Assembly (NCBI GenBank): GCA_030065615.1
Contig: JASJDR010000005.1
Location: 1 to 64,000 of the forward strand
DNA length: 64,000 nt
Origin: Xenococcus sp. MO_188.B8
GTDB taxonomy: Bacteria > Cyanobacteriota > Cyanobacteriia > Cyanobacteriales > Xenococcaceae
Direction: 5' to 3'
Shown: positions 1 through 64,000 of the stretch, in pieces
Position numbering within the stretch: the stretch's first letter is position 1
Layout of the letters: every line of letters begins with the position of its first letter
The notes under the pieces: generated by a model
Database searches by the model: none
What the model was told of the DNA's origin: nothing
Seen by the model: only the letters and a program-made list of their open reading frames with translations
Program-made: the position numbers and the translations under genes

Positions 1-893
1 TCAACTGTTGCTGCATCTAAATCTGGAAAAATTAAATCTTCAAGTCCCAACGATTTTCTTAAATTTTCTAGTTCAGTAATACTAGAAAGTTCTAGAGGAT
101 ATCCTTCTTGTTTAAGCCGTTCCTTGTATTCCTGCTCATATTTTTCAAGGTTATCTTGATACAAGGGTTTTATTGATTCCTTCTCAAATATTTTTACTAT
201 TTTTTGATCAAGATTATTTAATTCTTGCAATAATAAATTTAGTTCTTGACGGCTCTTAGAATTCAAAGGATATCCATTTTGATTAATTTTTTGTAAAAAT
301 ATATATTTGTAAATCTTTACACTTGTATCTCTTTCAAGTTTCTCTTTCTCTTGCCCAAATTGATTATCTAGATTTTCTTGCTTAGTATCATAGTCTGACT
401 TTAATTCTCTTATTTTTTCTCTTGTGTTAAGGCTTAGATTGCTTATTGATAATTCCCAAGAATCTTTAGCTTCATCATTCGAATCTAATGCAGTAGAGAA
501 TATCGGCTTAGATAACAGCTCTTCTATTAAATCTATTAGCTTTTCACTGTCTAACTTAGATTGCGAATTTTCTTTTATATAAAACGCATAGTTTGTGTCA
601 TCTGACCCTATTTGACTTATTTTTTTCTCATAATCCTCTACATCTCGTAATAATTTTTTATTATAATCATCTAGCTTTCGCAAAAAATACCCCTTACTAG
701 CCTGTTTGCGTTTTTCAAAGTCTTCTTTAAGAGTTTCTCTGTCCCTTTCGAATTTATAAATTACTTGTTTTATATGATTATACTGATGCCCTGAAAGTTC
801 AAGTTCAAAATGTTGAGTAATTTTTTGCTCAAAATTATCAATGGATAAGTCACGGCCAACATGTGTACCGCAGAAAGCTCTAATATCGTTCAT
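1..893 (-). CDS. Hypothetical coiled-coil protein, C-terminus cut by window edge
   Basis: An open frame of 297 codons begins at ATG 893 (MNDIRAFCGTHVGRDL...) and runs off the left edge without a stop. I read it by hand and found no internal stop. The protein is rich in Lys, Glu, Asp, Gln and Leu in heptad-like spacing, which suggests long coiled coils (for example KFERDRETLKEDFEKRKQ near residues 48-65). I recognise no catalytic motif, signal peptide or membrane segment in the visible part. It lies 123 bp downstream of the 150-aa gene on the same strand, so the two may be co-transcribed. The missing C-terminus could hold a recognisable domain. I do not know its function. Confidence 0.6.
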   Translation of the reverse strand, partial: MNDIRAFCGTHVGRDLSIDNFEQKITQHFELELSGHQYNHIKQVIYKFERDRETLKEDFEKRKQASKGYFLRKLDDYNKKLLRDVEDYEKKISQIGSDDTNYAFYIKENSQSKLDSEKLIDLIEELLSKPIFSTALDSNDEAKDSWELSISNLSLNTREKIRELKSDYDTKQENLDNQFGQEKEKLERDTSVKIYKYIFLQKINQNGYPLNSKSRQELNLLLQELNNLDQKIVKIFEKESIKPLYQDNLEKYEQEYKERLKQEGYPLELSSITELENLRKSLGLEDLIFPDLDAATV

Positions 894-1016
894 AATCTGT
901 CATCTTGAAATTCAAAGAGGATTTGATAGTTCTTAGCTAATTAACATCGAGTTTGTCAGAACTACTCGAGCTCTATATAGTTATTGAGCGTTAGAATTTT
1001 AGCAACCACTTGGAAA

Positions 1017-1469
1017 TCAGCCTTGCTGTTTGAAATTACCAATTTTTAAATTGCCACCAATTTCTACCTCAGTGAAAGCTTCCTGAGTAACAGAACCACC
1101 TCCCGTAGCTGTTTGTTCTACATCACCTATTTCCGCATCGCCTTTGACGTTAACACCCTTAAAAAATATGTGGTGAACCTGCTCATTTGACTCAAGCTCA
1201 TTCATGAGTATTTTCAGCTTGTGGGCAAATTCTGAATCTGATCTCATTTGCCTCTCTAAAACTTGCTGAAAAAATTTCTTGTTATCTTCTGTGGGGTTAT
1301 TCTCTGCTTGTACTAAAGCTCCTTCCATACCCTGTTGTTTGAATCTCTCACGAATCAAATTAATCAATTGACCAATCTTGTCGGAAATGGCTTCTCCCAA
1401 TTGCTCGCTACCCTTTTCAAGCGCTTTTGAGAATACTAGAGTAGCTATGGTTGTTACGATAGGTTCCAT
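1017..1469 (-). CDS. Small conserved cyanobacterial-type protein with two-rung C-terminal motif
   Basis: A 150-aa protein. Residues 1-100 look wholly helical and begin with a hydrophobic amphipathic stretch (MEPIVTTIATLVFSKALEKG). The last 45 residues are low in helix formers and hold two matching units: VNVKGDAEIGDVEQ at 106-119 and VEIGGNLKIGNFKQ at 135-148, joined by a Gly/Ser/Thr linker. The units align on V, G, D/N, IG, D/N and Q, 29 residues apart. A helical N-domain followed by a paired beta-type motif resembles proteins with HeLo/Bell-like domains and amyloid-signalling tails, but that is only an inference. Small proteins with this N-terminus seem familiar from other cyanobacteria; no function is known to me. 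It sits just upstream of the coiled-coil gene on the same strand. Confidence 0.75.
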   Translation of the reverse strand: MEPIVTTIATLVFSKALEKGSEQLGEAISDKIGQLINLIRERFKQQGMEGALVQAENNPTEDNKKFFQQVLERQMRSDSEFAHKLKILMNELESNEQVHHIFFKGVNVKGDAEIGDVEQTATGGGSVTQEAFTEVEIGGNLKIGNFKQQG

Positions 1470-1692
1470 ATACTTCTCCTAGAGTCTATACTTTCGCAAT
1501 TTTTGTCTCTAGCTCATGAGTATAACTAGAGTAAGAAAAAATTTATTTTGCTTTTAATTCTTAGTGTAGTACTGTAAGCTATCGCGATTCAAGAAAAGTA
1601 TCAATACTTAACACAAAGATGAAACATACTGCAAACAAACATTCATGTAGAATCTAGTTTTGAAAATAATATGGATACTTATCAAACAAGTT

Positions 1693-3738
1693 TTATGTTA
1701 GTGCATAAACCAGATTTTCAGGTAGAGGACGATATTCAGCAAATTCCATCGAGAAAGTCGCCATTCCCTGAGAAAGCGATCGCAGTTCTGTAGAATAACC
1801 AAACATTTCTGCTAAAGGCACTTCCGCCCGCACAATCTCAAAATTATCTCTAGTAGAAGAACCAAGTAACAAAGCACGACGGGAGATTAATTTACCTTGT
1901 ATTTTCCCTAAAAATTCCCTTGGAGTTTCCACCTCCAATAGCATCATTGGTTCCAGGATAGTTGGTTTAGCAGCAGCAAATCCCTCTTCAAAACCAGCCC
2001 GCGCCGCAATCCGAAATGCCATTTCTGAAGAATGATTCGGATCGCAAGCACCACCTTCAATAATTACTTTGACCCCAGTAATCGGATAACCTTTAAGCCA
2101 ACCCGTATTCACCGCATCCCGAAATCCCTGCTCGCAAGCGGCAATAAACTGATTGGGAATTTCCTGCTTACTAGCCCGATTTTCCCAGACAAAACGTTCC
2201 TCAGAAGGTTCAATGCGCCCTCTAACTTGAGCAAACTGTTCGGTTTTGCCAATTTGTTGTTGCACAGTGTAATCAAAACTAGCAACTTGGGTGATGGTTT
2301 CTCGGTAGGCAACTGCTGGCGCACCTACATAAGCCTCAGCGTTGTATTCCCGTTTCATTCTTTCGAGATAGATATCGAGATGCAGTTCTCCCATCCCCGA
2401 AATTAAGGTTTTATTGGACTCTAGATCGGTAGCAATGTGCAGCGTGGGATCTTCTTTAACAAAGTGATTGAAAGCTTTCATAATGCGATCGCTGTCTTCA
2501 GCATTTTTCGGAGTAATCGCCAAAGTCATTACGGGATCAGGAGTCAAGATTCCTTCGAGAGCTAGATTGGTACCGATAGAACAGAGAGTATCCCCAGAAG
2601 CCGAATCCACACCCATCAAACCGACAATCTCTCCCACTGTTGCTGATTCTAGTTCTTGCCGTTTATCGACTTCAATTCTGACTAAACGACGCAGACGAAG
2701 CTTTTTCTGGGTGCGGGTATTAATCAAGCGATCGCCCTTATTTAATGTTCCGGCATAGATGCGAGTATAGGTAAGCTGCCCAAACTCATCATCAATTAAC
2801 TTGAAGGCTAAGGCAACGGAAGGACTATCAGCTTTGGGGTTAATTTGTACTTCTTCTTGTTTAGAAATATCGGTAGCCGTCACTAATTCCCTTTCCACAG
2901 GCGAAGGCAAATAAAGCGAGACGGCATCGAGTAAATTTTGAATACCTTTGTTTTTCAATGCCGAGCCTAACAGTACAGGAGTGAATTCTAAGCTCAATGT
3001 TCCCTGACGAATCGTATTCCAAATCAGTTGAGGTGAGATTTCTGATTCTGCTAATATTTGTTCCATCATCTCTTCCGAAAGCATCGAGACGCGATCGAGT
3101 AATTCTTCTCTAGCAGTTTGAGCTTCTTGTTGTAAATGCTCGGGAATGGGTTTACTGATTAGCTGTTCCCCATGTTTTCCCTGATAATAATGAGCCTGCA
3201 TCTCAACTAAATCGATCGCGCCTTCAAACTCATCTTCTGACCCAATGGGATATTGCAACAGTAGCGGATTTAAATCCAATTGCTCCTGTAACTCTTTCAC
3301 TACTCGAAAAGGATTTGCCCCAATGCGATCGAGTTTATTGATAAAAGCAATCCTGGGGACACGATGGCGTTTCATCTGTCGATCTACCGTAAAAGACTGG
3401 GACTGCACCCCAGCTACTCCACAGAGCACCATAATCGCCCCATCCAATACCCGTAGCGATCGCTCAACTTCGATAGAAAAATCAATATGACCAGGAGTAT
3501 CGATTAAATTAATTTGAGTATCCTGCCAAAAACAGGTCGTAGCCGCAGAGGTAATAGTAATACCTTTCTCCTTCTCCAACTCCATGTAATCCATCGTCGC
3601 ACCCTCTTCATCACCCTTTACCTCATGCATCTGATGGATTTTACCTGTATAAAAGAGAATACGCTCAGAAATAGTTGTTTTACCCGCATCAATATGGGCA
3701 GAGATCCCAATATTACGTATATTTTGGCGAGAAATCAT
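1693..3738 (-). CDS. fusA: Elongation factor G paralogue (translational GTPase)
   Basis: A 681-aa ribosomal translocase family GTPase. The G motifs are intact: AHIDAGKTT (14-22), DTPGH (80-84) and NKLD (134-137). Domains II to V follow in order, including the domain IV stretch GGACDPNHSSEMAFRIAA. EF-G promotes tRNA-mRNA translocation or ribosome recycling. The gene is solitary, not in an rpsL-rpsG-fusA-tuf cluster, so it is probably a second EF-G. The N-terminal signature HEVKGDEEGATMDYMELE followed by EKGITITSAAT is closer to the mitochondrial EF-G1/spdEFG1 style than to the usual bacterial form. The ATG at 3738 is the first start in frame. I am sure of the family and unsure of the specialised role. 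Confidence 0.92.
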   Translation of the reverse strand: MISRQNIRNIGISAHIDAGKTTISERILFYTGKIHQMHEVKGDEEGATMDYMELEKEKGITITSAATTCFWQDTQINLIDTPGHIDFSIEVERSLRVLDGAIMVLCGVAGVQSQSFTVDRQMKRHRVPRIAFINKLDRIGANPFRVVKELQEQLDLNPLLLQYPIGSEDEFEGAIDLVEMQAHYYQGKHGEQLISKPIPEHLQQEAQTAREELLDRVSMLSEEMMEQILAESEISPQLIWNTIRQGTLSLEFTPVLLGSALKNKGIQNLLDAVSLYLPSPVERELVTATDISKQEEVQINPKADSPSVALAFKLIDDEFGQLTYTRIYAGTLNKGDRLINTRTQKKLRLRRLVRIEVDKRQELESATVGEIVGLMGVDSASGDTLCSIGTNLALEGILTPDPVMTLAITPKNAEDSDRIMKAFNHFVKEDPTLHIATDLESNKTLISGMGELHLDIYLERMKREYNAEAYVGAPAVAYRETITQVASFDYTVQQQIGKTEQFAQVRGRIEPSEERFVWENRASKQEIPNQFIAACEQGFRDAVNTGWLKGYPITGVKVIIEGGACDPNHSSEMAFRIAARAGFEEGFAAAKPTILEPMMLLEVETPREFLGKIQGKLISRRALLLGSSTRDNFEIVRAEVPLAEMFGYSTELRSLSQGMATFSMEFAEYRPLPENLVYALT

Positions 3739-3900
3739 AGCATCAAATGGGCTACGTGCAGGTGTTAGAGATTAAGTATTAGGAAACAATTATCTTAATT
3801 GTGCAATATCTTGTAATTTTAAGCTTTATAGAGATTGTAATGCAGAATACCATTCTCTTGATAGGATCAAAATATAAAGAATATTGGCAAGGTATGAATT

Positions 3901-4398
3901 ATGGTTAAATTTGCCGTTGCAGTAATGAATGGAACTCAAGCACGTTTTTTCACTTTAGATTCAGCAGCAATATCTAAATATGAATCTAGTCCTAATTTAA
4001 TCGAACAACAAAGTTTATCGGATTCGACCCAAGAACTTCACGGTCAAGAACTGTGGGCAAATACCAAAACTGGACGTAACAGAGGTTCCAATGGTCAAGC
4101 TCATGGCTATGATGATCATCGCCAAAACCACAAAATCGAATTTGAAAAACGCTTTGCTCATAAGATTAGTGATGCCATGCTGGATATGATTAAGGCTCAT
4201 GATGCGAGAAAATTGATCTTAGTAGCAGAACCCAAGATTCTTGGTATTATGCGCTCCTCTATGACTGACAACTTATTTAAAACCCTAAATATCCAGGAAG
4301 TAACTAAAGATCTTTGTCATTTTAAAGTTAATCAAGTTCACGATTATCTGGCGAAAAAAGAACTATTACCAGCTTGTCAAAAAGTCTATTCTCGATAA
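3901..4398 (+). CDS. Host attachment protein family (eRF1/pelota-like fold)
   Basis: A 165-aa protein beginning MVKFAVAVMNGTQARFFTL, the start pattern of the host attachment family (Pfam PF10116). This family shares the fold of archaeal/eukaryotic release-factor domains and has been grouped with the bacterial/archaeal eRF1-like proteins. A basic, Gly/Asn/His-rich middle (residues 55-80) precedes HKISDAMLDMIKAHDARKLILVAEPKILG, a typical core. The family name comes from plant-associated bacteria; its biochemical role is uncertain, and ribosome rescue has been proposed for relatives. No operon partner: the preceding gene is divergent and a 697-bp gap follows. Confidence 0.8.
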   Translation: MVKFAVAVMNGTQARFFTLDSAAISKYESSPNLIEQQSLSDSTQELHGQELWANTKTGRNRGSNGQAHGYDDHRQNHKIEFEKRFAHKISDAMLDMIKAHDARKLILVAEPKILGIMRSSMTDNLFKTLNIQEVTKDLCHFKVNQVHDYLAKKELLPACQKVYSR

Positions 4399-5095
4399 AG
4401 CTGCAAAATTACCTTAACTATCACATAATACAGCGATCGCAAGAAACAAGCTAACCTCTCGCGAAATCAGATTTGTTTTCCGAATTAGATAATACTTATC
4501 TTCTCTAAGATCTCGTCGCAGCTCTAAACAAACTTTATCTTTTTTGCGATCGCGCAGCGCCAGCTTATGCTGATCGTGAAACGACTACCGAAGGTCTCGC
4601 GCAGCGCCTCGCTTTGCGAGATCGCGCTTTTACAAGCAAAAACTGTTAACAAGAAAGTACCATACTCAAAAGCCTGAATCTTGTTGCTCTACTAGAACGC
4701 CGCTTCATTAGTAAAATTTGACAAACTGAGCCACAAAAAGTCAACATTTCTAGGTCTTTTTCAGTCCCTGCTCTCTGCGTACCGATACCAAAATTGGCGT
4801 TGCTGATTTAAAACATGAATTAAATAGTAATACTAATATGGTTCTTGGTTTTTGGCTCTTGGCTATTAACTTTTTGAGAACATATTACTGAAGATGATAA
4901 ATTTGCTTTTCATAGCTTGATTCAGCAACGCCCCGAAATTTAATGATCGCGAAAATTAGTAGGTATAGCTCTAACTATCTGTTCGGGTTTTACTACTAAA
5001 ACCACTATGTAAAGCTCTGTTAATTTTCCTTAATTTAAATTAACATAACTTATATATTGTTAAAGATTTTTTATATGTAAAGTTGCAAGACAGCC
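4399..5095 (+). other. Intergenic region with REP-like hairpins, upstream of nblA
   Basis: No convincing gene in 697 bp. The first half carries a cluster of REP-like hairpins (annotated separately at 4545-4627). The last 120 bp before nblA is very AT-rich and should contain its promoter. A weak NtcA-like half-match (GTA N8 TTA at 5009-5022) is present but does not fit the GTA-N8-TAC consensus well, so I do not call it a site. Confidence 0.6.
4545..4627. repeat. REP-like cluster of short GC-rich hairpins
   Basis: Two hairpin units lie in tandem. One has the stem CAGC-TTAT-GCTG and the other CTCGC-TTT-GCGAG. Each is joined to the shared arm TCGCGCAGCGCC, which also appears at 35828-35932 and, degenerate, at 16276-16300. 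The GC-rich units stand out in an AT-rich gap. They look like members of a REP family mobilised by RAYT transposases such as the one at 34949-35458; that link is inferred. Confidence 0.7.
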
Positions 5096-5293
5096 ATGAA
5101 CTACTCCGAAAAATTATCTCTAGAACAAGAATTCAGTCTCAGAAGATTCGCTGATCAAGTAAGAACTCTTTCCCCAGAGCAAGCGCAGGATTTGTCGTTA
5201 GAGCTTTATCGGCAAATGATGCTCAAAGATAATCTTTACGAAGAGCTCTTAAAAGATTATTGGGGAATGACCTCAGTTCCGATGTCTGCCTAA
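5096..5293 (+). CDS. nblA: NblA phycobilisome degradation protein
   Basis: A 65-aa protein with the NblA family core LSLEQEFSLRRF (residues 8-19) and LSLELYRQMMLKDNLYEELL (33-52). NblA (Pfam PF04485) is a small helical adaptor that binds phycobilisomes and the Clp chaperone, driving antenna breakdown under nutrient starvation. Length is normal for the family. No strong Shine-Dalgarno precedes the ATG. The gene stands alone after a long AT-rich upstream region, as expected for a starvation-induced gene. A HEAT-repeat gene about 0.8 kb downstream might be related in function, but nothing in the sequence proves it. Confidence 0.93.
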   Translation: MNYSEKLSLEQEFSLRRFADQVRTLSPEQAQDLSLELYRQMMLKDNLYEELLKDYWGMTSVPMSA

Positions 5294-5361
5294 ATTTTGT
5301 TTCGCGGGTAATGAGCGCGATTCACACAAAAACTCCCGTCTCAACTTAGAGGAAAGAAGTG

Positions 5362-5994
5362 ATGTCCCAATTAGTTTCCTATGCACTAGGAACATTTGTT
5401 GCTTTGTTTCCCATTACCAATCCAGTGGGAGCTGTGCCCATCTTCTATAGCTTGACAGCCAACGCCAGCAAGGGTCAAAGACTGCAACAAGCCAAGAAAG
5501 TAGCTCTCAATGCCAGCACAATCATGGCATTCTTCTTTGTAACTGGACAAGCAATTCTCGACTTTTGGGGAATTTCCCTAGGAGTATTGCAAATTGCTGG
5601 CGGGCTCTTGATAGCCCGCACTGCTTGGACATTTGCCGAAACCTACCAGTCCCAGCCTGATACAAGTAGTTACGATCCAGCTCAAGCTAAAGATATTGCG
5701 CTGATTCCTATGGCGATACCTCTAATAAGTGGGCCAGGAGCTATTGGGTTAGTAATTGGTCTGGCGGCTCAAGATCCTCAATGGTCTAACTATCTTGGCG
5801 GCTTGTTAGGAATCGTCATGCTAGGGATTATACTCTATCTCTGTTTAGCTTGGGGAGAACTACTGGTTAAAGTTTTTGGCCAAGGCGGTATCCGAGTTCT
5901 GAGTCAAGTATTGGGCTTTTTCATTTTGGCAGTCTCAATCCAACTTTTAGCCGATGGCATTTTTTCCTTGGTACAAGAATTGGGAATTCAATAA
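5362..5994 (+). CDS. MarC family (UPF0056) integral membrane protein
   Basis: About 210 aa with six predicted membrane spans: hydrophobic segments near residues 5-25, 45-65, 68-88, 115-135, 145-165 and 180-200. The first span holds the family signature ALFPITNPVGAVPIFYSLTA. MarC/YchE/YhgN proteins are inner-membrane proteins; export of small solutes such as amino acids has been proposed for some, and the name no longer implies antibiotic resistance. I chose ATG 5362 because AGAGGA at 5349-5354 is well spaced for it; an in-frame GTG lies one codon upstream. No operon partner is evident. Confidence 0.88.
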   Translation: MSQLVSYALGTFVALFPITNPVGAVPIFYSLTANASKGQRLQQAKKVALNASTIMAFFFVTGQAILDFWGISLGVLQIAGGLLIARTAWTFAETYQSQPDTSSYDPAQAKDIALIPMAIPLISGPGAIGLVIGLAAQDPQWSNYLGGLLGIVMLGIILYLCLAWGELLVKVFGQGGIRVLSQVLGFFILAVSIQLLADGIFSLVQELGIQ

Positions 5995-6111
5995 AATTAT
6001 CTAGAGTTAGACAAACACTGGACTAAATGAGCATCAAGTTTTAACCGTCATAACTCAGAACTATTCAACAAAATCAATCAACTCAAATTACCTAAATTTT
6101 TAGATATTCTC

Positions 6112-6768
6112 ATGGAACTGCATCAGATTGAAACCTATCTCGAAAGCCCTAATCCTCAAAATCGCATGAAAGCGATTACCGAATTAAGGCATTACGATCC
6201 ACCATTAGTTGTTCCCTTACTCAAGCGCAGGATGTATGACCAAGAATTTATGATTCGTTCCTTTGTGGCGATGGGTTTAGGCTTTAAGCGTACAGACGAA
6301 GGTTTTGAGTTGCTAGTGAATATCATCGAAAACGACAAAGACTATAATGTCAGAGCTGAAGCAGCTAATTCTCTAGCTAAATACGGCGAACAATCCATTC
6401 CCCATCTCGTGAAATTATTTCAAAAGGACTCCCACTGGTTGGTAAGACAGAGTATTTTTGCTGCTATAGATTTAACACAATATCCTGAAATTCTCTTAGA
6501 TTTGTCTGTTTTAGGTCTTAAGGGAAATGATCCGGTAGTTAAGTTAACCGCGATCGCAAATTTAGGTCAATTAGCAGAATCAGCTCAAGCCTCATCAGCT
6601 TTAGAAATGCTTTTGGAAGCAGCTGGTTCCGAAAAAGCCATAATTCGTGCCCAAGTAGCCAGAACTTTAAAACATTTTGTAGATCCTAGAGCAGAATCTA
6701 CTCTCATGCAACTACGACAAGATTCTGATTATCGAGTAGTTGGTGCCACCTTGGAAACACTTGTCTAG
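6112..6768 (+). CDS. HEAT-repeat protein
   Basis: A 218-aa soluble protein made of about five to six HEAT-type helical hairpins, for example NPQNRMKAITELRHYDPPLV, MIRSFVAMGLGFKRTDEGFE and YNVRAEAANSLAKYGEQSIP. Each unit has the D-x-x-V-R-x-x-A-x-x-x-L-G-like spacing. In cyanobacteria, HEAT/PBS-lyase repeat proteins include phycobilin lyases (CpcE, PecE) and NblB, but this protein has no feature that assigns it to them. It probably acts as a protein-binding scaffold. It stands alone; the nearest genes are marC upstream and a rhodanese-like gene downstream. Confidence 0.85.
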   Translation: MELHQIETYLESPNPQNRMKAITELRHYDPPLVVPLLKRRMYDQEFMIRSFVAMGLGFKRTDEGFELLVNIIENDKDYNVRAEAANSLAKYGEQSIPHLVKLFQKDSHWLVRQSIFAAIDLTQYPEILLDLSVLGLKGNDPVVKLTAIANLGQLAESAQASSALEMLLEAAGSEKAIIRAQVARTLKHFVDPRAESTLMQLRQDSDYRVVGATLETLV

Positions 6769-6975
6769 AATTGCTGTTTTAGTACTTACAAATTTTATTT
6801 GCTTACAACAAGTTAAAAGAAAAACAAGTAGGGCAAAGGAATTTTATTCTTTGTCCTTTTGAATACATTAATAATTTAATTTATGTCAAACTTTCTTTAC
6901 AAAAATACATTTAATCTTAAAATATAGTTACAATATAAAAGTAAGTTTCACTAAGTAATCCTATTGAGATCGATC

Positions 6976-7353
6976 ATGAGTGTTTTCCTTAATTTGATTC
7001 CTATTCCTGCTCCTCTAAAGGCTCAATCTCGCGTTTATGACCTGAAAGAACGCCTCGACTGGGGAGAGCCAGCTTTAACCATTATTGATGTTAGAGACCG
7101 CCATCTCTTCAAAGTCAGTCATATTTTAGGAGCAGTTTCTCTGCCGATGAACGAGTTAGTCGCTCGCGCTTTAGTCAATTTTGAATTAACTCGCGACATA
7201 TATGTCTATGGTTCTACTCAAGAGCAGACTGCCATAGCTGCAGCGCAACTCCGTAGTGCTGGATTTCAAAATGTTGCCGAACTTATAGGTGGTCTGGGTG
7301 CTTGGAAAGCTTTTGACTATCCGATAGAAGGCAACTCGGCGATAGTCGCATAA
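6976..7353 (+). CDS. Rhodanese-like domain protein lacking the catalytic cysteine
   Basis: A single rhodanese fold of 125 aa: IDVRDRHLFKVSHILGAVSLP matches the CH2A region and IGGLGAWKAFDYPIEG the C-terminal signature. The active-site loop, normally C-x-x-G-x-x, reads VYGSTQEQT here, so the sulfur-carrying cysteine is absent. It probably binds a protein or phosphate-like group instead of moving sulfane sulfur. I use ATG 6976; a TTG four codons upstream is also in frame. The next gene on the same strand, a DoxX protein, starts 79 bp later, so the two could form a transcription unit. Confidence 0.85.
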   Translation: MSVFLNLIPIPAPLKAQSRVYDLKERLDWGEPALTIIDVRDRHLFKVSHILGAVSLPMNELVARALVNFELTRDIYVYGSTQEQTAIAAAQLRSAGFQNVAELIGGLGAWKAFDYPIEGNSAIVA

Positions 7354-7432
7354 ATATTTACTTGACTTGTGTTAAATCCCATAAGCACAAGTCTATAAAT
7401 CAAATACCCACTAGACTCCCTCAGAATTTTCT

Positions 7433-7972
7433 ATGTCTCCTAACAAAATACTAACCACGATCATTAGACCAAATTACAGTCCAAATTTCTGGAGTCAGAC
7501 AAGCTGGGCTATATTTAGAGCCGTTGTCGGAATTATGATGATCCACAACGGTCTAGATAAATTATCAAATATCGAAAGCTTTGCTGAAGCTTATGTAGCC
7601 TATCTTGGTCTGCCATTCCCTATTTTATTGAGCTATGTAGCTGCCTATACTGAGTTAATTGGTGCGCCTTTAGTAGCTCTTGGTTTGTTGACTAGACCAG
7701 CGGCATTGGGCTTATTTGCTACCATGTGTGTTGCAATATACCATCATATCTCCGTAGCTGGTTTAAGCGTTTCCTATTTAGAATTAGCAGCTATCTATGC
7801 AGCTTGTTTTCTCTTCTTGCTAATCAATGGAGCTGGCTTATTTTCTACCGATGCATTACTTGCTAATTGGCTTGATAGTAGTACTCTATCTCAAAAAGCC
7901 AAGCAAATTATGTTGTTAGAAAAAAGTTATCAAGCGTCTAATACAGCAACAACTTTGAGCAATAAAGAGTAA
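7433..7972 (+). CDS. DoxX family membrane protein
   Basis: A 179-aa protein with four hydrophobic segments. The first contains RAVVGIMMIHNGLDKLSN, the usual DoxX start, and AAYTELIGAPLVALGLLTRP is the family core. DoxX-like proteins are small inner-membrane proteins linked in various bacteria to quinol oxidation, thiosulfate or redox homeostasis; the specific reaction is unknown here. The rhodanese-like gene just upstream could fit a sulfur or redox theme, although that rhodanese lacks its cysteine. Confidence 0.85.
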   Translation: MSPNKILTTIIRPNYSPNFWSQTSWAIFRAVVGIMMIHNGLDKLSNIESFAEAYVAYLGLPFPILLSYVAAYTELIGAPLVALGLLTRPAALGLFATMCVAIYHHISVAGLSVSYLELAAIYAACFLFLLINGAGLFSTDALLANWLDSSTLSQKAKQIMLLEKSYQASNTATTLSNKE

Positions 7973-8149
7973 TCAAAAATTGGGAAAATTTCTTGTACAA
8001 ACACAAAGACCCCTAAATGAGTTTTGCAAGTAAATCTAAAAATCGACTATCGATTGATTTTCTCACCTAGTAATCTGGGAATATCCATAAAAATCTATCT
8101 ACTTTGATCAGCATAATTGCTGATCTTTTTCCATTGCAATCATCGAAAA

Positions 8150-8932
8150 TTAATCAAGAAAATTCTGAGAATGAATAATTTTTTCAAGTTGGATCTCCCT
8201 CTCCAGAAGGCAGGCATGACCGCTCTCTGGAAGCAAAATTTTCATAGCATTGGGCAAATAGCGAGCTAGTCTATTTGCTTCAGTTACAGAAGGCAAAAGT
8301 CGATCAGCCGCCGAAGCTATAATCAAAACAGGCTGAGATACTTTATGTAAAGGCATTTCATCGAGACGAAAATCATTGAGTAAGGAGAGCCGCCAAGCAG
8401 CACTATTCGCTGTCACCGACTGCATAGCCGTCAGTAATGAGTTTCGATTTTGAGATGATATGCGCTCCGAAGCAATGAGAAACGGTAATAGCCCGATAGT
8501 CGAAACTTGGTAAAAAGGTTCTGGCAGCCATTGAACAATATTTGAACCCCAACCCATAATTAGTTGACGAGAAAAGCAAGAGGCAGAATTGATTAAAATC
8601 ATGCGGTCAAATAACTCATTCGAGTAAGCTGCTAGTTTTAGAGCTAGACACCCACCAAACGACTCCCCACAAATGTAAACAGGTCGAGAACCTCCTAATT
8701 GCTGCTCAGCTTGGATCAGATCTGCCGTCTGTTCGACTAAACCCGACCAGTCACTTAAGTCATCTGCAGGAATGGACAAACAACGGACATCGAAAAGTCT
8801 TTCTAGTCCTTTTAACTGAGTTTTTAGTAATTGTCCAGTACCATCCATCCCTGGCAAAAAAACAAATAAAGGATAGGTTACTTTTAGCTCCCTTGGCTTC
8901 AAAAAGCGCAAGCGTTTTTTAAAAATTGACAT
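8150..8932 (-). CDS. Alpha/beta hydrolase, phytyl-ester-synthase N-domain type
   Basis: A 260-aa alpha/beta hydrolase. The oxyanion strand PLFVFLPGMDGTG (21-33) is followed by the nucleophile elbow GESFG with Ser91, an Asp in ASAADRLLPS near 211 and a His in ESGHACLL near 240: a complete triad. The opening LFVFLPGMDGTG matches the esterase/lipase/thioesterase half of plant plastid phytyl ester synthases (PES1/PES2). The gene starts 13 bp after the acyltransferase gene on the same strand, so the two form an operon that reproduces as two genes the fused plant enzyme. Substrate is inferred: acyl groups from lipids or acyl carriers. No signal peptide. Confidence 0.85.
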   Translation of the reverse strand: MSIFKKRLRFLKPRELKVTYPLFVFLPGMDGTGQLLKTQLKGLERLFDVRCLSIPADDLSDWSGLVEQTADLIQAEQQLGGSRPVYICGESFGGCLALKLAAYSNELFDRMILINSASCFSRQLIMGWGSNIVQWLPEPFYQVSTIGLLPFLIASERISSQNRNSLLTAMQSVTANSAAWRLSLLNDFRLDEMPLHKVSQPVLIIASAADRLLPSVTEANRLARYLPNAMKILLPESGHACLLEREIQLEKIIHSQNFLD

Positions 8933-8945
8933 AAATAATTTGAAG

Positions 8946-9671
8946 TTAATGGCAGCCTTGATGCAATAGTTCAGAAATTTGGTGCGAGCAAAATTGAGTT
9001 AATTCTTTTGCTTGTAAGCTTCCTCGCCTTCCTTGATACTGTTGCCGTTCAGCTTCAGTAATCCAGATGGGACGACCAAACAAGATATTAACTCTACGAT
9101 AAACAATCACTGGATGCCAACCCCAGGAGTCAAAGAGCGGTTCAGACGGATCAAATAAACGGAAAAGCTTTAGAGGAGCCACCGAATGCCTTTTCTCGTC
9201 TATTGAGGCGATCGCAACTGGTAAAATTGCTAACTCCTGAACTGGTACCCGAAAGGCTAAATGGGCAAACCCCCGATGAAAAGGACTGAGCTGATTAGGT
9301 GGTTTAACTTGAACCATGGGCTGTGCTCCTTCGGGGAAAATTCCCACTGTTTGGGAAGACTGCAAAAAATTAGTTGACTGCCGAAAAAAGTTATTTTGTC
9401 GCTGGCTAGGAGCATCAAGGGGAAAAGCCCCCATGATCTCAATCATCTCCCTTACAACGGGAACTTGACTCATGAAACGATGGCAAACAAAGCGTACGGA
9501 ACGATTTATTACCGTCATCAACAGTGGTGCATCAAGAAAGCTGCGATGGTTGCTGACAACTAGGACTCTCTTAGTGGCCGGAACTCTTTCGAGGTAATGT
9601 ATGGATGGTTTAATTCCAAAGGCATTTAGTAAGCTATGGGACAAGTTCAAGGGACTGTCAAAGAACATCAT
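8946..9671 (-). CDS. Lysophospholipid/DGAT2-type acyltransferase
   Basis: A 241-aa acyltransferase of the LPLAT superfamily. The catalytic H-x4-D block is NHRSFLD (41-47, His42 and Asp47) and the second block is FPEGAQPM. Relatives move fatty acyl groups to glycerolipids, diacylglycerol, phytol or plastoquinol. The combination with an alpha/beta hydrolase directly downstream (13-bp gap) points to the phytyl ester synthase/diacylglycerol acyltransferase group known from plastids and from Synechocystis. A role in phytyl ester, triacylglycerol or acyl-plastoquinol synthesis is likely but inferred. It may be peripheral to membranes; there is no clear membrane span. Confidence 0.86.
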   Translation of the reverse strand: MMFFDSPLNLSHSLLNAFGIKPSIHYLERVPATKRVLVVSNHRSFLDAPLLMTVINRSVRFVCHRFMSQVPVVREMIEIMGAFPLDAPSQRQNNFFRQSTNFLQSSQTVGIFPEGAQPMVQVKPPNQLSPFHRGFAHLAFRVPVQELAILPVAIASIDEKRHSVAPLKLFRLFDPSEPLFDSWGWHPVIVYRRVNILFGRPIWITEAERQQYQGRRGSLQAKELTQFCSHQISELLHQGCH

Positions 9672-10069
9672 TATTCTATTGAGTTGGTTTCATCGGTTGT
9701 AGTTAAAGAGAAATTTCTGAGCGACTTAAATATAACTTAACATTAATTCACGAGTTGACATAAGAATCATAATCGAGATTAAATACTCTCAAGAGGAACT
9801 AGTTGCTTAAAACGATGTTTATCTCATTGAGAGCTAGGATGACAACTTGCTACTCAGATCAAAAGACTAGTGCCGCTGCGCGTAAGTCCCGTCCCATCTA
9901 CGTGGGATAATATCAAGCGAGATTAGATCAAAAGTCACTTGTCCTCGCTAATCCTCGAAGGAGAAGCAATGGAGAAAAGTCTTTTAGAGCAAAGAGTTCA
10001 AGCTTTTTGAACGAGTGCTGTATTTACGCCTACTTCTACTGAAGAGAAAAACCTATATCAGTAACTACC
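9672..10069 (+). other. Intergenic region upstream of dxr
   Basis: No clear gene in 398 bp between the divergent acyltransferase and dxr. A 13-codon frame starting at 9969 (MEKSLLEQRVQAF) has a good Shine-Dalgarno (AAGGAG) but no known relative; it may be a leader peptide or chance. A small hairpin (TCCCA-TCTACG-TGGGA) lies near 9892-9907. Promoters for both neighbours should be here. Confidence 0.4.
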
Positions 10070-11275
10070 ATGACCTTATCTACTAAACAAAAACCAATTA
10101 CTATCCTAGGATCAACTGGTTCGATTGGGACACAAACCTTAGATATTGTTACTCATCACCCCGATAAATTTCGCGTAGTAGGATTAGCAGCAGGGCGCAA
10201 TATCACCTTACTCGCCGAACAAATTCGTAAATTTCAACCCGAAATTGTTGCTACTTCCCATGAAGATAAATTACCAGAATTACAAAACGCGATCGCAGAT
10301 CTCCCTAATCCCCCTAAGATATTAGTAGGAGGTGCGGTCGGAGTTGCTGAAGTTGCACGCTACGGAGATGCCGAAACTGTCGTTACAGGTATTGTGGGTT
10401 GTGCAGGTTTATTACCCACCATTGCAGCCATTGAAGCAGGCAAAGATATTGCTTTAGCCAATAAAGAAACCCTTATTGCAGGAGGTCCAGTTATATTACC
10501 TTTAGTCGCCAAACATGGGGTCAAATTATTGCCCGCTGACTCAGAACATTCGGCAATTTTTCAATGTTTACAAGGTGTCCCAGAAGATGGCCTAAGAAGA
10601 ATTATTCTCACAGCGTCTGGCGGTGCTTTCCGCGATTTACCCGCTGAACAATTAGCCACAGTCACGGTACAAGATGCACTGAAACATCCTAACTGGTCGA
10701 TGGGACAAAAAATTACGATTGACTCTGCTACTTTAATGAATAAAGGTTTAGAAGTAATTGAAGCTCACTATCTCTTTGGTCTAGATTACGAAGCGATTGA
10801 TATTGTGATCCATCCCCAGAGTATTATTCATTCTCTGATTGAAGTGCAAGATACCTCGATGTTGGCTCAGTTGGGATGGCCAGATATGCGACTGCCTTTA
10901 CTTTATGCCCTTTCTTGGCCAGAAAGAATTTATACTGATTGGGAACCTTTAGATTTAGTCAAAGCGGGAAATCTGACTTTTCGGGAACCAGATCGAGCCA
11001 AATATCCCTGTATGGAACTGGCTTATGCCGCAGGAAAAGCAGGAGGATTAATGCCAGCAGTCTTAAATGCCGCTAATGAACAAGCTGTCGCCCTATTTTT
11101 AGCCGAAAAGATCGATTTTCTGGGTATTCCCCGAATTATAGCCCAAGTTTGCGATCGCTTTTCTCAGGAAAATAATCTCAATCCTAGCCTAGAAGATATC
11201 CTTGAATGCGATCGCTGGGCGAGAGAAGCTGTATTAGAAACAGAAAAAAAATTATCATATTCGATTGTTCCGTAG
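10070..11275 (+). CDS. dxr: 1-deoxy-D-xylulose 5-phosphate reductoisomerase
   Basis: A 401-aa enzyme of the MEP isoprenoid pathway that converts DXP to 2-C-methyl-D-erythritol 4-phosphate with NADPH. The NADPH loop is [16 protein letters not shown] (residues 8-23); [10 protein letters not shown] and [15 protein letters not shown] carry the metal and substrate residues, and ASGGAFRD and [15 protein letters not shown] follow. Length is normal. In cyanobacteria this supplies precursors for carotenoids, phytol and quinones. It is followed 62 bp later by chlM on the same strand. Confidence 0.97.
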
Positions 11276-11337
11276 CCTTTAACAGATAGGTTACAAGATA
11301 AAATACTGGCGTGCAATTTAACAAAATTAGAAATATT

Positions 11338-12027
11338 ATGACCAATGTAAACGATAAAGCCATTGTTAAAGATTATTTTAATGCTGTTGGTTTTGATCGC
11401 TGGCGAAGAATCTATGGCGAAACCGAAGAAGTAAATAAAGTACAAAAAGATATTCGTCTTGGTCATCAACAAACTATTGATACGGTGATGGCATGGTTAC
11501 AAGCCGATGGCAATTTGGCCCAAATCTCGATCTGTGATGCAGGCTGTGGTGTCGGTAGTCTCAGTATTCCTCTAGCAAAAGCTGGCGCGCAAGTCTCTGC
11601 TAGTGACATCTCAGAAAAGATGGTTGCAGAAGCAGCAAAACAAGCAAAATTGGTCTTAAGAAATACTGATAATGTATCTTTTGCTGTCCAAGATCTCGAA
11701 TCTCTAAGCGGTAAATACCACACTGTTATTTGCCTCGATGTGCTGATTCACTACCCAGCAGAAGAGGCTGCCAAGATGATTTCTCACTTAGCATCCTTAG
11801 CAGATTCTCGACTAATTTTGAGTTTTGCACCCAAAACTTGGTTTCTAGTCATCCTCAAAAAAATTGGTGAATTTTTTCCTGGGCCATCCAAAACCACTCG
11901 CGCTTATCAACATAAGGAAGCAGAAATCATCAGAATTCTCCTTGATAATGGATTTCATATTGAACGCAAGGGAACAACTAGTACTAGCTTTTATTTTTCC
12001 GATATCTTAGAAGCAGTAAGAGATTAA
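11338..12027 (+). CDS. chlM: Magnesium-protoporphyrin IX methyltransferase
   Basis: A 229-aa SAM-dependent methyltransferase that methylates the C13 propionate of Mg-protoporphyrin IX, an early chlorophyll step. The SAM motif I is CDAGCGVGSLSIPLA, followed by VSASDISEKMVAEA. The N-terminal VKDYFNAVGFDRWRRIYGE is typical of cyanobacterial ChlM. I chose ATG 11338; an upstream GTG (11311) would add nine residues unlike the family. It follows dxr closely on the same strand. Confidence 0.95.
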   Translation: MTNVNDKAIVKDYFNAVGFDRWRRIYGETEEVNKVQKDIRLGHQQTIDTVMAWLQADGNLAQISICDAGCGVGSLSIPLAKAGAQVSASDISEKMVAEAAKQAKLVLRNTDNVSFAVQDLESLSGKYHTVICLDVLIHYPAEEAAKMISHLASLADSRLILSFAPKTWFLVILKKIGEFFPGPSKTTRAYQHKEAEIIRILLDNGFHIERKGTTSTSFYFSDILEAVRD

Positions 12028-12131
12028 TATTTCTACCTTAAATAATTCTCAACTGAGTATTTAATACTTACTCAAGACGTTCCTCAATAGATTTGTTAAT
12101 TTGGTTGTGCGAATTATCTTAATGCAAATCA

Positions 12132-12350
12132 ATGGAAATTCTACATTTACACTTAATTGATGGAACTATCATCTTCAGTTATAACAATTTCATACATGAA
12201 ATCACTTTACTAGCTCAAACCATAGAAGATCCAGATGTTCTAGGTCAAATGGAAGATGCTTGGTATAATTTCATCGATTCTGGCCAAGTCTGGGCTTTAT
12301 TAATCGGAGTATTTGTTGGTTATTCTTTTAAAGGATTAACTAGTTACTAG
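12132..12350 (+). CDS. Small conserved-looking protein with C-terminal membrane helix
   Basis: A 72-aa frame with an acidic soluble part (LHLHLIDGTIIFSYNNFIHE) and a C-terminal hydrophobic helix (WALLIGVFVGYSFKGLTSY). It looks like a tail-anchored thylakoid or plasma-membrane protein. I do not recognise a named family. The composition is protein-like, not random, and the frame fills the gap between chlM and the convergent mnmE. Weak ribosome-binding site. Confidence 0.65.
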   Translation: MEILHLHLIDGTIIFSYNNFIHEITLLAQTIEDPDVLGQMEDAWYNFIDSGQVWALLIGVFVGYSFKGLTSY

Positions 12351-12434
12351 TCCTTCTAGGTAAAAGTTGACAGAGAGACAGGAAGAATTTTTTGAGCAAC
12401 TTGTCGTAAAAATAAACACATTTTTGCTGAGATT

Positions 12435-13811
12435 TTATTTTCCAATACAAAAACGACTAAATATACGGTCTAAAACTGATTCGGTAACTTCTTCTCCTGT
12501 CACTTCTCCTAAGGCTTGAACAGCTCCTCTAAGATCAATTGTCCAGAAATCTAAAGGTAAATTATGATTGATCGTTTCTTGAACCTGGGTCAAAGAAATT
12601 TTTGCTCTAGTTAGGGTTGCTGCTTGACGTTGATTAATGGCAATATCTAAATTTGCAGAGGTCACTTTGCCTGTTTTGACAAAATTCAAAATAGCAGTTT
12701 CTAGCTGATCTATTCCTTGATTAATCGCTGCTGCCGTCATGACTTTCTGAGCTATTGCTGAGGGGTATTCTATGGTCTCAGCCACAGCGAGATCGGTTTT
12801 ATTGATAATGAGAATTAGAGGACGATGTTTAACTTGAGCATAAATAATCCCATCTTCTTCTGTCCAACCAGCTTGCGCATCAATGGTAAATAATACTAAA
12901 TCTGCTGATTCGGCAGCTTTGCGCGATCGCTCTACGCCAATTTTTTCTACTTTATCGGCAGTGTCGCGAATTCCCGCAGTATCTAATACTTGAATGGGAA
13001 TACCCTCTACAACTAAAGTCGATTCAATCACATCCCGAGTAGTCCCTGGTAAATCTGTCACGATCGCGCGATCGCTTCTACTCCAAGCATTGAGTAAACT
13101 GGATTTTCCCACGTTAGGACGACCGACAATTGCTACTTTTAAACCAGTCCTGAGTAATTCTCCGCGCTCTGCTGTGGCAATAATTTGAGTTACCTGCTCT
13201 AATACCTCTTTAAGCTGCAGACGTATCAGATTAGTACCTAGAGGTGGTAAATCATCTTCAAAATCGATTCTCGCTTCTACTTCCGCCAAAATATCTAAAC
13301 AAGTAGAGCGTAATTCTCGAATTGGTTGCGCCAGTTTGCCCTGTAATCCCGCTAAAGCTACTTGAGAGGCGGTAGTTGATTGAGCCGAAACCAATTCAGC
13401 AACGCTTTCTGCTTGGGTAAGATCGATTCTACCATTAAGAAAGGCTCTTAAGGTGAATTCCCCTGGTTGAGCGAGCCTTGCCCCTTGTTGAATACATAGT
13501 TGTAAAACTTCTTGTACAGGAATAATTCCCCCGTGACAATGAAACTCCACGATATCTTCTTTGGTATAAGAACGAGGTGCCAACATCAATAACAGCAAAG
13601 CCTCGTCCACAGTTTTTCCTGTTTGAGGATCGCGGATATAACCGTAAAGAATACGATGACTGTCCCAGGTTTGCTTTCCTGGCGCAGAAAATAATTGTTT
13701 CGCGATCGCGATCGCCTTAACTCCTGACAAGCGCACAACACCAATACTGCCCTGTTGCGCCACAATAGCAGTAGCGATCGCGACTATAGTTTCTCCTTGA
13801 GTTGTTGACAT
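12435..13811 (-). CDS. mnmE: tRNA modification GTPase MnmE
   Basis: A 458-aa protein. The N-terminal folate-binding domain contains [16 protein letters not shown]. The G domain has [14 protein letters not shown] (P-loop), [15 protein letters not shown] and NKTD. The C-terminus FCIGK carries the catalytic Cys of the C-[I/L]-G-K motif. With MnmG it installs the aminomethyl or carboxymethylaminomethyl group on U34 of tRNAs. All key residues are present. The upstream gap holds a 66-bp palindromic repeat. Confidence 0.96.
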
Positions 13812-13862
13812 TAAGACATGGGGGTATAAGGGCTAGGGGTTGGGGGATAAGTCAAAAGTCAA

Positions 13863-13928
13863 ACTCGCGCGTTCCTTAGCTGCTTACGAAGCCCAGAACA
13901 CGGAGCTGGGTGAACAGCAGGGTCGCTC
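13863..13928. repeat. Dispersed element with constant arms and variable hairpin (copy 1)
   Basis: Starts ACTCGCGCGTTCCTTA and ends CAGGGTCGCTC, the same arms as the 43-bp copy at 43609-43651. The interior differs but again folds: CTGCT...AGCAG outside CCCAG...CTGGG. It is inserted in a simple repeat (GTCAAAAGTCAAA on the left, GTCAAAAGTCAAAAG on the right), between msrA and mnmE. Confidence 0.75.
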
Positions 13929-14000
13929 GTCAAAAGTCAAAAGTGAACAATCACTCATTACTTATTACTTATTACTTACTCCCCAGTCCCCAATCACTAA

Positions 14001-14648
14001 TCACTTTTCAGGAGAGTAGCAAACGCCGACACCACCTAAACCGCAATAGCCATTAGGATTTTTGCCTAAATATTGTTGGTGATAGTCTTCAGCATAGTAG
14101 AATTCTGGTGCGTCTAAAATTTCTGTCGAAATTTCTGGGTAACCAGCATTGCTAAGTTCTGTTTGATAAGCCGCTTTTGATGCGATCGCTTGTTGCTTTT
14201 GGGTTTCAGAATAAGTATAGATTCCAGAACGATACTGGGTTCCTGTATCATTACCCTGACGCATTCCCTGGGTGGGATTGTGACTTTCCCAGAAAACTTT
14301 TAACAAATCCTGATAGCTAATCTTTTCAGGATCATAAACGACCAACACTACTTCATTATGACCAGTCATTCCTGTACATACTTCTCTGTAAGTCGGATTA
14401 GGAGTTGACCCTGCCGCATAACCTACCGCAGTAGTATAAACCCCTTCTTGTTGCCAGAATTTTCTTTCTGCACCCCAGAAACAACCTAAACCAAAAATTG
14501 CCATTTCCATTCCCACGGGAAAAGGACCTTTGAGAGGATTACCATTAATAAAATGTTTTTCTGGAACTTTCATCTCCTGATCTCTTCCAGGAAGAGCTTG
14601 TTCAGGAGTAGGGATAGTTAATTTTTTACCTAAGCCGAATATTGCCAT
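14001..14648 (-). CDS. msrA: Peptide-methionine (S)-S-oxide reductase MsrA
   Basis: A 215-aa enzyme that reduces Met-S-sulfoxide in proteins and free methionine. The catalytic motif [11 protein letters not shown] is at about residues 55-65, and the family blocks [23 protein letters not shown] and [13 protein letters not shown] follow. The roughly 50-residue N-terminal extension before GCFWG is common in cyanobacterial MsrA. The C-terminal Cys residues could resolve the disulfide. It lies upstream of mnmE on the same strand, separated by 190 bp containing a repeat. Confidence 0.96.
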
Positions 14649-14843
14649 GATTTATGTTAAGTTTTGTTTTCTATATTTTAATGTAACGTAATAAATAAAA
14701 ATTAAACTTCTTGCATAAGTCAGCAAAACCTTGGTTGAGCCCAGCTGAGAAGGAAAAAAATCAATTTTAATTTTTTATTGTTGTCAAGCTGAAAATTATA
14801 GTTAAAATATAGGTTTCGAGATAACTTTGCCCTATTAATTGTA

Positions 14844-15380
14844 ATGCCAGCTAAGGTAATTGAAATTCTTTCGTCGGAAGAAATCCGCCGTACTTTGACT
14901 CGTCTTGCATCTGAGATCATTGAAAAATCTGGCGATCTGTCACAAGTAATCTTACTCGGTATTCATACTAGAGGAGTTCCCATCGCCTATCAACTTGCAG
15001 AACAGATCAAACTCTTAGAAAATTTCCAAGTCCCAGTAGGTGCGATCGATGTTACCTTCTATCGTGACGATCTCGATCGCGTTTCGACCCGTACTCCAGC
15101 GAAAACCAAAATTCCCTTAGATTTAACCGGAAAAAATGTTATCTTAATCGATGATGTTATTTATAAAGGTCGTACCATCCGCGCCGCCTTCAATGCCATC
15201 CTCGAATATGGTAGACCAGAAACTATTCGGTTATTGGTATTAGTTGATCGCGGACATCGTGAATTACCGATTCATCCTGATTTTACCGGCAAGAATTTAC
15301 CAACAGCTAAAGAAGAAAAAGTTAAGGTCTATGTTCAAAATATAGATCAAAAGGATTCAGTAGAGTTAATCCGTCCCTAA
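14844..15380 (+). CDS. pyrR: PyrR: pyrimidine regulator / uracil phosphoribosyltransferase
   Basis: A 178-aa PRTase-fold protein. The PRPP loop is [17 protein letters not shown], and [15 protein letters not shown] and [15 protein letters not shown] are PyrR signatures. In Gram-positives PyrR binds pyr mRNA and attenuates the operon; in cyanobacteria it usually stands alone, so the phosphoribosyltransferase activity (uracil + PRPP to UMP) may be its main role. I see no pyr gene or PyrR-type attenuator next to it. Confidence 0.93.
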
Positions 15381-15511
15381 GCCAGATAATAGTAGTCTGT
15401 CAAGATTCGCGCGCACCAAGAGAGAGGGAGATTTTTACGGTAACAATTTTCAAGCTTTTGTTGAAGAACCAAATTACTTAGGTGATTTCTGGTAAAGAAT
15501 ATACCATTGAC

Positions 15512-15539
15512 GTAGGGGCGCATCGCGATGCGCCCCTAC
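15512..15539. repeat. Perfect 28-bp palindrome, GTAGGGG...CCCCTAC family
   Basis: A perfect palindrome with half-site GTAGGGGCGCATCG. It sits inside a possible MITE-like segment of about 120 bp: TTAGGTGATTT near 15478 and its inverse AAATCACCTTA near 15585-15596 may be terminal repeats. A relative with the same outer arms and a different core is at 52773-52801. Confidence 0.75.
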
Positions 15540-15602
15540 AGGTGTCTGATAAATCTGATCAAAACTTGGTAAAAATATTTCGATAAATCACCTTAGCTCC
15601 TG

Positions 15603-15833
15603 GTGTACACATTACAGAAGAATGCTGATCGGTTTAAAGTTTCCATGGAAGAGGAAGAAAAACTTGCTGCATCTGGTCATGCCAAAGAAACTATCGGCTA
15701 CTTAGCTATTTCCCAAGTTTTCATCGACGCTTTTTTATTGAATTTGAATTTATGCGATCGCACTTTGTTAAACAAGAATCAAAATTACTATAATATAATC
15801 GCTTTTTTTCTGAATCATGGCGATCGCAGCTAA
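15603..15833 (+). pseudogene. Remnant of a larger protein (C-terminal fragment)
   Basis: A 76-codon frame. The first half (ADRFKVSMEEEEKLAASGHA, then KETIGYLAIS) resembles a segment often found at the C-terminus of large secreted cyanobacterial proteins with LamG, H-type-lectin or Calx-beta domains, of the form RFKVFMEEEQS...H..ETVGY. The second half is not protein-like and has no such match. It lacks a good start site and abuts a MITE-like element. I read it as a degraded fragment rather than a gene; the parent family is from memory. Confidence 0.4.
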
Positions 15834-15856
15834 CCATAATCTCATATAAAATAAAA

Positions 15857-15912
15857 AAAGGAAGCTTCTCTACAAATCAAAATCAGAGACTTCCTTTAAC
15901 TTTTTAAAAACT
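15857..15912. terminator. Imperfect hairpin followed by T-rich stretch
   Basis: AAAGGAA at 15857-15863 pairs with TTCCTTT at 15891-15897, with inner CTC/GAG pairing, then AACTTTTTAAAAA. It lies just upstream of the coiled-coil gene. It could terminate transcription from the left; its A-run on the other side would suit the opposite direction too. Confidence 0.4.
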
Positions 15913-15931
15913 TACTTGGAGTATAACATTG

Positions 15932-16237
15932 ATGACTAATGGGCAAAATAATGGCGATCGCTTAGATAGAATTGAAGCAATAGTAGAATCAAATTCTCGT
16001 GCGATTCAAGCCATGATGGAACAACAAGCTACAGATCGGCTCAAACATGAAGAAAGAATGGCGCGTTTAGAAGAAAATTTAGTTGAAACCAGGCAACTAA
16101 TGGCAAGAGTTGTAGAAACTCAAAGTGGTTTAACCAGAATCTTGATTAACCATGATGAAGATCGTCCCACAATTTTAAGAAGATTAATGGCTATAGAAAA
16201 TAAAGTAGATCGAATTTTGGAGCGAGGAGAAGAATAA
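15932..16237 (+). CDS. Small coiled-coil protein
   Basis: About 101 aa with heptad-like spacing over most of its length (LDRIEAIVESNSRAIQAMME and HEERMARLEENLVETRQLMA). Similar small proteins, starting with DRLDRIE and carrying two or three amphipathic helices, are common in cyanobacteria; I know no function. ATG 15932 is preferred to the adjacent TTG. Its last codons (ILERGEE-stop) lie within the 76-bp sequence that is duplicated after hicA. Confidence 0.72.
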   Translation: MTNGQNNGDRLDRIEAIVESNSRAIQAMMEQQATDRLKHEERMARLEENLVETRQLMARVVETQSGLTRILINHDEDRPTILRRLMAIENKVDRILERGEE

Positions 16238-16284
16238 ATTTAGATATTGGGATCGCATTTTCCCAAAACTCAGGGAAAGCGATC
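16209..16284. repeat. Left copy of 76-bp direct repeat bracketing hicBA
   Basis: Matches 16802-16877 at 73 of 76 positions. It covers the last eight codons and stop of the coiled-coil gene and part of the following gap. The HIP1 octamer is intact in the right copy (GCGATCGC) and altered in this one (GGGATCGC). Confidence 0.9.
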
Positions 16285-16387
16285 GCGTAGCGCCTCGCTT
16301 TTTGGTTGAGATGTGAGTGATCGCACATTTCCTACTGTAATTTAAAGATAAGATAGAGTATCAAATTACAACTGAGTTTTTGTGTCT

Positions 16388-16591
16388 ATGAAAATTAAGG
16401 CGATCGTACATCAAGCAGAAGAAGGAGGCTATTGGGCAGAAGTTCCAGCTTTACCAGGATGTATTACTGAAGGCGATACTTTGGAAGAGTTGGAAAACAA
16501 TCTCAAAGATGCAATTGAAGGATGGCTTGAGGTGGCTAACGATAATCATACAGCAGAAAGCGATTCTCAAATACTAGAGGTTGCAGTGTGA
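16388..16591 (+). CDS. hicB: HicB-family antitoxin
   Basis: A 67-aa protein of the HicB partial-RNase-H-fold type. The core is AEEGGYWAEVPALPGCITEG followed by TLEELENNLKDAIEGWLEV. HicB binds and neutralises HicA. This short form has no obvious C-terminal DNA-binding domain. I use ATG 16388; a GTG two codons upstream is in frame. It comes before hicA, the reverse of the Escherichia coli order, and overlaps it by 4 bases, so the two are translationally coupled. Confidence 0.92.
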   Translation: MKIKAIVHQAEEGGYWAEVPALPGCITEGDTLEELENNLKDAIEGWLEVANDNHTAESDSQILEVAV

Positions 16592-16794
16592 AGTCAGTTT
16601 CAGGCAAAAAGCTTGGCAAGATAGTCGAGAAAAAAGGCTGGATTTTGAGAAAAGTCACAGGTAGTCATCATATTTATGCAAAACCTGGAGTAGATAAAAT
16701 TTTGTCTATTCCTGTACATAAGAACAAGGATTTAAAGATAGGTACATTAAAAGCCTTGATGAAAATTGCCGAATTAACGCAAGAAGAGCTTTAA
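16588..16794 (+). CDS. hicA: HicA-family mRNA interferase toxin
   Basis: A 68-aa double-stranded-RNA-binding-like protein. The catalytic His is in TGSHHIYAKPG (residues 24-34). The start MKSVSGKKLGKIVEKKGWIL and the end IGTLKALMKIAELTQEEL are typical. HicA cleaves mRNA and stops growth when free of HicB. The start is GTG 16588, overlapping the hicB stop in GTGTGA-like context. The 76-bp repeat begins seven bases after its stop. Confidence 0.92.
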   Translation: MKSVSGKKLGKIVEKKGWILRKVTGSHHIYAKPGVDKILSIPVHKNKDLKIGTLKALMKIAELTQEEL

Positions 16795-16801
16795 AACTTA
16801 C

Positions 16802-16877
16802 ATCGAATTTTGGAGCGAGGAGAAGAATAAATTTAGATATTGCGATCGCACTTTCCCAAAACTCAAGGAAAGCGATC
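16802..16877. repeat. Right copy of 76-bp direct repeat bracketing hicBA
   Basis: A 73/76 match to 16209-16284. It contains a silent copy of the end of the coiled-coil gene (codons for ILERGEE and stop) with no gene in front of it, so this copy is a duplicated 3' end. Confidence 0.9.
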
Positions 16878-16905
16878 AGGCGAAGCCTGGCACTTCGTGA
16901 TCGCT
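16871..16905. terminator. REP-like palindrome, possible terminator between convergent genes
   Basis: AGCGATCA...TGATCGCT forms the outer stem and CGAAG...CTTCG the inner stem. It stands between hicA (+) and the GGDEF-EAL gene (-). It may act as a bidirectional transcription stop or be another REP-like unit. Confidence 0.5.
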
Positions 16906-17027
16906 TCTTAACATCATTTTTTAAGATTTAACTCATAATCTGTAGATTCAAGAACGCTGATAAACGAATAGCTCAAGAAACTGTCTACATTCTGTATCTA
17001 CAGCCTATTTCTTCCCTATACTGGCAC

Positions 17028-19214
17028 TTACCATTGTGGCGAATTAGCAATCAGATCTTCTGCTTCTTGCTGATTTAACGGTTTAGCAAAATAATAACCT
17101 TGCCCATATTCGCAGTTAAGCAATTTCAATTGTTCTAACTGATAAGTATCTTCAATACCTTCGGCAATCACTTCCATATCTAACACATGAGCCAGAGTGA
17201 CGATCGCTTTTACAATGGCATAATTACCTTTATTGATTTGGATATCCTGGACAAAAGAACGGTCTATTTTTAAGATATCGACAGGAAAACGGTGTAAATA
17301 GGATAAAGAAGAGTAACCAGTCCCAAAATCATCCATACTCAACTTAATATCTCTACTTTTGATATTCAATAAAGTCTGAGTTGCCACCTCCATGTTTTCA
17401 ATTAAACTACTTTCAGTAATTTCTAATTTGAGATATTTACCTGGCAAACCTGTTTCTTGGAGAATGCTGTCAATTTTTTCTAGTAGCGATGAATCTCTTA
17501 ATTGCTTTCCTGAAAGGTTGACACTGATTTGCAGTGAAGGTTGTTGAGGATATTGAGCTTGCCATAATTTCATTTGGTGACAAGCACTCCTGAGTAACCA
17601 AGTTCCCAAAGGAATAATCGTACCTGTTTCTTCAGCAACGGGAATAAATTCGACTGGAGGAACTATCCCTCTTGTGGGATGTTTCCATCTTGCTAAAGCC
17701 TCAAATCCTGAAAGTTTGCCAGTTGCTAAACAAGTAATCGGTTGATAATAGATCAAAAATTCTTCTCTTTCGATACCGCGGCGCATATCTGTTTCCAATT
17801 GCAAACGGGTAATTGCTCGCTCATGTAAAGAACTATTAAATATTTCATATCTTGCTCTGCCTTGTTCCTTGGCACTATACATAGTTAGATCGGCATCCCG
17901 CATGATATCTTCTGGTTTATCATAACCTTGAGAAGACACAGCAATGCCAATGCTGGCAGAAGTAAATAGTTCGTAACCTTGTAAGTGAAAGGGAATGCTG
18001 AGAGCTTGATCGATTTTTTCCGCAACAGCGATCGCATTTTTGATATTGTGAATATTTTCGAGGAGGATCGTGAATTCATCTCCTCCCAATCGAGCCACCG
18101 TGTCTGTAAAGTTGACTGATTTTTCTAATCGCCGAGAAATTTCTACTAACAGTTGATCTCCGACTAAATGACCAGCACTATCATTAACTACTTTAAAACG
18201 GTCTAAATCTAGAAACAAGACAGCAAAGACATAATCTGGATTAGCTTTTGCTCTTTTCAATTCATGATCGAGACGATCCAGAAACAAAGCTCGATTAGGC
18301 AAACCAGTGAGAGAATCATGTAAAGCATCATGGAGTAGTTGTTTCTCCATATGTTTACGTTCGGTAATATCAACAATCTGATTATTGAAATGTAATGGTA
18401 GACCCTTAGAATCGCGAACGATTACTACTTTGAGGATGGCATCTACAATCCGCAGATCCCGAGAAATATACCTAGTCTCAATTTGAAAATCAGATCCTTT
18501 ATTTTCTAGTAGCGCTTCCTGTTGAGTTTGATGCAACTCTAAGTCTTCAGCATAGGTAATATCGACAAAGCTCAGTTTTAATAATTCTTGTTCTTCATAA
18601 CCTAAGGCTTCACATAAGGCTTGGTTCACCCTTTTAAATTGACCATTAAGAGCAGTGATAGCCATGCCAATAGGTGCCATTTCAAAGGTCAGACGGAATT
18701 GTTCTTCACTTTTCAGCATTGCTAATTTAGCCAATTTGCGTTGAGTGATATCTTCAGCAATTCCCACAAAACGGCTAACTTTTCCTGAGTCATCTCGAAT
18801 TGGGAAAGCGTTTACTGACACCCAACGAATCGAGCCATCTGGTCGCACAATGCGGTATTCTTCCTGAAATTCATCCCCAGTGCGAAATTGAGTTTCTAGA
18901 GTAGCGAGTGCTTTAAAAGAATCTTCTGGATGAATTGCAAATAACCAAGATTGAGGATCTTCATAAAGACTTTCACAACTGCGTCCCCAAACTTGTTCGT
19001 AAGCAGGACTAATATAGAGTATCTCGTCAGTTTCAGCAGATATCATGAAAAATACTTCTCCGATGTTCTCCGCTATTTGGCGAAAACGTTCTTCGCTTGC
19101 TTGAACTTTCTCTAGTTCTTGTTCGAGTTGTTGATTTTTTTGTACAAGAACATTGATTTGTTCTATCAACTTATTTCTCTCAAGACGAGAAGTTTCTATT
19201 TCCTGATAAGGCAT
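17028..19214 (-). CDS. Coiled coil-PAS-PAS-GGDEF-EAL cyclic-di-GMP protein
   Basis: A 728-aa cytoplasmic protein with no membrane span. Residues 5-45 form a coiled coil; PAS domains lie at about 41-160 and 170-288, each with its PAC tail (VGIAEDITQRK, NQIVDITERK); GGDEF covers about 295-455 with intact G377-G-D-E-F381, and EAL about 465-725 with FEALARWKHP. It could both make and break c-di-GMP. No RxxD inhibitory site precedes GGDEF. In cyanobacteria such proteins control phototaxis, aggregation or biofilm. It is monocistronic. Confidence 0.95.
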   Translation of the reverse strand: MPYQEIETSRLERNKLIEQINVLVQKNQQLEQELEKVQASEERFRQIAENIGEVFFMISAETDEILYISPAYEQVWGRSCESLYEDPQSWLFAIHPEDSFKALATLETQFRTGDEFQEEYRIVRPDGSIRWVSVNAFPIRDDSGKVSRFVGIAEDITQRKLAKLAMLKSEEQFRLTFEMAPIGMAITALNGQFKRVNQALCEALGYEEQELLKLSFVDITYAEDLELHQTQQEALLENKGSDFQIETRYISRDLRIVDAILKVVIVRDSKGLPLHFNNQIVDITERKHMEKQLLHDALHDSLTGLPNRALFLDRLDHELKRAKANPDYVFAVLFLDLDRFKVVNDSAGHLVGDQLLVEISRRLEKSVNFTDTVARLGGDEFTILLENIHNIKNAIAVAEKIDQALSIPFHLQGYELFTSASIGIAVSSQGYDKPEDIMRDADLTMYSAKEQGRARYEIFNSSLHERAITRLQLETDMRRGIEREEFLIYYQPITCLATGKLSGFEALARWKHPTRGIVPPVEFIPVAEETGTIIPLGTWLLRSACHQMKLWQAQYPQQPSLQISVNLSGKQLRDSSLLEKIDSILQETGLPGKYLKLEITESSLIENMEVATQTLLNIKSRDIKLSMDDFGTGYSSLSYLHRFPVDILKIDRSFVQDIQINKGNYAIVKAIVTLAHVLDMEVIAEGIEDTYQLEQLKLLNCEYGQGYYFAKPLNQQEAEDLIANSPQW

Positions 19215-19722
19215 TCGGGGACTTGCTCTTCAAGTTTTACTTATCTATAATTCCCAAATTGATCGTCAAAATTAATATTTTTTAAATTGTTCAAGGTTGG
19301 TTTTGGTGTGGTGCATCTGATGTGAATCAAAAAAAGAAGAAAAGACGCAACATAAAGATTCATAAACTTTTAATACAAAACTTTTTCTCATGATATGTTG
19401 CTCTCCCGCTCTCTTGGTACACGCCGACGCGGCGATGTTTATAACCAAATGCGATGGGTGTAAACATCACATAGTTTGATATCCTACTGCTCCCGAAGCT
19501 TAGTCTGCCTTCCTTGCTTGCTCAACAAGTATTTTATAAACCAAACAGTATTTATTGGCTAAACCGGACATGACAAGGACAGATTTTGAACCAAGGAGTT
19601 ATCATGAGAACGAAAAAAGTGAATTTTTCTTGTATCATGAGAGATATAAGAATCTTAAATGATAAGCACCTAAGCAAAATTGTCTATACATTTTTTTGTT
19701 CCCTTAAAGAAATAAATATTTC
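19215..19722 (+). other. Intergenic region upstream of the TPR-sulfotransferase
   Basis: No gene in 508 bp. A hairpin GATGTTTATA...TGTAAACATC lies at 19434-19468 in a slightly GC-richer patch. The 43 bp ending 20 bp before the downstream ATG (19661-19703) recur upstream of the protease gene at 36734 and are annotated separately. Confidence 0.5.
19661..19703 (+). promoter_or_regulatory. 43-bp motif shared with the upstream region of the 36.7-kb protease gene
   Basis: Matches 36618-36660 at 36 of 43 positions, with an identical core CAAAATTGT then TATACATTT. Here it ends 20 bp before the ATG at 19723. TATACA could be a -10 element. It may be a shared regulatory site or a short dispersed repeat; two copies cannot separate these. 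Confidence 0.4.
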
Positions 19723-21633
19723 ATGGATGTAGAAGCAGCTGAGAAAATTTCTAATCGAGGTGCAAAACTGAAACAGGAAGGAGAAATTGAAGCAGCAATT
19801 GCCTGTTACAGACAAGCTATTGAACTCAGTCCCAATAACTATCAATATTATTATCAATTAGCTAATATCTTGAAGGAACAAGGTCAACTCAAACAGGCTG
19901 AAATCTATTTGCAGCAAGCAATCAAACTGGACTCGGCTAACTCTTGGTGTTACCATTCTTTAGGTGAAGTTTTAGTTCAACAAAATAAACTAGTAAAAGC
20001 AGTTGATTGTTACCGTAAATCTATTGATTTAAATCCTGATTTTTCTTGGTCACATTATAATTTAGGACGTATTTTACACCAGCAAAATCGAATAAGTGAA
20101 GCGGCAGAATGTTATCGTCTAGCTATTAAATGTGATTCTCAATATTCTTGGTCTCATCACTTTTTAGCAGAAATCTTAGCTAAACAAGAACAAATTGAAT
20201 TGGCAATCGATCACTATTGCCAAGCTATTAAATTTAATCCTGATTTTTATATTTCTCACTACGAATTAGGCCGCAATTTACAAAAAAAGTTTCTCTATCA
20301 AGAAGCTATTGATTGTTATCTTAAGGTTATTGAATTAAAGCCCCAATATTTTTGGTCTTATTATTATTTAGCTAAAGTATTTGTGGCAACTGGAGAATTT
20401 GATCGGGCAATTCAATATTATCAACAAGCAATTGAATTAAATCCTAAATATCTGCAAGTATATTTTAGTTTGGGTCAAATTTTATTAGCACGTGGTCAAC
20501 AAGCGATCCAAGATTATCGAAATTCGCTTAAGAATAAATCTAAGTTATGGCAAGTATATTTTGAAATTGGTTTAGGACAAGCATGGGAGAAACAAAGCAA
20601 TTTTGAATCAGCGATCAATTGCTATCTTAATGCCGTAAAGATCGACCCCTATCAAGAGTTACCTTACAAAATCTTACAATATATTGAAATTCCACCCCAA
20701 AAACTGAATGAAATAATTGTTTTTTATCAAGAAATAACTGATAAAATTCCTAATTTAGATTTGGCTTGGGGTAATTTGGGAGATGTTTTAACTCAAGCAG
20801 ATAAACTAGATGAAGCAATAATTTGTTATCGACATAGCTGCTATTACAATGCAGTTAATAATAATTCTGATTTGGCTAAATTAAATTGGGCACGTAAGAA
20901 ACAAAAAGCTCCTAATTTTATAATTATTGGTGCAGCAAAATGTGGAACGAGTTCTTTATTTGCTTACATTCAAAAACATCCACAGGTTTTACTACCTTAT
21001 AAAAAAGAAATCAATTTCTTTAATAAGCATTTTGACAAGGGTATTGATTGGTATTTGTCTCATTTTCCTGTAATTACTGACTCGGAGAATTTTATTACTG
21101 GTGAAGCAACTACTCAATATATTTTTACCCCTGAAGTAGAACGCAGAATATATAATTCTTTTGCCGATGTTAAGATTATCATCATGCTCAGAGATCCTAT
21201 AGACCGAACTATTTCAGATTACTATCATCATGTTAATCGCGGGCTAGAAACTAGAAGCATCGAAACAATTATTAAAACTACACAAGAGCTTTTAAAGCAA
21301 TTTTCCCAACCAGAAGTGGAATATACAATTAGTGAATTTGATTATATTTTTAAAAGTATTTATTTATTTCAAATTTATCGCTGGATAGAAATTTTTCCCA
21401 GTAGCAATATTTTAATCCTCAATAGCGATCGCTTTTTTGAAAATACGGCATCGGTCATGAACGATGTTTGGCATTTTTTGCAATTAGATTGTTATTCATC
21501 TTCCACCTATATTAAATATAATGTGGGCAATTATATTCCCGTCGCCGATGAAATCAAACAAGAGTTAGGTAGGCTGTTTGAACCTTACAACCGAAAATTA
21601 GAAGAATACTTAAATCTAAAATTTAACTGGTAA
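19723..21633 (+). CDS. TPR-repeat sulfotransferase
   Basis: A 636-aa protein. Residues 1-390 hold about ten tetratricopeptide repeats (for example AIACYRQAIELSPNNYQYYY). A sulfotransferase domain follows: the PAPS 5'-phosphosulfate loop IIIGAAKCGTSSLF (400-413) and the 3'-phosphate motif LRDPIDRTISDYYH. Such enzymes move sulfate from PAPS to sugars, lipids or protein. A TPR-sulfotransferase fusion suggests that the TPR part binds a protein or glycan acceptor, possibly for extracellular polysaccharide sulfation. No signal peptide, so it acts in the cytoplasm. No glycosyltransferase cluster is adjacent. Confidence 0.9.
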   Translation: MDVEAAEKISNRGAKLKQEGEIEAAIACYRQAIELSPNNYQYYYQLANILKEQGQLKQAEIYLQQAIKLDSANSWCYHSLGEVLVQQNKLVKAVDCYRKSIDLNPDFSWSHYNLGRILHQQNRISEAAECYRLAIKCDSQYSWSHHFLAEILAKQEQIELAIDHYCQAIKFNPDFYISHYELGRNLQKKFLYQEAIDCYLKVIELKPQYFWSYYYLAKVFVATGEFDRAIQYYQQAIELNPKYLQVYFSLGQILLARGQQAIQDYRNSLKNKSKLWQVYFEIGLGQAWEKQSNFESAINCYLNAVKIDPYQELPYKILQYIEIPPQKLNEIIVFYQEITDKIPNLDLAWGNLGDVLTQADKLDEAIICYRHSCYYNAVNNNSDLAKLNWARKKQKAPNFIIIGAAKCGTSSLFAYIQKHPQVLLPYKKEINFFNKHFDKGIDWYLSHFPVITDSENFITGEATTQYIFTPEVERRIYNSFADVKIIIMLRDPIDRTISDYYHHVNRGLETRSIETIIKTTQELLKQFSQPEVEYTISEFDYIFKSIYLFQIYRWIEIFPSSNILILNSDRFFENTASVMNDVWHFLQLDCYSSSTYIKYNVGNYIPVADEIKQELGRLFEPYNRKLEEYLNLKFNW

Positions 21634-21656
21634 CAAAAAAAATTTGTAAGCAATGT

Positions 21657-22118
21657 TTAAATTTGTGAGGCTTGTTGTTCCAATAAAGAGGCTACATTTG
21701 ATAGACGGGAATTTTCCAAGATCATTGTTGTAGTGTCATTACGTTTAAAACCAATCCGCTCATAAAAGCTTTGTTGATTAGTTGTTGTGAGATAAACCCT
21801 TTCTACTTTATTGACTTTGGGATGAGTCAACACAGTCTCAACTAATTTACCTCCTAAACCCCGTCCGCGATAATCAGGGTGAATTACCACATCCCAAATT
21901 CCTGCACGATAAATCCCGTCAGAAGTAGCTCTGGCAAAGCCAACAACGCGATCGCAATCCCAAACCGTCACTACCGGATCACTATTGGCAATCGCAATTT
22001 GAATATCTTCAATCGTGCGATCTTTGGCCCAAAATGCCCCTAAGATGAATAATTCTTGAACCTGATTGAAGTCTATGCGAGATTTATCAAAGCAAAATTG
22101 GATATGTCTAGAATCCAT
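21657..22118 (-). CDS. GNAT family N-acetyltransferase
   Basis: A 153-aa acetyltransferase. The acetyl-CoA binding motif A is VVIHPDYRGRGLGGKLVETV (R/Q-x-x-G-x-G/A type), followed by VYLTTTNQQSFYERIGFKR. The start MDSRHIQFCFDKSRIDFNQVQELF resembles cyanobacterial GNATs of unknown substrate. It is convergent with the sulfotransferase gene, with only 23 bp between the stops. Confidence 0.92.
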   Translation of the reverse strand: MDSRHIQFCFDKSRIDFNQVQELFILGAFWAKDRTIEDIQIAIANSDPVVTVWDCDRVVGFARATSDGIYRAGIWDVVIHPDYRGRGLGGKLVETVLTHPKVNKVERVYLTTTNQQSFYERIGFKRNDTTTMILENSRLSNVASLLEQQASQI

Positions 22119-22334
22119 ATTGTTATTTCCTAGTTTATCAAAATTAGCGAGGGGTTCGCTTTAAGTAATCGCTTATACGAGCAATTTGTATTTTTAGCTA
22201 CATTTCTATACTTACAAGATTTCGGGCAATTTTGCTATCTCTTTTATTACTATTCCATGACTTTAGACAAAAATTTTGCTAAAAATATTGCAACTATTGT
22301 TTACTGTTTACTGGTAACTGTTTGCTAAAGAAGA

Positions 22335-23597
22335 ATGATCCAAGCATTAAGGGGAACGAGAGATATCTTGCCAGAGGACGTGGGATACTGGCAGCTAATT
22401 GAACAAACCGCCAGAGAAATTTTCACAAGAGCGGTTTATAGTGAAATTCGCGTGCCAATTTTTGAGCAAACTTCCCTATTTGAAAGGGGAATTGGGGAAG
22501 CCACCGATATCGTGGGCAAGGAAATGTATACTTTTAAGGATAGAGGCGATCGCCTGATTACCCTCCGTCCTGAAGGTACTGCAGGAGTAGTACGTTCCTA
22601 TATCAGTAATAAACTCCATGCTCAAGGAGTACAAAGACTTTGGTATTCGGGGCCGATGTTTCGTTATGAACGTCCCCAGGCTGGACGTCAGCGACAGTTT
22701 CACCAGATAGGCTTAGAATTGCTGGGTAGTGGTTCTCCCCGTGCTGATGTAGAAGCGATCGCGATCGCCACAGATATTCTCCAAGCTATTGGTTTAAGCA
22801 ATCTTCAGTTAGATATTAATTCGGTGGGTAGAGGTGAAGATCGACAAAAATATCGGGAAGCTTTAATTGCTTACCTTGAACCTTATAAAGAAGAGTTAGA
22901 TCAAGATTCACGCGATCGCTTAACCCGTAATCCACTACGGATTTTAGATAGCAAAGATCAAAAAACTCAAGAAATTGCCCAAGATGCCCCACAATTAGTT
23001 GAATATTTAAGTGATAGTTCTAAAAAACATTTTGACACTGTTTTACAGCTACTTACTGACTTAGATATCAAATATCAAATTAATCACTGTTTAGTAAGGG
23101 GATTAGATTATTACACCCACACGGCCTTTGAAATCCAATCTGCCGATTTAGGTGCCCAAGCAACGGTTTGTGGTGGTGGACGTTACGATGGGTTAGTGGG
23201 AGAATTAGGCGGGCCAGAAACTCAAGCTATTGGTTGGGCAATAGGCATGGAAAGATTGGTCTTGCTCTTGCAAAAACTCCAAGAATCTCCTACTGCTAAA
23301 CCAGATTTTTATTTAGTTTCCCGTGGAGCAATGGCAGAAGCCCAAGGATTAGTCCTAGCCCAAAAGTTACGCAATGCTGGTTTTACTGTGGAGTTAGATC
23401 TTAGCGGTAGTGCCTTTGGTAAACAATTTAAACGTGGCGATCGCTCTGGCGCAGCAGCTTGTTTGGTATTGGGTGATGCTGAAGCGGAAAAGCAGACTGT
23501 GAATCTGAAATGGTTAGCCTCAGGAGAACAACAAGCGATCGCACAAAGTGAGTTATTAGCTATGACAGAGGAATTGAAAACCAAACTATCTCTTTAA
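22335..23597 (+). CDS. hisS: Histidyl-tRNA synthetase
   Basis: A 420-aa class II aminoacyl-tRNA synthetase. It shows motif 1 (EIRVPIFEQTSLFERGIGE), motif 2 (GPMFRYERPQAGRQRQFHQIG), the histidine motifs LVRGLDYYTHTAFE and ATVCGGGRYDGLV, and motif 3 (AIGWAIGMERLVLLL), with the C-terminal anticodon-binding domain from about residue 325. It attaches histidine to tRNA-His. Monocistronic. Confidence 0.97.
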   Translation: MIQALRGTRDILPEDVGYWQLIEQTAREIFTRAVYSEIRVPIFEQTSLFERGIGEATDIVGKEMYTFKDRGDRLITLRPEGTAGVVRSYISNKLHAQGVQRLWYSGPMFRYERPQAGRQRQFHQIGLELLGSGSPRADVEAIAIATDILQAIGLSNLQLDINSVGRGEDRQKYREALIAYLEPYKEELDQDSRDRLTRNPLRILDSKDQKTQEIAQDAPQLVEYLSDSSKKHFDTVLQLLTDLDIKYQINHCLVRGLDYYTHTAFEIQSADLGAQATVCGGGRYDGLVGELGGPETQAIGWAIGMERLVLLLQKLQESPTAKPDFYLVSRGAMAEAQGLVLAQKLRNAGFTVELDLSGSAFGKQFKRGDRSGAAACLVLGDAEAEKQTVNLKWLASGEQQAIAQSELLAMTEELKTKLSL

Positions 23598-23653
23598 CAG
23601 TAAGGAATGATCAATCAAGAACTCGACTGTTGTGATTTGAGAGAGCGATCGCC

Positions 23654-23818
23654 TTAAAACTGCATTTCAATAGCTATTGTGACAGCCTGATCAATGCATT
23701 TACTGATGCTTCCATCTTGATGCGGTTGATGCCCCCAAAAGAATAAGTACTTCACTTTATTGCCATCTTTGATAAGTTTAATCAAGCTTTTCTTATCTCG
23801 GATTTGGGTTATATTCAT
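23654..23818 (-). pseudogene. Truncated NADAR-family gene (N-terminal 54 residues)
   Basis: A 54-codon frame starting MNITQIRDKKSLIKLIKDG and continuing VKYLFFWGHQPHQDGSISKC. This matches the N-terminal block of NADAR (DUF1768, YbiA-like) proteins, normally FFWGHQP..DG.ITKSC.SQWW, after which about 120 further residues are expected. Here the frame drifts to CIDQAVTIAIEMQF and stops. NADAR enzymes act on ADP-ribose-type or riboflavin-pathway intermediates. It is a remnant, probably not functional. Confidence 0.6.
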
Positions 23819-24121
23819 TTCTATTGTTCAGCTCGTAATTTAAATGAATTGCTCTTGAAATTTGTCCTGCTTTTACTGAGACTAGTTTAGTTTACAAGAA
23901 ACTCTTAGCTTTTCTAACAACTTATATAACCTCTATTTTTGGAGGCCGCCTAACCATAACTTTATAGCGATCGCATAAAGTTAGTTATTACATCAAGTTC
24001 ACTTTCACTTCATTTAGATTACTAATCGATGGTATGAAACATATTTTCCCTAAATTTAAGCTTTGAGGAGAACCGAAAGAATAATAATAATATTAAAAGT
24101 TAGCGAAATAATTATAAAACA
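23819..24121 (+). other. Intergenic region upstream of the ATP-grasp gene
   Basis: About 300 bp with no gene seen. It is AT-rich next to the ATP-grasp start and has one HIP1-like GCGATCGC. No clear regulatory palindrome. Confidence 0.4.
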
Positions 24122-25231
24122 ATGATTAGGAATAAAATTTTTAATCACGATATCATGCACTGTACCCATGATGCTGTTTTAGGTAACCATCTTTACTGTG
24201 GCAGGGTATTAGGAATGACGAACCCTGATGACCTAATTCAGCTACATCCCTCATTAAAAAAAGAATGGGAAGGCATTATTCGCCACTACAAAAATATCGG
24301 ATTGAATCATAGCGAACATCCAATTTGGGATGTATCTTTTCAGCAGTTGCGAGAACATCCAGATTACGATCCATCAGTATTTATTTTTGGTGATGCTATT
24401 CACGAATCGAGTCCCGATAATGATTGGTTTCACGATCTCAATCGCGATTGGCAAGATGTGGTCGAATTTATTAATTCCAAAAATAATTTTATTCATCTAG
24501 CCGAAGAATTAGCGGTCAAAGTTCCCCAAACTATCTGTGTTGATAATAAAGCCCAATTAAGCGAGCACAAAGAATTTTTCTTTCCCTGCTATCTCAAACC
24601 TGCGATCTCCGTAGATGGCGTCGGGATTTCCCGCTGTGCTAATCCCGAAGAACTCCATGAAGCCATAAAACTCCTAGATGATCATCTAGCCTTACAGGTG
24701 CAGCAAGAGGTTATTGCCTCTAAATTTCTCAATTTACAATATCATGTTACCCCCGATGGAGTTACGCCCCTAGCTGCTACAGAGCAAATCCTAGATGGTT
24801 TTGCCCATAATGGCAATCGCTATCCCACTGTCCATCAACCTTGGGATTTAGTCGCACCCATGGCCGAGTGGATGGCTCAAAAAGGAATGAAAGGAATTTT
24901 TGCTTTTGATGTCGCTGCTGTAGAAAATGGTGCTGGTACATACTACTTAGCGATCGAATGTAATCCTCGATTTAATGGAGCTTCCTATCCTACAGGAATT
25001 GCTCGTAAACTAAATATTGATAGTTGGTCTAGCGAAAACTTTAATACTAAATATAGATCGCTGACGGATATCAATCTAGAAGGACTAGAATATAATCCTG
25101 CTACAGGTAAGGGAATTATTATTGTCAATTGGGGCAGTATCTTGGTTGGCAAATTAGGAATCTTACTAGCAGGTTCGATACCTGAGCAAGATCAATTGAA
25201 ACAGAGTTTAAAGGCAAGACTTGAAAATTGA
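24122..25231 (+). CDS. ATP-grasp ligase of unknown substrate
   Basis: A 369-aa protein with an ATP-grasp fold. The central strand-loop FFFPCYLKPAISVDGVGISRC has the Lys and Gly-rich ATP loop. LQVQQEVIASKFLNLQYHV is the next block, and LAIECNPRFNGASYPTG carries the E-x-N-x-R magnesium residues. ATP-grasp enzymes join a carboxylate to an amine or thiol through an acyl-phosphate. The N-terminal 120 residues (MHCTHDAVLGNHLYCGRVLG...) do not resemble a family I know. There is no adjacent peptide-synthesis, mycosporine or cyanophycin gene. It is monocistronic with a long upstream gap. Confidence 0.82.
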   Translation: MIRNKIFNHDIMHCTHDAVLGNHLYCGRVLGMTNPDDLIQLHPSLKKEWEGIIRHYKNIGLNHSEHPIWDVSFQQLREHPDYDPSVFIFGDAIHESSPDNDWFHDLNRDWQDVVEFINSKNNFIHLAEELAVKVPQTICVDNKAQLSEHKEFFFPCYLKPAISVDGVGISRCANPEELHEAIKLLDDHLALQVQQEVIASKFLNLQYHVTPDGVTPLAATEQILDGFAHNGNRYPTVHQPWDLVAPMAEWMAQKGMKGIFAFDVAAVENGAGTYYLAIECNPRFNGASYPTGIARKLNIDSWSSENFNTKYRSLTDINLEGLEYNPATGKGIIIVNWGSILVGKLGILLAGSIPEQDQLKQSLKARLEN

Positions 25232-25465
25232 TCAACGCTCTCAGGGGACTTCAATCCAAATAAAATGAATTTACAGATACTAATTAATTAATAAAAGTCC
25301 CCTTCTTACTTTAAGGTGCCGGGATAGAGAATAACAATTCAATTTCTGGCATTGAACTAATATAAACTAACAATGATTACTATACGTTCATAGTTGCATA
25401 AAAAATTGATTTACTTTTGTATTCACACTTTTGATCAATGAATTACAACTGATAACCTTTTACTA

Positions 25466-27058
25466 TTAACTATTTACTGATAAAAGTTTGCCCACAGTAC
25501 GATTATCTTCAGTAAAGATTGTTCGGGCAACTCGTTGAATATCCTCAGGTGTTACCGCGGTAACAGCTTGCAACTCTTCAAATAAATTGCGCCAATCACC
25601 AGTTTTGGCTTCATATTCTGTTAAGACGCGCGCCATTTCGAGATTAGAATCGAGACTGCGTATCAGCGTGGCTTTAAATTGGGTTTTAATGCGCTTTAAT
25701 TCTTCTGTAGTTACAAGTTCGGTTTTTAATAATTCTATCTGTTCTCGCAACGCGATCGCGACATCATCTACAGTACGTCCTGGGGCGGTTAAGGCATAAA
25801 ATAACATCAAGTTAGGATATTTATTACCAGGAAAGCCACTAAAGCCCTGAGCAGTTAAAGCTACTTGTTGTTGTTCGACCAAAGATTGATATAAGCGAGA
25901 AGTTCTCCCACTGCTGAGAATGGCAGCGAGCAAATTATACACCGGATAATCAGGATCGGTTAAACCAGCGATATGATAACCTTCAAGATACCAAGGTTGG
26001 GTAGGTAGTTTGACGATTACTTCTTTAGATTCAGTTTGTTTGGGTTCAATTTTATTCATGTCTGGCGGTGCGGGTTGGTTCTCAAAGCGACCAAAGTAAA
26101 CCTCTACCAACTCCTTTACTTCTTGAGGCTCAACATCGCCTGCGATCGCAAATGTCAAATTATTCGGTGTATAATAGGTTGAGAAAAAATCTCGCACATT
26201 ATCCCTGGTAAGACTTCGAATATCTTCGTTGTAGCCAATAGTTGGGCGTTTATAGGGATGGGTGACAAAAGCAGTATCCAGAAATTCTTCAATAGCTTTG
26301 CCAATAGGAGAATTATCCGTCCGCATTCTTCTCTCTTCCAAGATGACCTGCTTTTCTTTATAAAATTCTCGGAATACTGGATCGATAAATCTTTCTGACT
26401 CGAGGGACATCCAAAGTTCTAATTTATTTGAGGGAAAACTATAAAAATAACTAGTATAGTCAGGAGTCGTTACGGCATTTAAGCCTACACCTCCTGCGGT
26501 ATCAACAATTTGTCCATATTCATTTTGCTTCACAAAACTACTTGCTTGGGACTCAATGTTGCTAAATTCTTCTGTGAGTTGTGACAGTTTAGCTTCATTG
26601 CCTGTAGTTTTAGCCGCTTTCATTTGGTCAAATATACGATCTAACTCGTCTAGATAAACTTGTTCCTGTTCATAATCCTGAGTCCCGATGCTTTTGGTCC
26701 CTTTGAAAGCCAAATGTTCTAAAAAATGGGCTACCCCTGTTTGTCCATCAGGTTCGTCAACTCCTCCCACATCAGCATAAGTCACAAAAGAAACTACTGG
26801 TGCTTCATGATTTTCGATCACAATAAATTTCATTCCATTATCAAGACTGAACTCGGTCACTCTCTCCAAAAAACGCTCAATATAAGGTTGCAGGGAAATC
26901 TCTTCGTTGGCGGTGACAAAACTACTGTTAAGAGTGATCAATATTGCGATCGCAAAAACTATTGGTAACGGTTTTAATAATCTTATCTTGGTAATTTTCC
27001 AAGCTAAGATTTGCCATTTTTTTAACGAATTAAACATAATTTTCAGATACCAGGACAT
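25466..27058 (-). CDS. M16 family zinc metalloprotease
   Basis: A 530-aa insulinase/pitrilysin-family peptidase. The inverted zinc motif H-x-x-E-H is in VAHFLEHLAFKGT, and the more distal ligand Glu is expected near LELWMSLESERF. The family block DVEPQEVKELVEVYFG follows. The N-terminus has a hydrophobic stretch (PIVFAIAILITLNSSFVTA) consistent with a signal peptide or anchor, so it probably acts in the periplasm. An alternative start is ATG 27037 (MFNSLKKW). Cyanobacteria often have two adjacent M16 genes; only one is present here. Confidence 0.92.
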   Translation of the reverse strand: MSWYLKIMFNSLKKWQILAWKITKIRLLKPLPIVFAIAILITLNSSFVTANEEISLQPYIERFLERVTEFSLDNGMKFIVIENHEAPVVSFVTYADVGGVDEPDGQTGVAHFLEHLAFKGTKSIGTQDYEQEQVYLDELDRIFDQMKAAKTTGNEAKLSQLTEEFSNIESQASSFVKQNEYGQIVDTAGGVGLNAVTTPDYTSYFYSFPSNKLELWMSLESERFIDPVFREFYKEKQVILEERRMRTDNSPIGKAIEEFLDTAFVTHPYKRPTIGYNEDIRSLTRDNVRDFFSTYYTPNNLTFAIAGDVEPQEVKELVEVYFGRFENQPAPPDMNKIEPKQTESKEVIVKLPTQPWYLEGYHIAGLTDPDYPVYNLLAAILSSGRTSRLYQSLVEQQQVALTAQGFSGFPGNKYPNLMLFYALTAPGRTVDDVAIALREQIELLKTELVTTEELKRIKTQFKATLIRSLDSNLEMARVLTEYEAKTGDWRNLFEELQAVTAVTPEDIQRVARTIFTEDNRTVGKLLSVNS

Positions 27059-27349
27059 AATTTACATAATTGTATACAAAGTTCTACTATCGCCCATTGT
27101 TAGTCATCCTGATTCCTCGTCGGTACTCGACATGGGGTCAGGGGGTTTTCTCGTTCCTTAATTTATCGTTCTGTGAAGAAACAGGTATAATTACCTCCAT
27201 CTATTAGAGAATAAGAAGGCTATTGATTAACTTAAACTGGCTAATAGCCAATCGCAAAGCGATTTCAATCAAAATCATTCAATTCAAAAACGCTTGGTAA
27301 ATCAATCAATTTGATTTTTCCTCCTATTGACTCGTAACTCATAACCATT

Positions 27350-27976
27350 ATGCAAGTTTTTACCCGACCCAGTAGTCCAACCAGCACCGAAGAAGATATT
27401 CGTGAGAGGATTTTACAGGCTGCACTCAAATTATTTGCTCGTAAAGGTTATGATGGCACAACGACCAAAGATTTAGCGAATGCTGCCAAGGTAGCAGAAG
27501 GCACTCTCTTTCGCTATTTTCCTAGTAAAAAAGCAATTCTCATCGAAGTTGCCACCTCTGGTTGGATTGAGATTCTCACAGATCTCTTGACTGAATTAAG
27601 TGAAATGGGTAGCTACCAAGCTATATCTCAAGTGATGCGCCGGAGAATGATTAATATGCATGAAAATGCTGATTTATTACGAGTTTGTTTTATCGAAGCA
27701 CAACATCATAGTGAACTCAGAGAACGCATTCAATCAGAAGTAATAGAGAAAATGACTGATGTAGCAGAAGCATTTTTTGAGACAGCAATGTCTAAAGGGA
27801 TATATCGCGAAATGAGCCCAAAAATAGTTGCTCAAGTCTTTCTCGGCATGTTTGCGATCGCTGGATTTTCTACTGAAACTATTATCGCTCCCAAGGCTTC
27901 CCCTAAAGCCAAGCAAGAAATGGCAGAAGGAATTGCCGATATTTTTCTCCATGGAGTACTTAACAAAGATGAGTAA
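27350..27976 (+). CDS. TetR family transcriptional regulator
   Basis: A 208-aa regulator. The N-terminal helix-turn-helix domain (residues 16-65) contains IRERILQAALKLFARKGYDG and VAEGTLFRYFPSKKAIL. The C-terminal half is a helical ligand-binding domain that I cannot assign. It is followed 128 bp later by the 1-Cys peroxiredoxin gene on the same strand, and is divergent from the M16 gene; either may be its target. The ligand is unknown. Confidence 0.92.
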   Translation: MQVFTRPSSPTSTEEDIRERILQAALKLFARKGYDGTTTKDLANAAKVAEGTLFRYFPSKKAILIEVATSGWIEILTDLLTELSEMGSYQAISQVMRRRMINMHENADLLRVCFIEAQHHSELRERIQSEVIEKMTDVAEAFFETAMSKGIYREMSPKIVAQVFLGMFAIAGFSTETIIAPKASPKAKQEMAEGIADIFLHGVLNKDE

Positions 27977-28104
27977 AAGAAAGCAATTAGATTACGAACA
28001 AATGTCTCGAAATGTTATAAAAAGCGAAAGTCCAAGATTGCCAGGCAGCTTTTATGGGAACATAAACAATTACAAATGCTGACGTAAAATTTTTGGAGGA
28101 TATT

Positions 28105-28743
28105 ATGGCAACACTTAGACTAGGCGACACCGTACCTGACTTTACCCAAGCTTCCAACATGGGCGATATCTCATTTTATGATTGGGCTGGAGATAGCTGG
28201 GTAGTTCTGTTTTCCCACCCTGCTGACTATACTCCTGTTTGCACTACAGAATTAGGGGAAGTTGCCAAGCTGCGATCAGAATTCGAAAAACGTAACGTTA
28301 AAACCATTGCTCTGAGCGTGGATGGAGTGACATCCCATAATGGTTGGATTGGCGATATTAACGAAACTCAAAAGACTACTGTTGACTATCCCATCTTGGC
28401 AGATGAAGATAAAAAGGTTTCCGACCTCTATGACATGATCCATCCTAATGCCGATGCCAAGGTGACAGTAAGAACTGTTTTTGTGATCGATCCCAACAAA
28501 AAACTACGTCTAACTCTGACTTATCCTCCCAGTACAGGCCGTAATTTCCAAGAAATCTTAAGAACCATTGATTCTTTACAACTTACTGACAACTATTCTG
28601 TAGCAACTCCGGTTAATTGGAAAGATGGCGAAGATGTAGTAGTATCTCCTGCTATTCCTACCCCAGAAGCCAAAGCAAAATTCCCCAAAGGAGTTACTGA
28701 AATCAAACCTTATCTCCGGATGACTCCTCAACCAGATAAGTAG
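28105..28743 (+). CDS. 1-Cys peroxiredoxin (Prx6 type)
   Basis: A 212-aa peroxiredoxin. The peroxidatic Cys is in HPADYTPVCTTELGEV. The C-terminal Prx6-type extension (from about residue 165) has no conserved resolving Cys, which marks the 1-Cys class. It reduces H2O2 and lipid peroxides. ATG 28105 follows a strong Shine-Dalgarno (GGAGG at 28095-28099); the upstream in-frame TTG (28093) lies on that site and is rejected. The 2-Cys form lies elsewhere at 40844. Confidence 0.95.
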   Translation: MATLRLGDTVPDFTQASNMGDISFYDWAGDSWVVLFSHPADYTPVCTTELGEVAKLRSEFEKRNVKTIALSVDGVTSHNGWIGDINETQKTTVDYPILADEDKKVSDLYDMIHPNADAKVTVRTVFVIDPNKKLRLTLTYPPSTGRNFQEILRTIDSLQLTDNYSVATPVNWKDGEDVVVSPAIPTPEAKAKFPKGVTEIKPYLRMTPQPDK

Positions 28744-29166
28744 ATTTGACTATCAATTTACTAGTTACTAGTTACTAAGAACAACTAGTAGCTAGTAGGT
28801 AATCAAGTGTGAATTGAGGGATAAGTATCATTAAATTTTCTCTCTCTCTTATAAAGTCTTCCTTAGCTTGAGGAAAAGAAACCTCATCTTCGACCTCTTG
28901 CGAAGCAGAGAAGTCTTTGAGCTCATATAGTTTTGATAGATGGCTTCTCTTCTCTGAACCCACCAGTTCAAAATTGACATCATATTCACCAGGATTTTAT
29001 TTTAAGCCCCTGGAAAATTATTAGTGGTCCGCAAAAAAAATACCCAATATGCGATGATAACCACGGGAGAATTGCGAACTTGGTTTAATATTTCTTGATC
29101 ATCCAAAAATTATTCAATAATTTGCTCAAGCTCCATTTCTGATAGCCTCACTGTTTAAATAAAATA
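28744..29166 (+). other. Intergenic region between peroxiredoxin and kinase genes
   Basis: About 420 bp between two convergent genes. ACTAGTT at 28767-28773 pairs with AACTAGT at 28783-28789 and may stop transcription, although no T-run follows. On the minus strand near 29005-29135 a frame MELEQIIE-stop-FLDDQEILNQVRNSPVVIIA may be a fragment of an old gene. It is too short to identify. Confidence 0.35.
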
Positions 29167-31416
29167 TTAAATTTTCTTAAACTTTAATGCTTGGCTAAGA
29201 GCAATGAATTTTTTTTCTTGAGGTCTTAATCTATCGCCTTTGCCAATTGTCCATTGCAACGCCTCTTGTAATTCTCTTTCATTCAAGAACTGGGATTGAT
29301 CCTGACAATTAGAATCTAACCAGACAAGTAGTTTCTTAGCATAAGGTCTTTTATCTTCTAAGAGCATTCTTGCAACCCATTCTTGGTTAAAAATAGATTG
29401 ATAAATACAGTTATGGATTTTTAACTTTCCCTGCTGATTAACAATTAACCTTGTATTTAGTAGTACTTTCTGAATTTGAGCATCAGTTATTGTTTCCTGG
29501 AGCAAAATTTTTCTGTACTCCAGTAGCAACCAGAAAGAGTCATAATTTTCATTTGTCAGAAGATGCTCACAAACTACCTGAAAATGCTGCACTATCTCCT
29601 GATCTTGAGAATCTTGATTAAAGTAAGTTTGCACAATTTGCTCAATCTGTTGCTCCTCCTTACCTTCAGGAATAGGTGAATTAGAGTCACAGATCAGTTG
29701 ACAAATTTTTTTGGTGAGGAATGGTTGACACTCTGTCCATGAAAGCACCTCTTGAATTACTTTATAAGGGTGTTTAGTTTTCGTTTGTAATTGAGGCCAA
29801 AGTTCTTTGAGAAATTGAGCAACTTCTGTTTTTTCCCGTTCTTCTTCTGCTGAAACCGTTTTATTGTCGTACATATCCCAAACTAAACTATCGATTAGAA
29901 AATTAAACTCTTGTTGACTTAAATCTTTGTTCTCTACCAAAGCGAGTACTATTTGAAGATGTAGCCCACACAAAAGTTGGGATTTATCCTGGCAATCGGA
30001 AGTGAACCAAGAATTCATCACTTTTTCATAGAGTGGCTTAACTACAGTCTCGTTAGGAACCAAAGATGATCTGAAAGCCTGCTTCTCCATTCTTTGGCTA
30101 TCCCATACTAGACTTTCAATCAAGTAGTCAAATTGGTGATTATTTAGCCGATTATTTTCTGCCCAGTTGATTGCCTCTTGCAATTCCTGCCCTTCTATGA
30201 GTTGGGATTTATCCTGGCAATCGGAAGTGAACCAAGAATTCATCACTTTTTCATAGAGTGGCTTAACTACAGTCTCATGATCGTTAGCGTCGTTAGTAAC
30301 CCAACATGGTCTAAAAGCCTCCTTCTCCATTCTTGGGCTATCCCATATTATACTGTCAATCAAGTAGTCAAATTGATTGTTATTTAGCTGATTGTTTTCT
30401 GCCCAGTTGATTGCTTCTTGCATTTCCGACCCTTCAATAAGTTGGGATTGGTCGTTTGAATTAGACTTTTGCCCGTTAGTGAGCTTTAGCTCTGATTGAG
30501 ATTCTTTTTCTAACTGCTTGGATAAATCAAAAGTCCTAGATTTGCGAGTGGAACAAAGCAATAAGTCCAACCACTCTTGCATTCTCTCTGGACGGTTTTC
30601 AGGTTCTATTTCCATCCCTTGGAGAATAGCTTTATTGATGTTGTCGCTCAAAGCAGGATTGAGTTGTTGCGGCGACTCTAATTGCTGATTTTTATATTTA
30701 CGAGCTAGACATGAAGTAGGAATTTTTTTAGTCACTAAAAAATATAGACTAGCTGCCAAACTATAAATATCTACTTGTGGTGTTCTACTATCTATGTCCC
30801 CCCGAGCAATCATCTGTTCCCAAGGGGCGAAACCATCAGTATAGCCAGGATTGGCAGTATAGCTAAGATTAGTAAGGGTTATGGCAATTTCAGTAGCAAT
30901 ACCAAAGTCAATGAGCATAGCAATATTATGATCGGGACGAACCATAATATTGCCAGGTTTGACATCGCGATGAATAATATTATTTTGATGACAATAAATT
31001 AAGGCTGAACCAATTTGTCTAATATACTCAACTGCTTCAGCTTCTGATAAGCTATCTCCCCGTAAAACAACTTTTTTTAAATCTTCACCTTCAATAAAAC
31101 TCATCAGCATACAGGGAAGACCATTTTCTTCAAAGTAATCAATTACATGGACGATATTTGGATGAGGATTTCGACATAGTTTAGCTAGAATTTTAGCTTC
31201 CTTTTCAAATCCTCGGATATACTTCAAGTACTTCCTTGTTCCTTGTAATTCTGGATTTGGAGTCTTAATTACGCTGAAAAATTCTAAATGAATATGATTG
31301 ACTTTATAAGCAATTCCAAATCCGCCATTGCCTAATTTTTCCTTGATTTCATAGGGACGGCTTCTGAATTTATATCCAGGTTGCCAGGGCTTTTTGATTT
31401 TTATGTTGCGTTTCAT
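29167..31416 (-). CDS. Ser/Thr protein kinase with tandem helical C-terminal repeats
   Basis: A 749-aa protein. An N-terminal Hanks-type kinase domain (about 16-290) has all main motifs: GNGGFGIAYKV, the VIK Lys, HRDVKPGNIMV and IDFGIATEI. After residue 320 come imperfect helical repeats of about 75-85 residues: SQLIEGSEMQEAINWAENNQ, SQLIEGQELQEAINWAENNR, SQLLCGLHLQIVLALVENKD and, at the end, SQFLNERELQEALQWTIGKG. Each has a W-A-E-N-x-x-L motif then Q-x-x-F. These look like the effector-associated or docking helical units seen in cyanobacterial kinases and STAND proteins. Two DNA units are recent copies. Soluble, no membrane span. Confidence 0.9.
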   Translation of the reverse strand: MKRNIKIKKPWQPGYKFRSRPYEIKEKLGNGGFGIAYKVNHIHLEFFSVIKTPNPELQGTRKYLKYIRGFEKEAKILAKLCRNPHPNIVHVIDYFEENGLPCMLMSFIEGEDLKKVVLRGDSLSEAEAVEYIRQIGSALIYCHQNNIIHRDVKPGNIMVRPDHNIAMLIDFGIATEIAITLTNLSYTANPGYTDGFAPWEQMIARGDIDSRTPQVDIYSLAASLYFLVTKKIPTSCLARKYKNQQLESPQQLNPALSDNINKAILQGMEIEPENRPERMQEWLDLLLCSTRKSRTFDLSKQLEKESQSELKLTNGQKSNSNDQSQLIEGSEMQEAINWAENNQLNNNQFDYLIDSIIWDSPRMEKEAFRPCWVTNDANDHETVVKPLYEKVMNSWFTSDCQDKSQLIEGQELQEAINWAENNRLNNHQFDYLIESLVWDSQRMEKQAFRSSLVPNETVVKPLYEKVMNSWFTSDCQDKSQLLCGLHLQIVLALVENKDLSQQEFNFLIDSLVWDMYDNKTVSAEEEREKTEVAQFLKELWPQLQTKTKHPYKVIQEVLSWTECQPFLTKKICQLICDSNSPIPEGKEEQQIEQIVQTYFNQDSQDQEIVQHFQVVCEHLLTNENYDSFWLLLEYRKILLQETITDAQIQKVLLNTRLIVNQQGKLKIHNCIYQSIFNQEWVARMLLEDKRPYAKKLLVWLDSNCQDQSQFLNERELQEALQWTIGKGDRLRPQEKKFIALSQALKFKKI
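29976..30276. repeat. 76-bp identical direct repeats inside the kinase gene
   Basis: 29976-30051 and 30201-30276 are identical over 76 bp, 225 bp apart (75 codons), so the frame is kept. The rest of the unit is about 80-90% similar by eye. This is a recent in-frame duplication of one repeat. Confidence 0.9.
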
Positions 31417-32101
31417 TCGTGATCTTGATTGTTCTTGATCTTGATTGTTCTTGATGCTTTTCCTTTTTGATACTTCTCATTAGTGCTATTTTTTTTATTT
31501 AGCTTGTACAACAACTATTAGTTTCTCATGATGACAGTCACTCTTTGACAGAGAATAATATTGTTAAAGTTATAGAGATCCTGAGTTAGAGTCTCATTAC
31601 TACTCCTGTCGGAGAATTTTAGTTTTCTGCAAGACAGTTGTTGAGTCTTTCTAGTAAGGACATGGCTAGTCTAACTATCATTCGAGCTTTACTCATAGCA
31701 AGATTTTGGTTATGGCAATTTGATTTAGTTTAGAGGATCTCTAATCTATTTAAGATGATCCTACCTTATGTTCGACTAATGTATTACACTCATTATGATA
31801 AATTAATGTATCGAAATCGTAACAAGCCAGTTGAAGTATAGAAACTCTACTTCTGAAGTAATTAAGAGGCAATTTTTAAAAGTTTGCGATCGCAGAATCA
31901 GAGAATACTTACGTAATATATAACAGTACTGATCGACAAAAATCTGCCATATTTAATAGTTTAATGCTGCGTCCTCACAAGTTCTTCAATTTATTTGTCT
32001 ATCTTGAAAGCAGAAAGAGCGAAGAGGGAGATATTCTATATGATATTGAAATAAATTATGATTGGCTTCAGTAAAGTAAATGGGCGTAATGGGAGCTAAC
32101 C
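31417..32101 (+). other. Intergenic region with short tandem repeat
   Basis: No gene in 685 bp. GATCTTGATTGTTCTT occurs twice in tandem at about 31421-31452, overlapping the kinase upstream region. The rest is AT-rich and should hold promoters for the divergent kinase and CBS genes. I see no riboswitch-like element. Confidence 0.4.
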
Positions 32102-32602
32102 ATGAAAGCAGCAGATATTATGACCAAAAAATTAGTCACTATCAATAGTTTGGCCACTATTACCGAAGCAGCTAGAGTTATGACACAACATAATCTACGA
32201 GCTTTAATTGTTGAGCGCACTTGCGATCAAGATGCTTATGGGATCATCACCGAAACTGATATTGCACAAACGATCGCTCAAACTCACAACCCTGAAGCAA
32301 TTTATGTCTGCCAAGTAATGACTAAGCCTTGTATTGTCGTCAATCCCGATCTGGGGGTAGAACATATTGCCAAATTATTTGCTAGAGCCAAAATTCGCAT
32401 CGCACCAGTAATTAAAGACGAACTATTGGGGATTGTTTCTCTGACCGATATCTTGACCAAAACCAATTGTTTAATCCCTTTTCAAGACCAATCAACATCT
32501 CAAAAACTAGAACAATTAACCGAACTACCTCTAGATGAAGCAAGAGCTACAGAACTAGAAACCATAGCAGATCACATCTACGAAAATTGGTGTAGCGGTT
32601 AA
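32102..32602 (+). CDS. Tandem CBS-domain protein
   Basis: A 166-aa protein of two CBS domains (about 1-60 and 70-125), with VKAADIMTKKL-type and CQVMTKPCIVVNPDL-type CBS starts. A CBS pair normally binds AMP, ADP, ATP or SAM and senses energy state. The C-terminal 40 residues are helical and lack CP12 motifs. It precedes the CBS-CP12 gene by 48 bp on the same strand and resembles its CBS part, so the pair probably arose by duplication and forms an operon. Confidence 0.92.
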   Translation: MKAADIMTKKLVTINSLATITEAARVMTQHNLRALIVERTCDQDAYGIITETDIAQTIAQTHNPEAIYVCQVMTKPCIVVNPDLGVEHIAKLFARAKIRIAPVIKDELLGIVSLTDILTKTNCLIPFQDQSTSQKLEQLTELPLDEARATELETIADHIYENWCSG

Positions 32603-32650
32603 AAAATAATTCAAATTCTTTTGAAAACACAACATGGGAGAAACTAAAAG

Positions 32651-33295
32651 ATGAAAGTCGCAGACATTATGAGCACAAAAGTCATCACCATTCGTAGTTT
32701 TGCCACAGTAACCCATGCGGTGAAGCTAATGCGAGATCATGGTTTAAGTTCACTAATAGTCGATCGCTTGGATGAATCAGATAGCTATGGCATTGTGACC
32801 GAGACCGACATTATCTATAAAGTAGCAGCTAAAGGATATGATCCTGACGAGGTTAGGGTTTGTGAAATTATGACTAAACCCTGTATAGTAGTCAACCCCG
32901 ATCTCAGCACCAAATCCGTCGCCCAACTTTTTGCTAATACCGGTATTCGTCGCGCCCCCATCATCAGAGATCAACTTTTAGGTGTGATCTCCACTACCGA
33001 TTTACTGCTGAGAAGTAACTTTGTGGAAAAACCCAGCGCAGTCTTACTCCAAGAACAGATCGAACGCAAAATTGCCGATGCCCGTAGAATTTGTGCCGAA
33101 CAGGGTTTTACTTCGAAAGAATGTGCCACTGCTTGGGATCTAGTTGAAGAGTTACAGGCAGAGGAAGCTCATCAACAAGAATCAGAACTCAAACAAACAG
33201 CTTTTGACGAATATTGTCAAGAACATCCAGAAGCTCAAGATATCTGGCGATACGATCCTTGGTTTTGCCATTGGGAAGAAGAAGTACCTGCTTAA
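32651..33295 (+). CDS. CBS-CP12 fusion protein
   Basis: A 214-aa protein. Residues 1-125 are a CBS pair. Residues 135-200 are a CP12-like domain: RICAEQGFTSKECATAWDLV and EELQAEEAHQ match the CP12 N-terminal Cys pair (C148, C158) and the A-W-D-x-V-E-E-L core. The C-terminal region YCQEHPEA keeps one Cys (C189), but the usual E-C-R-x-Y-D end is replaced by DIWRYDPWFCHWEEE, whose Cys is C206. CP12 binds GAPDH and PRK to switch off the Calvin cycle; CBS-CP12 fusions are known in cyanobacteria and probably link this to adenylate levels. No membrane span. Confidence 0.9.
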   Translation: MKVADIMSTKVITIRSFATVTHAVKLMRDHGLSSLIVDRLDESDSYGIVTETDIIYKVAAKGYDPDEVRVCEIMTKPCIVVNPDLSTKSVAQLFANTGIRRAPIIRDQLLGVISTTDLLLRSNFVEKPSAVLLQEQIERKIADARRICAEQGFTSKECATAWDLVEELQAEEAHQQESELKQTAFDEYCQEHPEAQDIWRYDPWFCHWEEEVPA

Positions 33296-33599
33296 CTCTT
33301 TGCGTAGTGTTCAGATGTGGCGTATTTGGCAAGCTCATAATCTTATTGAACAGTTGTGGACAATCTTGAAATCGGTCTTGGCAATCGGCTTGATGCGACT
33401 TCGCGGTGATGGTCTTTACACTGGCTTACTCGTTAAGATTATGGCTTATTTATTTTTCACCTCTTTTCAATATTGTCCTGGTTTTCGTCATCTTTCTTTA
33501 ACCCAGATTATGCGTAAATTAAGGCGTGAATGTAATTTACTGCAATTACTGAGTGAGCATTTTCATCTTGATTTCCTGGGAATTACAGCTATTTCTTAG
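33296..33599 (+). pseudogene. Transposase C-terminal remnant
   Basis: After the CBS-CP12 stop, a frame to 33599 reads WRIWQAHNLIEQLWTILKSV, then KIMAYLFFTSFQYCPG and KLRRECNLLQLLSEHFHLDF. This is the C-terminal part of a DDE transposase of IS4-like type (W..R..IEQ.W..LKS followed by KV.AYL). The N-terminal catalytic part is missing and no terminal inverted repeats were seen. It is a relic, not a gene. Confidence 0.6.
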
Positions 33600-33638
33600 C
33601 TTTCACCTTCTTTCTGAATTATCAGTAGGTTAACTTTT

Positions 33639-34280
33639 CTATGGTGCTAACCTTTGAATTTCCCAAGCAGATTCGGTATCGGCGCGAGAATATAAAAAGC
33701 GATCGTGTAGTCGATTCTCTCTACCTTGCCAAAATTCAAAACTATGGGGTACAACTCGGTAACCACCCCAAGCTGAAGGAAGGGGAATTTCTTGGTTGTG
33801 AAACTTGCGTTTAATCTCATCAAATTTTAATTCCAGTATTTTGCGCGATGAGATGACCGTACTTTGTTGGGAACACCAGGCACCGATTTGACTACCTCTG
33901 GGACGGGTAGCAAAATACTTTAAAGATTCGGCAGGAGAAATTTTAGTAGCAGTGCCAGATATTTCTAGCTGACGTTGTAAAGCTTTCCAGAAAAATAGCA
34001 GTGATACCTGAGAATTTGCTTCAATTTGGCGAGCTTTAGTGCTTTCGTAGTTAGTAAAAAAAACCAATCCCTGGCGATCAAAATACTTTAATAGTACCAT
34101 CCGTTGTGAAGGCTGACCAGTAGGGGAAACTGTTGCTAAACTCATGGCATTAGGATCGGGGAGATTGGCAGTACAAGCTTGTTGAAACCAGAGTTCAAAT
34201 TGCTTAAAAGGATCGCGATCAAGCTCTTCGCGTCTGAGACCTTTGAGGGTATATTCTTGCCTTAAATTGCCGATATCCAT
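33639..34280 (-). CDS. pdxH: Pyridoxamine 5'-phosphate oxidase
   Basis: A 213-aa FMN enzyme that oxidises pyridoxine or pyridoxamine 5'-phosphate to PLP. Motifs include DPNAMSLATVSPTGQPSQRM, LKYFDRQGLVFFTNYESTKA, RGSQIGAWCSQQSTVI and the C-terminal WGGYRVVPHSFEFWQGRENR plus LHDRFLYSR. Length is normal. It is 30 bp upstream of the L,D-transpeptidase on the same strand, but the two roles are unrelated. Confidence 0.96.
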   Translation of the reverse strand: MDIGNLRQEYTLKGLRREELDRDPFKQFELWFQQACTANLPDPNAMSLATVSPTGQPSQRMVLLKYFDRQGLVFFTNYESTKARQIEANSQVSLLFFWKALQRQLEISGTATKISPAESLKYFATRPRGSQIGAWCSQQSTVISSRKILELKFDEIKRKFHNQEIPLPSAWGGYRVVPHSFEFWQGRENRLHDRFLYSRADTESAWEIQRLAP

Positions 34281-34310
34281 AGTTTAGAAAAGAGTGGGCT
34301 TGAATTCATT

Positions 34311-34847
34311 TTACTGATGAATAATCACAGGCGTACCTAATTTCGTCCAATCAAATAGCCATTGAGCATTATTCACGGGAAGATTTATACAACCATGACT
34401 GACTGGTGTCCCAAAATTGTTGTGCCAGTATGCACCATGAAGAGCATAACCACGATCAAAGTAAAGTACGTTGGGAACATCAGGAATATCGTAGTCGGCA
34501 CCGCGCATTCGATCTTGAAGATATTTTCTTTGAATAGAGTAAATTCCGGGATGAGTCGGGGTTGTCGCTCTACCTGAAGAAACGATAGTTGTAAAGGCTT
34601 GATTGCTACCTTCCCAAGCAAATAAATACTGGTCAGAAAGATCGACTTCTATCCACTTGTGACCTCCTTGCTTGAGGTTTTCAATTCTTTGAGCAATTGT
34701 ATTTTCTAAGGTTGGATTAGCCAATACTACATTAGCCAAGAGCCAAGATTCACCAATAATCAAAGCTGCGATCGCACTCATTAGACAAGCGATCTCAAAG
34801 AGATCCGCTTTGCGAGCCGCGCGTCCTTGCGTCTTCTGCGAAATCAA
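34311..34847 (-). CDS. L,D-transpeptidase (YkuD), 5' end disturbed by a repeat
   Basis: The catalytic domain is complete: HGAYWHNNFGTPVSHGCINL holds the S-H-G-C-I-N catalytic motif. It cross-links peptidoglycan in the periplasm. The start is a problem. A strong Shine-Dalgarno AAGGAGGT (34881-34888) precedes ATG 34872, but that frame reads MRSSLFQVFDFAEDARTRGS... and stops at 34795. The transpeptidase frame is shifted by one base and begins at TTG 34847 or ATG 34781, the latter 14 nt after that stop. A REP-like unit lies exactly at the shift (34795-34845). The gene is either broken, re-initiated, or has a repeat-encoded N-terminus. Confidence 0.85.
   Translation of the reverse strand: MISQKTQGRAARKADLFEIACLMSAIAALIIGESWLLANVVLANPTLENTIAQRIENLKQGGHKWIEVDLSDQYLFAWEGSNQAFTTIVSSGRATTPTHPGIYSIQRKYLQDRMRGADYDIPDVPNVLYFDRGYALHGAYWHNNFGTPVSHGCINLPVNNAQWLFDWTKLGTPVIIHQ
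34795..34845. repeat. REP-like unit overlapping the L,D-transpeptidase start
   Basis: Contains AGATCCGCTTTGCGAG, close to AGATCCGCTTTGCGGG at 35893-35908. It encodes the N-terminal stretch GRAARKADLFEIA if the TTG start is used. See the finding on the disturbed start. Confidence 0.6.
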
Positions 34848-34948
34848 ATACCTGAAATAAGCTACTCCTCATGATTTGGCACCTCCTTGATTAAGATTTC
34901 TCATACCGTTTCTTAATAACTAAGTCTCAAATTACCCTCACTTTTAGA

Positions 34949-35458
34949 CTAGCAAAATAGTTTGAGTATTTTGTGAAAACTGTCTGGGATTTTGTTGAGA
35001 AAAAAAGACCACCCTTGAGCGTAGTTCCACTTAATCAGAAAAATCATAAAAAAACCCTGTTGAATCTTTGCTGCTTTAGGATTAGCATGAACATACTGTA
35101 GGATGTTTAGTGCTCTTTGATAGTCTGTGTTCTCGAAACCGCTGCTATGATATCGCTTTTCCCAGAAATGCCCTGTTCTATTTAGCATCCGATTAAAACA
35201 CATAGCTGTGTACCAGCTGAGCCAATGCATAATACGCGGTAAATCATCTGGTTGTTTTGGTTCAAGCAAATAGTGAACATGGTTGCTCATGATGCACAGA
35301 GCGTAAAGTTTGAAGTTAAACTTCTCTTTTGATTTTTTTAGGGCATATAAGAGCACCTCACGGCATTCATGACGACTTAGCTTAAATTCTCGGTTATTAC
35401 AGCGAACAGTGACATGGTAACAGTAATTAGACTTAAGATCGCGGGGTTTTCGAGACAT
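34949..35458 (-). pseudogene. REP-associated tyrosine transposase (RAYT), C-terminus decayed
   Basis: The N-terminal three quarters match RAYT/Y1 transposases: MSRKPRDLKSNYCYHVTVRC, the HUH motif in IMSNHVHYLLEP, GHFWEKRYHSSGF, and the catalytic Tyr in ILQYVHANPKAA. After QQGFF the frame diverges. Adding one T to the T7 run at about 35049-35055 would give GFFYDFSD, the family consensus, then a stop. So it looks frameshifted, with a second later lesion. ATG 35458 is the start. RAYTs mobilise REP hairpins; such units lie on both sides (34795-34845 and 35828-35932). Confidence 0.8.
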
Positions 35459-35473
35459 ATTTTCAGTTATCAC

Positions 35474-36027
35474 TAATTAATGATAACTAACAAATAAATA
35501 ATTATAGGCAAAGTTATTAATCATAAATTTTTCTACGACTAAAAGCTTCATGACTTAAGCTAGAAATATTGTTAGGAAAGTCAGGAGAAAGAGAAAGGGG
35601 TAAAGGGAAAAGGAATTATAATTCACTTTTTAGCCATTATTATTAATTTATTTTTTACTTTTGCAAGAGGTCTATTGTAGTTTAATTAAAAGCAAAAAAA
35701 TTAGCTAATTTTATTAATTGATCTTCGCTTAAATTATCTATTTCTTATTTGAGCTTTTCTCGTAACGTATAGATTTCTTAGATTCAAAGATAGTATTTTA
35801 TAATTGTATTTTGGAAGGATTTAAAAATGCGATCACGAAGTGCCAGCCTTCGGCTGATCGCGCAGCGCCTCGCTTGCCGAGACCTCGAAGAGATCCGCTT
35901 TGCGGGTCGCGCAGCGCCAGGCTTTGCCTGATTGCCTAAAGTTAAGTTCCATAACACGATCGCAAATTTTCGATGTTCCCTCTTCCCTAGAACAGAGCGT
36001 TTATGTGACTCACCAGTCTGAAAATTG
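35474..36027 (+). other. Intergenic region between RAYT and YchJ-like gene
   Basis: About 550 bp, very AT-rich except for the REP cluster (35828-35932). A 101-codon minus-strand frame (35784-36089) here is made mostly of repeat sequence and is not a gene. Confidence 0.5.
35828..35932. repeat. Array of four REP-like hairpins
   Basis: Successive hairpins: CAGCC-TTC-GGCTG, CTCG-CTTGC-CGAG, CCGC-TTT-GCGG and CAGGC-TTT-GCCTG. Two are preceded by TCGCGCAGCGCC. The stems differ but remain paired, so the structure is kept while sequence changes. It is the largest REP cluster in the window and lies about 370 bp upstream of the RAYT gene. Confidence 0.8.
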
Positions 36028-36507
36028 CTATATCTGATTACCATGACATTTTTTATATTTCTTGCCACTACCACACCAACAATTATCATTACGTTTAGGA
36101 ACTAAATCTGGTAAGATTTCTCCTTCTAAATAAAACCATTTTCCGTTAGCTTTAATAAACTTAGAACGTTCATGTAGTTGTTGAATCTCGTTGACTTTAA
36201 AGATAGCAACAAATTCTACATAGGCGATCGCTTGATTTTTTCTGTCTTGACTAGTATCGATTATATTTAAACCTAACCAAGTAGTATTTTTAATACTATT
36301 CGCAATTTTCTGGCGATCATTTTTGGTTCGCTTATCAGGATGATAAGTGGCAATCAAATAATCAATATCGCCTTGACAAAAAGCAGTATAACGCGATCGC
36401 ATTAACTGTACTGCGGTTTTAGGAATTTCTTTTCCTGAGAGATAAAGTCCACAGCAATATTGATATTTTTTACGGCTCCCACAAGGGCAAATTTGCTCAG
36501 TATTCAC
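36028..36507 (-). CDS. YchJ/UPF0225-like protein with two SEC-C motifs
   Basis: A 159-aa protein. It opens with a zinc-binding SEC-C motif CPCGSRKKYQYCCG (residues 7-20) and ends with CWCGSGKKYKKCHG. Between them is the NTF2-like YchJ core (AVQLMRSRYTAFCQGDIDYL). SEC-C motifs also occur in SecA and bind zinc; the YchJ family function is unknown. Not linked to a pathway by its neighbours. Confidence 0.9.
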   Translation of the reverse strand: MNTEQICPCGSRKKYQYCCGLYLSGKEIPKTAVQLMRSRYTAFCQGDIDYLIATYHPDKRTKNDRQKIANSIKNTTWLGLNIIDTSQDRKNQAIAYVEFVAIFKVNEIQQLHERSKFIKANGKWFYLEGEILPDLVPKRNDNCWCGSGKKYKKCHGNQI

Positions 36508-36617
36508 ATTAGGTAATGGATAATAGACAAAGCTCGATGATGAAACTTAGGTGCATTCAAGCTTAGCAAATTAGGTAGAATGAAAAAAAGATGTCACATA
36601 ATGTCACATCAAAATAT

Positions 36618-36660
36618 GATCAGTACCTAGACAAAATTGTTTATACATTTTTTGGTTCTC
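36618..36660 (+). promoter_or_regulatory. 43-bp motif shared with the TPR-sulfotransferase upstream region
   Basis: A 36/43 match to 19661-19703, with core CAAAATTGT then TATACATTT. It ends 73 bp before the protease ATG at 36734. A short direct repeat (GTCACATAATGTCACAT) lies about 10 bp before it. Confidence 0.4.
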
Positions 36661-36733
36661 TAGAACCTAATACCTAATACCTATCAACTCTAGGTAATAT
36701 ATTTAAGTAGCTACTTAGTAAAACCAGATTACA

Positions 36734-38029
36734 ATGATCCCTTCAATCAAAACTATTGGTCAAATCATTTTAGGCTTGGGATTAACCGGCATTTTTGCTA
36801 ATCCAGCTGGGGCTAATCTGTCCCTAGAAGAAATTAATTCCATTGCCAGACAAACTACAGTAGTGATTGCTCCTGGCTTAACACCAGAATTAGTCACTGA
36901 ACTAGAAGCAAATCGCAATAATCCTTTAGCGAGCCAAAATAATCCTGATGGAGTATGGAATCCAGGCTCTGGTGTGATTGTTGCTCGCCAAGGAAACACC
37001 TATTATGCCTTGACAGTAACCCATAATTTTAAACAAAGATATTTAGAACAAAATATTCCCCATGGAATTCGTACCAGTGATGGGGAAGTTCATCCGATCA
37101 CTGAAATTAACGATGGGAGAAAATGTCCCCTTCAAGAACGAATAGAGATTCAAAATCTAATTCGCTTTGGCTGCTATTCTGTAGCTATTCCTAATAGATT
37201 ATCAGGAACAGATCTCGCGATCGTGAGTTTTGAAAGCAATAATGAATATCCGGTCGCCTCTGTAGGAAATGCTGAACGCGTTGCTATTGGCGATCAAGTA
37301 TATATCTCGGGTTGGCCAGATCCGGAAAAAGAAAAAGATCCCGTAACGGGTGTTTGCAAAGGTAAAGTAGCTCGTCGCCAACGCCGTCTGGCTTGGACTC
37401 CTATGACTCGGAAAATTGCCGCTAGCGAAAGCGAAAACGAAAACGGTTATAACATATTTTACTTCGATCTAACTCGTCCTGGAATGAGTGGTGGCCCTGT
37501 TTTCGATAGCGAAGGTTTTGTGGTTGGGATTCATGGACGAGGTTCAGCACAAAAAGGAGAACGAGTTAGACAATATTGTTCTCTTGAATTGGCACCAAAT
37601 AGACAAGCTTTAGAGTCAGGAGATTTAGAATCTAATGATGTGCAAGACTTGGTACAAGCAGCAGTAAATTATACTGCGCTAGATTTGCATTCTGAGTTTA
37701 GTAGTGGACAAAATACAGACAATTTTCTGTCTTCATGGCAAGACTTAGGACTCAATTTACAGCTTCTGTTTAACGAACAACCTCCGACATCAGAATTTAT
37801 CAACTCTGGCTTGATTCAGCTCGATCAAAATAACACCAATCAGGGAATTTTAGACGTCGATGTTGCTGAAGATATTTATGGCTGGCACGAATTTGGCGGG
37901 CTCTCATCACAAGCTCCTCAAGATGTCATCGATGATATTTATGAGGGTTTTTCCTTGAAAAATCTGATTCGAGATGAACCTTCTCCAGGATGTCGCTTTT
38001 TACTCTTAGGAGAACCCTGTAAAAATTGA
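36734..38029 (+). CDS. Secreted trypsin-like serine protease
   Basis: A 431-aa protein with an N-terminal signal peptide (hydrophobic IGQIILGLGLTGIFANP, then A-x-A-type cleavage near residue 27). The chymotrypsin-fold triad is visible: His in ALTVTHNFK, Asp in SGTDLAIVSF and Ser in RPGMSGGPVFD. The last 120 residues have no motif I recognise and end with two Cys. It probably acts in the periplasm or outside. Relatives of this kind are common in cyanobacteria but uncharacterised. Confidence 0.88.
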   Translation: MIPSIKTIGQIILGLGLTGIFANPAGANLSLEEINSIARQTTVVIAPGLTPELVTELEANRNNPLASQNNPDGVWNPGSGVIVARQGNTYYALTVTHNFKQRYLEQNIPHGIRTSDGEVHPITEINDGRKCPLQERIEIQNLIRFGCYSVAIPNRLSGTDLAIVSFESNNEYPVASVGNAERVAIGDQVYISGWPDPEKEKDPVTGVCKGKVARRQRRLAWTPMTRKIAASESENENGYNIFYFDLTRPGMSGGPVFDSEGFVVGIHGRGSAQKGERVRQYCSLELAPNRQALESGDLESNDVQDLVQAAVNYTALDLHSEFSSGQNTDNFLSSWQDLGLNLQLLFNEQPPTSEFINSGLIQLDQNNTNQGILDVDVAEDIYGWHEFGGLSSQAPQDVIDDIYEGFSLKNLIRDEPSPGCRFLLLGEPCKN

Positions 38030-38108
38030 GTGCCAACCGCGTCTAGTTTGCCAATTATAGTGTTCGCTTGGTTCGCTCATTAAAGCGATTTACCAGAAAG
38101 CTCAGGCC

Positions 38109-38177
38109 TTGTAGAGTGGGCAACCCTCAGTCTTAATCCCATAAACTATGGTTCAATTAAATTTGCCCACCTTACTA
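38109..38177. repeat. Degenerate inverted repeat, GTAG..GTGGGCAA type
   Basis: TTGTAGAGTGGGCAA at 38109-38123 is matched by the inverse TTGCCCACCTTACTA at 38163-38177 (12 of 15 positions), with a 39-nt loop. It resembles the GTAGGGTGGGCA family of cyanobacterial repeats. It lies between the convergent protease and aldo/keto reductase genes. Confidence 0.6.
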
Positions 38178-38204
38178 TTACCTATAGTTTTTGACCGCTG
38201 ACTT

Positions 38205-39254
38205 TTAACTGTAAATAGGTCGGTGTTTTAGATAGTGACGCGCCACCTCGCCTTTGACCATATCTTGGAGATGATCTGAAGCTAGAAATTCCTGGGGGAA
38301 TCCTAGATCTATTTTGGTCATTTGGTTCAAATGATTCACGGTTTCTGTACTCAAGTTAAGCTTAGCAGCAGCGAGCGTGTCCTGAATTTGGGAGACCTTT
38401 CTCGCGCCGATAATAGGGATAAATCGGTATCCTTGAGCCAATACCCAAGCTACTGCCACTTGGGCAGATGAAACTCCATATTCGTCAGCTATTTTATCGA
38501 CTTCTCGGGCTATTTTTAGATTATGCTCCAAGGTGCGACCTTTTTCGTCATTGCCCATTTTACGTAGGGAATCATTGTCGCCACTTCGGGTATATTTTCC
38601 AGAGAGTACGCCTCCTGCTAACGGTGCCCAAGCCGTGATTCCGAGATCAAAATGCTGAGCCATCGGAATTAAATCTCGCTCTGGGTCACGGGCTAAAAGG
38701 CTATATTCGGCTTGAATACCGATGTACTGAGTCCAGCCTTGTAATTCAGCCATGACGTTAGAAGCGCTAACAATCCAGGCAGGACTGTCACTAAAACCAA
38801 TATAATTAACTTTACCCTGACTTACTAAATCATCCAAGGCACGGATAGTTTCTTGATAGGGGGTGTCATCGTCATAGGCATGAACCCATAATAGGTCGAT
38901 ATAATCTGTCTGCAAACGACGGAGACTCGCTTCAACTGCCCGCATCATGTTTTTGCGTTGATTACCTGAGGCATTGGGATCTGTATGATCCATAGATAAG
39001 GTATATTTTGTGGCAATAACCATGCGATCGCGATCGCCTTTTACCCAACGTCCAATATATTCTTCAGTTTCTCCATTGTGATACTTATCTGCTGTATCGA
39101 TAAAATTACCACCAGCATCACGATAGGCACTCATGATCTCCTTGCTAGTCGCCTCATCTGCTCCGAAGCCCCAATCTTGGCCAAAACTCATGGTGCCAAG
39201 ACAAATTTCGGAAACTCTTAATCCTGAACGCCCCAACAATTTGTAATTTAGCAT
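38205..39254 (-). CDS. Aldo/keto reductase
   Basis: A 349-aa NAD(P)H-dependent reductase. The barrel opens with LGRSGLRVSEICLGTMSFG; the catalytic Asp and Tyr are in FIDTADKYHNGETEEYIG, Lys in VIATKYTL and His in DLLWVHAYDDD. The C-terminal IIGARKVSQIQDTLAAAKL is the coenzyme-binding block. Substrate unknown. I use ATG 39254, which has a good AAGGA upstream; a TTG two codons earlier is rejected. Confidence 0.93.
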   Translation of the reverse strand: MLNYKLLGRSGLRVSEICLGTMSFGQDWGFGADEATSKEIMSAYRDAGGNFIDTADKYHNGETEEYIGRWVKGDRDRMVIATKYTLSMDHTDPNASGNQRKNMMRAVEASLRRLQTDYIDLLWVHAYDDDTPYQETIRALDDLVSQGKVNYIGFSDSPAWIVSASNVMAELQGWTQYIGIQAEYSLLARDPERDLIPMAQHFDLGITAWAPLAGGVLSGKYTRSGDNDSLRKMGNDEKGRTLEHNLKIAREVDKIADEYGVSSAQVAVAWVLAQGYRFIPIIGARKVSQIQDTLAAAKLNLSTETVNHLNQMTKIDLGFPQEFLASDHLQDMVKGEVARHYLKHRPIYS

Positions 39255-39356
39255 CTTCAATTTCCTTGCAGAACTGCACTGAGAAAAACATATTCTGCTC
39301 AGTATAACGAAACCCTCAGCATCGATTTGCCAAGCTGAGAACCTAGAACTTAGAGC

Positions 39357-39968
39357 TTAGAGCTCATGCTCACGAAGGGATTTGTCACTGAAATAACATT
39401 TACGTCTTAAGCCTTTTTTCAATAATGATTGATATTCAGCAGCGTCAATAATATAAGAACCAAATCTTTCTAAATGGGGGTTTTGTAATTGAGCATCAAA
39501 GAACAGATATCCTCTCTGGCGTAAATGCTCTACTAACTTAACCATCGCTACTTTTGAACCCTCACTAATACGATAAAACATGGATTCACCAACAAAGATA
39601 CCAGCGATCGCGATTCCCAAAATACCTCCAGCTAATTGATCTCCATACCAAGTTTCAAAACTATGCGCCCATCCAGCTTGATATAACGCCAAGTAAACCT
39701 GTTGCAACTCCGGGGAGATCCAGGTTGTTTCTCGATCTGCACAACCCTCGCAAACTCCAACAAAATTGCGATCTATGGCAACAGAAAATTTTTCTTGATT
39801 AATCACTCTTCGTAAAGATTTAGGATAGCGAAAACGATTATCTAGAGGAATCAAAGTCCTTTGATGACTCGAATACCAACCCAATTTCCCATGATCATCC
39901 GACATTAAAAAATAGCCTTGACTATACCCTCTAATAACCGATGAAATATCAACATCATATATATTCAT
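39357..39968 (-). CDS. aat: Leucyl/phenylalanyl-tRNA-protein transferase
   Basis: A 203-aa enzyme that adds Leu or Phe to proteins with N-terminal Arg or Lys, feeding them to ClpS/ClpAP (N-degron pathway). Motifs: GYFLMSDDHGKLGWYSSHQR, FVGVCEGCADRETTWI, WAHSFETWYGDQLAGGILGI and GESMFYRISEGSKVAMVKL. Slightly short at both ends, as often in cyanobacteria. Confidence 0.94.
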   Translation of the reverse strand: MNIYDVDISSVIRGYSQGYFLMSDDHGKLGWYSSHQRTLIPLDNRFRYPKSLRRVINQEKFSVAIDRNFVGVCEGCADRETTWISPELQQVYLALYQAGWAHSFETWYGDQLAGGILGIAIAGIFVGESMFYRISEGSKVAMVKLVEHLRQRGYLFFDAQLQNPHLERFGSYIIDAAEYQSLLKKGLRRKCYFSDKSLREHEL

Positions 39969-40280
39969 AATGCTTGATGTAGATTAGTTGTGTTCATTGA
40001 TTTTCTAGTGTTTAGCTCTCAGCTTTCAGCCTTAAGCTCTCAGCTTGGTTTTATTACCGCAGTTAACGAGGAAAAAAGTTTAGATAGTAATCCTAAATTA
40101 TATGAGAGAATGTTCCCGTTTCTTGTTCCCTATCAGCTTTACCTATGAGATCTTTCTCCCATGGCATAGAATTACTACAGCTAATGACAACAGCGATAGT
40201 AGTTCATAATTATCCTGTAGGCAAAAGCCATCAAGGTTTAGATAGCATAAAAGAAGTTCCTCTTACCAACACCAAAACCA
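39969..40280 (+). other. Intergenic region with short imperfect repeats
   Basis: About 312 bp with no gene. Imperfect copies of TTAGCTCTCAGCTT lie at 40012-40052, a simple repeat pattern also seen near other genes (for example AAGCTTGAAGCC at about 41459). Otherwise AT-rich. Confidence 0.4.
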
Positions 40281-40619
40281 ATGTCATCAGAAGTTGAACC
40301 CATTTCTCCTATTACTTTACCTCCCATAACTAATCCCGATCTTGAAGCAAAATGGCTAAAAGAAGCCTTGCATACTTGGTTGGATGAAGAATTTATTCCG
40401 GAAGTAGTTAATGAAACTATTGCTGTGCGAGCGTCACAAATCTTTGTCCGCCAACGTTTAGAAGGAGAAAATGATCTTGGTTCTTTAGTCATTGCCATTG
40501 TGACAGAAATGCAAGCATTTGATTTTAGTCGCAGTTTTTATAGTGAATTTGCGATCGCTAATGCTGTTAGTGATTTAATTTTAGATAGTCTCGGTATTGA
40601 TCGCTGTTGTGGAGCTTAA
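40281..40619 (+). CDS. Conserved-looking hypothetical protein
   Basis: A 112-aa acidic, mostly helical protein (PDLEAKWLKEALHTWLDEEF, then VASQIFVRQRLEGENDLGSL-like text in the middle) with a Cys pair near the end (DRCCGA). No membrane span. The composition and the tight Pro-rich start look like a real conserved cyanobacterial protein. I do not know its role. It stands alone between aat (opposite strand) and the 2-Cys peroxiredoxin. Confidence 0.7.
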   Translation: MSSEVEPISPITLPPITNPDLEAKWLKEALHTWLDEEFIPEVVNETIAVRASQIFVRQRLEGENDLGSLVIAIVTEMQAFDFSRSFYSEFAIANAVSDLILDSLGIDRCCGA

Positions 40620-40843
40620 TAAACATCCTAAATAAAATATGCAAGACTCGGTTTAGGTCAAGAAATACCCACGAAGACAGGAAAAAAGTAACAGATCAAA
40701 GGTAAAAGCTAAAAGATATCAATTTTAATTTCTAATTTTCTAATTTACTTTTACAAGAGATGGTCATGATATATTAATCTAAATTCGAGATCAGTACACT
40801 CAGTTCAATTTAAAAATTAAGTATTTTAGGAGAGGATTAAGAA

Positions 40844-41443
40844 ATGACCGCAGAAGGATGTATTAGGGTGGGTCAAGAAGCGCCTGATTTTACCGCTACT
40901 GCCGTTTTTGACCAAGAATTCAAAACAATTAAATTGTCTGACTATCGCGGTCAGTATACCGTTTTATTTTTCTATCCTTTAGATTTTACCTTTGTTTGTC
41001 CTACTGAAATTATTGCCTTTAGCGATCGCTATAAAGAATTTTCTACACTCAATACAGAGATCTTAGGAGTCTCTGTTGACAGCGAATTTTCTCACCTGGC
41101 ATGGATTCAAACTGATCGCAAAGAAGGTGGTATTGGCGATATTGACTACCCTCTAGTTTCTGATATCAAAAAAGAAATTAGCACTGCTTACAATGTTCTT
41201 GACCCCGATGCGGGGGTAGCACTACGAGGACTATTTATTATTGATCCAGAAGGCGTTATCCAACATGCTACCGTCAATAATCTATCCTTTGGGCGCAGCG
41301 TAGATGAAACCCTACGGACTTTAAAAGCTATCCAATACGTACAATCCCATCCCGATGAAGTTTGTCCTGCTGGCTGGAAAGAAGGAGATCAAACAATGGT
41401 TCCCGATCCTGTTAAGTCTAAAGCTTATTTTGCCAGTGTATAG
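40844..41443 (+). CDS. 2-Cys peroxiredoxin
   Basis: A 199-aa typical 2-Cys peroxiredoxin. The peroxidatic Cys is in [13 protein letters not shown] and the resolving Cys in [27 protein letters not shown] contains the GG-(L/V/I)-G motif linked to sensitivity to over-oxidation; the usual C-terminal YF helix is not present. It uses thioredoxin to reduce peroxides. A clear AGGAGAGG precedes ATG 40844. A hairpin terminator follows at 41514. Confidence 0.96.
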
Positions 41444-41513
41444 CTTGAAAACAGCTTTAAGCTTGAAGCCTGAAGCTATAAGCTAACTTCATCCAAAATA
41501 TTCTTATTCTTAG

Positions 41514-41537
41514 ACACGGTTATCCCGTGTTTTTTTA
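41514..41537 (+). terminator. Rho-independent terminator after 2-Cys peroxiredoxin
   Basis: ACACGG (41514-41519) pairs with CCGTGT (41525-41530) across a 5-nt loop and is followed by a T-run to 41537. It is the best canonical terminator I saw in the window. Confidence 0.75.
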
Positions 41538-41768
41538 TTTTGTTCATTAACTCTACAAATTAGCTCAATAAATACAATTGCAATTATCACAAGATTTAAT
41601 CGGCACGAATTAAAAATGTATTAATACGTATTTATGCGTACAAAAAAAAAGTAGGTTGAAATTTTTCAGTAAAACAACGATGGTCTATTTTTAGGAGTCA
41701 ATAGACAATTGTATCTAGATTAATCCCATAGATTTTATGGGATTTCTGATACCTTAGCTTTAATTCCT
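41538..41768 (+). other. Upstream region of sigF
   Basis: About 230 bp, AT-rich, no gene. A run of nine A near 41642-41650 lies about 120 bp before the sigF ATG. TTAATCCCATAGATTTTATGGGATTTC at 41720-41746 contains the inverted repeat ATCCCATAGATTTTATGGGAT-like arms (ATCCCATA/TATGGGAT), a possible operator or hairpin. Confidence 0.4.
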
Positions 41769-42536
41769 ATGATTAATCAATCTCTTAGCTATCGTTCTAT
41801 GGAACTTTTACAGGATTACTTTGTTAATCCTTCCCTTAGATTAAGGAATAAATTAGTTGAATTAAATTCTGGTTTGGTTAGAAAAGTTGCTCATCAAGTA
41901 AGTAAAAAATGTGCTGAACCTTACGAAGATCTAGAACAAATTGGCTATCTCGGTTTAATCAGAGCCATTGAACGTTTTGACCCTCTTCAAGGTTCTGCCT
42001 TCAGCTCTTTTGCTATACCTTATATTCGTGGGGAAATGCTCCACTATCTAAGAGATAGAGGTAGCATGATGAGAATCCCTCGGCGTTGGCAAGAACTATA
42101 TGCTAAAGGTAAAAAATTACGCAAAGAATTAATCGAAAAATTAGGCCGTTTACCACAAGATACCGAACTTGCTAATGCCTTAGGAATTCCTTTAAATGAA
42201 TGGAGCGAATGTCAATTGGCTTTACAAAATAGGTTGCCGATTAGTTTAGATGCAGTAGTTAGTAATACCACAGATTCTTCTGTTACTTTTGGTGATACTT
42301 TAGCCGATCCCCGTGCCCAACAAATCAGAAAATTAGAGGAAGATCGCTTACAATTACAACGAGCTATGAGTCAACTAGAAGACAAAACTAAAGCAGCTAT
42401 TGAATGTGTATTTTTATGGGATTTACCCCGTAAAGAAGCAGCTAAATATATTGGCATTAGCCCCATGACTGTCACTAGACATTTACATAAAGGAATTGAC
42501 CAATTAGGAACTATTCTCAATCCCCAAGTTGCTTGA
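41769..42536 (+). CDS. sigF: Group 3 RNA polymerase sigma factor, SigF type
   Basis: A 255-aa sigma factor without region 1.1. Region 2 holds LVRKVAHQVSKKCAEPYEDL and FDPLQGSAFSSFAIPYIRGE; region 3 RIPRRWQELYAKGKKLRKEL; region 4 DLPRKEAAKYIGISPMTVTR as the -35 recognition helix-turn-helix. The pattern with CAEPYEDLEQIGYLGL matches cyanobacterial SigF, which controls type IV pili, motility and surface functions in Synechocystis. No anti-sigma gene is adjacent. Confidence 0.92.
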   Translation: MINQSLSYRSMELLQDYFVNPSLRLRNKLVELNSGLVRKVAHQVSKKCAEPYEDLEQIGYLGLIRAIERFDPLQGSAFSSFAIPYIRGEMLHYLRDRGSMMRIPRRWQELYAKGKKLRKELIEKLGRLPQDTELANALGIPLNEWSECQLALQNRLPISLDAVVSNTTDSSVTFGDTLADPRAQQIRKLEEDRLQLQRAMSQLEDKTKAAIECVFLWDLPRKEAAKYIGISPMTVTRHLHKGIDQLGTILNPQVA

Positions 42537-42746
42537 TCTTAAGTTAATCGACTTCATAAGAGGAAATAGTTAGGTTAGGTGTTAGGTGATATATTTTAAA
42601 ACTTCTATTATTAATTACAAACCGTAAAAATTAGATTTGCAATCATAATCTTAATCTCTCTGACTCTTGAGTATCATGACTACATATTAGTTGCGATGCT
42701 CATTTTTTTTGGCCCATGTCATATTGGTCAAGGACAATCACTATTA

Positions 42747-43571
42747 ATGATCAAGATCATGGCATTTTCACCAAGAAACATACTTGTATTAAGCGCATTA
42801 ACTGCCACTATTTTGGGGATGGGATGTTCTTTCGTCCCGGAAGAGCTGTTGTCAGAAATCGATCCTAATACCCAGGTAGCAAGCTGTGGTTATCAAATAG
42901 TCAATACTTATCCCCATGACGAAAATGCTTTTACTCAAGGCTTGGTCTACTATGATGGAGATTTATATGAAGGAACAGGATTACGATCGCGTTCTTCTCT
43001 ACGTAGAGTTGACTTAGAGACTGGTCAAGTTTTGCAAAATCTTGATTTGGACAACAAGTATTTTGGGGAAGGAATTACCTTATTTGAGGAGCAACTGATA
43101 CAACTTACTTGGGTATCCCAAATCGGTTTTGTTTATGAGCGCGAATCTTTTGAGAAGTTACAGGAGTTTACTTATCCCACAGAAGGTTGGGGATTAACTC
43201 ACGATGGCGAGAATTTAATTATGAGTGATGGCTCAAATAATCTTTTTTTCTTAGATCCTGAGACTTTCGAAGAAGTTAAAAGAATCACTGTAAGCGATAG
43301 CGGTCAGCCTGTTGAGATGTTAAATGAACTTGAATATATCAAGGGGGAAATTTACGCTAATGTTTGGATGAGCGAGCGTATTGTGCGAATCGATCCGACC
43401 ACTGGTCAAGTATTGGGATGGATTGATTTGTCTGGATTACGCAATCCTGCTCTAGCTGGCAATCGAGATGCGGTTTTAAATGGTATTGCCTACGACTCTG
43501 AAAAAGATAGACTATTTGTTACTGGCAAATTATGGCCTAATCTATTTGAGATTGCAATTAATTGTAATTAA
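42747..43571 (+). CDS. Glutaminyl-peptide cyclotransferase-like lipoprotein
   Basis: About 274 aa. A lipobox TILGMGC follows a hydrophobic helix, with the Cys at residue 27 from this start, so it should be a lipoprotein. The rest is a five-bladed propeller of the plant-type glutamine cyclotransferase family (Pfam PF05096): TYPHDENAFTQGLVYYDGDL, YEGTGLRSRSSLRRVDLETG, TYPTEGWGLTHDG and LNELEYIKGEIYANVW. These convert N-terminal Gln to pyroglutamate. A longer frame starts at 42696, but ATG 42747 (or 42759) suits the signal peptide better. Confidence 0.88.
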   Translation: MIKIMAFSPRNILVLSALTATILGMGCSFVPEELLSEIDPNTQVASCGYQIVNTYPHDENAFTQGLVYYDGDLYEGTGLRSRSSLRRVDLETGQVLQNLDLDNKYFGEGITLFEEQLIQLTWVSQIGFVYERESFEKLQEFTYPTEGWGLTHDGENLIMSDGSNNLFFLDPETFEEVKRITVSDSGQPVEMLNELEYIKGEIYANVWMSERIVRIDPTTGQVLGWIDLSGLRNPALAGNRDAVLNGIAYDSEKDRLFVTGKLWPNLFEIAINCN

Positions 43572-43608
43572 ATGATTTGCTAATAGCCGGTAAATGCTTA
43601 ATGTTCAA

Positions 43609-43651
43609 ACTCGCGCGTTCCTTAAATGAGTAAGACTCATCAGGGTCGCTC
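43609..43651. repeat. Dispersed element with constant arms and variable hairpin (copy 2)
   Basis: ACTCGCGCGTTCCTTA...CAGGGTCGCTC, with interior hairpin ATGAG-TAAGA-CTCAT. Flanked by AATGTTCAA on the left and CAATGCTCAATGTTCAATG on the right, so it sits within a simple repeat, as copy 1 does at 13863. It ends 11 bp before the recQ start. Confidence 0.75.
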
Positions 43652-43662
43652 CTCAATGCTCA

Positions 43663-45789
43663 ATGTTCAATGATTTAGAAGCTGCTTTAAAACATTTTTT
43701 TGGCTATGATAGTTTCCGAGTAGGGCAAAGAAAAATAATCGAAGAAGCTCTTAATAATCATGATTTATTGGTTATTATGCCCACAGGTGGGGGCAAGTCT
43801 CTTTGTTTTCAGTTACCTGCTTTACTGAAACCAGGATTAACTATTGTAGTCTCGCCTTTGATTGCCTTGATGAAAGATCAGGTAGATGCCTTGCAGGATA
43901 ATGGTATTGGGGCAACTTTTCTCAATAGTACCCTAGATTATAGCCAAGAGCGATCGCGTAAACAAGCTATTCTCGCAGGTAAAATCAAATTACTCTATGT
44001 AGCGCCAGAAAGATTATTAACCGAAAAATTTCGTGCTTTTTTGTCTCAAATTAATCATAGTTTAGGATGTAATGCGATCGCGATCGATGAAGCTCATTGT
44101 GTTTCGGAATGGGGACATGATTTTCGTCCCGAATATCGTCAATTACAACGATTACGCAGTCAATTTCCCCAAACTCCGATCTTTGCTTTCACGGCGACAG
44201 CTACTAAAAGGGTTCAAGAGGATATCATTCAACAGTTAGGATTACGCAATCCTCATGTCCATTTGTCTAGTTTTAATCGTCCCAATCTATATTATGAAGT
44301 TAAATTAAAAGAAAAAAACAGCTATTATCAACTATTACAAAGTATTCGCCAAGAATCAGGCTCGGGAATCGTTTATTGTTTAAGCCGTCGTCGAGTAGAA
44401 GAAATTGCTTTTAAACTTAAACATGATGGCATTGATGCCTTACCTTACCATGCCGGATTAGAAGCTGAGGTTCGCACTTATAATCAAACTCGTTTTTTGC
44501 GGGATGATGTCAGGATAATTGTGGCAACTATTGCCTTTGGTATGGGAATTAATAAACCCGATGTTCGATTTGTTTTTCATTATGATTTACCCCGTAGTTT
44601 AGAAAATTTTTATCAAGAATCTGGGAGAGCTGGCAGAGATGGAGGAACAGCAAAATCAATTCTTCTTTTTGGCTCTGGTGATCTGAAAAAAGTTAATTAT
44701 TTAATTGAAAAAAAACCCGATATTAATGAACAAAGAATTGCCCGTCAACAATTGAATCAAGTAGTAGATTATGCTGAAGGAACAGTCTGTAGGCGGACAA
44801 TTATTCTGCGTTATTTTGGGGAAAAGTTTTCAGGAAATTGTGGTAAATGTGATAATTGTTTAGAACCTAAGCCGATAGAAGATTGGACAATTGAAGCCCA
44901 AAAGTTTCTTTCTTGTATGGCACGTTGTCGAGAAAGATTTGGCATGAATCATTTAATAGATGTACTGCGAGGTTCCCGAAATAAAAAAGTTCAGCAATAT
45001 GGTCATCATTTGGTATCTACCTATGGAATTGGCAAGGAAACAAGTGTCGATGAATGGAAAATGCTAGTGCGCTCACTTTTGCATCAAGGGTTAATTTCCG
45101 AAACTAATGATGGTTATCGTATTTTAAGATTTAATAAACGGAGTTGGGAAATCATGAGAAAAGAGAGAGAGGTTCTAGTTGCAGTTAGCAATAAAAAACT
45201 TAGCAAGGACAATAATAAATACAATCCTCGCCAAGCAGAAGCAGAAATCCTCTACGAAAAACTCAAAATATTACGTAAACAAATTGCCGACTTACAATCT
45301 GTTCCTCCCTACGTTATTTTTGCTGATTCTAGTTTGAAGTCAATGTCTCATATCCAGCCGAAAAACGAAGCTGAATTTTCTAAAATATCTGGAGTTAACA
45401 ATCACAAATTACAACAATATGGGGATAAATTCTTATCTGTTATCCAAGAATTTATGCGATCGCAACAACTTCCCAAACCCCTTCCTAGTAAAAGTCAAAT
45501 GGCGACTTTACAACTCCATCAACAAGGTTTAAATCTTGAAGAAATTGCCGACCAAAGAGGCTTTGCCATGAGTACTATTTGTAATCACTTAGGAGAACTA
45601 TTAGAAATGAATCAACCGGTCGCTTTAAATCAATTAGTCAAACCGGAAAGACAAAAAGCGATCATCGAAGCAATTTTTAAGCATGGCGATCAATCTCTCA
45701 AAATCCTCAAAGAAGCTTTAGGTGAATATTACAGTTATGATGAAATCAAATTAGTTCGAGGATGGTGGCGTAGTCAACACAATAATTAG
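43663..45789 (+). CDS. recQ: ATP-dependent DNA helicase RecQ
   Basis: A 708-aa 3'-5' helicase. Walker A is MPTGGGKSLCFQLPAL, the DEAH box is AIDEAHCVSEWGHDFRPEYR, and motif VI is ESGRAGRDGG. The RQC zinc Cys cluster is in CRRTIILRYFGE and CGKCDNCLEP; an HRDC domain (about 525-600) follows. A helix-turn-helix-like C-terminus (LQLHQQGLNLEEIADQRGFA) completes it, as in many bacterial RecQ. It functions in recombination repair and fork restart. The ATG lies in the simple repeat next to the 43-bp element, so the native start could be slightly different. Confidence 0.96.
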   Translation: MFNDLEAALKHFFGYDSFRVGQRKIIEEALNNHDLLVIMPTGGGKSLCFQLPALLKPGLTIVVSPLIALMKDQVDALQDNGIGATFLNSTLDYSQERSRKQAILAGKIKLLYVAPERLLTEKFRAFLSQINHSLGCNAIAIDEAHCVSEWGHDFRPEYRQLQRLRSQFPQTPIFAFTATATKRVQEDIIQQLGLRNPHVHLSSFNRPNLYYEVKLKEKNSYYQLLQSIRQESGSGIVYCLSRRRVEEIAFKLKHDGIDALPYHAGLEAEVRTYNQTRFLRDDVRIIVATIAFGMGINKPDVRFVFHYDLPRSLENFYQESGRAGRDGGTAKSILLFGSGDLKKVNYLIEKKPDINEQRIARQQLNQVVDYAEGTVCRRTIILRYFGEKFSGNCGKCDNCLEPKPIEDWTIEAQKFLSCMARCRERFGMNHLIDVLRGSRNKKVQQYGHHLVSTYGIGKETSVDEWKMLVRSLLHQGLISETNDGYRILRFNKRSWEIMRKEREVLVAVSNKKLSKDNNKYNPRQAEAEILYEKLKILRKQIADLQSVPPYVIFADSSLKSMSHIQPKNEAEFSKISGVNNHKLQQYGDKFLSVIQEFMRSQQLPKPLPSKSQMATLQLHQQGLNLEEIADQRGFAMSTICNHLGELLEMNQPVALNQLVKPERQKAIIEAIFKHGDQSLKILKEALGEYYSYDEIKLVRGWWRSQHNN

Positions 45790-45940
45790 TTAAGAGAATT
45801 ATCGGCGCAAATTACTGACAAACAAAGCAAATAAATATTATTTTGATGATGTAGAGCTGCTTAATATCTCTGGACGAAATGATACTTCAGCAGATAGCAT
45901 AAGCAACTAAGTTCGAGCAACAAACATTTGAGGGGATGGT

Positions 45941-46537
45941 TTGCGAAAATTATTACAACTATCTAGATTCATAGATACTGTGAATGAATGGATTGGTCGT
46001 CTTACCTACTGGTTATTACTCTTTATGGTATTGGTGGGAGTCTGGAACGTAGTGGGCAGATATTTAGGCAAACTTGTCGGTTACAATTTCACTTCCAATG
46101 CCTTAATCGAGATTCAATGGTATTTATTTGACTTAGTATTTCTCTTAGGTGGGGCTTATGCTCTCAAACATAACGAACATGTGAGGGTAGACATATTTTA
46201 TAAAGATTTGAGTCCTCGTCGCCAAGCTCTGATTAATTTTGTTGGCTCGTTATTATTTCTAATTATTTTTTGTGCTTGGGTCATTTGGTTTTCTTGGGGA
46301 ACAATTGTCAATTCTTGGCAAATTTGGGAAATATCTCCCGATCCTGGAGGTTTACCTCGTTATCCTATTAAATCTATTATTATTGTTGGTCTTTTGTTAT
46401 TGATCTTTCAAGGTATATCTGAAGCTATTAAAAATTGGGCTATCTTAACTGATAACAACGCTCGGGGGGAAGGGGTAATTAGCGATCGCGAAGCGACAGG
46501 TTTCTCTGATCGCCAGGAGAACAATTATGACTTATGA
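45941..46537 (+). CDS. dctQ: TRAP transporter small permease (DctQ type)
   Basis: A 198-aa membrane protein with four predicted spans and the DctQ signature FTSNALIEIQWYLFDLVFLL then GGAYALKHNEHVRVDIFY. With DctM it forms the membrane part of a sodium-driven TRAP carboxylate (or related) importer. The start is TTG 45941, with AGGGGATGG just upstream. The 3' end overlaps dctM by 11 bp. Confidence 0.93.
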   Translation: MRKLLQLSRFIDTVNEWIGRLTYWLLLFMVLVGVWNVVGRYLGKLVGYNFTSNALIEIQWYLFDLVFLLGGAYALKHNEHVRVDIFYKDLSPRRQALINFVGSLLFLIIFCAWVIWFSWGTIVNSWQIWEISPDPGGLPRYPIKSIIIVGLLLLIFQGISEAIKNWAILTDNNARGEGVISDREATGFSDRQENNYDL

Positions 46538-47864
46538 TTGGCTAGGTATCGCCATGTTCGCAGGAGCATTGGTGTTATTATCTTTTGGTTATCCTGTAGC
46601 TTTTTCCCTGGGTGGAGTGGCAATTATTTTCGCCCTGATTGGTGCTGCGTTAGGGGAATTTAGTCTGAGTTTGTTTAATGCCATGCCAAGTCGTATCTTT
46701 GGCATCATGGCCAACTATACCTTGTTGGCTATTCCCTATTTCATCTTTCTCGGTTCGATGCTAGAAAAAACCGGGATGGCAGAGAGATTACTAGAAACCA
46801 TGGGAATTATCTTCGGCAGAATGCGCGGTGGTTTGGCTCTGGCTGTGGTAATTGTCGGGGCTTTACTCGCAGCTTCTACAGGAGTAGTTGCTGCGACAGT
46901 TGTAGCAATGGGATTAATTTCTCTCCCCATTATGTTGCGCTATGGGTACAACAAGGAATTAGCCACAGGAGTCATTGTCGCATCGGGTACTTTAGGACAA
47001 ATTATTCCTCCCAGTGTTGTCTTGGTGGTCTTGGGAGATCAATTAGGAATCTCGGTGGGAGACCTGTTTATTGGCTCATTGATTCCTGGGTTATTAATGG
47101 CAGGAGCTTTTTGTATCCATGTGATGATCGTCGCTTGGCTCAAACCTGATGCGGCACCGGCTTTACCCGAAGAAGTCAGAAATATTGGTGGTCAAGCTCT
47201 GCTCAAAAGAGTAATTACAGTGATGCTGCCACCTTTAGGCTTAATTATGCTCGTTTTAGGCAGTATTTTCTTTGGAGTTGCCACTCCTACCGAAGCTGGG
47301 GCAGTTGGCTCTTTAGGGGCGATGATTTTAGCTTATTTCAATGGCAAATTGAACTGGACTGCGGTGAAGCAAGTTTGCGATGCTACCCTGCGTATCACCT
47401 CGATGGTGATGTTTATTCTCTTGGGATCTACTGCCTTTAGTTTAGTCTTTCGCGGCTTAGGAGGCGATCGCTTTATGGAAAATTTTCTCACTAATATCCC
47501 AGGAGGGGCGATCGGGTTTTTACTAGTAAATATGCTAGTGATCTTCTTTCTGGGCTTTTTTATCGATTTCTTTGAAATTGCTTTTATTGTAATTCCGATA
47601 TTTGCTCCCATTGCTCAAAAATTAGGCTTGGATTTAGTTTGGTATGGCGTCATTATTGGTGCCAATTTACAGACTTCTTTCCTCACGCCGCCCTTTGGCT
47701 TTGCTCTGTTTTATCTGCGGGGTGTGGCACCAGTAGAGATAAAAACCCAAGATATTTATCGGGGGGCGATTCCTTTTATTTTGCTGCAGTTATTGGTATT
47801 ATTTTTAATAATTACTTTTCCAGGTTTAGTAAGTTTTCTACCATCTTTAAAGATTGGTGGTTAG
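46527..47864 (+). CDS. dctM: TRAP transporter large permease (DctM type)
   Basis: A 445-aa permease with about twelve spans. Family motifs: FGYPVAFSLGGVAIIFALIG, LLAIPYFIFLGSMLEKTGMA, IIPPSVVLVVLGDQLGISVG and FFGVATPTEAGAVGSLGAM. It carries the substrate across the membrane using the sodium gradient. No DctP/TAXI substrate-binding protein gene lies nearby, so the substrate cannot be inferred. Overlaps dctQ by 11 bp. Confidence 0.95.
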   Translation: MTYDWLGIAMFAGALVLLSFGYPVAFSLGGVAIIFALIGAALGEFSLSLFNAMPSRIFGIMANYTLLAIPYFIFLGSMLEKTGMAERLLETMGIIFGRMRGGLALAVVIVGALLAASTGVVAATVVAMGLISLPIMLRYGYNKELATGVIVASGTLGQIIPPSVVLVVLGDQLGISVGDLFIGSLIPGLLMAGAFCIHVMIVAWLKPDAAPALPEEVRNIGGQALLKRVITVMLPPLGLIMLVLGSIFFGVATPTEAGAVGSLGAMILAYFNGKLNWTAVKQVCDATLRITSMVMFILLGSTAFSLVFRGLGGDRFMENFLTNIPGGAIGFLLVNMLVIFFLGFFIDFFEIAFIVIPIFAPIAQKLGLDLVWYGVIIGANLQTSFLTPPFGFALFYLRGVAPVEIKTQDIYRGAIPFILLQLLVLFLIITFPGLVSFLPSLKIGG

Positions 47865-47902
47865 GGATTGGGGATTAACGTCAGTGCGACGATTTGTGTT
47901 TA

Positions 47903-48829
47903 ATGAAAGATAATCGTGTCCAGGTTCGTCGAGTACTTTGGATCACTTTATTATTGAATCTGTTTGTGATGGTATTAAAAACCATCATTGGCATGGTTAC
48001 GGGTTCTTTGAGCTTACAAGCGGATGCACTCCATAGCGTCACAGATAGTGCTAACAATGTTTTAGGTTTGGTGGCCAATCGTTTTTCTTCTCCCCACCCT
48101 GATCGTGAACATCCCTACGGACACCAAAAGTTTGAAGCTTTAGGGGCTTTAGGTATTTCTACTTTTTTGGGAATAGTTTGTTTTGAGATTTTTAAATCTG
48201 CGATCTCTCGTATCTTTATGGAGAGTAAAACTGTTACCATCTCGCCTCTGGAATTATCTTTACTACTGATAGTTTTACTAGTTAATATTTTTGTGGCAAT
48301 TTACGAATCTCGTGTCGGCAAACGAATCAATAGTCCGATTTTAATTGCCGATGCTAAACATACCATGAGCGATATTTGGGTCACTTTACTGGTGCTCGTT
48401 GGTTTAGTGGGAGTTTGGCAAGCCCAAGTTTGGCAGATTCCTCAACTACAATGGTTAGATGTGATTTTAGCTTTTCCCGTCGGCTTACTAGTGTTTCGGA
48501 GTGGTTGGTCAATTCTGCAAGATAATTTACCTTGGTTAGTCGATGAAATCGCGATCGCACCTGAAGCAATTCATAGTACAGTGATGAAAGTACCTGGAGT
48601 TATTAACTGTCATGATATTGCGTCTCGGGGAGTAATTGGCAGACAGGTATTTGTGGAGATGCATCTGATTGTAGATGCTGTCGATGTGGAAACTGCTCAT
48701 AAAATTACTGAAGAAGTGGAATATCAGTTAGAAATCAAATATGCCCCCATTCGAGTTTCTATTCATATCGAACCACCAGATTACCAAAGCGATTATATTA
48801 GTTTTGGCATTGAAGTAATTGATAAATAA
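47903..48829 (+). CDS. Cation diffusion facilitator (CDF) metal transporter
   Basis: About 308 aa with six spans. The metal site is in SLQADALHSVTDSANNV and LIADAKHTMSDIWVT (H-x3-D pairs of helices 2 and 5). The C-terminal cytoplasmic domain (about 215-295) is typical: VINCHDIASRGVIGRQVFVE. CDF proteins export zinc, cobalt, iron or manganese using protons. ATG 47903 follows TTAG; an upstream TTG (47894) is less likely. It follows dctM by 38 bp on the same strand and may share its transcript. Confidence 0.93.
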   Translation: MKDNRVQVRRVLWITLLLNLFVMVLKTIIGMVTGSLSLQADALHSVTDSANNVLGLVANRFSSPHPDREHPYGHQKFEALGALGISTFLGIVCFEIFKSAISRIFMESKTVTISPLELSLLLIVLLVNIFVAIYESRVGKRINSPILIADAKHTMSDIWVTLLVLVGLVGVWQAQVWQIPQLQWLDVILAFPVGLLVFRSGWSILQDNLPWLVDEIAIAPEAIHSTVMKVPGVINCHDIASRGVIGRQVFVEMHLIVDAVDVETAHKITEEVEYQLEIKYAPIRVSIHIEPPDYQSDYISFGIEVIDK

Positions 48830-48852
48830 TTTTCCCTAGCTACTAAATTTCC

Positions 48853-49722
48853 ATGACTTGGCAAAAATTTGTTCCTCAAGCGACTAAAGATGGCTCTTAT
48901 ACTTTCTTTTCCGATGACTTCCAAGAAGCTTTTCATTCTTTTCATGGTGCTAAACAGGAAGCAGAAATTAAATTCGTGCAACCAACATTAATTACCAATA
49001 TCGCCCAACATCATAATTCAATTCGCCTTCTCGATATCTGTTATGGTTTAGGTTACAACAGTGCTGCTGCCATGGAGGCAATCTGGCAAATTAATCCCCA
49101 ATGCCATATTGAACTAATAGCTTTGGAAATATCAGCGGCGGTTCCCCAACAAGCGATCGCAAATAACCTCTTAAACCAATGGCGATCGCCAATTCCCCAA
49201 TTATTAGCCGAATTAGCCCAGACCTATGCTGTAAGTAAAGATTTGTTTCAAGGGAAATTATTGCTAGGAGATGCCAGACAAACTATCCAACAAGTTGGTA
49301 ACTGGCAAGCTGATGCGGTTTTTCTCGATCCTTTTTCTCCTCCCAAATGTCCTCAACTATGGACGGTAGAATTTATCGCTAAAGTAGCTCAATGTCTTGC
49401 TCCCCAGGGGAGACTAGCCACTTATTCCTGTGCAGCTGCGGTTCGTAGTGCCTTAATTCTGGCAGGGTTAAAAATTGGCTCTACAGCAGGAGTTGGGAGA
49501 AAATCTCCTGGTACAGTGGCAGCTTATGTTGATCAATATTTAACTCCTCTATCGCTTCAAGAACAAGAACATTTGCAAAGTCGAGCTGCTATTCCGTATC
49601 GTGATTCTTCTTTGAGTAGTTCCCCCAATAGCATTCACGAACTCAGAGCACAAGAACAGCAAAAAAGTATACTAGAATCAACAAGTAAGTGGAAAAAACG
49701 TTGGCTAAGTCTAAATACTTAA
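48853..49722 (+). CDS. MnmC-like (DUF752) tRNA methyltransferase
   Basis: A 289-aa SAM-dependent enzyme with the MnmC N-domain fold: DGSYTFFSDDFQEAFHSFHG matches the MnmC start, LLDICYGLGYNSAAAMEA is the SAM motif, and DAVFLDPFSPPKCPQLWTVE is the catalytic signature. In MnmC this domain methylates the aminomethyl group on U34 of tRNA, the same pathway as MnmE at 12435. The FAD oxidoreductase half of bacterial MnmC is absent, as common in cyanobacteria. It starts 24 bp after the CDF gene. Confidence 0.9.
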   Translation: MTWQKFVPQATKDGSYTFFSDDFQEAFHSFHGAKQEAEIKFVQPTLITNIAQHHNSIRLLDICYGLGYNSAAAMEAIWQINPQCHIELIALEISAAVPQQAIANNLLNQWRSPIPQLLAELAQTYAVSKDLFQGKLLLGDARQTIQQVGNWQADAVFLDPFSPPKCPQLWTVEFIAKVAQCLAPQGRLATYSCAAAVRSALILAGLKIGSTAGVGRKSPGTVAAYVDQYLTPLSLQEQEHLQSRAAIPYRDSSLSSSPNSIHELRAQEQQKSILESTSKWKKRWLSLNT

Positions 49723-50153
49723 AAAATAATAAATGGGATTCAGTGAAAATACTAAGCCTAGAATGACGTAAATTCATCAAAAGTATCAAGCAGCTTAAAA
49801 ATGTCCGTGAAAAAGCGGATTTCAAAATTACGAAAAAAACTCATAATAATAAAAACAGCAATTTTAAAATTACGATAATATAACATCGATAGAATTTACA
49901 TCTTGAGTTCGACGAGCAACTCTGGAGATTTACGTAATTGGATTTAGTTAAGCTGGCCCTTAATATCATATGATTCCACTTAGATGGCATAAATGGGGAA
50001 AACTCACTATACCTAAACGCTCAATCCAGAAGAGAATTGTAAGTCGTAACTTAGGATGACAAACTAATCAATATTTCCCCATTAATTTGAGGTTAAAGAT
50101 TGAAGTTTAAATTCTTGAGAAGTAGAATCTAAAAACTTCTGTGAAAAAATAAG
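49723..50153 (+). other. Intergenic region upstream of the HD-GYP gene
   Basis: 431 bp, AT-rich. A 29-codon frame (49970-50059) without a ribosome-binding site is not convincing. Short stem TCCG...CGGA lies at about 49803-49820. No recognised site. Confidence 0.4.
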
Positions 50154-51188
50154 ATGATTGAGTCACTGTCTGGTTTATCCATAACTAATAAAACTAATTT
50201 TCCTGCTGTGAATCATTCTCCTCAAATATCAGCTAAAGTCATGGTGATTGATAATCGCCCTTTAAGCCGCATGACGGTTGTCGATTTACTAGTTGTCGAT
50301 GGCTACCAAGTCATAGAATCCGATGGGGAATCAGCAATTTTAGAATTAGTCTCTGAGAAACAACCCGATCTTGTATTGCTAAACGCGGTCTTGCCTGAAA
50401 GTAACGGTTTTGAAGCCTGTCGGCAACTCAAAACAGATCTCAGAACTAAAGATATACCTGTAGTTTTGATGACAGTCGGCGATCGCCGAGAGTATCGCCT
50501 ACAAGTCATGGAAGCAGGAGCTGATGATTTTCTGGTAAAACCTTTAGATCGTCTGGAATTGTCTACGAGAGTAAGAACTTTAATTCATCAAAAAAGATTG
50601 AATGAAGGCTTAGATCAGACCAAACAGGTTTTATTTTCGATCGCCAAAGCAGTCGAAGGTCGTTCGTCTGATCGCGGTGGTTCTTGTGCTAGAGTAGCTG
50701 ATTTAGTAAAAGCTTTTGGCGAATATCTCCAAGTTGGCCCAGAAGCGATTGAAAATTTAGTATTTGCGGCTCATCTTCATGATATTGGCACGATCGCAAT
50801 TCCTGATTCGATTATGCTCAAAAAAGGAGAATTAACCCCTGAAGAAACTGAATTAGTCAAAAAGCATGTTTTGATTGGAGAACAAATCTGTCAACCATTA
50901 AGCCATCGTTGGGGCGTGTTGCCGATTATTCGTCATCACCATGAACGCTGGGATGGTAGTGGTTATCCTGATGGACTTGCCAATTCTAATATTCCCTATT
51001 TAGCCCAGGTATTTCAAATTATTGATATTTATGATGCTTTAACCAGCGACCGTCCTCATAAACAAGCCTATAGCGCCCAAGAAGCTTTAGAGATTATTGC
51101 TGAAGAAACTACCAAAGGCTGGCGCAATCCTAGCTTAGTCACTAAATTTACCGCTTTTGTTCAGGAGTTGGAAAAGAATAAGGAATAA
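50154..51188 (+). CDS. Degenerate receiver-HD-GYP domain protein
   Basis: A 344-aa protein. Residues 28-140 are a CheY-like receiver, but the phospho-acceptor Asp is Asn77 (PDLVLLNAVLPESNG) and one acidic pocket residue is Asn34 (VIDNRP); Thr107 and Lys129 are kept. Residues 150-340 form an HD-GYP domain: HD pair H209-D210 (HLHDIGTIAIPD) and HHERWDGSGYPDGL (262-275). The first metal His, usually in G-G-H-x-x-R-V, reads GGSCARV. It probably does not phosphorylate and may be a weak or inactive c-di-GMP phosphodiesterase. Confidence 0.92.
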   Translation: MIESLSGLSITNKTNFPAVNHSPQISAKVMVIDNRPLSRMTVVDLLVVDGYQVIESDGESAILELVSEKQPDLVLLNAVLPESNGFEACRQLKTDLRTKDIPVVLMTVGDRREYRLQVMEAGADDFLVKPLDRLELSTRVRTLIHQKRLNEGLDQTKQVLFSIAKAVEGRSSDRGGSCARVADLVKAFGEYLQVGPEAIENLVFAAHLHDIGTIAIPDSIMLKKGELTPEETELVKKHVLIGEQICQPLSHRWGVLPIIRHHHERWDGSGYPDGLANSNIPYLAQVFQIIDIYDALTSDRPHKQAYSAQEALEIIAEETTKGWRNPSLVTKFTAFVQELEKNKE

Positions 51189-51266
51189 TTCACCTAAAAA
51201 CTTTTGCTCTTTGCTCCCAAGTCAAGTTATACTCCAATCGGATTAACCCTAAGCAATCTAAAAACC

Positions 51267-52622
51267 ATGGTAGCGGTAGCAATTTTAGCAGCAGGGCGCG
51301 GAACTCGGATGAAATCCGACCTTCCCAAGGTCTTACATTCCCTTGCCGGAAGATCACTAGTAGAACGAGTCATCGATAGTTGTCAATTATTAGAACCAGA
51401 CAAAAAAATTGTCATTATTGGTTATCAAGGAGTGAAAATTCAACAAGAGTTGAGTCATCTCGACGGACTAGAATTTGTCACTCAAACTGAACAATTGGGA
51501 ACAGGTCACGCAGTACAACAATTAATTCCCTATCTACAAGATTATCAAGGGGATTTGTTAGTTTTAAATGGAGATGCTCCCTTACTACGGAAAATCACCT
51601 TACATCAATTAGTCAAAACCCATCAACAAAGCGGAAATGCTGCCACTTTATTGACTGCTCATTTACCTAATCCCCAAGGTTATGGTCGAGTATTTTGCGA
51701 TCGCAATAACCTGGTTAGTCAGATTATTGAAGATCGAGATTGTACCCCCGCACAAAAGCAAAATCGACGAGTTAACGCCGGGATTTATTGTTTTAAATGG
51801 CAAAAATTAGCTCAAGTCTTACCCCAGCTTTCGACCAATAACGATCAAAAGGAATATTATCTCACTGAAGTAGTTGGTTATCTTGACCAAGTCATGGCAG
51901 TCGATGTTGCCGATCATTTGGAAATCACAGGGATCAATGATCGTCAACAACTATCTACTGCCTATAATATCTTGCAAACCAGGATTAAAGATTATTGGAT
52001 GAAAGCAGGAGTGATGATGATTCAACCAGAAACCATCACCATCGACGAAACAGTTCAGTTAGAACCAGACGTAATTATCGAGCCACAAACCCATATTCGG
52101 GGTCATACTCTGATCGCCACAGGTAGTCATATTGGGCCGGGAAGTCTGATTGACAATAGTAAGATAGCCAGTAATGTGACTGTCCTTTATTCCGTAGTTA
52201 ATAACTCAGAAGTTGCCGAAAATACAACTGTAGGGCCCTATGCTCATTTACGGGGAGCTGCGAAAGTTGGGGCTAATTGTCGGATTGGTAATTTTGTAGA
52301 GATTAAAAAAAGCAGTTTAGGAGACAATACCAATGCGGCTCATCTCTCCTATCTTGGAGATGCCACTCTCGGTGATCGCGTTAATATAGGGGCAGGAACT
52401 ATTACAGCTAATTATGACGGGATTAGAAAACATCAAACAATCATTGGTAGTGGTACCAAAACAGGCTCTAATAGCGTTATGGTAGCACCCCTTACCTTAG
52501 GAGAAAATGTTACCGTAGCCGCGGGTTCTGTAGTTACAAAAGACGTTCCGCCCGATGCCCTAGTCATCGCCCGTGCCAGGCAAAAGGAAATACCTGACTG
52601 GCAACAAAACAGTAAACAGTAA
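51267..52622 (+). CDS. glmU: GlmU: GlcNAc-1-P uridyltransferase / GlcN-1-P acetyltransferase
   Basis: A 451-aa bifunctional enzyme that makes UDP-GlcNAc for peptidoglycan and lipopolysaccharide. The N-terminal pyrophosphorylase has [20 protein letters not shown] and VLNGDAPLL; the C-terminal left-handed beta-helix contains [20 protein letters not shown] and [11 protein letters not shown] (acetyltransferase His and trimer contacts). I take ATG 51267 since the longer frame from 51204 adds 21 non-conserved residues. Follows the HD-GYP gene by 78 bp. Confidence 0.96.
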
Positions 52623-52772
52623 AAATTTATTAGTAAGTATTTATCAGTGGATAATTAATTGCATAGTTAAATGCTTACTAATTTAGCGATTTCTAGGGAG
52701 AAATTCTCAATCAGAAATTCTCAATCAAAAGTAATACCAAATTAAATAATGTTTGCGACACATACAATTTAG

Positions 52773-52801
52773 GTAGGGGTTTGGCAGTGCCAAACCCCTA
52801 C
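52773..52801. repeat. Perfect stem-loop, GTAGGGG...CCCCTAC family
   Basis: A 13-bp stem (GTAGGGGTTTGGC with its inverse) and 3-nt loop AGT. Shares outer arms with 15512-15539. Flanked by similar AATTAAATAA sequences on both sides (about 52738-52750 and 52820-52829), a possible insertion-site duplication. It lies between convergent glmU and the ABC1-kinase gene and could also stop transcription. Confidence 0.75.
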
Positions 52802-52870
52802 TAGCGGTCAGATATTACGAATTAAATAAATACCTTAATAAATAACAATCCAAAGTTGGTCTATAGTAGA

Positions 52871-54541
52871 TTATTTTTTGCCCATACGAGCCATTTTTTC
52901 CTTAACAGCTAAACTCATGAGATAGCGCATCAATAATAAAAACCATAATCCCGACAAGCCAAACATCACAAAAGCCAAAATTTTATAGGCATTAACTAAG
53001 AAAATTGTTCCTGATAAGAGGCTAAATCCTGTTAAACAAGTAAAGATTAAACTTTTAATACCTAATTGAATTAGTTTTAAAGTGCGATCGCTTTCGACAG
53101 AACGGACTCTAACTTGTAGTTCTCCTAATTCTAATCGAGATTCCAATCTTTGAATAGATAATTCAGTACGAGAAGGCTGATTAAATTTTTGTTGCACTAA
53201 ATCTTTAGTTTGTCTAGCTACAGTACCCAAAATATTAGTTGGTTGCTGAGAAAAAGCCAGACTTTTAAGAAAAGGTTGAGCAGCAGCTAAGAGATTATAT
53301 TGTGGATCAAGAACTCGGGCAATTCCATCTAGAGTTGTCAGAGATTTAATAATAAAAGTCATCTGAGGAGGTAGACGAAATGGCTGTTGCTCAAACATCA
53401 GATAAATTTCATCAGTTAGTTGTTCAAAAGCTTTAACATCTATTGGTTTATCACGGAATTCTGTTAAGAGAAAAGACACCATTCTTTTGATGGGAGTCAT
53501 ATCAGAAACAGGTTCGATTAATCCCATATAAATTAAAGTTTGTACCACCTCATCGGTATCATTTTTTAAAACAGCAAAAAAAGTTTTGACCATCTGGTCT
53601 TGCGCGATCGCTTTAACCTCGGCCATGGTACCAAAATCATAAAAAATAATCTCTCCTTTCGGACTAACTGCCATATTTCCTGGGTGAGGATCGGACTGGA
53701 AAAAACCATCTTCCAATAATTGTTTGAGATAGCAAGTAATCCCCAATTGAATTACTTCTTTAGTATTAATTTTATGAGCTTCTAAAGTTTGGCGATCATC
53801 AATTTTAATCCCTGGTAAATATTCTAGAGCTAAAACTTTGCGAGTTGTATATTGCCAATATACTTGGGGGGCAATTACCTTATGATATTTTTTAAAATTT
53901 TCCCGAAATCGTTCGGCATTTTTTCCTTCGTGAATATAATCTATTTCTTGAAAAAGCAGTTCAAAAAATTCTTGATAAATAGCCTCTAAATTATATTTTT
54001 TTAAACCCCGAGCAAACTGATTAATAAATCTAATTAAACGATGTAAAATTTCAAAATCTAGATTGAATAATTGCTCTAATCCTGGACGTTGTACCTTAAC
54101 AACAACATCTTCTCCTGTATACAATTTTGCCTTATGTACTTGTCCTAAACTAGCAGCCGCGATCGGTATCGGATCAAAATTACTAAACAAACTATAGATC
54201 GATTTTCCTAACTCTTTTTCCACAACTGCGATCGCTTTTTCTGAAGCAAATGGCGGTACTCGATCTTGCAATTGACTAAATTCTTGAACATATTCTAAGG
54301 GAATCAAATCAGCACGGGTTGACAATGCTTGACCAATTTTAATAAATGTTGGTCCGAGGTTCAATAAATTCCTAACCAGCCATTTAGCACGACGAGTTTT
54401 TTGTCTAGAAGAATTATTGCCAACTAAATTATCCCACCAGATAGATAAAAGAAATCTCAAAGCAATCAAGAAAGTTTTGACTTGTCTTATAAACGGTGAA
54501 TAACTATTGTTAGACCAAGATAAGAGATGTTTTTTTTTCAT
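52871..54541 (-). CDS. ABC1/UbiB-type atypical kinase
   Basis: A 556-aa protein of the ABC1/AarF/UbiB family. Landmarks: LGPTFIKIGQALSTRADLIP (the K-x-G-Q extension), PIAAASLGQVHKAKLYTGED (Ala-rich nucleotide loop), VVVKVQRPG (Lys) and FFQSDPHPGNMAV plus IIFYDFGTMAEV (catalytic Asp and metal Asp). Two membrane helices at the C-terminus (490-545). The family supports quinone and tocopherol biology in bacteria and plastids; exact role unknown here. Confidence 0.94.
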   Translation of the reverse strand: MKKKHLLSWSNNSYSPFIRQVKTFLIALRFLLSIWWDNLVGNNSSRQKTRRAKWLVRNLLNLGPTFIKIGQALSTRADLIPLEYVQEFSQLQDRVPPFASEKAIAVVEKELGKSIYSLFSNFDPIPIAAASLGQVHKAKLYTGEDVVVKVQRPGLEQLFNLDFEILHRLIRFINQFARGLKKYNLEAIYQEFFELLFQEIDYIHEGKNAERFRENFKKYHKVIAPQVYWQYTTRKVLALEYLPGIKIDDRQTLEAHKINTKEVIQLGITCYLKQLLEDGFFQSDPHPGNMAVSPKGEIIFYDFGTMAEVKAIAQDQMVKTFFAVLKNDTDEVVQTLIYMGLIEPVSDMTPIKRMVSFLLTEFRDKPIDVKAFEQLTDEIYLMFEQQPFRLPPQMTFIIKSLTTLDGIARVLDPQYNLLAAAQPFLKSLAFSQQPTNILGTVARQTKDLVQQKFNQPSRTELSIQRLESRLELGELQVRVRSVESDRTLKLIQLGIKSLIFTCLTGFSLLSGTIFLVNAYKILAFVMFGLSGLWFLLLMRYLMSLAVKEKMARMGKK

Positions 54542-54573
54542 TCAGAATTCAAACAAGAGAATTCAAAAATATG

Positions 54574-56514
54574 TCAAATTTGTTTAATCTGAGGTAATTT
54601 TACTGTAAAAATTGTTCTAAAAACTTGCGAATTTTCTAAAGGTTTGCTGGTTACAGAGATACTACCATCAAGATGTTCGACTAAATATTTCACTAAAGCT
54701 AAACCTAAACCGGTACCAGGAACAGCGCGATCTGTTACTCCTTTACCGCGACGAAATTTATCAAAGATATAAGGTAATTCATCCTCGGCAATCCCTGCAC
54801 CATTATTCTCAATTGTAATTTCCAGTTCTTTTCCCTTAAGAGTCTGATGACTACTAGCAGATAAACTAACCGCAGTATCAGGTTCGGCATATTTACCTGC
54901 ATTCAATAATAACTCATTGAGAATATTATTCAGACTATCCAAATCAGAATAAAAACTTAAATTTGGTTCAGAAAAATTAGTTTCTAAGGTCAATCCCCGA
55001 TTAGAATGCCATTTTTCGGTAAAAGAGCCAACTAGTTCTTCCGCAATCTGATTAAAATTTAGCTCCTGCGGATCAAATGTTAACTGTCCCGATTCTGCCT
55101 GTTGTAAAGTCAGTAAATCTTTGATTAAATTATATTCGCGATCCCATTCTTGTTCGAGAATATTGAGATACTTGTCTCGCATGGTATCGGGTAAAGGCTG
55201 GCGCAACATTTTGATTGCCATTTTCATACTAGTTAAAGGAGTTTTCAGCTCATGAGACATGCTGTTAAGAAAATCATCTTTCAGCTCATTGAGTTTTTGT
55301 AACTGCTCAATATGCTGGCGCATTTTTTCTGACAATTTAGCTTGAACATCTAGACTCCATTTCAGTTGCGCTGTTCTTTCTTCAACTATCGATTGTACTT
55401 GGTTGAGAGTAAGATGGTGGATCATTGCGATACTCATTTGAGTAGCAATCCAGCTAATCAACTCCACTTCATCCTCAGTCCAATCATGGGGTTGATCTCT
55501 TTCAAAAACTAAAAAACCCAAAACTAAAGCTGGCTGAGATTCACTGGTCTTTTTCCCCATCAAAGGGATTATCAACAATGCAGCTGGATTTCCTAGCACT
55601 GGGTCATTAGGAGGAGACTCGGTTGCTAAGTCAGAATAATTTGTCTTTTGATTCACTGTCAAAGCTTCTGGTGCTTGAGTAAAAGCTTGTTGACACCAAA
55701 CAGAATCTGCTAATGAAAAAGCCAAATCCTGCTCTAATGAAGAATCTTGCTCCTTATTAGACCAATAATAAGCTATTTTTACTGTAGCTTGCACTGCTTT
55801 TTTACGAGCACGATGACTAAAAAGAGGATCTTTATATTTGAGGGTCAAAACTTTTCCTCGATTCACTTCCAGAACTTGACCAATTTCTGACAATACAAGA
55901 TTAAACAACAAATCTAAGTCCGAATTGCAACTAATCTCTTGACTGAGACGACTGAGTAGATTTTGGTACCTAGTTTTAGCTTGAGCTTTGTGTTGTAATT
56001 GAATGTGGGAAATTGCTATTGCCATTGAATCTGAAACTTTTTCTAATAATTTTTTTTCGGTATGAGTCCATTGATAAGGATGAGATTTGAGCAGAGTTAC
56101 GGCACCATTAGCTTTTCCTTGAAAGCTAGTTATGATATTGAGAGATGTTTTGGCAAAACAATTTTTAGGAAAAATATCGTTACTAAAAGCAAAATTAGCT
56201 TGGGGCTTGTCCGTAGATATTACTGATTTTGATAGTAAACAATCAGACCACAATGCTGATAGACGCTCTTTCTCTATTAAGGTAAGCGCTTTATTAATTG
56301 ACCAGCCAAATTGCAAATTTTTGGCAGAATCAAGATCTCCAGAAATAATGCTACAAGCATCTACTTGAAATAAGTCAGTCATTGTTGATGCAAGATTATT
56401 GAGAATACTTGGAATATGAGAGTTGGAGATAACTTTCAAGATTTGTTTTTCGATCTGGTGAGACTGTGGTAAATGTTGCATTTTCTCCGCCAAATATTCC
56501 TGATTCATAGGCAA
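54574..56514 (-). CDS. GAF-domain sensor histidine kinase
   Basis: A 646-aa soluble kinase. Two GAF-like regions (about 25-175 and 190-370), a coiled coil (380-415), then the dimerisation His421 in SMSHELKTPLTSMKMA. The ATP lid is NILNELLLNAGKYAEP, ENNGAGIAEDELPYIFDKFR and PGTGLGLALVKYLV. No membrane span, PAS or receiver. The upstream DNA carries no response-regulator gene, so its partner is unknown. GAF domains could bind a nucleotide or, in cyanobacteria, a bilin; I see no conserved chromophore Cys. Confidence 0.92.
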   Translation of the reverse strand: MPMNQEYLAEKMQHLPQSHQIEKQILKVISNSHIPSILNNLASTMTDLFQVDACSIISGDLDSAKNLQFGWSINKALTLIEKERLSALWSDCLLSKSVISTDKPQANFAFSNDIFPKNCFAKTSLNIITSFQGKANGAVTLLKSHPYQWTHTEKKLLEKVSDSMAIAISHIQLQHKAQAKTRYQNLLSRLSQEISCNSDLDLLFNLVLSEIGQVLEVNRGKVLTLKYKDPLFSHRARKKAVQATVKIAYYWSNKEQDSSLEQDLAFSLADSVWCQQAFTQAPEALTVNQKTNYSDLATESPPNDPVLGNPAALLIIPLMGKKTSESQPALVLGFLVFERDQPHDWTEDEVELISWIATQMSIAMIHHLTLNQVQSIVEERTAQLKWSLDVQAKLSEKMRQHIEQLQKLNELKDDFLNSMSHELKTPLTSMKMAIKMLRQPLPDTMRDKYLNILEQEWDREYNLIKDLLTLQQAESGQLTFDPQELNFNQIAEELVGSFTEKWHSNRGLTLETNFSEPNLSFYSDLDSLNNILNELLLNAGKYAEPDTAVSLSASSHQTLKGKELEITIENNGAGIAEDELPYIFDKFRRGKGVTDRAVPGTGLGLALVKYLVEHLDGSISVTSKPLENSQVFRTIFTVKLPQIKQI

Positions 56515-56828
56515 GGAAAGTGAGCTCTTGTTTGACCTAAACAGGTTAATAGTGGAACTAAATTGGTTCGAGTTTTTGGTAATCTGTTGTTCTGTCGCCC
56601 ATCATCTTGAATCACTGCCCGATAAAGAGGAAAGATCTTAATCAGCTGCTCTAAACTACTTCCTATAGAGTTAGCATTCCCATTTTTGTCAAATTTCTAC
56701 CAAAATTATCATAGTACTTTTATTTGGGAATCAATAACTAATTTAATCTATTGCTTATGCAATATAACAAAATAGTAATTATTATTCACTATTTTCTAAA
56801 TGATATTGAGAAACTTGACTATTTTCGT
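56515..56828 (+). other. Intergenic region between histidine kinase and FHA-EAL genes
   Basis: 314 bp without a gene I can support. Both neighbours are on the minus strand, so the promoter of the histidine kinase should lie here. No clear palindrome. Confidence 0.4.
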
Positions 56829-59285
56829 TCATAAATTTAAAGGCAGCATTTTAGTAGCTTCTTCTGCTTCTAAAGGACGACTGAACCAAAAGCCTTGCAT
56901 TTGTATACATTCTTGACTTCTTAAGAGTTCAATTTGTTCTTCTGTTTCCACTCCTTCAGCTACGATTCTCAGATCAAAGCCTTTCCCTAGGGCAACCATA
57001 GCAGAAATGATCGCTAAATCTTGAGGATTATTGGTCAGATTTTGAATAAAATCTCGATCAATCTTTAAAGTGTCAAAAGGAATTTTTTTCAGTCTTTCTA
57101 AAGAAGAAAACCCCGTAGCAAAGTCATCAATAGAAATATATAGACCAATATCTTGTAATTGAGATAGAATAACCCGAGAATAGTCTATATCTTTCATTAC
57201 AGTACTAGCAGATATTTCTAACTCTAGTAAATAGGGTTCTAATTTAGTCTCATCTAATATTTGTTTGATTGTTAATGGTAAATCAGGTTGTTGAAATTGT
57301 AGAGAAGAAAGGTTTACCGATATTTTTGATGGTGGTAATCCTTGAGCATGCCAGGCTTTATTCTGCTTACAAGCAGTTCTTATAACCCATTCTCCAATAG
57401 GTACAATTAATCCTGTTTGTTCTGCTATGGCAAGAAAACTAGCTGGGGAAACTAGACCTAGTTCGGGATGTTGCCAGCGCAAAAGAGCTTCTATTCCTTG
57501 AATATCACCATTGCTAACATTAATTTGAGGTTGATAGTAAAGTACAAATTCTTCATTTTCTAAAGCATGATGTAAAAAATGTTCTAATTTTAGTTGCACC
57601 ATAGCCTGAGAATTCATATTTTCACTATAGAAATGGTAGCTAAGAGCACTAGTATCCTTAATACGAGATAAAGCAATATCAGCATTTTTGAGTAAGAGTT
57701 CTACATTATCTCCATCTTGGGGATAAATTGAAATTCCCATTTTGACTGTAATATGCAATTGGTGCTTTTCTAGTTTAAAGTCTTGTTCTAAAGAATCTAA
57801 TATTTTTACACTAACTTTAGCTGCTTCTTCAATGGCACTAATTGTGGGCACAAGAATGATAAAATTATCTTCCTCCCAGTGAACAACTGTATCTTCAGAG
57901 CCCAAAGCAGATTTAATTCTTTCAGAAAAACTAGAGAGTAATACATTGCTTAATCTAATATTTAAAGAGTTTTTTATGACTGGAAACTCATTAATTTTTA
58001 CTGATATTATTGCTAGTAATTTATCATTCCTGGCTGCATCTCTTACGGCATTACTTAATTGTTCTAGAAATTTTATTGGTTTGGACACAATAGCGGGATT
58101 ATGGTTATCACTATAATATTCTTGATCATCGTTATGATTTCTGATCAAAAATAATATAATCTGAGTTTCCTGATAATCTATTAAGTCAATATCCAAACTT
58201 ACTGTAACAAGATTACCATTTTTACGACGTAAACAGTATTCTTCAATAAATAATGATTTTTTCGCAACAATATCTGATAAATTGTCTAAGATATCTGATT
58301 TGTCAAAAATTAAGTCATTAATCGAAGTTGCAGTCAATTCTTCTTGAGAATAGTTAAGAATATCACAAGTAGTTTCATTGACTTCTAATATTTTTCTATT
58401 ACTGTAATCTACTAAAATTATGCCTTCATTATTTTTTTGAGATATAACATTGTAAATAGATTTTCTCAAAGATAATTTATTTCTTAGTATTTTATACTCA
58501 GTAATATCGTCAATATAGCTTCTAATTAGTTTATTTTCAGGCAAATAGTAAGAGCTTTGACGAAAATATTTATCATTTATTTTTAATTCTCGAACAAAAG
58601 CCTTCTGGTCGCTAGTGGCTTGAGATACTAATTCTTCTAGTAGAGGATGTTGAGCTCTTTTTCTGGTGAGATCCTTGAAAGATGCTAAAGCCTGAGAATT
58701 GATATAAGTAATATTATTATTGAGATCAATTTCAATAATTGATTGAGAACTTAAATCAGCAACAGAAGTTAAACGAATTAGTTCAGCATTATCAAATTGC
58801 TCAACATAATTTTGGTTTTCTTCCTCATAGGAAATTAATGTTTCTTTATTAATTAGAGTTTGTTTACTATGATCTTCGCGACTTGAAGCTCTAGATGATT
58901 CAAGAATAGAATTACCATAACTATTTGGTAGTCCAGGGTCCTGATCAGTGACTTGATATTTAGCATTTAAATCGGCACTAAACTTGATAGTATCACCATG
59001 CTTTAATTCATGAACTAAGCATTTTTTATTATTAATAAAAATCCCATTGCGACTTCTATTTCCCTGCAAGTCACCATCTAAAATCCAGTAAGAATAACTA
59101 TTATTTTTAACGTCAGTTCTTCTTAGTAAAGTAGCATGATTTCGGGATACTTTTTGGGAAGAAAGAACAATATCATTATTAGAATGTCTGCCAATGGAAT
59201 AGGTTGCTTCATTTAATGTAACTGCCTTGCTACAAGTCGAGTCTTCAATAATTAGTACATGATGCTTTATTCCTAATTCATTCAT
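56829..59285 (-). CDS. FHA-PAS-PAS-degenerate GGDEF-EAL protein
   Basis: An 818-aa soluble protein. An FHA domain (25-110: YSIGRHSNNDIVLSSQKVSR, NHATLLRR) binds phosphothreonine. Two PAS-like regions (about 170-265 and 285-385) follow. The GGDEF fold (405-560) is degenerate: the signature reads EEDNF at 471-475. EAL (570-815) is intact, with GIEALLRWQHP (E599-L601), SIDDFATGFSSLERL and AEGVETEEQIELL. So it should hydrolyse c-di-GMP, perhaps controlled by a Ser/Thr kinase through the FHA domain. A second long EAL protein lies at 17028. Confidence 0.93.
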   Translation of the reverse strand: MNELGIKHHVLIIEDSTCSKAVTLNEATYSIGRHSNNDIVLSSQKVSRNHATLLRRTDVKNNSYSYWILDGDLQGNRSRNGIFINNKKCLVHELKHGDTIKFSADLNAKYQVTDQDPGLPNSYGNSILESSRASSREDHSKQTLINKETLISYEEENQNYVEQFDNAELIRLTSVADLSSQSIIEIDLNNNITYINSQALASFKDLTRKRAQHPLLEELVSQATSDQKAFVRELKINDKYFRQSSYYLPENKLIRSYIDDITEYKILRNKLSLRKSIYNVISQKNNEGIILVDYSNRKILEVNETTCDILNYSQEELTATSINDLIFDKSDILDNLSDIVAKKSLFIEEYCLRRKNGNLVTVSLDIDLIDYQETQIILFLIRNHNDDQEYYSDNHNPAIVSKPIKFLEQLSNAVRDAARNDKLLAIISVKINEFPVIKNSLNIRLSNVLLSSFSERIKSALGSEDTVVHWEEDNFIILVPTISAIEEAAKVSVKILDSLEQDFKLEKHQLHITVKMGISIYPQDGDNVELLLKNADIALSRIKDTSALSYHFYSENMNSQAMVQLKLEHFLHHALENEEFVLYYQPQINVSNGDIQGIEALLRWQHPELGLVSPASFLAIAEQTGLIVPIGEWVIRTACKQNKAWHAQGLPPSKISVNLSSLQFQQPDLPLTIKQILDETKLEPYLLELEISASTVMKDIDYSRVILSQLQDIGLYISIDDFATGFSSLERLKKIPFDTLKIDRDFIQNLTNNPQDLAIISAMVALGKGFDLRIVAEGVETEEQIELLRSQECIQMQGFWFSRPLEAEEATKMLPLNL

Positions 59286-59580
59286 TATTTTTCAGAAAAT
59301 ATTTAGATATTTTGGGGATTGAATGTGGCTGCTAATTATGTTCTTTGGTAAAAATGAAGAATTAATAGTATGCCATAAAATAGGTCGGCAAAATTGCAAA
59401 ACTACTAATCTTCAAGGAAACATATTAGGCTAAACGCTCATGCATTCTAACAACAGGATTAAACCTATAGTTCCCTAAAATAACCTTGAAAATATCATTT
59501 TTGAGGATTGGGGAATATGCTGAAAGGATGAACGATGAGGAAAATACACAATGAGATCTTCCCCATCTCCCTCGTCTTGA

Positions 59581-61263
59581 TTAGAGATTAAGATCTGTAA
59601 CAGCGCCTAAACTACTAGAAGAAACTAACTTGGCATATTTAGCTAATACTCCTCTGGTATAGCGAGGTGCGGTCGGTTGCCAATTGGCTTGGCGTTTGGC
59701 TAATTCTTCTTCGCTAACATTGAGTTGAAGTAATTTCTGACGAGCATCAATAGTAATACTATCCCCTTCTTCTACTAGGGCAATTGGGCCTCCTACTGCT
59801 GCTTCTGGCGCAACATGACCGACCACGAGACCGTAGGTTCCACCAGAAAAACGACCATCAGTAATTAAGCCGACAGAATCGCCTAATCCCGCACCAATAA
59901 TTGCCGAGGTGGGAGCCAGCATTTCTCGCATTCCTGGCCCTCCTTTGGGGCCTTCATAGCGTACGATAATGACATCTCCTGGGTTAATTTTGCCTTGTAA
60001 AATAGCATCGAGACAGGATTCTTCGGACTCAAAAACTCTCGCTGGACCAGTAATTTGAGGATTTTTTACCCCACTGATTTTCGCCACTGCACCTTCGGTT
60101 GCCAGGTTCCCTTTTAGTACAGCTAAATGCCCTTCTGTATAGACAGGTTTATCCCAAGGACGGATGACATCTTGATTAGCTGGGGGAATATCAGGAACTT
60201 CGGCTAATACTTCAGCAATGGTTTGTCCAGAAATAGTTAAGGCATCACCATGTAGCAACCCGTGATTGAGTAACATTTTCATGACTAGGGGAATGCCGCC
60301 CACTTGATGCAGATCGGTTGCCACATATTGACCAGAGGGTTTTAGGTCGCAGATAACGGGAACTCGTTGACGAATGGTTTCAAAATCATCGATAGTTAAT
60401 TCTACACCAATAGTATTCGCGATCGCGAGTAAATGTAAAACTGCATTGGTGGAACCGCCGACTGCCATAATGACGGAGATGGCATTTTCAAAGGCTTTAC
60501 GGGTTAAAATTTGACTGGGAAGAATTTGTTTGCGGACAGCTTCTACAAGGACAAAAGCTGATTTTTCGGTACTTTCTGCTTTTTCTTCGTCTTCGGCTGC
60601 CATAGTTGAAGAGTAAGGTAAACTCAATCCCATTGCTTCGATAGCCGAAGACATGGTATTAGCTGTAAACATACCACCACAAGACCCTGCTCCCGGACAA
60701 GCATGGCGTTCAATGGCCATTAGTTCTGACTCATCGATTTTACCCGCACTAAATTGTCCTACGGCTTCAAAAGCACTAACTACAGTGAGGTCTTGCCCCT
60801 TATAATGTCCAGGTTTAATCGTGCCACCATAGACAAAGATAGCAGGAATATTCATTCTCGCGATCGCAATTATGGCTCCTGGCATATTTTTGTCACAACC
60901 ACCAATTGCCATCACACCATCCATGCTTTGGCCATTACAAGCGGTTTCAATAGAGTCAGCAATCACATCGCGGGATACTAGAGAATATTTCATGCCTTCT
61001 GTACCCATCGAGATGCCATCACTGATGGTGATGGTGCCAAACATTTGCGGCATCGCACCGGCATCTCTAAGAGCAGTTTCCCCTCGTTTTGCTAGGATAT
61101 TAATACCCATATTACAGGGGGTAATTGTACTGTAACCATTGGCTAGACCGATTATGGGTTTCGTAAAATCTTCATCGCTAAAACCTGTTGCTCTAAGCAT
61201 GGCGCGGTTTGGCGATCTCTGATGTCCTTGGGTTACAACTTGACTTCTCCGATTGTCTGACAT
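59581..61263 (-). CDS. ilvD: Dihydroxy-acid dehydratase
   Basis: A 560-aa iron-sulfur enzyme that makes 2-keto acids for Ile, Val and Leu (and pantothenate). Cluster ligands are in [14 protein letters not shown] and [17 protein letters not shown]; the substrate motif is [20 protein letters not shown]. Length and order normal. A GGAGG-like sequence precedes the ATG. It is monocistronic. Confidence 0.97.
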
Positions 61264-61571
61264 ACTATTTGCCTCCTTCTAGTTCTTCCTCTCTGTATAT
61301 GATGGACTATTGAGGGTTAATTATTGATTGAATTAGATTTTAAGGTTGCGAGCCCCCATTCGAGGATAAAGGAATTCTACCTCAATAAATTGTAGACCTC
61401 TTAGAGACTACAGAGTTTTAACTCTAATTGCTTCTAATAGTGTTAGGGAAATTTTTTGAGTTTTTCTACCCTTATCAACTAAAAACTAACACCATTGGAG
61501 CGAAGTTCCGATATAATTATTCCCCTATGAGATTTTTGGCATTAAATACTGGCAATGACATTTAAAAATTT
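61264..61571 (+). other. Intergenic region between divergent ilvD and VanZ-like gene
   Basis: 308 bp, AT-rich, with no gene or obvious leader-peptide attenuator for ilvD. The promoters of both divergent genes should be here. Confidence 0.4.
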
Positions 61572-63128
61572 ATGGCTCAACATCATGCCTCACAGCGAAA
61601 TTTATTGCAATTAATTGAGACCAAATCTCAGACAATAATTATCTTGAGCAGTTTTATTATTTTATTGGTAACTCTATTACCATTTGATTTTAGTTATCCA
61701 GATAATTTCTCTTGGAATGATGTTACAACTATTATTGCTACAGGTTCTTCTATAGGAGATATTGTAGTTAATTTAGCTTTATTTATGCCTTTTGGTTGGG
61801 GATTAACTTCATTATTCACTATCAAAAAGTTTAGTTTACCAAAAAGTATCTTACTAACTTTTATTGCTAGTTTTTGTTTTTCCTCAATAGTTGAATTTTT
61901 ACAAATCTTTTTACTTTTACGTAGGACTACTTCCACAGATATAGTCAGCAATAGTTTGAGTGGAATTTTAGGGGGAGTATTTTTTTTATTACTTCGCAAT
62001 ACATTAAAAAGAGTTGATTTGTATTTTAATAAAAGAATTATTTTTCAAATATTGATAGTTATTTGGCTTATCTATTTGATAATTATTGGTATATCGTTAT
62101 TTTCTTTAAAAGATGCTACAAAACTCAGTAATTGGCATTCTCAATTTCCTCTGGTGATCGGGAATGAACAAACTGGTGATCGACCCTGGAAAGGAGAAAT
62201 ATCTTATTTGTATATCAGCGATCGCTTTTTGTCGAGTAAAACTATAGCAGAAATGTTGACAACTAACCAGCAAACTAAAACGCTTCAAGATTATTTCTTG
62301 GGAGCATATATTTTTGAGGAGTCACAATCAAAATATACTGATCAATTGGGTAATTTACCAAGTCTAGAATGGCAAGCAAAATCTATTACAAAAACAGATC
62401 AACTAGCTATAAATTTAGATAAAAATAATTGGTTAAAAACCGAAGTTATTCCCACTCAATTGAATCAAAAAATTAAGGATAACTCCCAATTCACTATTAT
62501 TGCTAACATAAAAACTCATCAGAAACAACAACTAGGGCCAGCGCGAATCTTTTCTCTTTCCCACAATATGTATCAGAGAAATCTAACTTTAGGACAAATG
62601 GGAACAAGTTTGAATTTACGTCTACGAACTCCTATAACAGGCATTAATGGCAGAACACCAGAAATGATTCTGAGAAATTTCTTTAGCGATCTGCAACCTC
62701 ATCAAATCGCGATCGCGTATAATAGCAAGCAATTAAAAATTTATGTAGATAGTATAGACAATGTCTATAATTTGAAACTAAATTCAGAAGCAGCTTTATT
62801 TTGGTCAGTTCTTTCTGTGTTAGGTAGCAAAACACCGATCTATATTGGCAAGAGCAGATTATACAATTTTCTTTATCATGACTTGTTATTTGTTCCTTTT
62901 GGTTTTTTATTAGCTTTGATATTAATTCTATTACCAAAGAACAAAAGATTTTATCTACTAATATTCTTTTGGGGAATAATCCTTCCTCCTTTAGTTATTG
63001 AGAGCATTATTGTTAGTACTAACAACAGAACTTGGAGTTGTGACTATCTTTTTGTGAGTATTCTGACAATTGTAACAACAAGCTTAATATTTAAAATTCT
63101 AATAACATTAAGATATAAAAATACTTAG
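61572..63128 (+). CDS. VanZ-like membrane protein with LamG-like middle
   Basis: A 518-aa protein. The N-terminal 190 residues have about five membrane spans and a VanZ-type pattern (DIVVNLALFMPFGWGLTSLF, SSIVEFLQIFLLLRRTTSTD, IVSNSLSGILGGVFFLLL). A large outer region (about 195-430) of beta-rich type with GNEQTGDRPWKGEISYLYIS resembles LamG/concanavalin-like domains. Three more spans end the protein (LLFVPFGFLLALILILLP). VanZ proteins act in cell-wall drug resistance, but most in cyanobacteria are of unknown function. It may be a cell-surface, sugar-binding membrane protein. Confidence 0.8.
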   Translation: MAQHHASQRNLLQLIETKSQTIIILSSFIILLVTLLPFDFSYPDNFSWNDVTTIIATGSSIGDIVVNLALFMPFGWGLTSLFTIKKFSLPKSILLTFIASFCFSSIVEFLQIFLLLRRTTSTDIVSNSLSGILGGVFFLLLRNTLKRVDLYFNKRIIFQILIVIWLIYLIIIGISLFSLKDATKLSNWHSQFPLVIGNEQTGDRPWKGEISYLYISDRFLSSKTIAEMLTTNQQTKTLQDYFLGAYIFEESQSKYTDQLGNLPSLEWQAKSITKTDQLAINLDKNNWLKTEVIPTQLNQKIKDNSQFTIIANIKTHQKQQLGPARIFSLSHNMYQRNLTLGQMGTSLNLRLRTPITGINGRTPEMILRNFFSDLQPHQIAIAYNSKQLKIYVDSIDNVYNLKLNSEAALFWSVLSVLGSKTPIYIGKSRLYNFLYHDLLFVPFGFLLALILILLPKNKRFYLLIFFWGIILPPLVIESIIVSTNNRTWSCDYLFVSILTIVTTSLIFKILITLRYKNT

Positions 63129-63468
63129 CCAAAGGAATTTTCAAGAAATTCACGTAACTAGACTTAATTTCAAGTTAATTGTGATGGAAACGAAGTTTCC
63201 TGTTATTTTATCTCTAATTTTTGGCATCTATTTAGAATAATTCACTAGAAAATATTTTTTTATTTAGTTAAAATATTACTCTTTTTTACAATATTATTTT
63301 GCCTAAAAAAGGTATATTTTATATTTTTTTAATTAATTAACCTCAGTTTTGATAAATTATCTAATTATCGTCTGATTAACTTATTAATTAAAAGTTGCTT
63401 TTTAAAAGCTAGATATTGTTGACAAAGTCGAGTTAATTATTTCTTTTTTATTTATTAGATCCTGAAAT

Positions 63469-63484
63469 AGTGATTAAGATCACA
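63469..63484. promoter_or_regulatory. CRP-type palindrome 1
   Basis: AGTGATTAAGATCACA fits TGTGA-N6-TCACA with one mismatch (A for the first T). In cyanobacteria this consensus is bound by SYCRP1-type cAMP receptor proteins. It lies 151 bp before the ATG at 63635. Confidence 0.55.
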
Positions 63485-63513
63485 ATAACTAATTGAGAAA
63501 GATCAATGTTAGA

Positions 63514-63529
63514 TATGATTTAGATCACA
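63514..63529. promoter_or_regulatory. CRP-type palindrome 2
   Basis: TATGATTTAGATCACA fits TGTGA-N6-TCACA with one mismatch (A for G). Its centre is 45 bp from palindrome 1, about four helical turns. Both are upstream of the same gene. Confidence 0.5.
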
Positions 63530-63634
63530 CTGATTTTACAGAATAATCATAATAATTTATTTAAGTAAATACACTGCGGTAAAAACACAGTGCAGTAATC
63601 AACTTAAGTAAAATTATCAAGAGTATTATAATCA

Positions 63635-64000
63635 ATGGCATTAAAATTTATTACTATAAATAATTATTCTTCTCGTTTATTAGTTGCTTTAGGAGCTTTT
63701 TTAATCATTGATAAAGTATTTAGTCCTGCTGTTATAGCTGCTAATAATCAAAGTCATATTCAAGAAAATCAGATTACAAATGTTAGTTTTAGTTTAAATA
63801 ATGCTATCGCTGCTGCTCCTCGTGTTAGCCCCGTAGCCATAAATTTAGTTAAACAATATGAAGGTTTCCGTTCTTATGCCTATATTGATACCAACGGTTT
63901 ACCTGTAATTGGCTATGGGCAGTCTAGAATTAGAGGCAGAAAAGTTAGAATGGGGCAATACATTTCTAGGGCTGAAGCTGATGCAGAATTAGCTAAAGAA
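63635..64000 (+). CDS. Secreted GH24 lysozyme-like protein, cut by the right edge
   Basis: 122 codons from ATG 63635, open at the window edge. A signal peptide (hydrophobic LLVALGAFLIIDKVFSPAVIAA, cleavage near residue 36) precedes a phage-type lysozyme start: INLVKQYEGFRSYAYIDTNG, with catalytic Glu in YEGFR, then PVIGYGQSRI. GH24 enzymes cleave peptidoglycan. Phage endolysins of this family are common; a chromosomal, signal-bearing copy in a cyanobacterium may remodel the wall or be of phage origin. The rest of the domain is outside the window. Confidence 0.82.
   Translation, partial: MALKFITINNYSSRLLVALGAFLIIDKVFSPAVIAANNQSHIQENQITNVSFSLNNAIAAAPRVSPVAINLVKQYEGFRSYAYIDTNGLPVIGYGQSRIRGRKVRMGQYISRAEADAELAKE

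Follow-up and report, generated by a model that had tools for sequence, protein, structure and literature searches.

Bacterial Bell/NLR amyloid signalosomes with BASS motifs were reportedly described by Dyrka et al. in 2020, and the fungal effector HET-s forms a two-rung solenoid. Such Bell/NLR signalosomes with BASS motifs are known from several accounts, cyanobacteria included, according to excerpts of PMC7889193, PMC8086366 and PMC9815663, and the first of these excerpts likens the Bell domain to HeLo and pictures it as a small bundle of helices, one of them hydrophobic (PMC7889193). BASS4 is stated in an excerpt of PMC8086366 to be "relatively often found repeated" on the Bell side, and in the HET-s/NWD2 pair the repeats R1-R2 are placed on the effector and R0 on the NLR (PMC7889193, in excerpt). 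For BASS3, prion-like foci were looked for with GFP fusions in Podospora (PMC9815663, in excerpt). The same excerpted review raises the question whether NLR-independent signalling amyloids occur in fungi and bacteria (PMC7889193).

The window, i.e. the whole stretch of 64,000 nucleotides of Xenococcus sp. MO_188.B8 analysed here, was found to contain a gene pair resembling the Bell/BASS systems in its small helical effector, its hydrophobic helix, its short beta motif shared between the C-terminal end of the effector and the N-terminal end of the neighbour's product, its occurrence in a cyanobacterium and the repetition of the motif on the Bell side. It differs from them in a partner that shows no NTPase and is probably of GUN4-TerB-DUF1232 type, and the window motif is compared with BASS4 in its repetition on the Bell side only. 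HET-s/NWD2 is approached in the two pseudo-repeats on the effector, the single one on the receptor, the adjacent genes and the predicted two-rung solenoid, whereas the repeat sequence of the window is different and its helical domain gave no Pfam match, HeLo included.

The Bell-type effector gene (1017..1469, minus strand) was found to contain an ATG start and a clean frame of 150 codons in the ORF list of the window, and its product of 150 aa to contain a helical N-domain followed by the presence of a two-copy C-terminal motif (AlphaFold2 mean pLDDT 76). The first copy, R1, is GVNVKGDAEIGDVEQ (residues 105-119; 1113..1157, minus strand; score 32.0 with the profile from other loci, with AlphaFold2 strands) and the second, R2, is EVEIGGNLKIGNFKQ (residues 134-148; 1026..1070, minus strand; pooled profile 33.0). 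Within them VNVKGDAEIGDVEQ begins at residue 106 and VEIGGNLKIGNFKQ 29 residues further on, at residue 135, and this pair is the top 15-mer self-match of the protein. The self-match score was equalled by 18 of 200 shuffles of the whole effector, and was reached by 122 of 200,000 shuffles of the second copy alone. Taken alone, the repeat within this single protein is only suggestive; it becomes convincing because the two-copy relatives all show exactly two C-terminal copies with the pooled profile. The first-pass annotation had claimed two motif copies 29 residues apart after a helical N-domain, and this was borne out (residues 106/135; AlphaFold2 helices within residues 2-93). No family for the effector was found in Pfam and NCBIfam, nothing usable was returned by a PDB sequence search, and in viral contigs 161 pattern matches gave 0 confirmed relatives. 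A PADLOC match to JetD (E 0.0067) was treated as noise.

The helical N-domain (1191..1466, minus strand) was found to contain helices at residues 2-17, 26-45, 49-57, 61-77 and 79-93 by DSSP of the AlphaFold2 model, with pLDDT below 50 at residues 20-22. The model, built with a 20-sequence alignment, contained these five helices up to residue 93, with a mean pLDDT of 76 and tail blocks at 59-77. The N-terminal helix PIVTTIATLVFSKAL (residues 3-17; 1419..1463, minus strand) is the most hydrophobic 15-mer of the effector, with a modest Kyte-Doolittle mean of 1.53, and is a candidate for membrane insertion. The most hydrophobic 15-mer was found to begin within residues 1-23 in 19 of 20 two-copy effectors, the exception being L119, whose ORF as called lacks the N-terminus. 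The first helix may be pictured as the part acting on the membrane, and the window effector, as a small helical bundle with a hydrophobic helix, is likened to the published Bell domains by description. Foldseek and VIA-align gave generic helical bundles only for the N-domain. Homology was drawn neither to the bundle of MLKL (Z 3.6) nor to the coiled coil of Rx (Z 3.3), as both sit among many unrelated bundles. The PDB sequence search yielded no solved relative of the helical domain.

The family was searched in the same order (148 genomes), in the phylum (386 genomes) and in GTDB contigs. The helical N-domain was matched in 29/148 and 61/386 genomes, the window's own included, and named contigs gave 58 loci, the closest being Richelia sp. 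SL_2_1 (60% identity), followed by a Xenococcaceae MAG (59%). The N-domain was found in 105 of the 110 loci examined, with 98 distinct proteins, and the C-terminal tails were of several unlike types. From these 98 proteins 20 two-copy loci, the window included, were chosen by eye on their tails; the flanking genes of the first ten loci were already known when the set was chosen. L046 (broken tail), L116 (unclear copies) and L121 (which repeats L042) were left out, and L110, below the locus threshold, served for a later check only. The motif columns were aligned by hand, and one residue of the first copy of L042 was dropped to fit 15 columns. Exactly two C-terminal copies were found in 19 of 19 scored Bell-side proteins (18 relatives and the window), against one weak motif match in 4 of 78 other Bell-family proteins and two copies in 0 of 78, with a pooled profile that includes the repeats it scores and shows copy number, not independent detection.

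In a leave-one-locus-out test, a profile of the Bell-side repeats of the other loci was used to score the first 70 residues of flanking ORFs of at least 80 aa. A flanking gene with an N-terminal motif was found in 18 of the 19 other two-copy loci, with scores of 12.6-30.1 and at a distance of 4 to 432 bases from the Bell gene, and the remaining 164 flanking ORFs across the 20 loci reached a maximum of 6.8. L133 failed the test (best flanking ORF 5.5) and was counted as a miss. With the pooled profile, exactly one copy per whole protein was found in 18 of 18 partners, and the window partner likewise contained one. The arrangement is 2:1 in copies of the motif, with two at the effector C-terminus and one at the partner N-terminus. 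This placement, the gene neighbourhood and the conservation across loci are established at the level of sequence. By BLOSUM62, R0 was nearer to R2 than to R1 in 16 of 18 cognate pairs, with one tie, and the R2-R0 score had a mean of 31.2 over the 18 pairs; this mean was matched by shuffled pairings in 211 of 20,000 cases, a weak test, since related loci share both halves.

Of the 18 rows of the partner profile, 11 stem from the genomes in which co-occurrence was counted, and these counts were therefore not taken as independent proof. Genome G299, absent from all profiles, was found to contain three partner-profile matches. Two stand at the head of NB-ARC-TPR genes that have a Bell-family gene with a two-copy-like tail nearby and a DUF29 gene in between; for the third (contig C32) no Bell-family gene was found within the 13 kb fetched. 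Three further genomes (G217, G297 and G401) contained partner-motif matches without a strong two-copy Bell match in the genome. As a separate observation, a gene of 141-143 aa adjoins the Bell gene in L109, L110, L116 and L208, standing between Bell and NLR where both are seen; it is DUF29 by Pfam in L110, and those of L109, L116 and L208 are alike by eye.

The gene downstream of the window effector was found to contain at its head a divergent copy, R0, overlooked in the first-pass annotation. R0 is the single copy GTHVGRDLSIDNFEQ (partner residues 9-23; 825..869, minus strand) and is without the usual N-[VL] start. With the Bell-side-only profile it scored 2.9, level with the 2.8 of an unrelated runner-up ORF and exceeded by 25 of 1214 background ORFs, which counts against the pairing; three further tests speak for it. 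With the profile of the 18 partner copies it scored 11.9, and four of 1214 background ORFs were higher, namely one duplicate of a known partner, those of L110 and L133, which neighbour two-copy Bell genes, and one unrelated ORF; the leave-one-out scores of 17 of the 18 known partners lie above this value. With R2 as the query, R0 scored 31 by BLOSUM62, near the mean of cognate pairs; of 1232 background N-termini, 6 scored as high, and each of these heads a partner gene of another two-copy locus.

A profile of N-termini taken from partners in other organisms was run in six frames against the whole genome (8,263,880 bases). The best match genome-wide was R2 of the window effector (E 3.9e-4), followed by an NB-ARC-TPR protein on contig C86 (E 0.056), R0 of the downstream gene (E 0.069) and, in tenth place, R1 (E 6.6). 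The value for R0 is weak and not significant without the adjacency argument, and the match carries weight because it is located at the head of the adjacent gene. In the window itself, among 52,549 15-mers in six frames, R0 was outscored against R2 by nothing but the repeat itself and a segment within the ORF at 51204-52622 (plus strand), the segment scoring 38 and R0 31. This ORF contains nucleotidyl-transferase and hexapeptide-repeat matches, with the segment in the Hexapep region, and we take it to be possibly GlmU, as a guess; because of the hexapeptide-repeat matches the segment is read as a probable beta-helix rung. The matching partner motif expected in the first-pass annotation is present in 18 of 19 other loci and, as the divergent R0, in the window neighbour, so that the outcome of no motif in any partner did not occur; the annotation had also looked to the N-terminus of NLR/STAND proteins elsewhere in the genome, where the motif is found on C86. 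Its choice of the downstream gene as the partner is supported by R0; that this partner would be no evident NLR was not anticipated there.

We consider it probable, with good confidence, that the two window genes are the effector and the receptor of a bacterial system of the amyloid-signalosome type. The effector tail of 57 aa would consist of two pseudo-repeats of ~20 residues, R1 and R2, and the product of the adjacent gene would be the receptor or sensor half, with one R0 at its N-terminus. On detection of a cue the sensor would oligomerise, the clustered R0 copies would take the fold of a beta-solenoid rung, and the effector's R1-R2 would adopt it too, with the R0 rungs as template. Templating would cluster the helical domain and free the hydrophobic helix, which would damage the membrane, and the cell would be killed or arrested. 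The amyloid state, the templating, the membrane action and the cell death are here proposed by analogy with the described signalosomes. Besides the low R0 scores and the miss in L133, several results count against this reading: the modest hydrophobicity of the first helix, the absence of a significant Foldseek match, the motif matches in G217, G297, G401 and on C32 of G299 that lack a fitting Bell gene, and the likeness of the motif to hexapeptide repeats.

The predicted fold of the tail bears on this reading and on its chief rival. In the effector model the strand pattern EEEE--E--EE---EEE--EEEE was found twice, 29 residues apart, and AlphaFold2 of the tail alone gave the same two-fold pattern with a mean pLDDT of 84, so that the tail is, as a predicted single chain, a two-rung beta-solenoid with one rung per pseudo-repeat. 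This prediction would fit a HET-s-like amyloid protomer and equally an ordinary small beta-solenoid. No match at E <= 0.001 was found by Foldseek for the whole effector model or for the tail, and no structural match with Z >= 2 was found for the tail alone among the 11 chains compared. The tail could then be an ordinary small beta-solenoid serving stoichiometric docking or oligomerisation, with R0 capping it or stacking as a third rung and with no self-propagating amyloid. Such docking is in keeping with the compact two-rung solenoid that AlphaFold2 gives even for a single chain, with the few and weak hits that Foldseek gave for the tail (none better than E 2.1), which include the beta-helices of bactofilin, an FHA secretion domain and an antifreeze protein, and with the apparent resemblance of the motif to hexapeptide beta-helix repeats. 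However, HET-s is itself a two-rung solenoid, and the fold cannot separate the readings; moreover, the terminal position, the 2:1 arrangement and the pairing of effector with STAND protein agree with the amyloid signalosomes as published in excerpts of PMC7889193 and PMC9815663. We regard docking without amyloid as rather unlikely.

A second rival places the true receptor elsewhere. Contig C86 of the same genome contains an 885-aa NB-ARC-TPR protein (L060:4970-7627, plus strand) with NLQDRYIKSGDIAQ at its N-terminus; no two-copy Bell gene was found near it in ~17 kb, and the sole Bell-family gene there has a different tail. The protein is a candidate trans partner of the window effector. If it acted in trans on a genuine Bell-type effector, the adjacent R0 would be a decayed or chance copy, and the slightly better E value of the C86 protein (0.056 against 0.069), its NB-ARC and TPR regions and the different tail of the only Bell-family gene around it agree with that. 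Against it, the window pair has the adjacency and strand order of the other loci, its R0-R2 similarity equals the cognate mean, and the partner-side profile gives 11.6 for C86 versus 11.9 for the adjacent gene; both receptors could also act on a single effector, a possibility suggested by L212 with its two STAND genes that bear the motif. This trans-only arrangement is judged improbable, and the adjacent gene is retained as the partner in the preferred amyloid-signalosome reading. The genome contains in addition a second Bell-type gene with a different tail on contig C135 (L061:2039-2440), beside an NB-ARC-TPR gene (2511-4982) whose N-terminus resembles the adjoining Bell tail by eye; this pair is a possible separate channel in the same genome.

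The open-ended coiled-coil gene reported downstream in the first-pass annotation is real. The partner ORF (3..893, minus strand) was found to contain its first 297 aa, coiled-coil-like and followed by the presence of segments that recur on contig C338, and it is cut by the contig end: base 1 of the window is also base 1 of contig C314, which leaves the frame open. Pfam gave insignificant matches only for this piece. The first 62 bases of the window (1..62) equal the last 62 of contig C338 with one mismatch, and order and strand agree. The open ORF of 823 aa on C338, in the same genome, was found to contain two GUN4 stretches, TerB and DUF1232, and shares segments of 38-45% identity with the partner piece. 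From the 62-base overlap and the similar segments, on which the continuity rests, the C338 ORF is probably the rest of the partner gene, which would have ~1,100 aa in total with the order GUN4-GUN4-TerB-DUF1232. Neither a Pfam NTPase nor a Walker A pattern was found in the 297-aa window piece or in the 823-aa C338 ORF. Two PADLOC labels for the C338 ORF were rejected, "PD-T4-6" with its best stretch in the GUN4 part and "BnzA" with its best stretch in the TerB region. The TerB-DUF1232 end was matched in 33 of 243 other genomes, most of those listed over the DUF1232 part only.

That the helical domain is an adaptor or scaffold, with the TerB/DUF1232 end of the partner as the true output, is agreeable with the location of DUF1232 inside a hydrophobic stretch near the C-terminus of the putative partner and with the helical domain having no solved relative found, but the window protein fits what excerpts of PMC7889193 say of Bell domains, which are likened there to HeLo and pictured as small bundles of helices with a hydrophobic one among them, and many partners elsewhere are sensor-like (NTPase with TPR or HEAT) with no evident Pfam effector domain, and we hold this reading to be quite doubtful.

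The partners of the other loci were of several types. The Pfam cut-off for NB-ARC or NACHT was passed by 10 of the 19 other partners, that for NB-ARC by eight (L040, L041, L043, L104, L105, L106, L109 and L160) and that for NACHT by L119 and L120, both with HEAT repeats. L107, a fragment, and L133 contained NTPase matches under these cut-offs; in L133 the neighbour has 641 aa, with a weak motif only and with its NTPase matches under the NACHT cut-off. The partner of L051 (1604 aa) contained AAA and weak STAND matches. The partners of L044 (E 4.6e-42, best stretch 53-1369) and L050 (E 4.5e-47, best stretch 51-554) were found to be Avs2-like by PADLOC PDLC02164, with the match running from about profile position 173 onward and the first ~170 positions unmatched, the motif being present there instead. 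These first ~170 positions of the Avs2 model presumably hold the effector domain. The two partners thus resemble Avs2 over the STAND and C-terminal parts of PDLC02164 and differ from it in carrying a short motif in place of the first ~170 profile positions, with a Bell gene adjoining, whereas the window's own partner is not Avs2-like. The partner in L108, a fragment, has 59% identity to the L050 partner over its head. This Avs2-like partner gene (L108:8319-8648 and 8802-10007) was found to be broken near an OrfB_IS605 / Cas12f1-like TNB gene.

A Walker A pattern was absent from the partners of L047, L053 and L042; at its end the L053 partner has an ARC6-like IMS domain and the L042 partner a PDZ domain. 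Four of the 20 partners (L042, L047, L053 and the two pieces of the window's) contained neither a Walker A pattern nor a Pfam NTPase, and a fifth without Walker A, L108, is the transposon-broken Avs2-like fragment. L048 contains a receptor of the L047 and L053 type (34-41% identity), and its Bell tail shares, by eye, a different motif with a small ORF immediately ahead of that receptor, so that motifs and receptor types seem to be swapped independently of each other.

Two further arrangements were observed beside these. L212 (genome G099) contains a single two-copy Bell gene beside two adjoining STAND genes that carry the motif. One of these is Avs2-like; the other (L212:1334-6202, minus strand) is of the TIR-motif-STAND type, with a TIR domain followed by one motif copy NAQVSGNLTTGDIIQ and then the STAND NTPase. 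A caspase-domain protein and its neighbour share another short motif by eye in L211 (4047-5015, minus strand, and 6176-7621, plus strand) and L210 (2099-3073, plus strand, and 18-923, minus strand); the caspase protein ends in NINEA.GIHIGD and the neighbour contains GRDIHIGD near its N-terminus, with the caspase domain found by Pfam in L211 only and a weak EAD10 match at the end of the caspase protein.

Bell-NLR pairs with BASS motifs in cyanobacteria are already known, as is the repeated BASS4 on the Bell side. What looks new, among the literature matches listed, is the range of partners headed by the motif, i.e. GUN4-TerB-DUF1232, PDZ, P-loop-less and Avs2-like sensors; the literature search found no paper joining Avs2 and amyloid, and four joining GUN4 and amyloid, none of them concerned with this subject by its title. 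We put forward, tentatively and as a possibility short of an even chance, an NLR-free bacterial amyloid signalling in which the carrier of R0 would be a GUN4-TerB-DUF1232 protein that may sense tetrapyrroles or stress and that would drive a HET-s-like two-repeat death effector, and in which the motif would be a general connector of one killer to unrelated sensors, the Avs2-like and PDZ proteins included. The four of 20 partners without NTPase make the question of NLR-independence testable with named gene pairs, and further pairs can be sought simply by the 2:1 ratio of copies. Through the motif-headed Avs2-like partners, amyloid signalling would be tied to phage sensors of a class already known.
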